Of a stretch of 37,671 nucleotides of DNA, positions 1 to 37,671 are shown piece by piece. The DNA lies in NCBI GenBank assembly GCA_947624895.1, contig CANQMK010000008.1, positions 1 through 37,671 of the forward strand, read 5' to 3'. The translations under genes and the position numbers were made by a program. Source of the DNA: an uncultured Oscillospiraceae bacterium. GTDB taxonomy: Bacteria > Bacillota > Clostridia > Oscillospirales > Oscillospiraceae. Position 1 is the first letter of the stretch. Each line of letters begins with the position of its first letter. The notes under the pieces were generated by a model. It saw nothing but the letters and a program-made list of their open reading frames with translations, was not told where the DNA came from and did no database searches.

Positions 1-16
1 TTCCTCCGTAAAAAGG

Positions 17-58
17 CCGCGGGCGATATGCGCTATGCATACCGCCCGCGGTTTTTTT
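17..58. terminator. Bidirectional intrinsic terminator at left edge
   Basis: Positions 17-25 pair with 43-51 (nine G/C-rich pairs) and 27-31 pair with 37-41 around a five-base loop. Seven T follow on the plus strand (52-58). On the minus strand the stem is followed by CC and five T (10-14). It could stop transcription arriving from either side and probably separates the phage lysis module from whatever lies to the left. Confidence 0.8.
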
Positions 59-118
59 GTGTCGATCACTCCTCAGCTATAAGTGCAGGGAAATTTGCAG
101 TATTTCGGGCGATATTTT

Positions 119-140
119 GGTCTATTTTTTAGACCTTTTT
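119..140. terminator. Possible weak terminator hairpin
   Basis: GGTCTA at 119-124 and TAGACC at 130-135 form a six-pair stem with a five-T loop, followed by TTTTT on the plus strand. It lies in the gene-free stretch 52-281. The stem is short, so this is tentative. Apart from this and the two stronger terminators, I see only a short direct repeat, ATGCCACG, near 183-202 in that stretch. Confidence 0.35.
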
Positions 141-227
141 TCTCCGCGTTCTCCACCTTCCACGCCGCAGATCAATTTCGTAATGCCACGAAAATGCCAC
201 GGCCGGGACGGCACGGGGACCGGGGAG

Positions 228-262
228 AAAAATAGGCTCATGCTCGACATGAGCCTATTTTT
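228..262. terminator. Terminator after the lysis module
   Basis: A perfect 15-bp inverted repeat (228-242 with 248-262) has a five-base loop and A/T-rich outer ends, giving a T-run on both strands. It begins 20 bp beyond the stop codon of the last minus-strand gene (282), so it is the likely end of the late transcript. It could also work for plus-strand transcription. Confidence 0.88.
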
Positions 263-281
263 ACATATCCGGCAGATTTTG

Positions 282-536
282 TCAACCGGGAGGGGGACGC
301 GCTGCCAGCTTTTCCGCCTGGAGGTGGACGACGTAGTGCAGCTCGTCTTGTAGCTCGCTGATGCGCTCCTGGATGCCTTCGATCACCCATGAGAGCTGGG
401 CGGGGTCGTAGGTATCGTAATCAGGTTCCGGGGCCTGGGCCGGCTCCTGGACCGCCTGGCGGCCCAGGACGAAGGCAAAGACCAGCAGTAGGACCAGGGC
501 GGCCAGCTTGGCCGCCGTCACTCCGCCACGCCTCAT
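282..536 (-). CDS. Small membrane-anchored protein after the endolysin
   Basis: An 84-aa protein. Residues 1-8 are basic and residues 9-25 form one strongly hydrophobic segment (AALVLLLVFAFVLG core). A proline/acidic linker follows, then an amphipathic helix at about 48-78, then a proline-rich tail. The predicted topology is an N-in single anchor with an outside helical domain. The start ATG at 536 overlaps the endolysin stop (533-535) as ATGA, so the two are translationally coupled, and it is the last gene before the terminator at 228-262. Position and topology recall i-spanin (Rz) proteins. However, the phage looks like one of a Gram-positive-type host, where spanins are not expected, so the role is left open; it could help lysis or be a late accessory membrane protein. 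No named family recognised. Confidence 0.7.
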   Translation of the reverse strand: MRRGGVTAAKLAALVLLLVFAFVLGRQAVQEPAQAPEPDYDTYDPAQLSWVIEGIQERISELQDELHYVVHLQAEKLAARPPPG

Positions 537-1714
537 TCGATGGCCGCCCAGGTCTTGGGCCCGCACTCGCCGTCCTGCTCGCTCTCGGTCGTCGGCCAGA
601 CGGACATCTGGAACTGCTTTACAGCGGCCTCGGTGTCCTTGCCATATACGCCGTCCACTTCGATGGCGAAGCCGCGCTTATTCAAGAGCTCCTGCAGGTA
701 GGCCACTTCGGCGCCCTTGCTCTTGAGCTTCCGGCTCAACAGCTTATGCGCCGGCCGGGAGTAGCCGAAGGCTTTGGCCCAGGTGTAGGGGTCCGCTATG
801 CCGGTGGGGTTTAGGCCCAGGGCCTCTTGCAGTTTGGCGGTCGCCTTGCGGGTGTTCTCCCCGAAGTTGCCGTCCAGGCCCACCGGGTCATAGCCCAGGC
901 AGTAGAGGACGCCTTGCCATACCTTCGCGTCGGTGTTGTTGTCGCCCTTCTGGACCTTGCGGGTGTAGTAGTAGGTCTCCGGGCCCCAGCCGCCGTCCAC
1001 GCTGATCTTGACCTTGAAGGTGTCTTTGAGATACTGCTGGTGCTTGCGGATGGCCGCCTTCTTGGTGTTGGGACCGTACTGGCCGTCAGCGTCGGTCCCG
1101 AGCCAGGACTGGAACTGCTCCACGTAGTTGACAGCTCCGCCGCCGGAGGTGCCGGCGCCGTCCAGGTTGAGGGTCACGTAGCCGTAGATGTAGGCGTCGG
1201 TCAGGGCATAGCTCCGGGTCCGCGCCATGTTGCTGGTGTTGCCCTCGTAGGTATAGACGTAATTGGCGTCCACGGCGTAGACTAGGCCGGTATGGTCCCG
1301 GCTCGTGCCGTTGTCGCTGAACACGATAACGTCGCCCACCCGGGGCTTGTAGGCCGCCCCAGGCTTTCCCATTTTGGTCCGCTGGTAGTGGGAGTAGTGG
1401 GACGCCCCGTGGGCCAGGCCGGCGTCGAAAAGCTGATTGCAGGCCGTGTAGGGGTACACGCCCCACATGGCCGCCTTCGCCTTGGCCTTGTCCCCGCCGC
1501 AGGCTTCCAGGACGGCATTGGTCACGTACTCCGCGCACCAGGGGGCCGGGGTCAGCCCGCAGATCACGCCGAAGTAGGTGTAATTGGCGGACCCCTTATT
1601 CTTGGCGAAGTCGGAGACAGAACGGCTCAAGTTCTTATTGCTGGCCTTCTCGAAGTAGCCGCCGTTGTCGATGAAATAGGCGGCTGCGGTTATTACTCCT
1701 TGAACGGTTGCCAT
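533..1714 (-). CDS. Endolysin: CHAP amidase/peptidase with peptidoglycan-binding repeats
   Basis: A 393-aa cell-wall hydrolase that should cleave host peptidoglycan at lysis. The N-terminal half (about 1-180) is CHAP-like, with a probable nucleophile Cys60 in PWCAEY, His141 in RDHTG and a following YEGN acidic/amide position near 156-159. The C-terminal half carries PG_binding_1-like units near 195-235, 255-315 and 325-393, recognisable by D-G-x-(F/Y)-G-xx-T signatures such as DGQYGPNT, DGNFGENT and DGVYGKDT. There is no signal peptide, so export must be holin-dependent, which fits the two holin genes just upstream. The ATG at 1714 follows AGGAGG at good spacing, and a strong hairpin at 1740-1768 sits just before it. 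Whether the bond cut is an amide or a peptide cannot be told from sequence. Confidence 0.9.
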   Translation of the reverse strand: MATVQGVITAAAYFIDNGGYFEKASNKNLSRSVSDFAKNKGSANYTYFGVICGLTPAPWCAEYVTNAVLEACGGDKAKAKAAMWGVYPYTACNQLFDAGLAHGASHYSHYQRTKMGKPGAAYKPRVGDVIVFSDNGTSRDHTGLVYAVDANYVYTYEGNTSNMARTRSYALTDAYIYGYVTLNLDGAGTSGGGAVNYVEQFQSWLGTDADGQYGPNTKKAAIRKHQQYLKDTFKVKISVDGGWGPETYYYTRKVQKGDNNTDAKVWQGVLYCLGYDPVGLDGNFGENTRKATAKLQEALGLNPTGIADPYTWAKAFGYSRPAHKLLSRKLKSKGAEVAYLQELLNKRGFAIEVDGVYGKDTEAAVKQFQMSVWPTTESEQDGECGPKTWAAIE

Positions 1715-1732
1715 AGCTCTTTCCTCCTAAAA

Positions 1733-1768
1733 AAAGAGTGCCCGCGTGGGCACGTGGTCCACGCGGGC
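1733..1768 (-). promoter_or_regulatory. Hairpin and T-run between holin and endolysin genes
   Basis: Positions 1740-1749 and 1759-1768 form a perfect 10-bp GC-rich inverted repeat with a nine-base loop. Read on the minus strand, the stem is followed by ACTC and a run of T, then by the endolysin ribosome binding site. It looks like an attenuator or partial terminator that would lower endolysin expression relative to the holins. The four bases between stem and T-run make termination less certain. Confidence 0.6.
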
Positions 1769-1779
1769 GGGGATGCTGA

Positions 1780-2241
1780 TTAGTTGCTGGAGAGCTGCTT
1801 GCCGATCTGATGGATTCCGACGGCCGCCAGGCCGGACAGGACGCCCACCCCGATGGCGGTGATCACGTCGCCCGCGGGGAAGTTCGGCATGAGTTTCAAG
1901 CCCAGGGCGCCGATGACGCCTCCTGCTGCCCCCACAATGATGGGGACCCATTTATCATCCAGGGGGCTCGCTTTGACGGCCATGCCGATCAGGAAACAAA
2001 TAATAGTGATCGCCGCGCAGGTTCCGACGTCGCCCGGGTCAAGGGCAGGGGTATCACCGCCGGAGGGTTCAGGAACCGGGCTTGCCTGCGGCTCCGCCGT
2101 CGGTTCGGCGGTGGCGACAGGCGCCTCGGTGGCCTCCACGGGCGCCTCGGTCGCCTCGGCGGCAAAGGCGGGGATGCCCAGGGTCAGGCACAGGCACAGG
2201 GCCAGGGCCAGGGTGCAGAGGGTGAAGATGGTCTTTTTCAT
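1780..2241 (-). CDS. Holin (superfamily V-like) with N-terminal signal peptide
   Basis: A 153-aa membrane protein. Residues 1-28 are a classic signal peptide: KK start, long Leu/Cys-rich core, AFAA-type cleavage site. Residues 29-65 are a repetitive Ala/Thr/Glu/Pro linker with TEAPVEA-like units. The C-terminal part, about 70-153, resembles small phage holins, with two hydrophobic segments (about 73-90 and 100-145) around a short charged loop, and ends GIHQIGKQL. It should form membrane lesions that let the endolysin out. A cleavable or anchoring signal ahead of a holin domain is unusual and would fix the orientation of the N-terminus. The ATG at 2241 has GGAAGT-type upstream sequence. It lies between another holin gene and the endolysin gene. 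Confidence 0.75.
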   Translation of the reverse strand: MKKTIFTLCTLALALCLCLTLGIPAFAAEATEAPVEATEAPVATAEPTAEPQASPVPEPSGGDTPALDPGDVGTCAAITIICFLIGMAVKASPLDDKWVPIIVGAAGGVIGALGLKLMPNFPAGDVITAIGVGVLSGLAAVGIHQIGKQLSSN

Positions 2242-2271
2242 GGTGGGTACTTCCTTTCAAAAAAATATTGG

Positions 2272-2715
2272 TCACGGCGCGTCATCCGCGTCGGTGTCCC
2301 CATGGGGTTTGGCCTTCGACGTCAGGGTGTCGATGGCTTTTGAGAGCGCCGCCGGAAGGGGTATTCCCATCAGGCCCGCGTTCTCGATGATGGATATGGT
2401 CTCATTGGTGACGAAGCCGATCACTACGCTGTCCCGGATGTAGTTGGTCCCTGCCAGCATATCCAGGCGGCAGGCGATCAGGACGATCAGCAGGGTCATA
2501 CCTTTACGGCACAGACCCTTCCACCCGGCCCGGCTTTCCAGGGCCCCGTTCTCGCTTTTCTTGCTCTTGTGGAACACGCCGGCCACGATCAGCCCGGAGG
2601 CGTAGTCAATCGACATACAGATCACCAGCGTTGTCATGGCTGCATCCCAGCCCCCAAAAAGGGAAGCTATGGCGCCGCCGATCACCCCGGCGGCCGTGCA
2701 GATTGCAGTTTTCAT
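2272..2715 (-). CDS. Phage holin (toxin secretion/phage lysis holin family)
   Basis: A 147-aa protein resembling the Bacteriophage_holin_4_1 family. Hydrophobic segments lie at about 5-22, 26-46 and 70-88, and the first helices contain the family-type sequence CMSIDYASGLIVAG, followed by a basic loop (FHKSKKSENG). The C-terminal 50 residues are soluble and end in an acidic DTDADDA tail. Holins assemble in the cytoplasmic membrane and trigger release of the endolysin. The ATG at 2715 overlaps the stop of the upstream small gene (2712-2714) as ATGA, so translation is coupled. A second holin-type gene and the endolysin follow, giving a complete lysis cassette. Confidence 0.88.
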   Translation of the reverse strand: MKTAICTAAGVIGGAIASLFGGWDAAMTTLVICMSIDYASGLIVAGVFHKSKKSENGALESRAGWKGLCRKGMTLLIVLIACRLDMLAGTNYIRDSVVIGFVTNETISIIENAGLMGIPLPAALSKAIDTLTSKAKPHGDTDADDAP

Positions 2716-2960
2716 TTCCTGCCCTCCTCATGCTGATAGAGATGCCCCGGGCCGCTCGTCTGCGGCCCGGGGCATACACTGGCGTTGTCGGGGAGTTCGT
2801 CAGTCCCCAGGAAAGCTCTGTACCGGGCGTCCGCCGCCGCGATCTCGTCGGTCATGTAGGTGTCCCCTACTTCCGCAAGATGGGACGACAGCGCCCAGAC
2901 TATGCGGGATAGCTCCTCACAGATGGAGCATAGCCCTTCGATCATTTGCAGGTTTGACAC
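2712..2960 (-). CDS. Hypothetical protein before the holin
   Basis: An 82-aa protein with no recognised family. The first 60 residues are predicted helical (IEGLCSICEELSRIVWALSSHL), and the last 25 are rich in Pro, Gly and Gln. It starts at GTG 2960 after GGGAGG with six-base spacing; an ATG six codons... in the same frame at Met6 lacks comparable spacing. Its 3' part contains a perfect 14-bp inverted repeat (2742-2775), so the C-terminal sequence may be constrained by RNA or DNA structure. It is coupled by a 4-bp overlap to the holin gene, so a role in lysis timing is possible, but nothing in the sequence shows it. Confidence 0.7.
   Translation of the reverse strand: MSNLQMIEGLCSICEELSRIVWALSSHLAEVGDTYMTDEIAAADARYRAFLGTDELPDNASVCPGPQTSGPGHLYQHEEGRK
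2742..2775. repeat. Perfect 14-bp GC-rich inverted repeat inside a small gene
   Basis: Positions 2742-2755 are exactly complementary to 2762-2775, with a six-base loop. It lies within the 3' part of the 2712-2960 gene, 27 bp before the holin start codon. No T-run follows on the minus strand, so it is not a standard terminator. It could be an RNA stem that controls translation of the coupled holin gene. Confidence 0.75.
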
Positions 2961-2963
2961 GCA

Positions 2964-3380
2964 CTACCTCCCGGCGGGTACAGCGCCTATAAGGGCCGCG
3001 ATCTGCGCCAGGTGCTCCACCGGGGCGCAGTAGAAGGAATGGTCCCACAGCCAGTAGTCCTTGAAGTCCGGCCGCCGGTAGCGGGCGCACAGGGGGAGGT
3101 TCCATATCTTGTCCCACCGGGCCTGCCATTGGTCGTCGCGCTTCTGGAGCTTGGAGAGGATGGCGTCGATATAGGCGCCTCGCTCCCGGCCGCGGCCGTC
3201 CTCGTCGGAGCAGCAGAACGCCTCCCCGTTCTCACTGTCGGGGGCGCACAGGGGCTTGTCCGGGGCCAGGGTCAGAAAGCCGTCCCGGACCTCCAGCGGC
3301 GTCCCATAGGGGATATTTACCCGGCCGCAGATTGCCTCGAATCGTGCCCGCTTCCGGGTGATGTAGTGCAGGTGCTCCAT
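2964..3380 (-). CDS. Hypothetical phage protein
   Basis: A 138-aa soluble protein with no recognised family. It has a mixed N-terminal half with the segment PLEVRDGFLTLAPDKPLC and a charged middle (DEDGRGRERG). A Trp- and Tyr-rich stretch at about 88-122 (WQARWDKIW, YWLWDHSFY) suggests a folded aromatic core or a binding surface. Its ATG at 3380 lies only 3 bp beyond the stop of the carbohydrate-binding tail protein gene, and the next gene follows within 4 bp, so it belongs to the same transcript. By position it may be a fibre chaperone or tail accessory protein; this is inference only. Confidence 0.65.
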   Translation of the reverse strand: MEHLHYITRKRARFEAICGRVNIPYGTPLEVRDGFLTLAPDKPLCAPDSENGEAFCCSDEDGRGRERGAYIDAILSKLQKRDDQWQARWDKIWNLPLCARYRRPDFKDYWLWDHSFYCAPVEHLAQIAALIGAVPAGR

Positions 3381-3383
3381 GGC

Positions 3384-3998
3384 TTACTCCTCCGTCACAT
3401 CATCCCAGCCGTAAACGCCGGGCTCCCACACGTTGGCGTCAACGGTGCTCTGCCAGTGCTTCCCGCCGTGGCTCACCTTGTCGCCCTTGCTGTAGGCGTC
3501 ATGGGCGCCCACCGGCTGGGACCACTCCGGCCACTCCTCGGCCGGGTCCGCGGTGACGCTCCAAAGGCTCCCAGCGGTATCAGGGGTCCAATCCGCCTGG
3601 GATTTGTGGTCCTGCACGCACTTGTACAGCTTCCCGCCATACCGCCTGATCTGGCCGGTCTTGTAGTCCACAGGATAGGCCCACTCTGCGAACAGCTCGG
3701 CGTGCTCGGCGGCGGTCACGGCGTCGATGCTTCCGGCCTCCGCCAGGGTAACGAACATGATGCCGCCGGTGCCGGTGGTCTTGACGATCTCCGCGCCGGC
3801 GTCCGTGCCCTCCAGCAGCACGTCCTCCACGCCCTCCATGGCTTCCCGGCCTACCAGGTGGTAGGGGACGCCTTCAAAAGCAATGCCCTGCGCCTCGGGC
3901 GCAGGGCAAAGAACGAAACAACCGTTATCTGCTGCTTTGATGTAGGTGGGGCTCTCGGTCATCCCAAGGCTCACGCCGTCTTTGATAATCCTGAACAT
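3384..3998 (-). CDS. Tail fibre-associated carbohydrate-binding protein
   Basis: A 204-aa protein. The C-terminal half (about 110-204) carries two CBM5/12-like Trp/Tyr motifs typical of phage tail and chitinase-type binding modules: YKCVQDHKSQADWTPD, then GDKVSHGGKHWQSTVD and VWEPGVYGWDD. The N-terminal half (1-100) is likely the attachment or fold part. It probably contacts the cell-surface glycan or decorates the tail fibre. Its ATG (3998) lies inside the end of the reverse transcriptase gene (stop at 3971), a 28-bp overlap, so it depends on translation of the DGR transcript. It shows no VR-like sequence itself, so it does not appear to be a second DGR target. Confidence 0.75.
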   Translation of the reverse strand: MFRIIKDGVSLGMTESPTYIKAADNGCFVLCPAPEAQGIAFEGVPYHLVGREAMEGVEDVLLEGTDAGAEIVKTTGTGGIMFVTLAEAGSIDAVTAAEHAELFAEWAYPVDYKTGQIRRYGGKLYKCVQDHKSQADWTPDTAGSLWSVTADPAEEWPEWSQPVGAHDAYSKGDKVSHGGKHWQSTVDANVWEPGVYGWDDVTEE

Positions 3999-5128
3999 GG
4001 TGTACCTCCAAAAATAGCATGATGCAGCCGCCGAAGCCGAAGCAGGCGGCCATGGTCATTGAAGTTTTTGTAGTATGCCTCCTGACTGTTCATGAACTCG
4101 TCGATGCCCTCCAGGGACCGCCGGCCGGCGTCTACCTCCCGCCGGAACATCTTTAGCTTCCGCCTGGCCCGCTTCACGCCGTCCCGGCTGCCGTTGACCT
4201 TGACGGCCCCGGTCTCCGTGAGGGTGAAACGTGCCTTGCAGAATCGGAAGGGCTTTGTCAGGGGAATGATCTTGCACTTGCGCTTGTTGACCCGGATGCC
4301 CAGGGCCTCGAAGCGGCGCACCATTTCCCGGACCACCTCTTTCAGCTGCTCGATGTCCGGCATGATGATGTAGTAGTCGTCCATGTAGTGGCCCGCACAG
4401 TGGGCTCCGACCTGGCATTTGAGCCAGTTGTCCACGGATGAAGGGAGGCTTACCATTTCCTGCTGGCTGGGCTCCAGGCCCAGGGGCATACCGCGGCCCG
4501 GCGCCGTGGCCGGGGCCTGCGCCACAATTTGGTCCGCGATCTCTCGCAGATCATTGTTGAGGATGTACCGCTCGTGGCGCTGGTAAATGAGCAAGCGGGG
4601 CGCCCCAGGGAAAAACTGCTTTAGGTCCACAATGGCAACTCCACCTTCGCGCCCATACCGGCGGTAATGCCAGCGAAGCTGCTGCTTCAGCCGCCGGTAT
4701 TGGTAGTGAAGGCCCATCCCTTTCCGGCTCGCCCCGTTGTCGTGTATCATGGCGGGGGTGTAGAGGGGTATCAGGATTTCGTTGCAGGCGGTCTTGTGGA
4801 CCTGGCGATCAGTGATATGTGGGGCGTCGATGGGCCTGATCTTCCCGCGCTCCCGGATGGTGAAGTGTACGCACCGGCGAAAACGGTATCGCCGGCGAAG
4901 GACCTTCCGGCGACGAACAGCCGTCCCGGAGAAAAGGTGCAGCTCATAGTTTTGGGTGCTCTGCTTCCAGCGGACGCCGTTGCAGCACTTTTTCCCATAG
5001 TAGAACATCTTTCGATAGCTGAAAACGTCCTCCAGGGACCCCAGCGCGTCACAGCGAGCTTGCCGCCTTTGCAGGCGGCGGGCTCTCCGGCGCTGGTATC
5101 GTGCTTCCCGGCGCTCCTCGCTCGTCAT
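3971..5128 (-). CDS. DGR reverse transcriptase
   Basis: A 385-aa reverse transcriptase of the diversity-generating retroelement type. It should copy the template-repeat RNA into mutagenised cDNA, with random bases opposite template adenines. Visible motifs are VDLKQFFP with catalytic Asp168, the DGR-type motif 4 LGLEPSQ (216-222; most group II intron-type RTs have QG in place of SQ), and YMDD (248-251) with Asp250 and Asp251. The N-terminus is very basic, suiting RNA binding. I chose ATG 5128 because GGGGAGG lies six bases upstream; the same frame is open further up to 5314, but that would run through the template-RNA spacer. No maturase or endonuclease domain is present, as is normal for DGRs. 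The gene lies directly after TR and shares its promoter with avd. The 3' end overlaps the next tail gene. Confidence 0.97.
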   Translation of the reverse strand: MTSEERREARYQRRRARRLQRRQARCDALGSLEDVFSYRKMFYYGKKCCNGVRWKQSTQNYELHLFSGTAVRRRKVLRRRYRFRRCVHFTIRERGKIRPIDAPHITDRQVHKTACNEILIPLYTPAMIHDNGASRKGMGLHYQYRRLKQQLRWHYRRYGREGGVAIVDLKQFFPGAPRLLIYQRHERYILNNDLREIADQIVAQAPATAPGRGMPLGLEPSQQEMVSLPSSVDNWLKCQVGAHCAGHYMDDYYIIMPDIEQLKEVVREMVRRFEALGIRVNKRKCKIIPLTKPFRFCKARFTLTETGAVKVNGSRDGVKRARRKLKMFRREVDAGRRSLEGIDEFMNSQEAYYKNFNDHGRLLRLRRLHHAIFGGTPCSGLSKTA

Positions 5129-5359
5129 GCTTTGCCTCCCCAAAAAGGTTATTCGCCCGCCGTACAGCCGTCTTGTAGGGTGCCGTCTAGGCTGCGTTGC
5201 TCCGACACATGAAACGAGGGCAGGCACAGGCCCCCGCCATGCAAGCAGCGTCCGTGTAGGAGCATCAGTGGGCAGTTTCGGGCATTCGCCCCGGAAGTAT
5301 CTCTCCTTTTGCAAGGGTCGTCTTTCACCTTTCGGCTACTCCCTTTGACCCAGCGTACA
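5129..5359 (-). ncRNA. Spacer part of the DGR template RNA (between TR and RT)
   Basis: There are 231 bp without a supported gene between the TR end and the reverse transcriptase start. In the well-studied Bordetella phage DGR, RNA immediately downstream of TR folds and is needed for binding RT-Avd and priming cDNA synthesis. This stretch is in the same position and orientation, so it is probably the equivalent. An open frame runs through part of it but has no good start site. The exact RNA ends cannot be read from sequence. Confidence 0.6.
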
Positions 5360-5483
5360 AAATCCGGCCAGCAGCGCATTGGAGTAGTTCGCATTGTTGT
5401 TGTTGGCGGACCCGTCCGTGTTGACATTGCAGAAGTTATTACTGTTGTTGTAATTAGGGGAACGACACCACGCCCAGGCGGCG
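5360..5483 (-). repeat. DGR template repeat (TR)
   Basis: This 124-bp copy pairs with the VR at 6179-6302 with a constant offset of 819 and no gaps. Read on the minus strand in the VR frame it encodes 13 AAC/AAT codons, at the positions where VR carries Tyr, Ser, His, Gly, Thr or Ala (one remains Asn). It is not part of a gene. AAY codons are characteristic of TRs: randomising their adenines reaches 15 amino acids and never makes a stop. The final 3' part, GCGCTGCTGGCCGG on the minus strand, has no adenine and fits an initiation-of-mutagenic-homology counterpart. At the 5' end, 5477-5482 pairs with 5487-5492 to give a hairpin. Confidence 0.97.
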
Positions 5484-5492
5484 CAAGCCGCC
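5477..5492. repeat. Hairpin at the 5' boundary of TR
   Basis: GGCGGC (5477-5482) and GCCGCC (5487-5492) pair perfectly with a four-base loop. It spans the point where TR-VR identity ends (5483), so it belongs to the template RNA rather than to the target. It may help define the 5' limit of reverse transcription; that role is inference. Confidence 0.55.
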
Positions 5493-5533
5493 CACCACGG
5501 CCAGGCGTTTACAGAGATACACCGTTTTTGAGC

Positions 5534-5995
5534 TTACATCTTTTTCCCAGTGACTTTTTCGAGCTGTCCCCGCAGCAGGTCCTTCTCCCGGTCGATCAGC
5601 TCACCGAGGGTCTGCGCCATTTTGTCGATCTTCGTAATGGCCTCTTTACCGTCTACCGTCTTTCCCTTGCTCGTCGTGAAGGCGCCCTCGGGGTTCTGAT
5701 TGATGATGGTATAACAGTGGGTGAGGCGGACATCCAAAGCGCTGAGGGATGCGTTGGCGCTCAAAAGATAATCCCGTCGCTTGGCTCGGGTCATATCGTC
5801 TTTGGGGAAAGTGGCGTTTGCCTTCTCCGCATAGTCCATGACCTCCCCAGCCAGGTCAGCCGTCGGCTCCGCTATGAGGCGGGAATACCGGGCAGACAGC
5901 CGGGTCAGGAAGGCGATGGTCTGGACGTAGATTTCATTGGCGACGTTCACAAACTCCCCGCCGCTGATGGTGCGCTTGGATTTGAGGACCGACAT
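5534..5995 (-). CDS. avd: DGR accessory variability determinant (Avd), four-helix bundle
   Basis: A 153-aa, mostly helical, basic protein of the Avd / four-helix-bundle type that partners with DGR reverse transcriptases and binds the template RNA; known Avd forms a pentameric barrel. Helices are visible at about 14-40, 46-62, 68-100 and 117-147. The conserved-looking block ASLSALDVRLTHCYTIINQNP is typical of the DGR-linked family. I chose ATG 5995 (AGGGAG eight bases upstream) and not the open frame to 6076, which would start inside a terminator. It stands between the variable gene and TR, the usual order target-avd-TR-RT. A promoter-like sequence lies just upstream (6026-6054), so the DGR core may be expressed separately from the tail genes. 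Confidence 0.93.
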   Translation of the reverse strand: MSVLKSKRTISGGEFVNVANEIYVQTIAFLTRLSARYSRLIAEPTADLAGEVMDYAEKANATFPKDDMTRAKRRDYLLSANASLSALDVRLTHCYTIINQNPEGAFTTSKGKTVDGKEAITKIDKMAQTLGELIDREKDLLRGQLEKVTGKKM

Positions 5996-6025
5996 GGCAT
6001 AGGCTCCCTTCGGGGTGATGATGTG

Positions 6026-6054
6026 AGTATAGCACAAAAGGGGCAAATTTTGAA
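6026..6054 (-). promoter_or_regulatory. Candidate sigma-A promoter of the DGR cassette
   Basis: On the minus strand a TATACT -10 box (6026-6031) is preceded, at 17-bp spacing, by TTCAAA (6049-6054, four of six matches to TTGACA). It lies in a local AT-rich patch, downstream of the terminator at 6061-6091 and about 30 bp upstream of the avd start, so it could give avd-TR-RT its own expression. Confidence 0.6.
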
Positions 6055-6060
6055 ATATAT

Positions 6061-6091
6061 AAAACCGCCGGCGCACAGCGCCGGCGGTTTT
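6061..6091. terminator. Bidirectional terminator between the DGR target and avd
   Basis: Positions 6061-6074 and 6078-6091 are a perfect 14-bp inverted repeat with a three-base loop. The stem has a GC core and AAAA/TTTT outer ends on both strands. It should end the tail operon after the receptor-binding gene and so insulate the DGR core. Confidence 0.88.
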
Positions 6092-6126
6092 TCCCGGGTC
6101 GTGACCGCCCCGCTTCCCGGAGGGAC

Positions 6127-6142
6127 GCCCGCTTCCGCGGGC
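6127..6142 (-). repeat. GC-rich hairpin with GGAA loop downstream of VR
   Basis: GCCCGC (6127-6132) pairs with GCGGGC (6137-6142). Read on the minus (target-sense) strand the loop is GGAA. In Bordetella phage DGR work, a short GC-stem hairpin with a GRNA-type tetraloop just past VR is needed for efficient target recognition; this one fits that loop rule but lies about 37 bp beyond the VR end and has six pairs. Confidence 0.5.
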
Positions 6143-6158
6143 TGGATTTAGATGGATA

Positions 6159-6183
6159 GCTTTGCAGGATTAGGCTGCAAAGC
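6159..6183 (-). repeat. 9-bp hairpin at the 3' end of VR
   Basis: GCTTTGCAG (6159-6167) and CTGCAAAGC (6175-6183) are a perfect inverted repeat with a seven-base loop that contains the stop codon of the target gene. One arm enters the end of VR, and the corresponding TR end (5352-5364) lacks this symmetry. It is therefore a target-only structure, as expected for a DGR target-site element. Confidence 0.65.
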
Positions 6184-8149
6184 CGGCCAGCAGCGCAGCG
6201 GAGTAGGACGCATAGTAGTTGGTGGCGGACCCGTCCGTGCCGACATAGCAGAAGTAATAACTGTGGCTGTAATAAGGGGAACGACACCACGCCCAGGCGG
6301 CGGTAGTGGTCGCGTTGTGCTTGTTGATCACCTTGGGGTTGCCGGCCTTGAAGTAGTCATACCATGCCTGCTGGGCCTGCTCGTTCTGGTTGGCGTAGGA
6401 CCGGGCGCCCTGAATTTCAAACTCCGACAGCAGCCACAGGTAGTCCGTGGTGGCCGTCACGGCCGCAGGAGTGTTGCTAGCGTTGCCGGTGTTGTCCGTG
6501 TACTTGGTGACGGACTTCATCACGGCCCGCAAGTCCTCCGGGAGGGCCGCCATAAGGGTGTTTGCCGTGGGCTTTGTGGGGGCCACGCCAGAGCCCAGGA
6601 TGGTGTTCCTCATGTGGGAATTGCTCCAGCCGCCGGCGTTGGTGTCGCTGGTGTTCATGGTGAAGGCGCCAGCGTCGGAGGTGTAGGAGTTGTAGTTGCC
6701 GTCGCAGAGGCCCACGAGCTTATCGGCGATCTTGCCGATGGCGAAGTGGATGCGGTTATTGCCCTCCTTGGCGGCATTGTGGTTGATGCCCAGGATGAAG
6801 GCGTCGATGGAGAGGCTGGTCAACTGCAAGTTGCCCACCTTGCCGTTCAGCACGATGGTCTTTTTGTCGCCGGCCTTCCAGTAGTTCCCGGCCTGGCCCG
6901 CGTCGGAGATCGTCTTGATGGTGGCCCAGGTGTTCTCGTTCAGGGTCTTGGACGCCATGGCAACCTCCACCTCGCACTTGACCGCTGCCGGGGCCAGGTG
7001 GTTCGTGCCGGCGGCCACGCTGACGGTGATGGTGGCGTGGCCGGTGGCCAGAGCCGTCACTGTGACGGTCTCGCCCTCCAGCTTCACGGAGGCGACGCCC
7101 TGGGCACCGGAGACAGCAGAGATCGCGCCGTTGCCCGCCCGGGTCACCTTGATGGTGCCGGTCTTATTGGAGGCCCCCAGGTTCATGGTCATGGGGTTAA
7201 TGGACAGGCTGCCCGGGGCCTTGCTGATAATCCACTGGACGGTCTTTTCCGTGGTCCCGCCGTCGTTCCATGCGTAGTTTGCCGTCGGCGTGAAGGTGGC
7301 CTGGTAGGTGTTGGCGTTCACGCCGTCCTTGGCCCCGCCGATGGTCAGCTGCTCCGCGTTGTAGTTTTTCCACTTGGGGGAGATCGTTTCGCCGGTATAG
7401 ATCAGGGTCCCGTCCTGGGAGGGCTCCGCGGTCAGGCGCTGACGGTAGATCGTCCAGTTGACAGTCCGCTGGGTGAAGGTCCCGTCCGGCCACTTGTAAT
7501 TGTCTTTGGGAGTGAAGGTGGCCTGATAGGTGTTGGCGTCCCGGCCGGTGGTCACCCCATCCATGTCGCATTTATCCGGGTCGTAGTTGGACCAGGTGGG
7601 TCCCTGATCTGTCCCGGAGTAGGTCGGGGCATTCGACTGGACTGGCACCTCGATAATGGCCCGGTCGATGATCCACTGGACGGTCTTGGGGTCCTTGCCT
7701 CCGCCTTCCCATTCGTATTGGCCCTTCGGGGTGAAGGTCGCGTCGTAGGTCCCGGCGTCCTTGGCCCGGGTGGTCCCCCCGATCTCTAACTGATCGCTGG
7801 AATAGTTGTTCCAGTAGGGTCCCTGCTCCTCGCCGTTGTAGGTCAGGGTGCCGGCCTGGGAGGGGATGGTGGAGATCGTGTTGACCACCGTATTGATGGT
7901 TTTAAGGGCGCTCGCGGCGTCCTCCTGCGCCTTTTTTACGTCGTCCAGCAGGACCTTCGCGGGGTATTTCTTCATGTGCTTGTCCTTGCCGTCGATGACC
8001 GGGAAGTAGTCATCTTCGGCGGGGCGGGCCTTCACGTCCGCTGAATCCTCGATGTTGCCCAGGCGGGTGACGGGCAGGTCGATGGTGTCCTCGCCTGCCT
8101 CCGTTTTACCTGCCAGGTAAACGTCCCTTTCGATTTTGGGGTCTGCCAT
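6170..8149 (-). CDS. DGR-diversified receptor-binding tail protein
   Basis: A 659-aa virion protein. Residues 1-95 are a charged/helical attachment part. About 96-165, 166-236 and 237-312 are three MBG-type beta repeats: each has a TY(N/S/T)G start, then GP.W.NY or a variant, then (G/N)TY.ATFTP, and ends with V.W.I.(R/K)A. About 313-395 is a bacterial Ig-like domain. About 400-659 is a DUF6273-like / C-type-lectin-fold domain, recognised by NENTWATIK, AFILGINHN, HMRNTILG, LMAALPEDLRAVM and EFEIQGARSYAN. The VR encodes residues 617-657; variable positions are 626, 628, 629, 631, 632, 635, 637, 643-646, 648 and 651. The fold displays them, so this is probably the tip that binds the host surface. 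Its ATG at 8149 follows AAGGAG. It ends 2-3 codons past VR, the usual target layout. Confidence 0.94.
   Translation of the reverse strand: MADPKIERDVYLAGKTEAGEDTIDLPVTRLGNIEDSADVKARPAEDDYFPVIDGKDKHMKKYPAKVLLDDVKKAQEDAASALKTINTVVNTISTIPSQAGTLTYNGEEQGPYWNNYSSDQLEIGGTTRAKDAGTYDATFTPKGQYEWEGGGKDPKTVQWIIDRAIIEVPVQSNAPTYSGTDQGPTWSNYDPDKCDMDGVTTGRDANTYQATFTPKDNYKWPDGTFTQRTVNWTIYRQRLTAEPSQDGTLIYTGETISPKWKNYNAEQLTIGGAKDGVNANTYQATFTPTANYAWNDGGTTEKTVQWIISKAPGSLSINPMTMNLGASNKTGTIKVTRAGNGAISAVSGAQGVASVKLEGETVTVTALATGHATITVSVAAGTNHLAPAAVKCEVEVAMASKTLNENTWATIKTISDAGQAGNYWKAGDKKTIVLNGKVGNLQLTSLSIDAFILGINHNAAKEGNNRIHFAIGKIADKLVGLCDGNYNSYTSDAGAFTMNTSDTNAGGWSNSHMRNTILGSGVAPTKPTANTLMAALPEDLRAVMKSVTKYTDNTGNASNTPAAVTATTDYLWLLSEFEIQGARSYANQNEQAQQAWYDYFKAGNPKVINKHNATTTAAWAWCRSPYYSHSYYFCYVGTDGSATNYYASYSAALLAGFAA
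6179..6302 (-). repeat. DGR variable repeat (VR)
   Basis: The target copy of TR, inside the 3' end of the tail gene. Gap-free alignment with 5360-5483 gives 16 differences by my count. In every one the coding-strand TR base is A; no difference falls on G, C or T of TR. Twelve of 13 AAY codons have changed (Asn to Tyr six times... see findings for the list), while the framework words AWAWCRSP, TDGSA and LLAGF are kept. The gene-sense 3' end is the adenine-free GCGCTGCTGGCCGG. Confidence 0.97.
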
Positions 8150-8215
8150 AGGGTTCTCCTTTCGTATCAGATAGAATAGGGCCCGCGGGGGATGTCCTGC
8201 GGGCGCCGGGGTCGC

Positions 8216-8899
8216 TTATTTGGTCTTGGTGCTGCTGACCTTCTTGGCCTTCCGGGTGGTCTTGGTGGAGGCGGTGGGGACCGCTGCCACCGGGACAGCA
8301 TTCAGGGCCGCTATCGCCGCGGCCTCATAGCTGGGGGCGTCCTCGCTGCGGGGCCGGGAAGCTATGACGTGCCGGGCCGCGTCGTGGGCGGTCAGGTCCT
8401 CGTTGTGTTCCTCGATCATCTGGCGGACCTGGGCGGCGCTGACCATGGCCTCGGGGTCGATGGTAGCGGTCACCTTTTCCACCGCGCCTACGGCAGCTAT
8501 GATGTCGAAGGTCGCCAGCTTTCCCACGATGGCGCTGGAGGGCCTTATCCACTCGGGCTCGTTTTCCAGGACCATGTAGGTGTAGGGCACCTCGCCCTCG
8601 TCCGGGTCCTGGGCGTACAGCATGATGCCGGTGCAGTAGAAGCCCTCGGACACGTCGGCGCTGTTCACCTGGATAGTGACCTGGCACTCGCCGTCCACCG
8701 GGACGGTGATGGCGGTGATCTTCGCGTCCATGACGTACTCCGCAGGTTCCGTCATGGTCCGGGGCGTCTGCTCCTCGGGGATGGTGCCCTTGCCCAGGGC
8801 GGCCCGGATGTAGTTCATCGTGCCGCGCCCGGCCAGCACCTTCGCTATGAGGGCGACGCCGGTTTCAGTGTCATAACAGCCGTCTTGATACTTTGCCAT
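8216..8899 (-). CDS. Tail fibre / collar-type protein
   Basis: A 227-aa protein. The N-terminus (MAKYQDGCYDTETGVALIAKVLAGRGTMNY, in parts) and the sequence that follows resemble the first domain of phage tail fibres or tail collar proteins that attach to the baseplate. It continues with beta-rich sequence (about 55-130, with GFYCTGIMLYAQDPDEGE), a helical stretch about 150-190 and a Lys/Thr/Ala-rich C-terminus (about 200-227) that is probably disordered. It lies between the wedge/tail protein I gene and the diversified receptor-binding gene, so it is probably an adaptor or fibre base. ATG 8899 follows AGGAGG. About 66 bp separate it from the next gene, with only an imperfect hairpin (8181-8204). 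Confidence 0.75.
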   Translation of the reverse strand: MAKYQDGCYDTETGVALIAKVLAGRGTMNYIRAALGKGTIPEEQTPRTMTEPAEYVMDAKITAITVPVDGECQVTIQVNSADVSEGFYCTGIMLYAQDPDEGEVPYTYMVLENEPEWIRPSSAIVGKLATFDIIAAVGAVEKVTATIDPEAMVSAAQVRQMIEEHNEDLTAHDAARHVIASRPRSEDAPSYEAAAIAALNAVPVAAVPTASTKTTRKAKKVSSTKTK

Positions 8900-8902
8900 A
8901 GG

Positions 8903-9598
8903 TTATCCTCCTTCGATCACTCTTTTGGCTGATACGCGGGTGAAGTAGTACATACCGCCGGCGGATTGCTGCGTCCCCCGGATGGTAACTTCATTGTCGG
9001 GCATGGCGCCCCGGTCCTCCGTGCCCACGTAGCCCCCCAGGCTGATGATCACCGGGAGCTCGTGGCTGCGGTAGGTCCGCAGATAGAGCCGCAGGCCCAC
9101 GCCCGCCACCATCGTCCGCTTGATGGCGTTGGCGATCTGCTCGATGATGGCGACGCGCTCCTCGTCGAGAAGGCTTTGGTCCACGTAGATCGCCTTCTTG
9201 GCCGGGAACACGTCCAGCAGCAGCACGTCGGAGAGCTGCACGCCCAGCAGCTCCGCCGCGGTGTTGAGGACCGTTTCATCGTCACCGCCGGATAGCTGGG
9301 CGATCATCTTGACCCTGATAAAGATGCGGTACACGGCGTCACTGGCGCCGCCGCGCTCCACGCCGAAGTTGGCGCCATAGCGGTCCAGGACCCGGCCCTC
9401 GGCGTAGTCAAGATCATCCCACAGCTTCACGAGCTGGGCGTTCTCGTGGACATCCTCCATGCCGTCGGCCAGCAGCTTGAACAGGCGGCCGATGTTCGTT
9501 TCTGCGGGCCGGTCCTTGCGGGCGTTGAACAGGTCCCGCCGGTTGTAGGCGCTGGTAAGCATATCCAGCATGGAGGCCCAAAAGCCGTATTTACTCAC
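8903..9598 (-). CDS. Baseplate wedge / tail protein I-like (XkdU-type)
   Basis: A 231-aa baseplate protein, placed between the J-like protein and the fibre, as XkdU/gpI proteins are. The N-terminal 90 residues (ADGMEDVHENAQLVKLWDDLDYA, then VLDRYGANFG) match the usual start of this group, in which a helix bundle is followed by D-x-Y-G-x-x-(F/V)G. The middle (about 110-165) holds LLDVFPAKKAIYVD and a repeat of IEQIANAIK type. The remainder is beta-rich. It should link the wedge ring to the fibre. It uses GTG 9598, overlapping the stop of the previous gene at 9591-9593. Confidence 0.82.
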   Translation of the reverse strand: MSKYGFWASMLDMLTSAYNRRDLFNARKDRPAETNIGRLFKLLADGMEDVHENAQLVKLWDDLDYAEGRVLDRYGANFGVERGGASDAVYRIFIRVKMIAQLSGGDDETVLNTAAELLGVQLSDVLLLDVFPAKKAIYVDQSLLDEERVAIIEQIANAIKRTMVAGVGLRLYLRTYRSHELPVIISLGGYVGTEDRGAMPDNEVTIRGTQQSAGGMYYFTRVSAKRVIEGG

Positions 9599-10778
9599 CG
9601 AAGCTCACCTGCCGTTCAGAGGTGACGACCTTGCTGCGGCTCGTTACCTCGATGTTCTCCTGCTTGAGGTCGTCCGGGTCCGTGCCGATGAAGATGTCGA
9701 AGTCCAGGACCCCGGGGACGGTATAGAGGACCGCCGGGAGCTGCTGGTGGTACAGCGTTTCGCCCACGCCCACGCCGCCGTCCTCCTGGCTGCCGATGTA
9801 GGCGACGACGGCCGCCTTGATCAGGTCCCGGCCGTTCATGGGGAAGGCGCCGTCGGTAACAAGGTTGTCGATGCGGACATAGACCTGGACCGCCTGGGGC
9901 CGGTTGAAGCGGATGTTTTTGGTGTTCCCGCTGCCGGTCATCACCGGGACGTTGACCTCGCCGAAGGTCTGGATGCCGGCGCCCAGCTTGGCATAGATCA
10001 CGTTGGCAATATCGCTGTCCAGCCCGCCATAGGCCACGGCCTCGATGCTATGAGGCGGGAGGCCGAACTCGTCCACCTCGTCGGTGTCGTTTTCAAAGAC
10101 CTTCGCCTCCAGGATTCCCGGAACGTCCTGCAGCAGGGCGCCCCGGATGGCGTCCGCGTTGACGCCCCCGGCCTTATCTACAGAGGCGTAATAGCGGTCC
10201 CGGAACTCCTCGTCGGTCTCGCGCTCCCGGCCGCCAGTGAAGGCTTTCTCGTTGGTCACGCTGGTAATGCCCGCCACGGCGCCGGGGTTGGTGATCGTGG
10301 TCACGGTGCCCTCTGGCACGTTGCCGTCCGGGCCGGTCTCGGTGCAGCGGACCGGGACCAGGGCGGTGCCGTCCCCGCCGATGGTCGTGTCCTCCACGGC
10401 GAAGAATTGGACGCCGGCGGCGGTCTCTGCCAGCCAGCCCTCCGGGATGACCGTGCCCTCCGGCCCGGTCACCTTGAGGTAGCCGGTGGCCTTTTGGGCC
10501 GGGAGGATTCGCAGGCCGATGGCCCGCCCCAGGTTCAGCAGGGACGCGCCCACGGCCGTGTCCACGAAGCGGCTGTTATACACGTCCTCCAGGATGGAAA
10601 ACAGGATGTTCAGCATCCAGGCGAAGATGCGAAGGAACAGCCCCAGGGGGCTACGCACGGACAGATTTACCGTGGACCCGAACAGCTCCCGCGCCTTGTA
10701 CTCCAGCGCGTCCAGCAGCTCGGTATATATGGGCCGTCTAAAGCCCAAGCTCGTCAGGCCCCACCCGTAATCAGACAT
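9591..10778 (-). CDS. Baseplate J-like protein (XkdT-type)
   Basis: A 395-aa baseplate wedge protein of the J / gp47 / XkdT family. Recognisable features are the N-terminal helix region with LDALEYKARELFGS, the VDTAVGASLLNLGRAIGLR segment with APRXXAT-like continuation (KATGYLKVTG), the family hallmark TGGRERETDEEFRDR (about 207-221) and AIVAxI-type C-terminal sequence. Its role is to build the wedge ring around the hub. It starts at ATG 10778, an 8-bp overlap with the gp25-like gene (10771). It belongs to the standard order hub-spike-gp25-J-I. Confidence 0.92.
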   Translation of the reverse strand: MSDYGWGLTSLGFRRPIYTELLDALEYKARELFGSTVNLSVRSPLGLFLRIFAWMLNILFSILEDVYNSRFVDTAVGASLLNLGRAIGLRILPAQKATGYLKVTGPEGTVIPEGWLAETAAGVQFFAVEDTTIGGDGTALVPVRCTETGPDGNVPEGTVTTITNPGAVAGITSVTNEKAFTGGRERETDEEFRDRYYASVDKAGGVNADAIRGALLQDVPGILEAKVFENDTDEVDEFGLPPHSIEAVAYGGLDSDIANVIYAKLGAGIQTFGEVNVPVMTGSGNTKNIRFNRPQAVQVYVRIDNLVTDGAFPMNGRDLIKAAVVAYIGSQEDGGVGVGETLYHQQLPAVLYTVPGVLDFDIFIGTDPDDLKQENIEVTSRSKVVTSERQVSFGE

Positions 10779-11145
10779 CGGTATTTACCTCCACTCTGAC
10801 GGTCGAACCGTCATATAATTTGCCGGAGAAATCGGCGGCCAGCGTGCGGCCCTCGGTCTGGACGTCCAGCTTCTCGATCTCCTGGACGTAGGGCTCTTGG
10901 AAGATGGAGCGACGGAGAACGTCGTCGGCCTCGTCCACCGCCCGGTTGGGGTGGAGCCCTGCGACACGCTCCCACTCGGTCCCGTGGGCCGGGACCAGAT
11001 CAAACTCGCCCTTCCAGGCCAGTAGGTTGTTGCGGATGTTCTGCGCTATGGCCTCGCCGTCCTCCAGCGTTTCCATGATGCCGTCGTCATCGAAACAGAG
11101 GTCGCGGGTCCTAGCGTCGATCTTCAAAACGGTTATGTCTGCCAT
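10771..11145 (-). CDS. gp25/XkdS-like baseplate protein (DUF2634-type)
   Basis: A 124-aa protein. The early (L/F)xFDxDG segment, EAIAQNIRNNLLAWKGEFDLVPAHGTEW and C-terminal beta strands are typical of XkdS / gpW-gp25 lysozyme-fold-derived baseplate wedge proteins, which have lost enzyme activity and start sheath assembly. It sits between the spike and J-like genes, as in PBSX-type phages. ATG 11145 follows AGGAGG. Confidence 0.85.
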   Translation of the reverse strand: MADITVLKIDARTRDLCFDDDGIMETLEDGEAIAQNIRNNLLAWKGEFDLVPAHGTEWERVAGLHPNRAVDEADDVLRRSIFQEPYVQEIEKLDVQTEGRTLAADFSGKLYDGSTVRVEVNTDV

Positions 11146-11156
11146 GGCCCCCTCCT

Positions 11157-11723
11157 TTAGTGCGGCCCGGAGGTCTCCCCGTCCGGGGCGGTATGCGTAT
11201 GCCCGGAGAGGCTGACGCCTCCGGCGGTGACATCCCCAGTGACGGTCAAAGAGCCGTTGACGGTGATGCCTGATTTTGATATGGCGATATAGGCGCCCCC
11301 CTCGGCCCCCAGGACCATGGCGTCCTTGGGGAAGCCCTGGACGGGCTTGCTGGCCGGGGCGAAGGCGCCGATGAAGATCGCGTCCTCTTGGCTATGGTTC
11401 CGCTCGGTGTTGGGCTGGCTCTCCTGGCCCGCCTCGGCTATGCGGTCGATGTCGTGGTCCATGAAGATGACCACGCCCACGTCCCCCGCGGAGTAGCACG
11501 GCCGTATTACCAGTCCAGAGCCCCGTATCAGGGCCACAGGGACGCGCAGCAGCGGGGGCGGGGTTCTATATACTCCGCCGCTCAAAGCTCGGGAGAGGGG
11601 CTGTAGGTCCACCGTCAGGCGGTCCGGGTCGAAGCTCTCCACCCGGCACAGGGCGCCCACATGAACGTCGCTTTGCAGCTCCCGGTTTTCCTGGTTCTCG
11701 ACATTGTACCCAAGCAGGCTCAT
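11157..11723 (-). CDS. Baseplate spike protein (Gp138-N / gpV-type)
   Basis: A 188-aa central spike. Residues 20-115 form an OB-like domain (ALCRVESFDPDRLTVDLQPL, then VVIFMDHDIDRI) like Gp138 N-terminal domains. About 125-170 is a beta-helix-like stretch (AYIAISKSGITVNGSLTVTGDVTAGGVSLSG). The end is HTHTAPDGETSGPH; the HxH resembles metal-binding tips of membrane-piercing spikes. It sits on the hub and pierces the envelope upon contraction. The start at ATG 11723 lies inside the hub gene by 4 bp (ATGA type); the frame stays open upstream but there is no separate start signal there. Confidence 0.85.
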   Translation of the reverse strand: MSLLGYNVENQENRELQSDVHVGALCRVESFDPDRLTVDLQPLSRALSGGVYRTPPPLLRVPVALIRGSGLVIRPCYSAGDVGVVIFMDHDIDRIAEAGQESQPNTERNHSQEDAIFIGAFAPASKPVQGFPKDAMVLGAEGGAYIAISKSGITVNGSLTVTGDVTAGGVSLSGHTHTAPDGETSGPH

Positions 11724-12562
11724 ATCGGCTTCACCTCGATCTCTGTTATCCACTCGCCGGAGGGGCTGCCAGAGTGCCGGCCGCCCTTGACAAGGAAATT
11801 CCCGTTGAGGGTCTGGCTGGTGATCTTGATCACGTCCCCAGGGCCGATGTGGTAATTCAGCAGGCACTTCCGGGTGTAGGTGATCGGCTCGCCGTTCTCG
11901 TCATATTTGATGGTGGTCTGATTGGTGACGGGCTCGGTGTCCTCGCGCTCGTCTGTCGTTTTCAGCAGCCCCGTGTCCCCGGACAGGTGGTAGCCCATGT
12001 TCTGGCCCGTGTTGGGGTCGTTGATGATGACGATGCCGTTCTTGATCAGGAACCGGCTCTTGCAGTCGGAGGTGGCGATCTCGGTCACGATCTTCTTGAC
12101 CTTCCCGGCGCACACCTTCCCCCGGGTGTAAATCTTATCGGTGACGGGCTCGAAAGTGCCCACCTCCACGCCGAAGATGTTAAGCAGGTCTTTCAGGACC
12201 ACGCTGGCCTTGCTCCCGGCCACGTAGGTCTTGTTGACCTCCTTGCCCAGCCACTCCTCCAGCGCCTCGGCGGCCGTGATGGTCGTTATCCACTCGGTGC
12301 CGTCCTGGCGGCTGGCGCACCGGGAGACCTTGCCCACGAAGATGCAGCCCACGTCGTCCTCGTAGCCCGCGTTGAGGATGACCACCATGCCCTTCTTGAT
12401 CTCGCTGCGGGTGGTCTTGGACAGGTTGTGGGCCACGATGGTCGCGGTTTTCAGCTCCTCGCTGTCCTCGAAGGGGACCTCGAAGGTGAAGAACAGGTCG
12501 GATAGTTTGTACCGCCGTGTCCCGATCTGCAGGGTGGCGGCTCGCTTCCAAAATTCCATCAT
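11720..12562 (-). CDS. Baseplate hub protein (XkdQ / gp27-like)
   Basis: A 280-aa protein of the late control D / XkdQ type. Residues 5-90 form a beta barrel (LFFTFEVPFEDSEELKTATIVAHNL), 95-160 contain TITAAEALEEWLGKEVNKTY, 160-230 the second barrel part, and about 235-280 the ending LNGNFLVKGGRHSGSPSGEWITEIEVKPI-type sequence common to this family. It forms the trimeric hub that carries the spike. The start ATG 12562 overlaps the stop of the plug gene (12559-12561) as ATGATGG, giving Met-Met. The next gene overlaps by 4 bp. Confidence 0.87.
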   Translation of the reverse strand: MMEFWKRAATLQIGTRRYKLSDLFFTFEVPFEDSEELKTATIVAHNLSKTTRSEIKKGMVVILNAGYEDDVGCIFVGKVSRCASRQDGTEWITTITAAEALEEWLGKEVNKTYVAGSKASVVLKDLLNIFGVEVGTFEPVTDKIYTRGKVCAGKVKKIVTEIATSDCKSRFLIKNGIVIINDPNTGQNMGYHLSGDTGLLKTTDEREDTEPVTNQTTIKYDENGEPITYTRKCLLNYHIGPGDVIKITSQTLNGNFLVKGGRHSGSPSGEWITEIEVKPI

Positions 12563-12927
12563 GCACTCCTCTCGAATAGGTAGAGCTGCACCAGCTTCCC
12601 GAAGTTGTCCCAGGTGATCTCGCTGATGTCGTCCCCGGTCAGACACAGGGGAATGATGACGGGGAGGGGGAAGCGGTCGTCCTCCACGCTATTGAACAGG
12701 GGCCGGCCGTAGCGGATGATGTCCCCGAAAACAAGCTGCTCGCCGGTGGCCGTGATGGACAGGTCCGCTGTGAAAAAACCGCCCTGATCGTTATACTTGA
12801 TGCAGAACGTGAAGGTCCTATCGTCCAGCTTCACGGAGAACGTGTAGGGGACCTGGGCGGTGTCGATCTCGATGTAGCTGACCTCCGTGCCCAGGTCGAT
12901 CAGTTTCAGCCCTTGCATTTCGTCCAT
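12559..12927 (-). CDS. Baseplate plug-like protein
   Basis: A 122-aa, beta-rich protein matching the phage baseplate plug family by its layout: a short N-terminus, then Y-x-(I/V)-x-(I/L)D followed by QVPYTFSVKLDDRTFTF, LVFGDIIRYGRPLF, and a C-terminal DISEITWDNFGKLVQLYLFE. It probably plugs the tube at the baseplate or joins the hub to the tube. It lies between the Dit-like and hub genes and overlaps the hub gene by 4 bp. ATG 12927; GGAGG upstream. Confidence 0.78.
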   Translation of the reverse strand: MDEMQGLKLIDLGTEVSYIEIDTAQVPYTFSVKLDDRTFTFCIKYNDQGGFFTADLSITATGEQLVFGDIIRYGRPLFNSVEDDRFPLPVIIPLCLTGDDISEITWDNFGKLVQLYLFERSA

Positions 12928-12939
12928 ATACGCCCCTCC

Positions 12940-13554
12940 TCACGCCGCGCTGTACGCGGATGTCTTGCGGGTGCTGGGCCCGCTGCTCTTGGATTTGCCG
13001 TTGTAGCTATTGACGTACTTGGCATAAGCGGAGGAGCTGATCGCGGAGTTGACCGTGGACTTGGTGCCGCCGGAGGACGTGGACTTGGTCTGGCTGGAGC
13101 TGCTGGACTTGGAGATCCCGCCACCTCCGCCGGTTGCCTTGTCCTGGGTGCTCATGAGCTGGGCCCCCGTGGCGACGTACTCGGACGACGCGATATTGAC
13201 CACCTGCATCTGCAGGGTGAACGCCTCGCCGTCCTTGTTATCCGCCTTGCTGTCGGCCTTGTAGTTTGTGATCACACAGCTGGATATGCGGTTCTTGCCC
13301 ACGTATTCCAGCAGGTCTTTCTCCTGCCACATACGGCGGAGGACGGCCGCTTGGTCGTCCCCGCCGATGAAGATGCCGGAAATGGTGAATTTGATGGGGT
13401 CCGCCACCACATGGTCCGTGATGTTGGCGCCCTGCTCCACCGGGTTCGATGTCACCTTGCTGGAGCGCTGGACGCTCTCGGTGACGACAACGCCGGTGGT
13501 CTTGGGGTCCAGGCGGACGGTGCCGCACTTTTCCCCGGTCAGCGTATAAGCCAT
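12940..13554 (-). CDS. Dit-like baseplate / tail protein with Ser/Thr-rich tail
   Basis: A 204-aa protein. The N-terminal ~125 residues contain VVTESVQRSSKVTSNPVEQGANITDHVV, and later GEAFTLQMQVVNI. This is the pattern of the Dit-like / Mu gp43-type N-terminal domain that joins tail tube and baseplate. The C-terminal 75 residues are low-complexity: a run of five Gly near 139, then Ser/Thr/Lys-rich repeats. They are probably flexible. It lies directly after the tape measure gene, as expected for a tube-end protein. ATG 13554, preceded by AGGAGG. Confidence 0.75.
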   Translation of the reverse strand: MAYTLTGEKCGTVRLDPKTTGVVVTESVQRSSKVTSNPVEQGANITDHVVADPIKFTISGIFIGGDDQAAVLRRMWQEKDLLEYVGKNRISSCVITNYKADSKADNKDGEAFTLQMQVVNIASSEYVATGAQLMSTQDKATGGGGGISKSSSSSQTKSTSSGGTKSTVNSAISSSAYAKYVNSYNGKSKSSGPSTRKTSAYSAA

Positions 13555-13565
13555 GGCGGTCCTCC

Positions 13566-16493
13566 TTACAGACGGGCAAAGGCGCCCTGCATGGCGCGGT
13601 TGCGGTAATCTTCCTCTTTCTTCTCCCGCCAGAACTGCTCCAGCAGCGCCCGCAGGCGGACCTCCATATCGTCCGCCTGGGCAGGGTCGCCGCCGCCTCC
13701 CAGGGTAATGCTGATCTGCGGGGCGAAGCTGGAGCTGTCGGTGTAGGAGCTGTTGGTGTTGCTCGTGGAGTTGTTGATGATCTCGTCGGTCTTATCCGCC
13801 GGGATGATGGCCGTACCCTGGGGCAGGAAGGCCAGCTCGCCGCCTTCCTCGTTCATGCGGGTCCAGCCGCCCTCGAAGCTCGGGGTGCCTTCGGCGTGTC
13901 CGGGGATTCCCGCAGCAGACACGGACAGACTGGCGGAACTGGCGTTCCGGGCCGCCTGCTCGATGCGCCGGAAGCTCTCCACGATGGAGGTTGCCCCATT
14001 CGATGCAGATGTCACCATCCGGCTCCAAGAGCTCTCCGCCGCCGAAGCTGCGGCCGTGTAGGCGCTCTGGGCTGCGGATTCCACACTGTCGAAGTCGGCC
14101 CCCACGGCGGTGGCCGCGTCGGAGGATGCCTGCTCGATGCTGGTATAGGCCGCCTGGGCGTCGGACAGCATCGTGGCGAAGCTGTCGCTTGTGAGCTCCT
14201 GCGCCTGCGTAGAGGCGTCAGAAACGCTCGTGAAGGCCGTGTCCGCGTCGGAGGACATAGTATCAAAGCTGGAGCTCGCGGCCTCCTGGGCCGCGGTCGT
14301 GGCCTCGGAAACAGTGCTTTGGGTGGTAGCTGCGGCCGCCTCCACGTCGGCGGTGTACTGCGACGTGTCCACCGCCAGCGATTTGTCCTCCAGGTCGGTG
14401 TTCTGCAGGTTCTCGATGGTCGATGTCAGCTCGGCCACCTCGGCCTCGGAATCCTCGGCTCCGCCGAACAGGTTGGTAAAGAAACTGATGATCTTCCCGG
14501 CGCCCTCGGCGAACCAGCCGATCAGGTCGCTAATCCAGCCGATCACGGTGCCCAGGGCGTCGGAAACGGTGGTCAGGATGGGGGAGATCGCCTCGAAGGC
14601 CGGGGCAACGACGCCGGACAGCAGATCGCCTAGCGCCTGCACCAGGGGGTTCAGGGCGGGGAAGATGCTCTGCGCTGCGGATGTGAGGGCGTCGAACACG
14701 GGCGACATGGCTTCAACGACGGTGCCGAAAATCTCTGCCAGGGGCGGCATAACGGCGGTCGCCAGGTTGCCGATCACCTCCGCCGCTGCGGAAAAGGCTT
14801 CGGACAGGGGCGGGAGCGCCGAAGATGCCACGGATTCGATCACCGGCATAAGGGGCGCCAGCACGTCATTGGTCAGGGTGTTCAGCACGTCGATCAACGG
14901 CGGGAGGGCCGCCGATGCCAGGCTTCCGAAAATCTCCGCCAGGGGCGGCAGCACCGTCCCGGTCAGGTTCAGGATGACCTCGGCCAGGGGGCCCACGGCC
15001 TCGGCCACGGGGGTGAAGGCCGCGCCCAGGGACGGGAGCGTGTCGGATATGAAGCCGCCCAGGGTCTCGCCGAAGCCGTCGAAGCCGCCCACCAGGGCGT
15101 CGATGACGCTGGTGCCGGTGCTCTCGATGAGGGGCCACTGGCCCACTACGGCGTCCACGATGTCCTCCAGCATGGGGGCGAACTGCGCCCCGGCGCCGGT
15201 CAGGAAGTTGTCCACCTCGCCGGTCAGGTTCTTGGTGGCGTTGGTGAGGCCGTCCGTCTGCTCGACGGCGGCCCGCTGTATATCTTCGCTCTGCTGGAGG
15301 ATGGAGTTGAGGATGACCTGGGCCCGGGTCGCGTCGTCCATGGCCGCGATATTATCATCCAGCCCCATGGCCTGGGCGCTCTGTTTCAGGGCCGCCTCGT
15401 CAAGGTTGATACCAAACTCCGCCAGGGCGTCGGTGTTCCCGCTTATGGCCTCCTGAATGGCCGCCAGGGCGTCGGCGTCGCTCATGGAAAAGGCGTTGCC
15501 GAAGTCGTAGGCCAGGGAGGTCGTCATTTCAGATAGGAACTCGGCGGCCTCGCCGGTGATGCCAAGCTCCTGGTACATGAGCTTATTCTGGATAAGGAAC
15601 TGCTTTACCTCGGTAGTGCTGCGGTGGGTGGCGTCGGCGTAGTTTTTCGCCCAGGTCCCCACCTCCGGGGAGAAAATGGCGTTGAACTTCTTGCCGGTGG
15701 TCTCCGCGTCCTTGAAGGCAGAAACGGCCGCCTGCCCAAATTCTTTCATGAGCTCGATGCCCTTTTTGATGGCCTGGAAGCTGATCAGGGCTTTCGCGGC
15801 TCCCTTGAGGGCGTCGGATATATCGTTCCCGGCACGCTCGCCCTCGTCGCCCATGGCGCCGAACTCGCCGGCCGCCTCATTGGCAGCATCCCCCGCCTCC
15901 TCGGTAGAGCCCTTGGCGTCCTGCAGGGCGGCCATGAGCTTTTCCCGGATGGTCTTGATCGGGTGCTGGAACTGCGTGTTGATGTCCTTGACGTGCTTTA
16001 CCATATCCTTCGCCCAGGTCTTGGCCTTCTTGGTCGAAAAGTCTATGGCCCCGGTGATGCCGGTCTGGAAGCTCTTTGCTATGCTTTGGCCCGCCTGGAG
16101 GCCGGCGGCCATGGTGTCCCGGAACGCCTCGCCAAGATCGGCCGCGCCCTCGGCGGTCTCCCGCAGGCGGTTCCGCAGGGCGTCCGCCTCGCTTCCGGCT
16201 TCAAAGAGCCCCTGCCCGAACTGTCGGGTCGTGTCCGCCGCGGTCTGGGCGCTGTCGCTGGTGTCGTCTAGGCTGTCGCTCAACTCCGAGGCGCGATCTG
16301 CAAATGCGCCGGCGCTCTCTGCACCAGCGTCGCAGGCAGAAACGGCTTCGGCTCCCATGCGCTGGGCGCCCATTTCCACGGCCCCCAGGCGGCGCTCCAG
16401 ATTGTCTACACGGCCTTCCAGATCGTCGATGGTCCCCCCGGCCTTGCCGGTGTCAAAGTCGATGCCGTACCTTAACTCTCTCGCATCTGCCAC
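13566..16493 (-). CDS. Tail tape measure protein
   Basis: A 975-aa protein that sets tail length and is passed into the cell with the DNA. The N-terminal 300 residues are helical, with an Ala/Glu/Asp/Lys-rich coiled pattern (VDNLERRLGAVEMG, DALKGAAKALISFQAIKKGIELM). About 350-560 has FLSEMTTSLAYDFGNAFSMS, a segment common to Clostridial tape measures. About 490-680 holds several imperfect repeats with the core LPPLAEIF or variants (LPPLIDVL, MPPLAEIF). About 700-850 is Ser/Ala-rich helix, and the C-terminal part has a glycine stretch and acidic end. I start at GTG 16493, eight bases after AGGAGG; the upstream GTG at 16502 overlaps the RBS itself. A hairpin (16515-16546) precedes it. Confidence 0.93.
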   Translation of the reverse strand: MADARELRYGIDFDTGKAGGTIDDLEGRVDNLERRLGAVEMGAQRMGAEAVSACDAGAESAGAFADRASELSDSLDDTSDSAQTAADTTRQFGQGLFEAGSEADALRNRLRETAEGAADLGEAFRDTMAAGLQAGQSIAKSFQTGITGAIDFSTKKAKTWAKDMVKHVKDINTQFQHPIKTIREKLMAALQDAKGSTEEAGDAANEAAGEFGAMGDEGERAGNDISDALKGAAKALISFQAIKKGIELMKEFGQAAVSAFKDAETTGKKFNAIFSPEVGTWAKNYADATHRSTTEVKQFLIQNKLMYQELGITGEAAEFLSEMTTSLAYDFGNAFSMSDADALAAIQEAISGNTDALAEFGINLDEAALKQSAQAMGLDDNIAAMDDATRAQVILNSILQQSEDIQRAAVEQTDGLTNATKNLTGEVDNFLTGAGAQFAPMLEDIVDAVVGQWPLIESTGTSVIDALVGGFDGFGETLGGFISDTLPSLGAAFTPVAEAVGPLAEVILNLTGTVLPPLAEIFGSLASAALPPLIDVLNTLTNDVLAPLMPVIESVASSALPPLSEAFSAAAEVIGNLATAVMPPLAEIFGTVVEAMSPVFDALTSAAQSIFPALNPLVQALGDLLSGVVAPAFEAISPILTTVSDALGTVIGWISDLIGWFAEGAGKIISFFTNLFGGAEDSEAEVAELTSTIENLQNTDLEDKSLAVDTSQYTADVEAAAATTQSTVSEATTAAQEAASSSFDTMSSDADTAFTSVSDASTQAQELTSDSFATMLSDAQAAYTSIEQASSDAATAVGADFDSVESAAQSAYTAAASAAESSWSRMVTSASNGATSIVESFRRIEQAARNASSASLSVSAAGIPGHAEGTPSFEGGWTRMNEEGGELAFLPQGTAIIPADKTDEIINNSTSNTNSSYTDSSSFAPQISITLGGGGDPAQADDMEVRLRALLEQFWREKKEEDYRNRAMQGAFARL

Positions 16494-16514
16494 GGTTTTC
16501 ACCTCCTATGCGGC

Positions 16515-16546
16515 AAAATAGCCGCCCCCGGAGGGGCGGCTATTTT
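16515..16546 (-). terminator. Hairpin between tail chaperone extension and tape measure
   Basis: Positions 16515-16528 and 16533-16546 are a perfect 14-bp inverted repeat with a four-base loop that reads TCCG (UNCG type) in transcript sense. Four T end the stem. It contains the stop of the frame-shifted ORF and lies 20 bp before the tape measure start, so it may attenuate transcription to lower tape measure amounts, or be a pseudo-terminator in a readthrough operon. Confidence 0.7.
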
Positions 16547-16740
16547 GTCTTTGCTCGTTCTCTTGCTTCCGGCAGCCACGTACCGAAGTACAGCAGCTTC
16601 GCCTCCACGGCCTCGCGGTATTCCGCCAGGTCCATGGTCTTTAGGTCTTGGTAGGTGAGGCCCGGCCCGGACCACACCATCGTCCAGAACTCCCGCTTGG
16701 CTACGGCCCGCCGGTGGGCCGCCGCAAGTGACAGCTCACT
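16540..16740 (-). CDS. Frameshifted C-terminal extension of tail assembly chaperone
   Basis: An open stretch of about 66 codons in the +1 frame relative to the chaperone gene, ending at TAG 16540-16542. Its product from Ser-Glu-Leu contains AHRRAVAKREFWTMVWSGPGLTYQDLKTMDLAEY (in parts), followed by a basic end. There is no good ribosome binding site; the only in-frame ATG near is at 16680, which would leave 46 aa. The layout fits a G/GT type pair in which a fraction of ribosomes shifts frame just before the chaperone stop (16736-16738). The +1 frame is open for about ten codons before that stop. A slippery TTT-C lies four codons before the stop, but the exact site is uncertain. Shift direction would be +1 or -2. 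Coordinates give the unshifted part only. Confidence 0.55.
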   Translation of the reverse strand, partial: SELSLAAAHRRAVAKREFWTMVWSGPGLTYQDLKTMDLAEYREAVEAKLLYFGTWLPEARERAKTK

Positions 16741-17005
16741 CGCGCAGAAAGGTCTCGATGGCGGAGATCAGCTTTTCGGGCGTCCGCAGGTCCTCTTTCT
16801 CGTCGAAATAGGCCATGCCCTGCGCCTTCACCTCGGGCGGGGAGGTGACGCAGTTTTTGAACATCCCGTCCATATACTTGACGGACTTCCGCTTCCCGCC
16901 GCCGGTGTTGCCGCACTCGTCGTTGAAGTCGTAATACCAGGACGGGGAAACGCTCTGCAGGGTGAACTCCTGCTCGCCGATGGTGACTTTCTTGGTCTTT
17001 GCCAT
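16736..17005 (-). CDS. Tail assembly chaperone (gpG-type)
   Basis: An 89-aa protein between tail tube and tape measure, where all tailed phages of this type keep the chaperone. It starts MAKTKKVTIGEQEFTLQSVSP, a small beta-part, then helical sequence with a basic GGGKRKSVKYMDGMFKNC and ends LISAIETFLRE. It binds the tape measure during tail building. I prefer ATG 17005, which gives the usual start for this group; an in-frame ATG at 17068 would add 21 residues but its upstream GGCGGG is weak. The reading frame of 16540-16740 runs on directly after it. Confidence 0.75.
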   Translation of the reverse strand: MAKTKKVTIGEQEFTLQSVSPSWYYDFNDECGNTGGGKRKSVKYMDGMFKNCVTSPPEVKAQGMAYFDEKEDLRTPEKLISAIETFLRE

Positions 17006-17080
17006 ATACTTTCGATACCCCTTTTCAGATAGACTTTTGGGCCGCTTGGGCCAGTTGTTTTTTCCCATGGCCCGCCGGGC

Positions 17081-17494
17081 TTACGTGCGGTAGGTCAGGG
17101 ACGGGACGAAGATGTTGACGGTCTCGGTGCCGATCTCCTTGGCCCGGGTGATGTCGGGCGGCTTGAGAATGCGGCACTCGTCCTCGGAGAACTGGACCGC
17201 GCCCACCTCGTTGGCGTCCGCGATAGTCACAGAGAGGGGGGTCCGCTTGAGGCACAGGTTCCGCAGATAGGGCAGCGAGGAGCTGGTGCCCATGAGGGTC
17301 AGGGCGATATTGCCGCTCTCGTTGGCGTTCTCGTTGTAGGTGACATCACCCTTGACGCCCACGGTGGGGGTCACGATGTCCTCGTTCCGGGTGACGGTGA
17401 TCACACCGTCGGTGCCGAAGCCCGTGATGGCCTTGCCGTTGATGACAAGGTTCACCTTCTTGGGGTCATAGCTGGCGACTTCGATTTTAGGCAT
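17081..17494 (-). CDS. Tail tube protein (DUF3277-like)
   Basis: A 137-aa protein, all-beta, in the position after the sheath gene. It contains the segments NLVINGKAITGFGTDGVITV, RNEDIVTPTVGVKGDVTYNENANESGNIALTLMGTSS (in parts) and ends with VNIFVPSLTYRT. This is typical of DUF3277-type tube proteins of myophages. It polymerises as stacked hexamers to form the inner tube through which DNA passes. ATG 17494, AGGAGG upstream. Confidence 0.85.
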   Translation of the reverse strand: MPKIEVASYDPKKVNLVINGKAITGFGTDGVITVTRNEDIVTPTVGVKGDVTYNENANESGNIALTLMGTSSSLPYLRNLCLKRTPLSVTIADANEVGAVQFSEDECRILKPPDITRAKEIGTETVNIFVPSLTYRT

Positions 17495-17508
17495 GGTGTT
17501 TTTCCTCC

Positions 17509-18936
17509 TTAGCTGTTCAGGGTCACGCTCAACACGCCGTTCACCTTGACCTTGTGAATGGCGCCGTCAAGCTGGGCTTCCCACTCGATGTCCGGCATTT
17601 GCCGGTTGGCTACCTGCTCGGGGGTAGCATCGGCCCGCTTGGGGACCTTCACGTTGAAGATGCCGCCGCCGGCCTCGGGGTCCACGGCGACGATCTCCAG
17701 CTCCACCGCTCGGTTCAGGGCGGAGAACACGGCCGCGGCCACCAGGGCAAAGCCAGCGTCGGAGTAGCTGATCTTCGGGTTCTCCAGGAACACGTTATAG
17801 AGGTTCTCCCGCATCTGGTAGGTGATGTAGTCGGCCCCCAGGACGTTATCCAGGAAGTTGCCGTCGCCGCAGATGCCCTCCTTGATGTAGGGGTGCTTGT
17901 ACTCCGCGGTCATGTAGTTTACCCGGTTCTCCTCCAGCCGGTCGCGCTCGGCGTCGGTGAGGTCGGCCACCTCCACGCCGTCCGGGACCTTCCACTTCCA
18001 GGTGACGCTCTGCGGCCAGAACGGGCCCACACAGCCCACCCAGGCGGCGTCCGCCCATTCGGTGTCCGGGAACTCGGAGTAGAGGATGGCGCTGCGGCCA
18101 AAGCTGCTGACGTACTCCTTATCGGCGGTCTGGCCGAAATAGACCTTGCGGTGGTCCTCGACGCCGGCGCCCAGCTCCGCGGGCGTGGGCTCGGTGCCCT
18201 GGGCCCACTCGGCCAGCGCCTTCACACAGTCGCCGTCGGTCACGTCGGTCAGCAGGAAGTAGAAGTCGTCGTCGATACCCCGCAGGGTCTCGATGGCCTC
18301 CAGCAGCTTGTCCGCCCGAGTCACGTCCTTGGCGCCGGAGCTGATCGCCAGCGTGCCGTTATGCAGGCCACAGGCCGTCATGCACTCGGCGTCCTGGAAG
18401 AACTCCACGGTCTCGGTGTAGCCGGAGATCGGGGTCCGGGTGGTGCTGGTGAAGGTGACGACGCCCTCGGCCACGGATGCCTCGAACACGATGCCGTCCA
18501 TGGTGAAGCTCTTACCCTCGAAAAGCTGGGCGATTGCCTCGTCGGTCTCGGGCTTGCTCTCGGTGCGAACAGGCACGACGGCCTTGCCGCCGATCTTGAG
18601 CCAGTAGTCCGTAGACGCCTCCAGCGCGGTGTCGAAGGACGCCTCGGCGAAGGTGACGGTCAGGGTGCTGGCCTTGCCGCCCACGGGCTGGGGGTTCTCG
18701 ATGCCCGCGATACGGACCTTGCGAATGAGGGTGTCTGCCAGGGTGTTGACCTGATCAAACATCTTCTCCGCCATGGCCGCCACCTTCTTGCCCTCGAAGT
18801 CGGCCTTGATGACCTCCAGATCGTTGTAGGTCTTGAGATCGGCGGCGCCTTCGGTGGAGAGCAGCAGGATGTCCAGCTTCTCCGCCGGCTGCACCTTCGC
18901 GTCAAGCGAGGTATAAACCTGAATGTCTTTGCTCAT
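17509..18936 (-). CDS. Tail sheath protein
   Basis: A 475-aa contractile sheath subunit, which makes this a myovirus-type tail. The start (IQVYTSLDAKVQPAEKLDILLLSTEG) and the segment LFEGKSFTMDGIVF, plus about 215-245 (LEAIETLRGIDDDFYFLLTDV) and YMTAEYKHPYIKEGICGDGNFLDNVLGADYI (in parts), resemble DUF3383-type sheath proteins. The C-terminal 110 residues hold the joining domain (YSDAGFALVAAAVFSALN, then FNVKVPKRADATPEQ). ATG 18936 overlaps the tail-terminator stop by 4 bp. It is followed 14 bp later by the tube gene. Confidence 0.9.
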   Translation of the reverse strand: MSKDIQVYTSLDAKVQPAEKLDILLLSTEGAADLKTYNDLEVIKADFEGKKVAAMAEKMFDQVNTLADTLIRKVRIAGIENPQPVGGKASTLTVTFAEASFDTALEASTDYWLKIGGKAVVPVRTESKPETDEAIAQLFEGKSFTMDGIVFEASVAEGVVTFTSTTRTPISGYTETVEFFQDAECMTACGLHNGTLAISSGAKDVTRADKLLEAIETLRGIDDDFYFLLTDVTDGDCVKALAEWAQGTEPTPAELGAGVEDHRKVYFGQTADKEYVSSFGRSAILYSEFPDTEWADAAWVGCVGPFWPQSVTWKWKVPDGVEVADLTDAERDRLEENRVNYMTAEYKHPYIKEGICGDGNFLDNVLGADYITYQMRENLYNVFLENPKISYSDAGFALVAAAVFSALNRAVELEIVAVDPEAGGGIFNVKVPKRADATPEQVANRQMPDIEWEAQLDGAIHKVKVNGVLSVTLNS

Positions 18937-19463
18937 GTCGAATCTCCTTTAACGATAATATTTGGGTTCGCCGCCGGTATCTCCTTGGTGTCCGTGCGGG
19001 TGTACCTGATTCTCACGTCGAAGCCCACCCGGCGGGCGGCCTCGTCGATGTCCAGCGTAGTCCTGTCCTGGGCCTGGCCCACCTCCACGATGGTGACGCC
19101 CAGGCTGGAAATGTCATCATAGCCGACGTGCAGGAAATAGCCGATGGCCTTTTCAGCCAGGGCCTCCGCCTCGTCCGCGCCGCTGATCTCGACCCCAGAG
19201 GGGTCCCGCCTGTTGGCGCTGCAAAACGTGAAGGATAGGGTCATGGTGGGCATTTCCCGCCGGTATTCCACCTGGCCGCCCTCGACGGTCTGCTCGGTGG
19301 AGTAGTCCCCCATTTCAGCGATTGGCGCGTATGGGGTTATGACGGAGTAGGTAGCAAATGGGAGATCGGGCTCCGGCTGCGCCTGCCCGGACAGGACCAC
19401 CGGCCGGTCCAGATAGGTCCACAGCAGCTCCACGATCTTGTTCCTGATCTCAACTACGGTCAT
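18933..19463 (-). CDS. Tail terminator / neck protein (LIC_12616-like)
   Basis: A 176-aa protein in the position of tail terminators. The N-terminal helix (VVEIRNKIVELLWTYLDRPVVL), followed by PFATYSVITPYAPI, a strand pair MPTMTLSFTFCS, then a helix AEALAEKAIGYFLHVG and a strand FDVRIRYTRTDT, are typical of LIC_12616-type proteins. It should cap the tail tube and join it to the neck. ATG 19463 overlaps the upstream stop by 4 bp; it overlaps the sheath by 4 bp as well. Confidence 0.82.
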   Translation of the reverse strand: MTVVEIRNKIVELLWTYLDRPVVLSGQAQPEPDLPFATYSVITPYAPIAEMGDYSTEQTVEGGQVEYRREMPTMTLSFTFCSANRRDPSGVEISGADEAEALAEKAIGYFLHVGYDDISSLGVTIVEVGQAQDRTTLDIDEAARRVGFDVRIRYTRTDTKEIPAANPNIIVKGDST

Positions 19464-19828
19464 TTGGGATTGCTCGCCCCCTTCTTTTCCACGACATAGC
19501 GCTTCATGGGGTGAATGGGCCCGTGGGTGAGCTCCTGCTTCACGGTGTAGACCTGGCCGTCGTAGCCGTCCCGGAACTGCCCCCCGATGGAGAGGGTCGC
19601 GCCGTTGGTGTAGACCTTCTGGCCGTTTTTGGTGGACGTGCCGCCCTCCAGGTATTGCAGGTCCTCGTTGCTTAACGGCATGACAACGCCCTGGAACGGC
19701 TTTTCCACCGGCTCGCCGCCGGTGTACTGACCGCCGTTCTTGGGGTCGTAGCCGCCGCCCTCGCGGGTCAGCTCGAACATTTCATGCAGCAGGGCCTTCG
19801 GTATCTTGGGCCCCTTCCAGCTCCTCAC
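19460..19828 (-). CDS. Head-tail joining protein
   Basis: A 122-aa protein between the gp10-like and terminator genes. It contains the segments YDPKNGGQYTGGEPVEKPFQGVVMPLS, TNGATLSIGGQFRDGYDGQVYTVKQE, then PMKRYVVEKK. Beta-rich small proteins of this type are head-tail stoppers or joining proteins. A TTG at 19834 overlaps the previous stop, but GTG 19828 is nine bases after AGGAGG and I take it as the start. The assignment to stopper or joiner is by position; no fold-specific motif is visible. Confidence 0.7.
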   Translation of the reverse strand: MRSWKGPKIPKALLHEMFELTREGGGYDPKNGGQYTGGEPVEKPFQGVVMPLSNEDLQYLEGGTSTKNGQKVYTNGATLSIGGQFRDGYDGQVYTVKQELTHGPIHPMKRYVVEKKGASNPK

Positions 19829-19830
19829 GG

Positions 19831-20478
19831 TCAATCGCCTCCTTCCACCTCATAGGTGATACTGCCGTACAGCCGCCCGGTATCAAAAAGCGGCTGCTTC
19901 TGCGTGGTCGTGCGCTGCGTGGTCGGGGATTTTGGCGGCGCCAGTTTGGTGTTGAAGTATTCGCGGGTCATTTCCACGGCCCACTTCCCCACGTAGTCCG
20001 CGGCCTGCTGGGCCGTCCAGGATTCCAGGACGATGCCGTCCACGGCCTCCTTGCAGATGTCCTCCAGCTTGCCGCGGCCGGTGTCGTAGCTGGCCCGGAT
20101 GAAGCTCCGCTCGGGGATTTCAACGCTATGGACCAGCATATACATCCAGTCGTAATTTCCCCGGTCGTACTTCTTACCCTTGGTGCCGGGGTGCGGGCGG
20201 ACCAGGTAGCCGTAGCCGGAGCTGATGGGGATATACTCCAGGTCGGCAAAGGCCCGCGGGCTCCCGGCGGATTTGGCCTCGGGTGTCAGGGGGATTGCGA
20301 GGTTCTTGACGTTCTTGGCCGTGATGGTCGCGCCGTACTCGTGGACGTGGGCGATCATCAGCAGGTCGCTGTCCGCCTGGCCCACGATGCCCACGCGGAC
20401 CGTCAGGCTCCCCAGGGCCGTCAGCTCGCGCTTGATGCGCTCCATGTCCGGGCGGAAAGTGTCTTTGAGGATTTTCAT
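19831..20478 (-). CDS. HK97-gp10 / virion morphogenesis-type tail completion protein
   Basis: A 215-aa neck protein. The features are an N-terminal helix (DMERIKRELTALGSLTVRVGIVG), the strongly typical LMIAHVHEYGATIT (about 40-53; most family members have A-x-x-x-E-F/Y-G), PERSFIRASYDTGRGKLEDICKEAVDGI (about 118-145), and the end LFDTGRLYGSITYEVE, where D-T-G-x-L-x-x-S-I is a family mark. It should finish the tail top or neck. ATG 20478 lies one base after the stop of the connector gene. The frame is open much further upstream, but only inside the connector gene. Confidence 0.85.
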   Translation of the reverse strand: MKILKDTFRPDMERIKRELTALGSLTVRVGIVGQADSDLLMIAHVHEYGATITAKNVKNLAIPLTPEAKSAGSPRAFADLEYIPISSGYGYLVRPHPGTKGKKYDRGNYDWMYMLVHSVEIPERSFIRASYDTGRGKLEDICKEAVDGIVLESWTAQQAADYVGKWAVEMTREYFNTKLAPPKSPTTQRTTTQKQPLFDTGRLYGSITYEVEGGD

Positions 20479-20479
20479 G

Positions 20480-21130
20480 TCACCACCGCTTGTAGGACGA
20501 TATGACGCTCTGCCAGGTCTCGCCGATGCTCTTGTCGAAGGTCCAGTGGACATCGGAGATAGAGAAAGCGGAGAGGCCGGCGGCGTCGTTCTCGATGATC
20601 GCCCACTGCTGGGCGGCCATGTTCCAGACCAGCGCCTCCAGGTCCGCGGGGAAGTCGCTGGGCTCCTCGTCGGTGGCGTCCTTGGGCAGGATGTAGCCGG
20701 CGGTGTAGTCCACCAGCAGATAGCGCCTCGGGGCCACATAGTCCATGGACAGGCCGCCGATATGCCCGCGGTAGGTCCAGCCGTCCTCCCTGAACACCAC
20801 GCCGATCTCGCCTTGGTCCCCGAAGTCGTACCCCGTAATCTCGGCGCCGTTGGTCGTGTCGATGATCTTGGAGATGCTGCGGATGGGCCACTGTTCCATG
20901 ACCAGGCGTTGGGTGCCGGAGGCGATCTTCCGCTCGTGGTAGTCCTGCTTGCCCAGCTTACGGCCCAGCGTGGTCTCCAGCCACGCGGAGGCGGCGTTGA
21001 TAAGCTGCACCAGGGCGGCGTCGCGCTGCTCGTCCGCATCGTCCAGGGGGATGCCCAGGAACGTCTTTAAGGCGTCCAGGGTGGTCACGGCGTTCTCGCG
21101 GAGGGCGGGGACGGTCTTTTTTTCTTCCAT
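20480..21130 (-). CDS. Head-tail connector (gp6/YqbG-like adaptor)
   Basis: A 216-aa protein. It contains ALKTFLGIPLDDADEQRDAALVQLINAASAWLETTLGRKL, a helical start common to gp6-like head-tail adaptors, then beta sequence (RLVMEQWPIRSISKI, YRGHIGGLSMDYVAPRRYLLVDYTAGY), and a C-terminal helix DLEALVWNMAAQQW. It docks below the portal ring. ATG 21130; the gene is separated from the small lysine-rich gene by about 55 bp, the longest gap in this module. Confidence 0.85.
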   Translation of the reverse strand: MEEKKTVPALRENAVTTLDALKTFLGIPLDDADEQRDAALVQLINAASAWLETTLGRKLGKQDYHERKIASGTQRLVMEQWPIRSISKIIDTTNGAEITGYDFGDQGEIGVVFREDGWTYRGHIGGLSMDYVAPRRYLLVDYTAGYILPKDATDEEPSDFPADLEALVWNMAAQQWAIIENDAAGLSAFSISDVHWTFDKSIGETWQSVISSYKRW

Positions 21131-21185
21131 GCGTATGGCCTCCTAAACGAGCCCCTGGTCGCTTTTGGCGCCCAGGGGTATTGAG

Positions 21186-21347
21186 TTATTCCTTGCTCCC
21201 GCCTTCGCCGTCCTGGGCGGTCCCAGGGGCGTCAGCGCGGGCATGGTCCTGGGACTTTCCCTTGGAGGTTTTCTTGGCCTCCTTCGGGCCGTCCGCTTTC
21301 TTGTTGGCCCCCGGCTTCGGGGGCTCATGCCGGAATACCCTTGCCAT
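21186..21347 (-). CDS. Small lysine/proline-rich protein
   Basis: A 53-aa protein, without recognised family and without predicted fold. It begins MARVFRHEPPKPGANKKADG and continues with Lys-Ala repeats, then an acidic, Gly-rich end. The ATG at 21347 has GGAGG eight bases upstream and lies three bases after the stop of the gene before it, so it is probably translated. Similar short, charged ORFs are found between head and connector genes in many siphophages and myophages. An out-of-frame reading over the same bases is less convincing because it has no such start. Confidence 0.6.
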   Translation of the reverse strand: MARVFRHEPPKPGANKKADGPKEAKKTSKGKSQDHARADAPGTAQDGEGGSKE

Positions 21348-21350
21348 AGG

Positions 21351-21725
21351 TCAGTCCTCCTTCAAGGTGATCTTGCTGAAATCAAGGACGGCCTGCACAG
21401 CGCCGTCCACGGTGAAGGTGAAGATCGCGGTCTTGTCGGCCACGCGCAGCACCCAAACGCGGTCGGTTGCCTGGAAGGTCTTGCCGTCCTTGTTCTGGCA
21501 GGTAATGAGCTTCCCGGCGAAGGCCGGGCCAAAGACGGCGACGAAGTAGTGGCCGTCCTGCTCCTCCACGATGCCGGAAAACTCTTTCCAGCCGGTGACG
21601 TGCTTCAACTCGCCGACGGGGTAGACGGTGGAGCCGGCATACTCCAGGACCATGCCGGGCTCCATGAGATCGCCCACCGTCTTTTCGCCGAGTTTAAGGG
21701 GCTGAACCTGGGACGCCACGCGCAC
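21351..21725 (-). CDS. Hypothetical head-region protein
   Basis: A 124-aa, mainly beta protein: VGDLMEPGMVLEYAGSTVYPVGELK, then FSGIVEEQDGHYFVAVFGPAFAGKLITCQ and a final FTFTVDGAVQAVLDFSKITL. No family recognised. It uses GTG 21725 with GGGG eight bases upstream, as no ATG is available near. It lies between a capsid-associated small protein and the connector, so it may be a capsid decoration or head completion protein; this is by position only. Confidence 0.65.
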   Translation of the reverse strand: MRVASQVQPLKLGEKTVGDLMEPGMVLEYAGSTVYPVGELKHVTGWKEFSGIVEEQDGHYFVAVFGPAFAGKLITCQNKDGKTFQATDRVWVLRVADKTAIFTFTVDGAVQAVLDFSKITLKED

Positions 21726-21739
21726 CAGGTCAGCCCCAC

Positions 21740-22117
21740 TTATTCCCCCAGGACAGCCGGTGCCTCCACGGGGACATTAGTGGCGTCGCCCAGGACGATG
21801 ACAGCAGCGCCCTCGCCCTTGCCCTCGCCGGTGAACTCGATCTTGATGAACTGCTTGCAGCCCACCAGGTCCAGGTCGAAGTTGACCAGATCGCCGGCCT
21901 GGGCGTCCTTGACGGTCGCCTTGCCCTCCAGGACCACCAGGGGGTCCTTGACCGCCTCGAAGCCGCCCTCGGCGGTGTCGCAGTCCTTGACCGCAATGGT
22001 GATCTCGCCGGAGCCGGCGGCCTTCACGGCAACGACGGCGGACAGGAAGCCCGCCCGGTCGATGGCCTCGGTGTCCAGAGGCATGGCTTTAATGTTCTGC
22101 AAAAGCTCCCGCTTCAT
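21740..22117 (-). CDS. Possible capsid decoration protein
   Basis: A 125-aa protein directly after the major capsid gene. It starts with KRELLQNIKAMPLDTEAIDRAGFLSAVVAV and has beta sequence (SGEITIAVKDCDTAEGGFEAVKDPLVVL, then DLVNFDLDLVGCKQFIKIEFTG), with Gly/Ala/Glu turns. Position, size and beta content fit a decoration or head fibre protein that strengthens the capsid, but I do not recognise the family. ATG 22117 follows AAGGAGG. Confidence 0.65.
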   Translation of the reverse strand: MKRELLQNIKAMPLDTEAIDRAGFLSAVVAVKAAGSGEITIAVKDCDTAEGGFEAVKDPLVVLEGKATVKDAQAGDLVNFDLDLVGCKQFIKIEFTGEGKGEGAAVIVLGDATNVPVEAPAVLGE

Positions 22118-22138
22118 AGTAAAATCCTCCTTCTGAAA

Positions 22139-23755
22139 TTAGCCCTTGGCAGGGGCAAAGACCTTCACGTTCTTGACGTGGGCGAAGCTCTCGACATGGC
22201 GCACGCCGATGTCGTCGTACATCAGGGCACGGGTGCCGGTCAGGTTCTCCTCGAAGGCGTTGTGCTGCACGCCGTTCTCGTCGGTCCAGGAGCCCTCCAG
22301 GGTGGTATAGGTCTCCAGGCCCATCTGATCGCCGATCATGAGATCGGCCCAGTTGCCGAAGAACATATCAGTCAGGCCGTCCTTGGAGGTCTCGATCTGG
22401 TTGCTCACGGCATAGGGGATGCCCAGGAACTTGCCCTGATTCATTTCGTCGCGGTACAGATAGTCGCCGGTGGCGGTCTTGAGGTTCATCAGGTAGCCCT
22501 GCATGAAGCTGTTGAACGCCCAGCCCAGCTTCTGATCGTCCACGTTCTTGCTCATGACCAGGGACTTCACGTAGACGGGGAAGTCCGCGGTGATGGCGCC
22601 TTCGGCGGAGGCCAGGGAGGCGTCCAGCTTCTTGGCGTCGATGATCTCGATGCCCGGGGTGTTGGCAATGCCAAGGGGCTGGAACTCGCCGCCCTTGCCG
22701 TAGAGGCCGCCCCAATCCAGGCCCAGCTCCATCCGGCGGGCCAGGTCAGCGGCGAAGATTTCATCGGCGCTGAACTTGGTGGACATGATCAGCTCGCGGG
22801 TCATGGGCACGATGGCCTCCAGCCGCTTCGCAGACAGCCGCAGGCTGCCGAAGGTGGGCTGGGAGGTGGCGATCTTGCGGGCCTCACCGCCCCAGGTGGC
22901 ACGGGCGCCGGAGGTCATGCGGGGCATATTGAGGTTGCCGGTCTCCAGGGGGATGGTCCGGGCGCCCAGCTCCTTGATCACGGTCTTGGAGTACAGCAGC
23001 TCGATGATCTCGTCGGTGTAGACCTCGGGGATGAGGTAGCCGCCGTTCACCGGGTTGGTGGCGGACAGGGCCTTGAACTCCCGGGCCATATCGGCGTCCT
23101 GGTAGTGCTTCTGCGCGTAGAACGCGGCCCGGTCGGGGTCGTTCCGGCCGAAGATGTCCATGCACTTGATGGCACGGGCAAGCTGCACCATGGGCGGGAT
23201 TTTCTTGGCCTGGCGGGTGGTCCGGGTGGCGCTGCCGCCCATGAACACGTCGGCGTACTTCCGGGCGCGGGGCGCGGGAGCCGCGGCCTTGCGCTGGCGG
23301 GAGGTAGCGGTGGCGGCCTTGCGGCGCTTGCTGGCGTCGGGGTCCTGCTCCTCCTCACCGCCGGCCTCGGGGTCCTCTTTGCCCTCGTCGGTGGGGTCGT
23401 CCTCGGCGGGCTCGCCCATCAGGGTGTCCAGGATGGCGGTGGCCTCCTGGACCACCTCCTCGGCGGTGATCCCGGTGTCGTCCTGGCCGGCCTCCTTGAG
23501 GGCCTTGTGCTTCTCGGTGACGGCCTCGACGGCCTGCTCCACAACGGAGAGGACATCTTCGGCGGTCACGCCGTCAGCAGGAACGGCCTCCTCGGCCGCG
23601 GGGTCATCCACGGCGGGGTCCTCCTCGCCGCCCATGGCCTCCTTGACCGCGGACTTGATGATCTCTTTCAGGTCATCGGTGCCCATCTTCATGGACTTGG
23701 TGCCGCCGGGCTGGGCGGCCTTCTTGGTGTTGGGGATGTACTTACTGCCTTTCAT
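22139..23755 (-). CDS. Major capsid protein (HK97 fold) with long N-terminal scaffold-like part
   Basis: A 538-aa capsid subunit. Residues 1-~205 look like a delta domain/scaffold: acidic helical sequence (EEVVQEATAILDTLMGEPAEDDP) and a basic, Ala-rich segment (KRRKAATATSRQRKAAAPAPRARK), probably removed by the protease. The HK97-type core starts about 225 with GGYLIPEVYTDEIIELLYSKTVIKELGARTIPLETGNLNMPRM (in parts) and contains ATWGGEARKIATSQPTFGSLRLSAKRLEAIVPMTRELI (in parts), features found in most HK97-type capsids. The last part is YDDIGVRHVESFAHVKNVKVF. ATG 23755. The protease is just upstream and together they form the maturation pair. Confidence 0.94.
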   Translation of the reverse strand: MKGSKYIPNTKKAAQPGGTKSMKMGTDDLKEIIKSAVKEAMGGEEDPAVDDPAAEEAVPADGVTAEDVLSVVEQAVEAVTEKHKALKEAGQDDTGITAEEVVQEATAILDTLMGEPAEDDPTDEGKEDPEAGGEEEQDPDASKRRKAATATSRQRKAAAPAPRARKYADVFMGGSATRTTRQAKKIPPMVQLARAIKCMDIFGRNDPDRAAFYAQKHYQDADMAREFKALSATNPVNGGYLIPEVYTDEIIELLYSKTVIKELGARTIPLETGNLNMPRMTSGARATWGGEARKIATSQPTFGSLRLSAKRLEAIVPMTRELIMSTKFSADEIFAADLARRMELGLDWGGLYGKGGEFQPLGIANTPGIEIIDAKKLDASLASAEGAITADFPVYVKSLVMSKNVDDQKLGWAFNSFMQGYLMNLKTATGDYLYRDEMNQGKFLGIPYAVSNQIETSKDGLTDMFFGNWADLMIGDQMGLETYTTLEGSWTDENGVQHNAFEENLTGTRALMYDDIGVRHVESFAHVKNVKVFAPAKG

Positions 23756-23761
23756 GTTGGG

Positions 23762-24790
23762 TTATTCCTCCTTGTCGAATATGATCTCAACAGTGGTATT
23801 GCCCCTGGCCTTGGCGGCCCTGCGAGGGGGCCTGGCCGGGGGCGCGGTCTTGCGCTCCTGCGCGGGGGGTTCTGCGCTCTTGCCCGTGTCGGTGTCGCGG
23901 GCCTCGGCTATGACCTGATCAAGGGCCTTCACCGCCGCCTTCATAGCAGCACAGGCGTCCTCCAGGGATTTCAGGCGGGCGGCGCTGATCTTGCGGCCGG
24001 CCTTGATGTCCTCGGACACGTCCTCGACCATGGACCGCACCCGGTCCGTGGCCTCCTGCTTGAAGTTGGTGATTACTGCCTGATCGTTCATGGCCCAGGT
24101 GACGACGCTGACCTCCCACAGCTTCACTTCCCGCAGGTGCCGGATGCCGGTCTCGTCATACTCGAACACCACGGGGTCGTAGCCGATGGAAAGCTCGCCC
24201 AGCACATGGTCGCGGATAAGGGTTTTCACGTCCCGCCCCAGGGCCGTGTCGCTGATCTTGGCCCTGATGAACAGGCCGCGGGAATCCTCCCGCAGCTCCA
24301 GGGGGATGCCGATGGGGAGCAGCGCGTCGTTATGCCCGGAGAGGATTTTCACCCTCCCGACGCCCTCGGCTATTGTCTTAGTGAAGGCGCCCGGCTCGAT
24401 GATGTCGCCGCCGCTATCGACATTCCCGAACACGGCGGCGTACCCGGAGAAGATGCCCTCTTCCTCGTTGTACTCCTCCAGCTCGAAGTCGATAGTCTTG
24501 TACTCGGTTTTCCTGCCCTTGTGCTGCACGCCCTTGGCAAGAGAGCGTTCCCAGGCGCTTTTCCCCACGCGCCCGGAATAGTAAGACGGCGACACCCGCA
24601 GATTCGCAACTGCGAGCTTCGCCGTCATTGTGGGGTCGTCATTGGTGATATTGGCGTCCGCGGCCTTTTTTCCGTGCCGCAGCTCGGCGTCCATGCCGGC
24701 CTGCAGGTCCTCCAAGGCGAACGCCTCCTTGGACAAATCCAGGCCCATGGCCTGGACGGCCGCCTTTACCTGCTCGATGGTGAACTTCAC
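23762..24790 (-). CDS. Prohead protease (HK97/U35 type)
   Basis: A 342-aa maturation protease that cleaves the capsid scaffold part. The catalytic domain is about 98-245, with the pattern FELEEYNEEEGIFSGYAAVFGNVDSGGDII, His153 in SGHN, and Ser201 in ELSIGYD; these are the usual His and Ser of this family. An unusual feature is an extra N-terminal part of about 95 residues (helical, MDAELRHGKKAADANI), and a C-terminal tail about 285-342 that is Pro/Arg/Lys-rich and may be scaffold-like. I start at GTG 24790, seven bases after AGGAGG. The open frame upstream runs into the portal gene and has no start signal. Confidence 0.92.
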   Translation of the reverse strand: MKFTIEQVKAAVQAMGLDLSKEAFALEDLQAGMDAELRHGKKAADANITNDDPTMTAKLAVANLRVSPSYYSGRVGKSAWERSLAKGVQHKGRKTEYKTIDFELEEYNEEEGIFSGYAAVFGNVDSGGDIIEPGAFTKTIAEGVGRVKILSGHNDALLPIGIPLELREDSRGLFIRAKISDTALGRDVKTLIRDHVLGELSIGYDPVVFEYDETGIRHLREVKLWEVSVVTWAMNDQAVITNFKQEATDRVRSMVEDVSEDIKAGRKISAARLKSLEDACAAMKAAVKALDQVIAEARDTDTGKSAEPPAQERKTAPPARPPRRAAKARGNTTVEIIFDKEE

Positions 24791-24801
24791 GGCTGTACCT
24801 C

Positions 24802-26958
24802 CTATCGGTTGTAAGTGATGTAGCACCGGCATTTGATGGTCTCGGATGCCGGGCCCTCGGGGTCGCATGGGTAGCGCAGGCCGTTGGAGAAGCGGCCGTC
24901 GATGGGGACGGTCTCGCCGTCCATGGCCTCATGCTCCGGGCGGGGGTTCTTCTGCGGCCGATGGTGCCAGGTCTTGGTGACGGCGCCGCTGGTCCGCATC
25001 ATGTCATAATGGCCGGTCTCCAGGCTGGTCACGGTCTCCTGGTCCGCTATGAGGCGGGCCCGGGTCTTGCTCTGGATGCCGTACTCCTGGAGGATTTCAT
25101 TTGCCATATCCTCCCGGCTGATGCCGGCCTCGATGCCGCTGGCGACGATGCGGCCAATGTTGTCCTTGGTGGTCTGCGTCACGTTGGCAACGCGCTGGCC
25201 TCCCCGGAGCTTGGCATGGCTCAAGAGCTCCGGCCGCTCCACGCCCCGGATGCCGTAGGCTGTGACGGCGGCGCTCACGCCGGCGTCATAGCTCGCCTTC
25301 CACAGGGGCTTGAAGATGGTCTCCAGCATGGACTGTTCCGAAGGCCAGTCCACCAGAGAGCCGACGAAGCTGCTGATCAGGGATTTTTGGCCCTCCTCGC
25401 CCAGGGCTTCCCATGCCTCCGGGTCTGCCACGTGCTGCTCCTCGATGTAGGGCCGCAGCACCTCCCACACGCTCCAGGCGGCCTTCTCGGTGCCGCCCAG
25501 GGCCGCGGACAGGCGCTTGCCCTGCTCCCGAAAGTATTTCATCGTGGCGACCTCGAACTTGGAGCGCTGGGCCTTTTGGGCCGCCAGCAGGATGTTCCCG
25601 ATGTTCCGGCTGCGGGCCTTTTCCTCGATGACCACCTCGGCCCCGGCCTCGGCCGTGGGCTCGTCCGCGATCTCTACCGCCTTGCCGCCTCCGCCGGTAT
25701 CAGCCGGGGCGTCCCAGCCCTCGCCGGTGCCGGTGTCCTCCATGAGGGCGCTGACCACCTCGGCGGGGTCGTCATCCTCACTCACGAACAGGTCCGCCAT
25801 GGTGATCTTGTAAACGTCGCCGTTGTCCGCAGGCTCGAAGCCGATCAGCTCGCGGGCCTCGTTCTTGGTGATGATGCCGGCGTTGTAGCTGTCCAGGGCC
25901 AGGGCCTTGTCGAAGTCCTGGGACCGGGGCACGATGTCGTCGAAGCGCCAGAGCAGGCCGTCGCCGAACATGGGGAGGATTTGGGTGTTGATGGCCTCGG
26001 CCCGCCGGTCCAGCCGGGGGGTCAGGACGTTTTGGGCGTAGATGAACATGGCCGCGTCCGCGGTGGCCCGGTTGCTGTTCTCCGTGATACCCATGATCTC
26101 CCGGGGCACGCCGAAGTGCTCCAGGGTCTCATTCCGCAGGAAGGTCCGGCCCTCCATCATGTCCATGTCCCGCATATTCTCCGCCAGCTTGGTCACGGTC
26201 ACGTCGCCGTCCACCGTGGCAATCCCGTGGGAGTTGAAGGGGCCGCGGAAGCGGCTGTTCCACTCCTCCCGGAAGCGCTCGCGCTGCTCCTTCTTGCTGC
26301 CGGGCATGGAGATCAGCGTGGCGGGGGTGGCGTCGTTGAAGAAAAAGCGCTTCTGGAACTTGGCCGCGTACTCGTCCGTTTCGATCTCGTCCGCCAGGGC
26401 CTCCGCCGGGCCCAGGCCCCGCTTGTAGGGGTCCAGGGGGTTCAGCTCCATCATACAGAACACGTCGTCCACCGGGATGCTGCGAATAAGCCCGCCGGTG
26501 GTCTTGATCTCGTAGAAGGGGTGGCCCAGGTAGGGGGTCTGCTGCACCCAGCTCGTGGGGAGCGGCCATATCTCCGCGGGCCGCCCCAGGGCGTCGAACT
26601 CAAAGACGAAGTAGCCCTCGCCTTTCAGCTCCAGGTAGATTTGCAGCAGGCGCCAGCAGGCCGCCGGTGACAGCTGATGCAGGGGGTTGGGCTTCTGCAT
26701 GAAGTCCAGGAAGGGGTGCTTTGTGATCTCGCTTTCCTCCCCGGTGTCCGGGTCGATCTTGTAGAGCTTCCCGGGGACCGTGGAGAGGTCCGAGGCGATA
26801 CGGTCAACGACGGCCAGGCGCGGGTTGGTGCCAAAGGCTTTGAGCCAGTCGTTGGTGTTTCTCTCGGGTGGGGTAGTGTACCGGGGGACCATGATGCTGA
26901 CGTTCCCCCCGACGTATTGCCGCGCCATGTTCCGCCGGTCGCGGCCGAATATCGCCAT
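24802..26958 (-). CDS. Portal protein fused to MuF-type minor head protein
   Basis: A 718-aa protein. The N-terminal ~430 residues match phage portals of the HK97 type: FGTNPRLAVVDRIASDLSTVP, LYLELKGEGYFVFEFDALGRP, then LEHFGVPREIMGITENSNRATADAAMF. The C-terminal part, about 540-718, looks like SPP1 gp7/MuF: ANVTQTTKDNIGRIVASGIEAGISREDMANEI, PEHEAMDGETVPIDGRFSNGLRYPCDPEGP (in parts), ETIKCRCYITY. Both functions are normally in neighbouring genes. The portal forms the DNA-entry ring; MuF proteins are few-copy head components. ATG 26958 follows GGAGG; no stop or frame break at the joint. Confidence 0.92.
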   Translation of the reverse strand: MAIFGRDRRNMARQYVGGNVSIMVPRYTTPPERNTNDWLKAFGTNPRLAVVDRIASDLSTVPGKLYKIDPDTGEESEITKHPFLDFMQKPNPLHQLSPAACWRLLQIYLELKGEGYFVFEFDALGRPAEIWPLPTSWVQQTPYLGHPFYEIKTTGGLIRSIPVDDVFCMMELNPLDPYKRGLGPAEALADEIETDEYAAKFQKRFFFNDATPATLISMPGSKKEQRERFREEWNSRFRGPFNSHGIATVDGDVTVTKLAENMRDMDMMEGRTFLRNETLEHFGVPREIMGITENSNRATADAAMFIYAQNVLTPRLDRRAEAINTQILPMFGDGLLWRFDDIVPRSQDFDKALALDSYNAGIITKNEARELIGFEPADNGDVYKITMADLFVSEDDDPAEVVSALMEDTGTGEGWDAPADTGGGGKAVEIADEPTAEAGAEVVIEEKARSRNIGNILLAAQKAQRSKFEVATMKYFREQGKRLSAALGGTEKAAWSVWEVLRPYIEEQHVADPEAWEALGEEGQKSLISSFVGSLVDWPSEQSMLETIFKPLWKASYDAGVSAAVTAYGIRGVERPELLSHAKLRGGQRVANVTQTTKDNIGRIVASGIEAGISREDMANEILQEYGIQSKTRARLIADQETVTSLETGHYDMMRTSGAVTKTWHHRPQKNPRPEHEAMDGETVPIDGRFSNGLRYPCDPEGPASETIKCRCYITYNR

Positions 26959-26982
26959 GGAAAATCACCTCCAGCGTGAAGA

Positions 26983-28425
26983 TTAAATGAGCTCCCAGGT
27001 CGGGAGCTTGGGGTCGTATAGAGCCAGGGCGAGAGCGTCGCCCATATCAGGGGATGGAAGGCCGCGCTTTTTCATGGCCTCCTTGCGCTCCAGCTCGATC
27101 TTGCCGCTGCTGTTCACGGTGTACTTACGGTTGGAGAGCTGGGCGATCTGCTTGTCGTCCTTGTAGAGTTTGAGGGTCTGTAGGCGCAGGGCCTCGCGGA
27201 CCGTGCCCCACATCAGGCCCGTGGAGGTCTGGTAGTCGATGGGGTCATCGTCGCTCACGGTGCCGCCCTCGCCGCCGAAGTGACACTCGACCACCTCCAG
27301 CTCGAAGGCAGGTGGCCGGTCCTCCGGCTCGGCGTCGCCGTACTTGGCCTCGCGCTGCATTTCCACCTCGTCCACGATGGTGTCCCGCAGCTCATAGAGG
27401 CGGTCGTATACGCCCACGCCCAGGCCGTCGCAGTCGATCTTGACGTGGATGGAAGCCCAGGGGTAGGCCCGGGCGTACCGCTTCACGGTCTGGACGGCGT
27501 TGCCGGTCAGCTTCATGGTGTCCTGGTGATGGAATATCTCCGGCTGCTCCTGCAGGCGCTTGTCCAGCACCGGGGAGATCACGCTGCTGTCGTCGCCGTA
27601 CCGGGCCACGTCGATGCCGATGTCCACCCGGAGCACACGCTCGATCTCGGGGGCCTCGGCCTCGCTGGCCTTCTCGGCCCACTCCATGGGAATGAAGCTG
27701 TCAGGCAGGGCCTTGGGGAAGTCGCCGGCCACGCGGACCCGGAACACGTCGCTGTCCTGGCCGAACATTTCCTCGATGGAGCGGATGAACTCGGTGTCCA
27801 CCCGGCTGCTGTTCCGGCCGTCGATATGCAGGGTGTTGTAGAGCTCCCGGTTCTTGTGGTGGCTGTCGTAGAAGAATCCCGTGATCTTGGTGGGGTTCCC
27901 CGCCAGGACCAGCTTGGAATCCTCGGTCGTCAGGGCGCCCAGGACAGGCTCGAAGATCGGGTCCTTCACGCCGCTGGCCTCGTCGATGATGAACAGCAGG
28001 TGATCGGAGTGGAAGCCCTGCAAGGCGTCCGGGTGGGAAGCCGTCCGGCCGACGGCGAACCATTCCTCGGGGTGGCCGTCCATGTAGACCCGTTCTTTGG
28101 TCCAGGTCAGCTCCCGGCCCAGGGCCGGGTTAGTCCGCAGCCATTTGGCGATCTCGGCCCATAGGATGTCCCAAAGCTGATGTTGCGTAGGGGCGGTGCA
28201 GGGGATTTTGGGATATGGCCTCGTGGAGAGGAACCAAATGGTCAGCCACGCCTCAACGGCGGTCTTGCCGATGCCGTGGCCGGAGCGAACGGATGTCCGC
28301 TGGTACTTCGCCACGCTGTTCAGGATGTCCCGCTGATTGGCGTCGGGCTTGGCTCGGATGATGTCCTCCACGAACTCCACCGGGTAGTCGGCATAGTAGA
28401 GGATGGCGTCAGTCGTCAGAATCAT
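26983..28425 (-). CDS. Terminase large subunit
   Basis: A 480-aa packaging motor and DNA-cutting enzyme. The ATPase part has Walker A GHGIGKT (about 49-55), a motif CTAPTQHQLWDILWAEI, and Walker B LLFIIDEAS (143-151). The nuclease part starts at about 253 with VDIGIDVARYGDDSSVI (first catalytic Asp), followed by a KIDCDGLGVGVYDRL segment (second Asp), both RNase H-like positions. It acts with the small subunit and portal to fill the head. ATG 28425 lies 17 bp inside the small-subunit gene. Confidence 0.95.
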   Translation of the reverse strand: MILTTDAILYYADYPVEFVEDIIRAKPDANQRDILNSVAKYQRTSVRSGHGIGKTAVEAWLTIWFLSTRPYPKIPCTAPTQHQLWDILWAEIAKWLRTNPALGRELTWTKERVYMDGHPEEWFAVGRTASHPDALQGFHSDHLLFIIDEASGVKDPIFEPVLGALTTEDSKLVLAGNPTKITGFFYDSHHKNRELYNTLHIDGRNSSRVDTEFIRSIEEMFGQDSDVFRVRVAGDFPKALPDSFIPMEWAEKASEAEAPEIERVLRVDIGIDVARYGDDSSVISPVLDKRLQEQPEIFHHQDTMKLTGNAVQTVKRYARAYPWASIHVKIDCDGLGVGVYDRLYELRDTIVDEVEMQREAKYGDAEPEDRPPAFELEVVECHFGGEGGTVSDDDPIDYQTSTGLMWGTVREALRLQTLKLYKDDKQIAQLSNRKYTVNSSGKIELERKEAMKKRGLPSPDMGDALALALYDPKLPTWELI

Positions 28426-28921
28426 TTTCTGTCCTCCGCCTCCATGCCTCGGTAATGATGTCGGCTAGGCTGCTCTGGCCGCCCTCACGCTCCGCCTCGG
28501 GGAGCGTGTCGCGGACCACCGCAGCCCGGGTGTCACGCTCCAGGCGCGTCGCCTCCCGGATGAAGGCCAGGATGGTCTTGGGGTCCAGGGCCTCGGGCTT
28601 TGTGACCGCCAGGGCGGCCAGTGCCTTGTCCTGGAGCGACAGCGCTGTGCGTATATGGCGATTCGCCATTTGTCGGCTCTTTTTCAGGGCCTCCTCATGG
28701 GCCGCACGCTGGACATCGTTCTCGTGGGCGGCCACTCTTTCCACCCACCCATAGGTTCTACTCCAGCGCCCTATCAGCGTGGAACTCTTGTGTAACTTTT
28801 CGGCAACAGCCCGGATGCTGCGCCCTTCGCCCATTCCGAGGTAGCACGAAAATGCCTCAAACGCCTTTACGCTCTCGCCGTCTTGCCGCTCCCATGGCTT
28901 GGTATCAGCGTGTTTTGGCAT
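28409..28921 (-). CDS. Terminase small subunit-like DNA-binding protein
   Basis: A 170-aa protein. The N-terminal half carries a helix-turn-helix (RSIRAVAEKLHKSSTLIGRWSRTYGWVERVAAHEN), often found in small terminases. The second half is helical and charged (ALDPKTILAFIREATRLERDTRAAV), followed by an Arg/Asp-rich end. It should recognise the packaging site and load the large subunit, whose gene it overlaps by 17 bp. ATG 28921; GGAGG ten bases upstream. Confidence 0.85.
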   Translation of the reverse strand: MPKHADTKPWERQDGESVKAFEAFSCYLGMGEGRSIRAVAEKLHKSSTLIGRWSRTYGWVERVAAHENDVQRAAHEEALKKSRQMANRHIRTALSLQDKALAALAVTKPEALDPKTILAFIREATRLERDTRAAVVRDTLPEAEREGGQSSLADIITEAWRRRTENDSDD

Positions 28922-28954
28922 GATCGTCTGCCCTCCTTTCCTGGGCGGGGGTCC

Positions 28955-29647
28955 TCACTTAATAGCTACCCATCCGCAGAAATTCAGGCAGCGCCAAAAC
29001 ATACCGACGTGCTGGAAGCCAGCGTCCCGCAGCATATCCACGTTCCACGCCGGCCGCAGGGGTGACAGCACATTCTCCAGGCTCCGGCGCTTCTCCATGA
29101 TCTGGCGGTCCGTGTAGCCGTTTTCCCGCTTCATGTCGTAGTAGAGATCGACCATCAGGTCGTCCAAATCTTCACTGACAATTTTTTCCACAAAGATGAA
29201 CGCCCCGCCGGGGTTCATGGCGTGGTAGATGTCCTGAATGAGCTTCTGCCGGTAGGCCGTCGGCATGAATTGGAGCGACAGCACGGACAGAACGAGAGAG
29301 GCCCCCAGGCCGGGCATCATGAACTGCCAGGCGGGGCCCTCTTTGACCATGATCTTGTCGTTATCCTTGAAGCGCTCCCGGCAGGCGGCCGCCATGGCCG
29401 GGGCGTTGTCGATCAGCAGAAAGCGGTTCTGCTTGTACTTCTCCACGAAGGGCTCCACCGCCAGGCCCGTGCTGCATCCGATGTCTACGATCAGCGTGCC
29501 GGGCGTCACGAACTTCTCCCCGATCTTGTAGACTAGGGCCCTCATGCTCTTATAGTCCGGGATAGACCGCTCCAGCATATTGGCGAAGCAGGCGGCCACC
29601 TCCTGATTGAACTCCCACTTGTCACCGGGGGTCACGGTGTCGATCAT
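28955..29647 (-). CDS. CmoA-like carboxy-S-adenosylmethionine synthase / methyltransferase-fold protein
   Basis: A 230-aa protein that reads closely like CmoA of Escherichia coli along its whole length: FNQEVAACFANMLERSIPDY, VTPGTLIVDIGCSTG (SAM motif I, about 48-62), LLIDNAPAMAAACRERF, LVLSVLSLQFMPTAYRQKLIQDIYHAMNPGGAF (in parts), YYDMKRENGYTD and KRRSLENV. CmoA turns SAM and prephenate to Cx-SAM, used by CmoB for tRNA wobble uridine modification. The arginine that holds the Cx-SAM carboxylate (Arg199 in E. coli) aligns with Arg187 here. No cmoB-like gene is in the window. It overlaps (ATGA) the ParB-methyltransferase gene, which suggests a shared path. It might also be a plain methyltransferase that kept the fold. 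Confidence 0.85.
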   Translation of the reverse strand: MIDTVTPGDKWEFNQEVAACFANMLERSIPDYKSMRALVYKIGEKFVTPGTLIVDIGCSTGLAVEPFVEKYKQNRFLLIDNAPAMAAACRERFKDNDKIMVKEGPAWQFMMPGLGASLVLSVLSLQFMPTAYRQKLIQDIYHAMNPGGAFIFVEKIVSEDLDDLMVDLYYDMKRENGYTDRQIMEKRRSLENVLSPLRPAWNVDMLRDAGFQHVGMFWRCLNFCGWVAIK

Positions 29648-31203
29648 ACGCTCGCCTCCTTCTCCGGCGGGGGAAGTTTAATGCCCAGGCGGTGCTCGAA
29701 GGCGTCGCGGGCCATGCGGGACAGGCCCATCCGGGTGCCGTCCGGGTAGGGGAGCTCGAACTCGAAGTCCAGGGCCGCCGCCAGGGCCGCCGGGTCCAGC
29801 ACCGGGCGCTCGGCCTCCACGTACCAGAATTTATGAATCAGCTCGATTCTCCGCAGGTGCTCGAAGCAGGGGGCGAATATCTCCCGCATTTCCTCCTCGG
29901 TATGGCCCTTCTGCACCTTCGGCTTGTCGCCCAGGTCCCCCAGGACGGTGTTGGGCTCGTAGTCCAGGTCGAAGGTCAGGACCTTTTCCGCGGTCAGGTA
30001 TTTGGTCTTGGTGAGCTTGAACTGCGGCGCCTCGCTGCTCTGGCACCAGCAGACGGCCATGCCGTCCGGGTAGCACAGGGCGGCGGCGATCACCGCGATA
30101 TGCTTGCGGTCCGCCATGAACGGAACGCTGTTAAAGACGCTGGATATGAACACGCTGCTGTACTTGGTCCCGGCGCCCACCTCCTCCAGGAACCGGCGGG
30201 TGATCTCCAGGCTCTTGCCCTTGTGGACCTTCTCGCCCGCGGTCACGAAGTACGGCTCGAAGGCGGACACGAATATGTCGGCCTTGCGGAGGGTCCGGGT
30301 GTTGGACAGCTTCCCGGCGCCGAAGTCCACGATGCTGCGGCCGTACCGGGCGGTCCACTTCTCCAGCGGCTTCCCCTCCAGCACGAAAAAGTCCCGGCCG
30401 TGATTCTCCGGGTATATCCCCTTGAAAAAGCCGTCGCCCAGGGCGGCGTTGCCCTCGGCGTCGGTCTCCCGGGTGTTGCGCTCGCGCATGAAGGAATTGT
30501 AGCGCAGGTCGTCGGCGTAGGTGGAGGCCATATCGAAGTCCATGGACAGTAGGTTCAGCATGGCGGAGGCGAAGGGGGCCTTGTCCTCGGTGATCTCTAC
30601 ACAAGGGACCACACGCCGCTTGCCCTCCGCGGCCACCTGGAGGCGGCCGATGCCGTTGATCACCTTCCCGGCCTTGGTGATGACCAGGGGCATGAATGAG
30701 CCGATGCGGCGCTCCAGCGCCTTCGCCAGGTGCATGGTGTGGGTATCAAAATCCCGGTGATTAATCCTCGCCAGCTTCATGGTGTCCATGCGGTGCAGGG
30801 CGTAGACACAGGGGAAGGATTCCGGGGTCCCGGGCTCGATGTCCGGGAGATCAGCGGTCATGGCCTGCACATCCAGCTCGTAGAGCCGCTTCTTGATGAT
30901 GGCGGTCGTGTCCTGCTTCTGCAGGTCGTTGGTGGCCCGGTTGAACAGGATGTTGACGGCCTTCCGCTCTGCCAGGACCTTCCCGGGCACTACCTCCACG
31001 GGGATCTCCGTATATCCCATCCGACGGGCCACGATCTGGCGCTGGTGCCCGGATAGTATCTCGCCGCTCTCGTCGGTGTAGATGGGGAGCAGAAAGCCCA
31101 GCTTCCGCAGGGACAGCTCCGTCAGGCCCAGGCGCTTTTCATCGTTCCGCCGGGGGTTATAGTCAGACGCCTGCACGGCGTCGATGGGGACCAGCTTTAT
31201 CAC
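29644..31203 (-). CDS. ParB-like domain / methyltransferase-like fusion protein
   Basis: A 519-aa protein. Residues 1-85 are a ParB-N / sulfiredoxin-like domain (VQASDYNPRRNDEKR, SGHQRQIVARRMGY). About 130-205 holds a second, poorly preserved unit of that type (LVITKAGKVINGIGRLQVAAEG). About 285-420 resembles a class I methyltransferase: motif I IVDFGAGKLSNT (291-302), SAFEPY with acidic Glu316, and FISSVFNSVPFMADRKH (about 352-368) in the motif IV position. The usual DNA-amino-methylase motif (D/N)PP(Y/F) is absent. The C-terminus is unknown. GTG 31203 overlaps the small gene upstream, and the CmoA-like gene follows with ATGA overlap. It is a candidate to use Cx-SAM on DNA or protein; this is inference from gene pairing. 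Confidence 0.75.
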   Translation of the reverse strand: MIKLVPIDAVQASDYNPRRNDEKRLGLTELSLRKLGFLLPIYTDESGEILSGHQRQIVARRMGYTEIPVEVVPGKVLAERKAVNILFNRATNDLQKQDTTAIIKKRLYELDVQAMTADLPDIEPGTPESFPCVYALHRMDTMKLARINHRDFDTHTMHLAKALERRIGSFMPLVITKAGKVINGIGRLQVAAEGKRRVVPCVEITEDKAPFASAMLNLLSMDFDMASTYADDLRYNSFMRERNTRETDAEGNAALGDGFFKGIYPENHGRDFFVLEGKPLEKWTARYGRSIVDFGAGKLSNTRTLRKADIFVSAFEPYFVTAGEKVHKGKSLEITRRFLEEVGAGTKYSSVFISSVFNSVPFMADRKHIAVIAAALCYPDGMAVCWCQSSEAPQFKLTKTKYLTAEKVLTFDLDYEPNTVLGDLGDKPKVQKGHTEEEMREIFAPCFEHLRRIELIHKFWYVEAERPVLDPAALAAALDFEFELPYPDGTRMGLSRMARDAFEHRLGIKLPPPEKEASV

Positions 31204-31406
31204 GGTTCAACCTCCTTGTCCGTCACTCTGATCTGGCGTGCTATCGTCCAGGATTCCTCCGGGGATATTCCGCTCTGCTCCAGGGCCGCGGCGTTCTGGA
31301 CCTTGCGGGTCACGGCCTCCAGGACGGCCCGGCCGGTCTCGGTCCGGCGCAGCTCGTCCCGGAACTGGCATAGCCGGGTGATCAGCTCTCCGTAAGATTC
31401 AGCCAT
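31200..31406 (-). CDS. Small hypothetical between ParB-like genes
   Basis: A 68-aa helical, charged protein that starts MAESYGELITRLCQFRDELRR, continues with RAVLEAVTRKVQNAAALEQ and ends with ESWTIARQIRVTDKEVEP. No family recognised. It overlaps the gene before it by 8 bp and the gene after it by 4 bp, so it is part of the tight ParB/methyltransferase cluster and may be a partner subunit. The same frame is open upstream for a further 107 codons, but that lies inside the ParB-like gene 31399-32067 and has no good start. Confidence 0.65.
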   Translation of the reverse strand: MAESYGELITRLCQFRDELRRTETGRAVLEAVTRKVQNAAALEQSGISPEESWTIARQIRVTDKEVEP

Positions 31407-32067
31407 TGAGCAACCTCCGCTTGATGGCCTCGCATACCTCGTCCTTCTCGAAGATGCCTTCATCCCGGATGGCGGCCAGCATCCGGCGGTATTGGGAGAC
31501 ATCCGCCTTGAAGTGCAGATGGCCGATGCGGACCAGCGTGGTCCCGGCGTCCTCGTCGGCCTCAGGGGCGTCCTCGGGCTCCTCCTCGGCCTCGGCCTCG
31601 TCTGGCTCCTCCGGCTCGGTGTCGTCATCGTCCAGGTCATCCTCGGGGGCGTCGGCCTCCTCCAGGCGCTTGTAGAGGGCCACCTCCTCGGCGTCGAAGC
31701 CGGTCTCGTGCTCCATGACATCATCATCCCGGAGCAGGGCGCCCAGGCGCTCGGTGTCCCAGCGGCCCTTGATCTGATTCAGGGCAAGGCACAGCTTTTT
31801 CTCTTGGAGCTCGTCCGGCTGCTCGATCACGGAGCACAGGACCTCTTGGCGGCCCAGGTCCCGCAGGACCGTCAACCGCTGATTGCCGCCGATGCAGCGC
31901 ATATTGACCAGGTTCACCACCGGGGGCTCCACCAGGTCATGCTCCAAGATGCTGCGGCGCAGGGCCTCGTATTCCTCGCTGCCGCGCTCGATGTCCTCGC
32001 GGGGGTTATAGGGAGGGGCCACTAGGTCCGCGATCTTCAAGACCTGGTATCTCGTTTCATACTTCAT
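31399..32067 (-). CDS. ParB-like nuclease-domain protein with acidic linker
   Basis: A 222-aa protein. Residues 1-95 are ParB-N-like: LKIADLVAPPYNPREDIERGSEEYEALRRSI (in parts), CIGGNQRLTVLRDLG; the G-G-N-Q-R box replaces the usual G-x-H-R. About 95-130 continues as KKLCLALNQIKGRWD, similar to the neighbouring ParB-like protein. About 140-172 is an extremely acidic Asp/Glu linker. The end is a small domain with TTLVRIGHLHFKADVSQYRRMLAAIRDEGIF (in parts). Such proteins in phages often accompany terminase or DNA-modifying enzymes and may bind CTP or DNA. ATG 32067 lies 11 bp inside the previous gene. Confidence 0.8.
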   Translation of the reverse strand: MKYETRYQVLKIADLVAPPYNPREDIERGSEEYEALRRSILEHDLVEPPVVNLVNMRCIGGNQRLTVLRDLGRQEVLCSVIEQPDELQEKKLCLALNQIKGRWDTERLGALLRDDDVMEHETGFDAEEVALYKRLEEADAPEDDLDDDDTEPEEPDEAEAEEEPEDAPEADEDAGTTLVRIGHLHFKADVSQYRRMLAAIRDEGIFEKDEVCEAIKRRLLNG

Positions 32068-32668
32068 GGAAAAGCCTCCTTTTCAGCTCGGCACACACCA
32101 GCTCCCGGGTGAAGCCCACCTTCTCCCGGACATCCGCGATCAGGTCCTCGAACTCCTCGGCGTCCATGCGGAACACGTAGTCGCCTACCAGACAGCGGAT
32201 GCCCTCGGCGGTGTCCTCTTTCTTGTCCACCTTCTCGGGGTCCTCGCCGTCGGTCTCGGCGTCCCTGATGTCGCCCAGCAGATCGGCAACGTCGGATTCG
32301 GTCAGGCCCGTGGACAGCAGGCTCGCCTTCTCGGCGGTCAGCTCTGCCAGCAGGTCCGCCAGCTTCCCGGCGTCGTCCTCGCCCTCGATCTTATTCAGGG
32401 CGATACACAGGGCCTTGGCCTGGGCCTCGTCCAGGTCCACGATCACGGCGTTGGTCTCGGTCTCCCCGCGGGCCAGCAGCACATTAAGCCGCTGATGGCC
32501 GCCCACCAGGTAGCCGTCCCGCTTGTTGATGATCAGGGGGAGGACCAGGCCGTTCTCGTCGATGCTCGCGGCCAGCGCCTTGTACTCATAGTCCCGGTCC
32601 GTCAGCTCCACCCGGGGGTTGTAGGGGGCGGGCTTGATGTCGGCCAGCTTCACGATCTTGGCTTCCAC
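32057..32668 (-). CDS. ParB-like nuclease-domain protein
   Basis: A 203-aa protein. ParB-N features are VKLADIKPAPYNPRVELTDRDYEYKALAASI (in parts), LPLIINKRDGYLVGGHQRLNVLLARG with GGHQR (about 57-61), then a helical part with KALCIALNKIEGEDDAGKLADLLAEL. The C-terminal 50 residues have DYVFRMDAEEFEDLIADVREKVG and resemble the end of the next ParB-like protein (both have a last domain ending in E-x-KRRL), so these two are probably duplicates. GTG 32668 follows AGGAG at seven bases. The gene starts just past the terminator at 32702-32723, so it needs readthrough or antitermination. Confidence 0.82.
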   Translation of the reverse strand: MEAKIVKLADIKPAPYNPRVELTDRDYEYKALAASIDENGLVLPLIINKRDGYLVGGHQRLNVLLARGETETNAVIVDLDEAQAKALCIALNKIEGEDDAGKLADLLAELTAEKASLLSTGLTESDVADLLGDIRDAETDGEDPEKVDKKEDTAEGIRCLVGDYVFRMDAEEFEDLIADVREKVGFTRELVCAELKRRLFHEV

Positions 32669-32692
32669 AGTGCAGCTCCTTCCTTTTTTGGC

Positions 32693-32723
32693 ATAAAAAA
32701 TCCCCAGGGCCGAAGCCCTGGGG
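32693..32723 (-). terminator. Intrinsic terminator after the HAD-like gene
   Basis: CCCCAGGGC (32702-32710) pairs with GCCCTGGGG (32715-32723) around a four-base loop that reads TTCG in transcript sense, followed by A and six T on the minus strand. This is a textbook rho-independent terminator (UUCG tetraloop). It stands within the late transcript between the HAD-like and ParB-like genes, with no clear promoter after it. Confidence 0.85.
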
Positions 32724-32736
32724 CGGTGTCCTTGAT

Positions 32737-33204
32737 TCAGAATAGGCTCGCTTGCTCATATACCGGCATATCCGGCAGGGGGGAGGCGGTGCGCTTGATG
32801 AACTCGCTGTACGGCGCGGCCTGGATGCCGTGCCGGGCGTACATGGCCCGGGTCTTGGGGTTGCTCTCCACCGCGTAGTAGAGGGCGCCGTCCTGACCGT
32901 GCCGGGGGAAGATGAAGCGCCGGAGGGCGCTCTCCTTGAACTCCGGGGGCTCGGCGTCGATGTCGTTGAAATACCACTCGGCCGGCTGCCAGCCGGTCTT
33001 GCGCCGCAGGTTCTCCATGGTCTGCTGCATCTGGTATTTGGGCCGGGCCGTCACGATGATCACGTAGTCGTCCTTGATGGCGTTGATAAGGTCCTGGCGG
33101 TAGTCCTCGAACATGAGGCGCCGGGTGAACGGCCGTATCAGGCGCGTTTCCTGCTGATTGCCCACCAGCGTATAATTGAGGTCTAAAAGGCAGATTTTCT
33201 TCAT
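32737..33204 (-). CDS. HAD-superfamily-like phosphatase/kinase-type protein
   Basis: A 155-aa protein. It begins KKICLLDLNYTLVGN, the HAD motif I with D-x-N-x-T (first Asp nucleophile, second position Asn rather than Asp), followed by VIIVTARPKYQMQQTMENL (motif II T in VTAR) and a late YYAVESNPKTRAMYARHGI, like motif IV plus substrate loop. It resembles phage HAD-like proteins near polynucleotide kinase 3' phosphatase type. A D-to-N change at the acid/base position may lower or change phosphatase activity. It is the first gene after the tandem promoters; ATG 33204 follows AAGGAAGGG. The terminator at 32702-32723 follows. Confidence 0.78.
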   Translation of the reverse strand: MKKICLLDLNYTLVGNQQETRLIRPFTRRLMFEDYRQDLINAIKDDYVIIVTARPKYQMQQTMENLRRKTGWQPAEWYFNDIDAEPPEFKESALRRFIFPRHGQDGALYYAVESNPKTRAMYARHGIQAAPYSEFIKRTASPLPDMPVYEQASLF

Positions 33205-33229
33205 TTCGGGTCCCTTCCTTCCACTTGTA

Positions 33230-33258
33230 ATTATACCATATTTCCCGCGATCTGTCAC
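33230..33258 (-). promoter_or_regulatory. Late-operon promoter P1 (sigma-A type)
   Basis: On the minus strand a perfect TATAAT -10 (33230-33235), with TG one base ahead (extended -10), stands 17 bp from GTGACA (33253-33258; five of six to TTGACA). It lies 25-30 bp before the HAD-like start codon. Confidence 0.88.
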
Positions 33259-33358
33259 AGGTTTCTGCAAAAAAATACGGAAATAGCCCACTTTTTTGCA
33301 TTGATATTCAGGGCGGAGGAGAGGGGCCGGGGCCCGGGTGCAGTTTTACATTGTCCCG

Positions 33359-33388
33359 ATTATATCACAGATAAATTGCATCTGTAAA
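33359..33388 (-). promoter_or_regulatory. Late-operon promoter P2 (sigma-A type)
   Basis: TATAAT (33359-33364) with TG one base ahead is preceded at 18-bp spacing by TTTACA (33383-33388). It is about 130 bp upstream of P1 in the same direction. Copies of TGCAATTT overlap its -35 box and spacer, so it is probably controlled by a DNA-binding protein. Confidence 0.78.
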
Positions 33389-33417
33389 TTGCACGATTTT
33401 TGCACCGGGAAATTGCA
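33373..33417 (-). repeat. Tandem TGCAATTT / TGCAAAAA operator-like array
   Basis: Minus-strand TGCAATTT occurs at 33373-33380, 33386-33393 and 33410-33417, with TGCAAAAA at 33397-33404. The steps are 13, 11 and 13 bp, about one helical turn each. A further TGCAAAAA occurs at 33293-33300. Two copies lie inside P2. This is likely a binding array for a regulator; the neighbouring helix-turn-helix gene (33426-33932) is the first candidate. Confidence 0.7.
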
Positions 33418-33425
33418 CGCGGGTC

Positions 33426-33932
33426 CTACACCGCCTCCGCTCCGTAAAGGCGCACAGCCAGCCGTTGTACCAGGCGCTTGCGGTTCCGCCAGATGGTGGT
33501 CGCCTCGCAGGGTATCAGGGCCGCGATTTCGTCGTCGCCGATGTTATCCAGGTAGCGGCCGGTGATCGCCAGGTAGTAGGGGTCGCCCTCGATCATTGCC
33601 AGGGCCTTCTCCATGGTCTCGATCTCGTGCTCGTCCCTGGCGATCTCCGCCTCCAGGTTCATGACCTGGGCCTCGAACACCTCCTCGCGGGAGAGGCGCA
33701 CGCCGTCCTTCATGAACCGGGTCACGCTCTTGCTGCGCTCCCGCGGGCCGTACTGCCGGAGCTCCTGCAGGCGCTCCAGGTCGTCGGCCAGCTTTTCCCT
33801 CAAGATGGGGAGAGCATAGAGCCGGCGCTCCGTCGCCTTGCAGGCGTCCTTCGGCGCACGCTGCCCGGCCAGCCGGCCGGCCTCCACCGCCTTCTTGATG
33901 ATGTACTCGATCTTATCTTCCGATTTTGCCAT
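33426..33932 (-). CDS. ArpU / sigma-like late transcription regulator
   Basis: A 168-aa protein. The N-terminal part is helical and basic (IEYIIKKAVEAGRLAGQRAPKDACKATERRL in parts), the middle a long coiled helix (EVFEAQVMNLEAEIARDEHEIETMEKAL), and the end a sigma-region-4-like helix-turn-helix: YYLAITGRYLDNIGDDEIAALIPCEATTIWRNRKRLVQRLAV (in parts). This is the arrangement of ArpU/RinA-type phage late regulators. It ends 9 bp before the operator-like array and two promoters, so it probably controls the late operon. I chose ATG 33932 (GGAGG ten bases upstream); ATG 33971, with AGGAG eight bases upstream, is an equal alternative that adds 13 residues. Confidence 0.78.
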   Translation of the reverse strand: MAKSEDKIEYIIKKAVEAGRLAGQRAPKDACKATERRLYALPILREKLADDLERLQELRQYGPRERSKSVTRFMKDGVRLSREEVFEAQVMNLEAEIARDEHEIETMEKALAMIEGDPYYLAITGRYLDNIGDDEIAALIPCEATTIWRNRKRLVQRLAVRLYGAEAV

Positions 33933-34006
33933 TGCAATCCCGCCTCCCATGTGGTACAATGTCCTTGCCATGGGCCGTACTCCTCCGGGAGGCGGCTTTT
34001 TTTATT

Positions 34007-34288
34007 TCACCGGCGGTGCCGGATGAAGGGGGTATGGACGCCCAGCCAGATCGGGGGTTGGTCGTTGCCGATCAAGGAAAACCACAGACGGCCGGTGATC
34101 AGCAGCCGCAGGCGCTCCCGCAGGGATAGGCGCCAGCATGAGATCACCTGGCCCTCGCCCCTGAACGCGGGGAGGTCGTCCACCTTATCCTCCATCCCTT
34201 CCGGCGGGCGGAACAGGGTGTTTTGCTCCGGGAATGTCACGGGTTCCACTTCAGCGCCCCCTTCACTTTTGGTAGGTCCCCAGGACAC
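34007..34288 (-). CDS. Small hypothetical phage protein
   Basis: A 93-aa protein with the segments [61 protein letters not shown]. The Trp-Arg-Leu followed by E-R-L-R-x-L and a Gly-Arg-Leu-Trp box is common in small phage proteins of unknown job. It uses GTG 34288, overlapping the Acb2/Tad1-like gene by 26 bp, with AAGGAG close upstream. There is no signal peptide or clear membrane span. About 75 bp to the next gene contain an A-rich stretch. Confidence 0.65.
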
Positions 34289-34622
34289 CGCGCTCCTTGC
34301 GGTCCTCCTTGCGGCGGTTCAGCCACATCAGGGCCTCCTCGATGTAGTGGAGGGCCACGGCGTTCTCATGGCAGGCGAACTCGCCGGCCTGGAACGACGC
34401 GAGGCGGTCCCGCACGATCTCCAGAAGGTCCTCGTCCAGTACGCCGTCCCGGGAGCCGGGGGCGTTGCGGGGGCCCTTCTGGAACTTGATAGCCCCTATG
34501 TCGTAGATGGTGGACCCGTTATGAAAGATCACATAGAAGCTGCAAGCCCCGCCGGGGCCGGGCTCGTCCCGGTACACATCGTTCAATTTGTCCGACTTCT
34601 GGATGGTATTCAGCTTTTCCAT
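34263..34622 (-). CDS. Acb2/Tad1-like protein, possible anti-defence nucleotide sponge
   Basis: A 119-aa protein of a widespread phage group often given vague names. It has [16 protein letters not shown], then [43 protein letters not shown] and a final helical hairpin about 80-110 ending [10 protein letters not shown]. The hairpin, with N-A-V-A-L-x-x-I-E-E-A-L-x-W, is like that of Acb2/Tad1 proteins, which bind cyclic nucleotide signals (CBASS or Thoeris) to block host defence. The match is from memory of family sequences and the ligand cannot be predicted. It lies between two unknown small genes. ATG 34622. Confidence 0.55.
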
Positions 34623-34623
34623 A

Positions 34624-34866
34624 TCAACGTCCTCCTTCGTGGTTCAGCTCCATCAGCTCCTCCAGGCGGGCCTTGGCCCGGGTGAGGATGTCGATGCGGC
34701 GGGCGGCCTGGGCTTGGGCCTGCGGTATGGCCTTTTGGGCCTTGGCCCCCAGCACCGCTTTCAGGGCGGTCCTGGATTCCTGGGGCATTTCCGCCGTCTT
34801 TTGTGCCTCCATGATCAGGCTTTGCAGCTCCACGAGGAGCTGCACATCTTCCTTGAATGTGCTCAT
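34624..34866 (-). CDS. Small helical hypothetical protein
   Basis: An 80-aa, almost fully helical protein ([63 protein letters not shown] in parts). Coiled-coil character, Ala/Gln/Lys-rich centre. No family recognised. ATG 34866 overlaps the RecU-like stop by 4 bp and it ends one base before the Acb2/Tad1-like gene start, so it is in the same transcript. Longer open frame upstream lies within the RecU-like gene. Confidence 0.65.
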
Positions 34867-35462
34867 TTCATATCCTCCGTTTTGATTCCCTCCAGGAACA
34901 GCAGCACGCCGGGTCCACCGATGCGGACCTCGAAGGGTGCCGCCTCCTGGGGGGTTATGTATTTGTGGCCGAAAAGCTCCTTGAGGGTTTTCCAGATGGG
35001 CCAGGGGATTCGATAGAAGCCCACCGCCCCAAAGGAACACAGGACGAAGGCCAGCGCTCCAAGGCTCTGCGCCCGGTCCAGGCGCTTCGTCTGGTTCTCC
35101 GTCACCCGGTCCTGCTGCATCCGGCCGGTGTCCGTGTACTTGGCCTCCAGGTAGATCGCCTGGCCGCCTCGCATACAGCCCTTATAGTCGGTCTGCCCCT
35201 TCTTGGTGTACCGGGCCAGGAACAGGCCGTTGCCCAGGTCCTCGACCGGCCGCAGGGGCTCCGGGGTCTTTTCGATGTCGGCGATTCCCCGCAGCCGGTA
35301 GTATTCGCACCCGTCGTCGATCAGGTCCTCGAAGTGCTGGCCCTGGGCCTGGTTCACCTTGTTCTGGTAGCGCTGCGCCAGGGTGGCGGCGTCGATCTTC
35401 TTGGGCGTCTGCGCCCTTACAAATTGGGCGCGTTTTTGTTGTTTCCCGTGGAACTTACCCAT
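34863..35462 (-). CDS. RecU-like Holliday junction resolvase
   Basis: A 199-aa protein. After a basic start (MGKFHGKQQKRAQFVRAQTPKK), helix NKVNQAQGQHFEDLIDDGCEYYRLRGIADIEKTPEPL (in parts) is followed by KKGQTDYKGCMRGGQAIYLEAKYTDTGRM. Asp in TDY and E-A-K are the active site of the RecU / PBP-related factor A group, so it probably resolves branched DNA during replication or before packaging. The last 75 residues vary from host RecU. ATG 35462; overlaps the previous small gene by 8 bp. The open frame further upstream lies inside that gene. Confidence 0.85.
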   Translation of the reverse strand: MGKFHGKQQKRAQFVRAQTPKKIDAATLAQRYQNKVNQAQGQHFEDLIDDGCEYYRLRGIADIEKTPEPLRPVEDLGNGLFLARYTKKGQTDYKGCMRGGQAIYLEAKYTDTGRMQQDRVTENQTKRLDRAQSLGALAFVLCSFGAVGFYRIPWPIWKTLKELFGHKYITPQEAAPFEVRIGGPGVLLFLEGIKTEDMK

Positions 35463-35715
35463 TGGGCAGGAATCCTTTCTCCACGGCGACGGCCCGGAGC
35501 TTGCGGATGGTGGCGTCACTGACGCGGGCGCCGCTCTCGGTCCGGGTCCCCAGGCTCCGCAGGAACCGCTCGATGGTCTGCTGCTCGTCCGCCAGCACGT
35601 TCTCGATGGCGGCAATAGCGATCTTCACCGTGTCGTCCGAAGGGGCGTCCAGGTAACAGTCGCTCCCCAGGAAATCCCGCAGCTCCTCCAGAGCGTGCTC
35701 ATACTTCGGGTTCAT
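35455..35715 (-). CDS. Small hypothetical protein
   Basis: An 86-aa protein starting MNPKYEHALEELRDFLGSDCYLDAP, with a helix KIAIAAIENVLADEQQTIERFLRSLG and a basic end with SDATIRKLRAVAVEKGFLPNG. The C-terminal portion resembles a small HTH or winged part but is too short to classify. ATG 35715 is preceded by GGAGG and overlaps the stop of the 53-aa gene upstream (AATGA). Confidence 0.65.
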   Translation of the reverse strand: MNPKYEHALEELRDFLGSDCYLDAPSDDTVKIAIAAIENVLADEQQTIERFLRSLGTRTESGARVSDATIRKLRAVAVEKGFLPNG

Positions 35716-35873
35716 TTCTGGCCCTCCTTCCAGTATTCGATGTAGTAGACATAGGCGTTGCCCTTGCCCTTCTTGGCCCGGTGCCGGCGCACTGTGTAGC
35801 CGTTCCGCACCAGGATAACGGCCAGGGTGTCCCGGTCCGCGTCCTTGGCGCACTCGATCAGGTAATGGTCCAT
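35712..35873 (-). CDS. Very small basic protein
   Basis: A 53-aa protein: MDHYLIECAKDADRDTLAVI then LVRNGYTVRRHRAKKGKGNAYV and a final YYIEYWKEG. The alternation predicts beta-alpha-beta-beta with a Lys/Arg loop, so RNA or DNA binding is possible, but no family is recognised. ATG 35873 with GGAGG nine bases upstream, and a 4-bp overlap with the following gene, support it as a real gene. Confidence 0.65.
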   Translation of the reverse strand: MDHYLIECAKDADRDTLAVILVRNGYTVRRHRAKKGKGNAYVYYIEYWKEGQK

Positions 35874-35882
35874 CGGCGCCTC

Positions 35883-36251
35883 CTAGTTGTTGACGTAGAC
35901 CTTGATGCAGGGCCTCCAGTACGGCTCGTACTCTGCCAGCTTTTCCTTCACATTGGCCTCGAACTCCGCCTCCGGCAGTTTGCCGCTCTCGTCGTCGTAG
36001 GCCATGTTGTCTGCCAGGTCCTCCTCGAAGGCGTTGCGGTCGGTATATATCCGCTCCTCGTCAAAGCCCGGGTAGCAATCCAGGCACTCGCCCAGCTCTG
36101 CATAGACGTAACCGCAGCTCACGTAGCCGTAGTCGTTACACGCATCAGGCCCGGCCATTACCATCAGGGGCAGGTCGGGGTGTTCCCTGATCAGCTCCTT
36201 TAGGCCGTCGGCCGCATGGAACAGGTCCTCCAGGCGCTCATATTCAGCCAT
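35883..36251 (-). CDS. Acidic hypothetical protein
   Basis: A 122-aa protein with many Asp/Glu (about a quarter). Segments: MAEYERLEDLFHAADGLKEL, LPLMVMAGPDACNDYGYVSCGYVYAELGECLD (in parts), DRNAFEEDLADNMAYDDE, and YEPYWRPCIKVYVNN. The layout resembles small phage proteins of unknown role present near modification or anti-defence genes; the acidity could mimic DNA but this is speculation. ATG 36251 lies one base after the previous stop; an in-frame upstream Met at 36317 lies inside that gene. Confidence 0.7.
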   Translation of the reverse strand: MAEYERLEDLFHAADGLKELIREHPDLPLMVMAGPDACNDYGYVSCGYVYAELGECLDCYPGFDEERIYTDRNAFEEDLADNMAYDDESGKLPEAEFEANVKEKLAEYEPYWRPCIKVYVNN

Positions 36252-36252
36252 A

Positions 36253-36672
36253 TCAATCGTCTCCTTTCTGCACGTCGTAGTAGGCATCGAACACCAGGTT
36301 GTAGCCTGCCTTGCCATGAGCTCCGCAGACAGGGCAAGAGAAGCCCACGATGGTCCCGTCGTCTACGATCTCCTGATCGCCGTCGTACTCAATCTCCGCC
36401 CCGCAGACGGGGCAACGGTCCTCCTGATCTCCGGCGGGCTCCGCGTCCACGTCGGCAATCTTCACGCAGGCCCCGCGCTCCAGGCTGGGGAACATGGTGG
36501 CGTCCATGAGCGCCACCTTCTCGGTGCTGGGGTTATAAATCCCGATGGTATCTCGCCGCGGCCGCTTTTCCGAGATATAAATGCCTACCAAACCAACGGG
36601 GGTATCATCCTTCGTTACCCACTTTGCCCCGGTCCCCTGGCATATCGCCAGCTCCTTCTCGGTCAGCTTCAT
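36253..36672 (-). CDS. Zinc-ribbon protein
   Basis: A 139-aa protein. The first 85 residues (MKLTEKELAICQGTGAKWVTKDD, VGLVGIYISEKRP) are unrecognised. About 87-125 has two CPVCGA boxes, CPVCGAEIEY and CPVCGAHG, spaced by 27 residues, which form a typical Zn ribbon. It may bind nucleic acid or a protein. ATG 36672 overlaps the stop of the DUF5131 gene by 4 bp. Confidence 0.75.
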   Translation of the reverse strand: MKLTEKELAICQGTGAKWVTKDDTPVGLVGIYISEKRPRRDTIGIYNPSTEKVALMDATMFPSLERGACVKIADVDAEPAGDQEDRCPVCGAEIEYDGDQEIVDDGTIVGFSCPVCGAHGKAGYNLVFDAYYDVQKGDD

Positions 36673-37493
36673 ACCTGCACCTCCTCTCCGGGGAGCAGCA
36701 GGTCGGCGGGGAACTCCCGCAGCAGGTCAGGCCCCCACACCTCGGCCAGGCTGTCCTTCATGTAGACCGGGACGCCCTCGCGGCGGGCAGTGTTTACGAT
36801 GGCATCCACCCACTCCCTTTTCGGGCGGTGCCTGCTGGCACCCGGTCCAGTCTCCGCGCCGATGATCGCCCAATCTACAAGGCCGATTCCGTTATGGCTG
36901 GGCTCCTCCTCAAACGGCGCCAGCAGGGGCTCGATACTCAAAAATGTGTTATGCCAGTCGCTCCAGAAGAACTCCATATCCGGGTCCGTCGTCGTGCTGC
37001 CGTACCAGAAATTTGCAAGATCAGGGAGATTGCCCTCCTTGGACATTTTGATATACCGCTGGGGGTTCTTGGTGAGGAACAGATATTTGTGCTGAGGCGC
37101 CTTCAAGCAGGCTTCAAAGACGCGGAATATCCACTCGTCCGGCACCCACTCCCCAAAGAGGTCCGCCATGGAGCAGACGAAAATGCGGGCCGGGGTTTTG
37201 CACTTCTCCGGGAGATCCAGCTTGTACTCAAAGAAGGTCGGGGAAAAGGCGAAGGGGTAGGGGCTCGTCCGGCCGTGGCCGCCGGCGTCCTCCTGGCGGG
37301 TGGGCTTATGCAGGACATAGCAGCCGTTGTCCTCCGCCGTGAAGCTGGTGTCCTCCGCTAGGTGTTCCGTTGCCTTGGGGGCGAAGCGCCTGGCGATGCT
37401 CCTGGCGTAGCAATAGGGGCAGCCGTGATTGCAGCCCGTAACGGGGTTCCAGGTATGTGTCGCCCACTCGATGGGCGTTTTGTGTAGGCTCAT
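36669..37493 (-). CDS. Phage Gp37/Gp68 family protein (DUF5131), radical-SAM-like
   Basis: A 274-aa protein: HKTPIEWATHTWNPVTG followed by CNHGCPYCYA (Cys21, Cys25, Cys28; CxxxCxxC as in radical SAM enzymes), then RIFVCSMADLFGEWVPDEWIFRVFEACLKAPQH (in parts), FLTKNPQRY, FLSIEPLLAPF and VDWAIIGAETGPGASRH (in parts). This is the standard DUF5131 layout. It should hold a 4Fe-4S cluster; its substrate is unknown. ATG 37493 overlaps the stop of the partial upstream gene (37490-37492) as ATGA. Confidence 0.92.
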   Translation of the reverse strand: MSLHKTPIEWATHTWNPVTGCNHGCPYCYARSIARRFAPKATEHLAEDTSFTAEDNGCYVLHKPTRQEDAGGHGRTSPYPFAFSPTFFEYKLDLPEKCKTPARIFVCSMADLFGEWVPDEWIFRVFEACLKAPQHKYLFLTKNPQRYIKMSKEGNLPDLANFWYGSTTTDPDMEFFWSDWHNTFLSIEPLLAPFEEEPSHNGIGLVDWAIIGAETGPGASRHRPKREWVDAIVNTARREGVPVYMKDSLAEVWGPDLLREFPADLLLPGEEVQV

Positions 37494-37671
37494 AGATCGT
37501 CCTCCTCCTCAAAATCAATTTCCATCTGACCGGGCAAAACGCCGTCCTCCATCCACCAATGAAAAACATCCTCCCCGGTCTGCCATTGGTATGTCTCGAT
37601 TCCAAGCTCCCTGCGGACCTCCAGCATCCTATCAAATGCCTTTACATAGAGAATCCTGAATTTCGGATACC
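37490..37671 (-). CDS. C-terminal part of a PAPS reductase-like phage protein (partial)
   Basis: Only the last 59 codons are in the window; the start lies beyond position 37671. The sequence begins YPKFRILYVKAFDRMLEVRRELG, then QWQTGEDVFHWWMEDGVLPGQ and an acidic tail. The A-F-x-R-M-L plus G-x-(D/E)-V-x-x-W-W pattern is like the end of phage phosphoadenosine-phosphosulfate reductase-type (IbrA/DUF3440-like) proteins. It overlaps the DUF5131 gene by ATGA. The function is a guess from the C-terminus only. Confidence 0.6.
   Translation of the reverse strand, partial: YPKFRILYVKAFDRMLEVRRELGIETYQWQTGEDVFHWWMEDGVLPGQMEIDFEEEDDL

What the first reader, a model, noticed from the sequence alone, without database searches (positions are those of the whole stretch)
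3971..8149. Complete diversity-generating retroelement aimed at the phage receptor-binding protein
All parts are present in order on one strand: target gene with VR at its 3' end, avd, TR, spacer, and RT with LGLEPSQ and YMDD motifs. The target has a lectin-like C-terminal domain. The arrangement target-avd-TR-RT is known for DGRs; this one is within a myovirus-type tail module and should give host-range switching.
Basis: partly seen in the sequence, partly recalled or inferred. Interest (0 to 1): 0.93.

Follow-up and report, generated by a model that had tools for sequence, protein, structure and literature searches.

The report
Phage diversity retroelement with RT-2 RNA
A phage region in a bacterial genome carries a complete diversity-generating retroelement, predicted to keep rewriting one end of a likely tail protein, and the stretch after its template matches RT-2, an RNA family of no stated role whose core pattern leads to the same kind of element in most phage contigs where it was found.

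Summary
On the minus strand lie target, avd-like gene, TR, spacer and RT. TR (5360-5483) and VR (6179-6302) differ at 16 of 124 sites, all TR adenines. The RT falls on the DGR side of a 30-row tree (100/100). Among relatives, two phage contigs 99.8% identical differ at 16 aligned sites, all TR-adenine sites of VR, and at 0 of 8,888 sites outside the repeats. It is a new member of a known kind: Faecalibacterium phages Taranis, Roos and Pioen carry the same cassette. New here: the spacer is Rfam RT-2 (169.8 bits), typed 'sRNA' with no DGR label. Starting from an RT-2 DNA pattern alone, 113 of 120 contig stretches have a DGR-type RT downstream and 89 an adenine-specific TR/VR pair with the TR just upstream. 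24 of 46 base pairs show compensatory changes. RT-9 holds the same place in 3 of 5 loci. Best reading: RT-2 is the structured 3' part of the DGR template RNA. The 2017 paper recalled as its source is not held, so priority is open.

The parts
6170..8149 (-). DGR target gene, 659 aa: N-terminal part, three repeats, weak Ig-like stretch, C-terminal DUF6273 that holds the VR
   Evidence: phrog_37900 9.5e-237
6179..6302 (-). Variable repeat (VR)
   Evidence: 16 of 124 sites differ from TR, all at TR adenines
6158..6184 (-). Inverted repeat around the target's stop codon (10-bp stem, 7-nt loop), a possible DGR target hairpin
   Evidence: z -4.4 against 500 mononucleotide shuffles; not general: 32 of 86 related pairs fold with z below -2
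5534..5995 (-). Avd-like accessory protein, 153 aa
   Evidence: four-helix bundle, pTM 0.80; DGR Avd chains among the best re-aligned structures; no sequence-profile match to BPP-1 Avd
5360..5483 (-). Template repeat (TR): 13 AAY codons, 12 of them changed in VR; none of its adenine-bearing codons can become a stop
5135..5353 (-). Structured spacer RNA, Rfam RF03077 RT-2, between TR and RT
   Evidence: 169.8 bits, cut-off 40; 24 of 46 pairs with changes on both sides
3971..5128 (-). DGR reverse transcriptase, 385 aa, LGLEPSQ and YMDD
   Evidence: RVT_1 1.4e-11; PDB match 8ub7; tree

Best explanation
This is a complete phage diversity-generating retroelement of the Taranis/Roos/Pioen type, in which a template RNA made of TR plus an RT-2 structured spacer is predicted to be copied by the reverse transcriptase with its Avd-like partner, with errors at adenines, after which the cDNA would replace the end of a likely tail protein gene. 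Shown: the parts and their order, adenine-only TR/VR differences, the RT's place among DGR RTs, the conserved covarying RNA fold, and natural VR diversification in relatives. Inferred: that the spacer recruits RT and Avd and primes cDNA synthesis, as reported for BPP-1; that the target binds receptors; that this particular copy is active.
For: 16 of 16 mismatches at TR adenines. Near-identical relatives L014/L022: 16 differences, 16 at TR-adenine VR sites, 0 of 8,888 outside the repeats. RT with DGR RTs, 100/100; only PDB match at E 0.001 is the DGR RT 8ub7. RT-2 RNA at full length, covarying. From an RT-2 pattern alone: RT downstream in 113 of 120, adenine-specific TR/VR in 89 of 120; from the RT-2 model in 400 genomes: RT in 24 of 24 loci above the cut-off (25 places, one without a locus), TR/VR in 21 of 24, 343 of 355 mismatches at A. 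Read-level VR variation in Roos and Pioen (PMC11792537, passages).
Against: No read data or near-identical copy for this phage (closest RT match 86%), so its own activity is untested. The avd-like protein shows no sequence match to BPP-1 Avd. The 10-bp hairpin after VR is not general in relatives. Five of 120 stretches have a repeat pair that is not adenine-specific by my rule and one has neither RT nor repeat. In L018 only 7 of 18 TR/VR differences are at TR adenines. The RT-2 spacer's role in priming was not tested.
Confidence: 0.92

Rival explanations
1. The cassette is a DGR, but its target is a decoration or surface-adhesion protein rather than the receptor-binding protein.
For: No function could be given to the related Taranis target, and Mushu and Brigit DGR targets are Hoc-like decoration proteins (PMC5883640, passages). 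The first 80 residues match none of the loci compared.
Against: The gene follows baseplate J, a baseplate protein and a tail-fibre-like gene. Pioen's target carries an extra N-terminal domain similar to a Listeria phage A511 tail fibre protein (PMC11792537, passages).
Confidence: 0.3
2. RT-2 is a separate small RNA or an mRNA leader that regulates the RT gene and has no part in template copying.
For: Rfam types it as a gene for an sRNA; it lies directly before the RT start codon.
Against: It begins 6 bases after the TR; an adenine-specific TR lies just upstream in 21 of 24 model hits above the cut-off. In BPP-1 the same place holds RF03022, named by Rfam as a DGR RNA, and that spacer is reported to recruit bRT-Avd and prime cDNA (PMC12875486, one passage).
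Confidence: 0.06
3. The DGR is intact in sequence but silent or decayed in this prophage.
For: PMC11792537 (passages) saw no read-level VR variation for several other DGR phages under its conditions; L018 among relatives looks altered.
Against: RT, avd-like and target frames are open, YMDD is present, and 12 of 13 AAY codons differ from TR.
Confidence: 0.15
4. The RT belongs to a group II intron or another non-DGR retroelement and the repeat is incidental.
For: Weak hits to TIGR04416 (40.9 bits, cut-off 300) and to PADLOC RT models.
Against: Tree; adenine-only mismatches; SQ where the four group II RTs and the CRISPR RT have SP.
Confidence: 0.005

Closest known systems
DGR of Faecalibacterium phages FP_Taranis, Roos and Pioen (PMC5883640; PMC11792537)
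   Same: RT 69-70% identical; same order target, avd-like, TR, RT; target with VR in the C-terminal DUF6273 (PMC11792537); adenine-specific TR/VR; RT-2 spacer shown for Taranis
   Different: Another host and phage; target 53% identical over 73% of its length and another N-terminus. The passages read do not name the small gene as Avd in Taranis or mention RT-2.
BPP-1 DGR of Bordetella phage (mtd, avd, TR, brt)
   Same: Same gene order on one strand with a structured spacer between TR and RT; RT 24% identical, 2e-12; small protein of the same fold class
   Different: Spacer is Rfam RF03022, not RT-2; target shows no similarity to Mtd; no detectable Avd sequence similarity
Rfam RF03077 RT-2 RNA
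   Same: Full-length match, 169.8 bits against a cut-off of 40
   Different: Rfam's entry as shown bears no DGR label; here it is read as part of DGR template RNAs
Second and likely third DGR of the same bacterial assembly (L004; L244)
   Same: L004: RT, avd-like gene, TR/VR with 19 of 19 mismatches at A, RT-2 at 75 bits. L244: pair with 13 of 14 at A beside an RT-like frame
   Different: RT of L004 37% identical; different TR and target sequences

Membership tests
Diversity-generating retroelement | TR/VR pair differing at TR adenines, VR at the 3' end of a gene | tested here: met
   16 of 16 mismatches at A; VR ends two codons before the stop
Diversity-generating retroelement | RT of the DGR clade beside TR | tested here: met
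   tree 100/100 against group II and CRISPR RTs, no retrons included; PDB match 8ub7
Diversity-generating retroelement | VR diversifies in nature while TR stays constant | tested here: inconclusive
   Shown for relatives, e.g. L014/L022; no data for this phage itself
Diversity-generating retroelement | Adenine-mutagenic cDNA synthesis | not testable with these tools
   needs biochemistry
Avd accessory protein | Four-helix bundle encoded between VR and TR | tested here: met
Avd accessory protein | Sequence relation to BPP-1 Avd | tested here: inconclusive
   hhalign probability 1 with a shallow profile
Avd accessory protein | Pentamer that binds the RT | not testable with these tools
   recalled feature; needs biochemistry
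Rfam RT-2 (RF03077) | Covariance-model score above the gathering cut-off | tested here: met
   169.8 against 40 bits
C-type-lectin-fold DGR target (Mtd-like) | Lectin fold of the VR domain | tested here: inconclusive
   model pLDDT 48; no PDB sequence hit; no profile match to Mtd
Phage receptor-binding protein | Binds the host receptor at the tail tip | not testable with these tools
   position in tail module only
Group II intron RT | TIGR04416 above its cut-off | tested here: not met
   40.9 against 300 bits

The most novel reading that the evidence does not exclude
RT-2 and RT-9, structured-RNA families of Rfam with no stated role, are the 3' parts of diversity-generating retroelement template RNAs: RNA scaffolds that follow the TR, hold RT and Avd, and start cDNA synthesis. 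The RT-N families would then be a ready-made catalogue of DGR RNA architectures beyond BPP-1, and DGRs could be found from RNA alone.
Probability: 0.7. Interest if true: 0.6.

Novelty: new member of a known kind. Interest (0 to 1): 0.47.

Why it matters
The element itself adds one more DGR of a described gut-phage type. The wider gain is the RNA. For BPP-1 the spacer is reported to fold, recruit bRT-Avd and prime cDNA synthesis (PMC12875486, one passage). RT-2 offers a second, different and strongly covarying spacer, found next to adenine-specific repeats in 89 of 120 pattern-selected contig stretches. That would give an RNA family without a stated role a job and let the question of which RNA features DGRs need be answered by comparison.

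Tried and rejected
Lectin fold: AlphaFold on 16 sequences gave pLDDT 48, so no fold search was run with it. Mtd and Avd relation by hhalign: none seen. Avd and target profiles against PDB sequences: best E 0.5 and no hit. Foldseek alone shows no Avd chain among its 50 rows and nothing at E 0.001. A VR/TR pattern of this phage in viral contigs: 0. A general hairpin after VR: 32 of 86 pairs. RT-3 (RF03068) in 200 genomes: nothing rang, controls included, so no statement. An AGUA-hairpin-GAAA module just after TR: in 7 of 15 DGR spacers tested (window, L047, L048, L050, L052, L054, L057; mononucleotide shuffles 1-8%), absent in 8 (BPP-1, L044, L045, L051, L053, three RT-9 loci), so not universal. 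No repeat pair was found by the first scan in 11 loci, mostly short or cut (L009, L012, L015, L017, L019, L021, L039, L041, L046, L049, L055). The RT row of L048 was dropped from the tree because a wrong frame was picked. Literature: 'RT-2 RNA' with reverse transcriptase and motif, 0 papers; RF03077, only the Rfam 15 paper, one table passage without DGR; DGR with RT-2, 0 papers; DGR with Rfam, 4 papers seen in the listing only; candidate structured RNAs with DGR, 2 listed, of which PMC8143477 cites Weinberg et al. 2017 for DUF2800/DUF2815 and not for DGR RNA (passages and section 21) and PMC4424553 was not opened; a wider search gave 12 of 20 papers as a listing, not read. Weinberg et al. 2017, which I recall as the source of RT-2, is not held.

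Full report
What is there. On the minus strand between 8149 and 3971 lie a 659-aa target gene, a 153-aa gene, a 124-nt template repeat, a spacer and a 385-aa reverse transcriptase. TR 5360-5483 and VR 6179-6302 differ at 16 sites; all 16 are adenines in TR (7 A>T, 5 A>C, 4 A>G), of 32 adenines. If mismatches fell at random the chance is 1e-11. The last mismatch (TR GGA, VR GGC) is A/C in all 22 pairs printed, near-copies included, so it is a fixed boundary mark (compare the IMH*/IMH difference of BPP-1, recalled) and 15 differences are of the mutagenesis kind. TR has 13 AAY codons, 12 of them changed in VR; none of its 19 adenine-bearing codons can become a stop, and about 10^18 proteins are reachable.

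Surroundings. The window is one whole contig of a bacterial assembly of 246 contigs. The assembly is unnamed; of 10 named genome contigs with a related RT, five are titled Oscillospiraceae, one Oscillibacter, one Colidextribacter, two Clostridia and one Clostridiales.

The RT. Pfam RVT_1 (1.4e-11), a PHROG RT family, and one PDB match at E 0.001, the RT of DGR entry 8ub7 (entry titles). It aligns with BPP-1 brt at 24% identity, 2e-12. In a tree of 30 RTs (25 DGR or candidate, 4 group II, 1 CRISPR; one further candidate dropped for a wrong frame; no retrons) the two groups are separated by a branch of 100/100 support, and the window pairs with G294's RT, 84% identical. TIGR04416 is far below its cut-off.

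Activity in relatives. L014 and L022 are 99.8% identical over 9,146 bases. They differ at 16 aligned sites: 16 of 31 TR-adenine sites of VR, 0 of 98 other VR sites, 0 of 129 TR sites, 0 of 8,888 other sites. Twelve pairs were compared. In nine the contrast is plain (e.g. Taranis/Roos 11 of 29 against 1 of 105, outside 185 of 4,960; L036/L035 21 of 32 against 2 of 94; L029/L030 13 of 34 against 1 of 90; L005/L010 17 of 32 against 1 of 88). In two (L005/L007, L005/L006) the VRs are identical. In the more divergent L008/L022 it is weaker, 10 of 22 against 11 of 107. L060's VR equals its TR save the boundary base. PMC11792537 (passages) reports read-level VR variation in Roos and Pioen. No near-identical copy of the window's own phage was found (closest RT match 86%; own records may be hidden), so its own activity is not shown.

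The spacer RNA. Bases 5353-5135 match Rfam RF03077 'RT-2 RNA' over its full length with 169.8 bits. An alignment of 21 related spacers folds with 46 pairs, 24 with changes on both sides. On 20 distinct rows 96.5% of cells pair, against 87.9% in shuffles; none of 500 shuffles reaches the double changes (one reaches the number of pair types), and sliding partners by 1-3 columns drops pairing to 35-50%. The structure was derived from this alignment, which favours it. Of 13 loci given, the 12 other than BPP-1 all carry RT-2 above its cut-off, including the second DGR of the same genome (L004, 75 bits); BPP-1 carries RF03022 'Phage_DGR' between TR and brt. Of 18 further RT-selected loci, 6 carry RT-2 above the cut-off, 3 below it, one carries RT-9 and 8 neither.

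The reverse test. To avoid starting from the RT, I scanned viral contigs for an 18-base RT-2 loop pattern. Of the 120, 113 have a DGR-type RT starting within 1.8 kb downstream; six of the other seven end less than 900 nt downstream; one (L147) has neither RT nor repeat. 89 have a repeat pair whose TR lies within 600 nt upstream of the motif with at least 75% of mismatches at TR adenines; 23 have no pair and under 1,200 nt upstream, 5 have a pair that fails the 75% rule, and 3 have none (one is L147). Over all pairs 1,468 of 1,651 mismatches are at A. Searching 400 genomes of the same bacterial family with the RT-2 model found matches in 29 and, above the cut-off, 25 places in 22 genomes (0 of 14 control genomes). 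Of these 25, 24 have a locus: 24 of 24 have the RT downstream and 21 the pair (343 of 355 mismatches at A); the other three have only 306-621 nt upstream. Of 8 loci below the cut-off (7, 1), 7 have the RT and none a pair within the flank. RT-9 (RF03080) was found in 5 of 300 genomes; in 3 of the 5 it directly follows a TR (12 of 12, 11 of 11 and 9 of 10 mismatches at A), in two no pair was found in about 12 kb. In the Rfam output RT-2 is typed as sRNA with no DGR label.

Mechanism. Shown: anatomy, adenine-specific difference, natural diversification in relatives, a conserved covarying RNA right after TR. Inferred from BPP-1 (PMC12875486, one passage): the spacer recruits RT-Avd, an adenine in it primes cDNA synthesis, and the mutated cDNA replaces VR. 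A 10-bp inverted repeat around the target's stop codon resembles the hairpin/cruciform that BPP-1 needs (PMC3240598, passages), but many relatives lack a strong one. The target is probably a tail protein by position; its receptor role and lectin fold are not shown.

Verdict. A sound DGR of a described gut-phage type, with one useful by-product: strong evidence that the RNA family RT-2, and in part RT-9, belongs to DGR template RNAs. Weinberg et al. 2017, recalled as the source of RT-2, could not be read, so I claim only that the searches showed no printed link in what I saw of them (mostly listings; passages).

Noticed in passing
L004 (G000:C3) 5898-10040 and L244 (G000:C1) 5312-6737: The same bacterial assembly holds a second DGR (19 of 19 TR/VR mismatches at A) and a likely third (13 of 14 at A, 11 of them with G in VR, beside an RT-like frame).
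   Followed up: partly
L018 3745-3873 (VR) and 4639-4767 (TR): A relative whose TR looks rewritten: only 7 of 18 TR/VR differences are at TR adenines, and its TR differs from the related L064 TR at 21 sites, 13 of them adenines in L064. A template overwritten by its own mutagenesis is possible; assembly error is not excluded.
   Followed up: partly
L060 4829-4952: A VR identical to its TR except for the boundary base: an undiversified or freshly reset copy.
   Followed up: no
L119, L143, L152, L163: RT-2 loci with a TR/VR-like pair in which fewer than 75% of mismatches are at TR adenines (8 of 21, 14 of 27, 7 of 20, 14 of 19); perhaps decayed or mutated on both sides.
   Followed up: no
L018 10007-10086 (-); L004 432-496 (-): A twister-sister ribozyme (72.6 bits) and a type II hammerhead (41.6 bits) in DGR-bearing phage regions.
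   Followed up: no
window 3384-3998 (-): A protein with a CBM_5_12 carbohydrate-binding module (5.2e-15) directly follows the RT gene.
   Followed up: no
window 5304-5309 (-): AAAGGA is invariant in the 21 aligned spacers; it looks like a ribosome-binding site but lies about 175 bases before the RT start.
   Followed up: no
L243 2208-2327; L242 1104-1280: Sub-threshold matches to RT-14 (37.4 bits, cut-off 48.1) in Vibrio phage VP58.5 and to RT-2 (21.9 bits) in FP_Toutatis.
   Followed up: no
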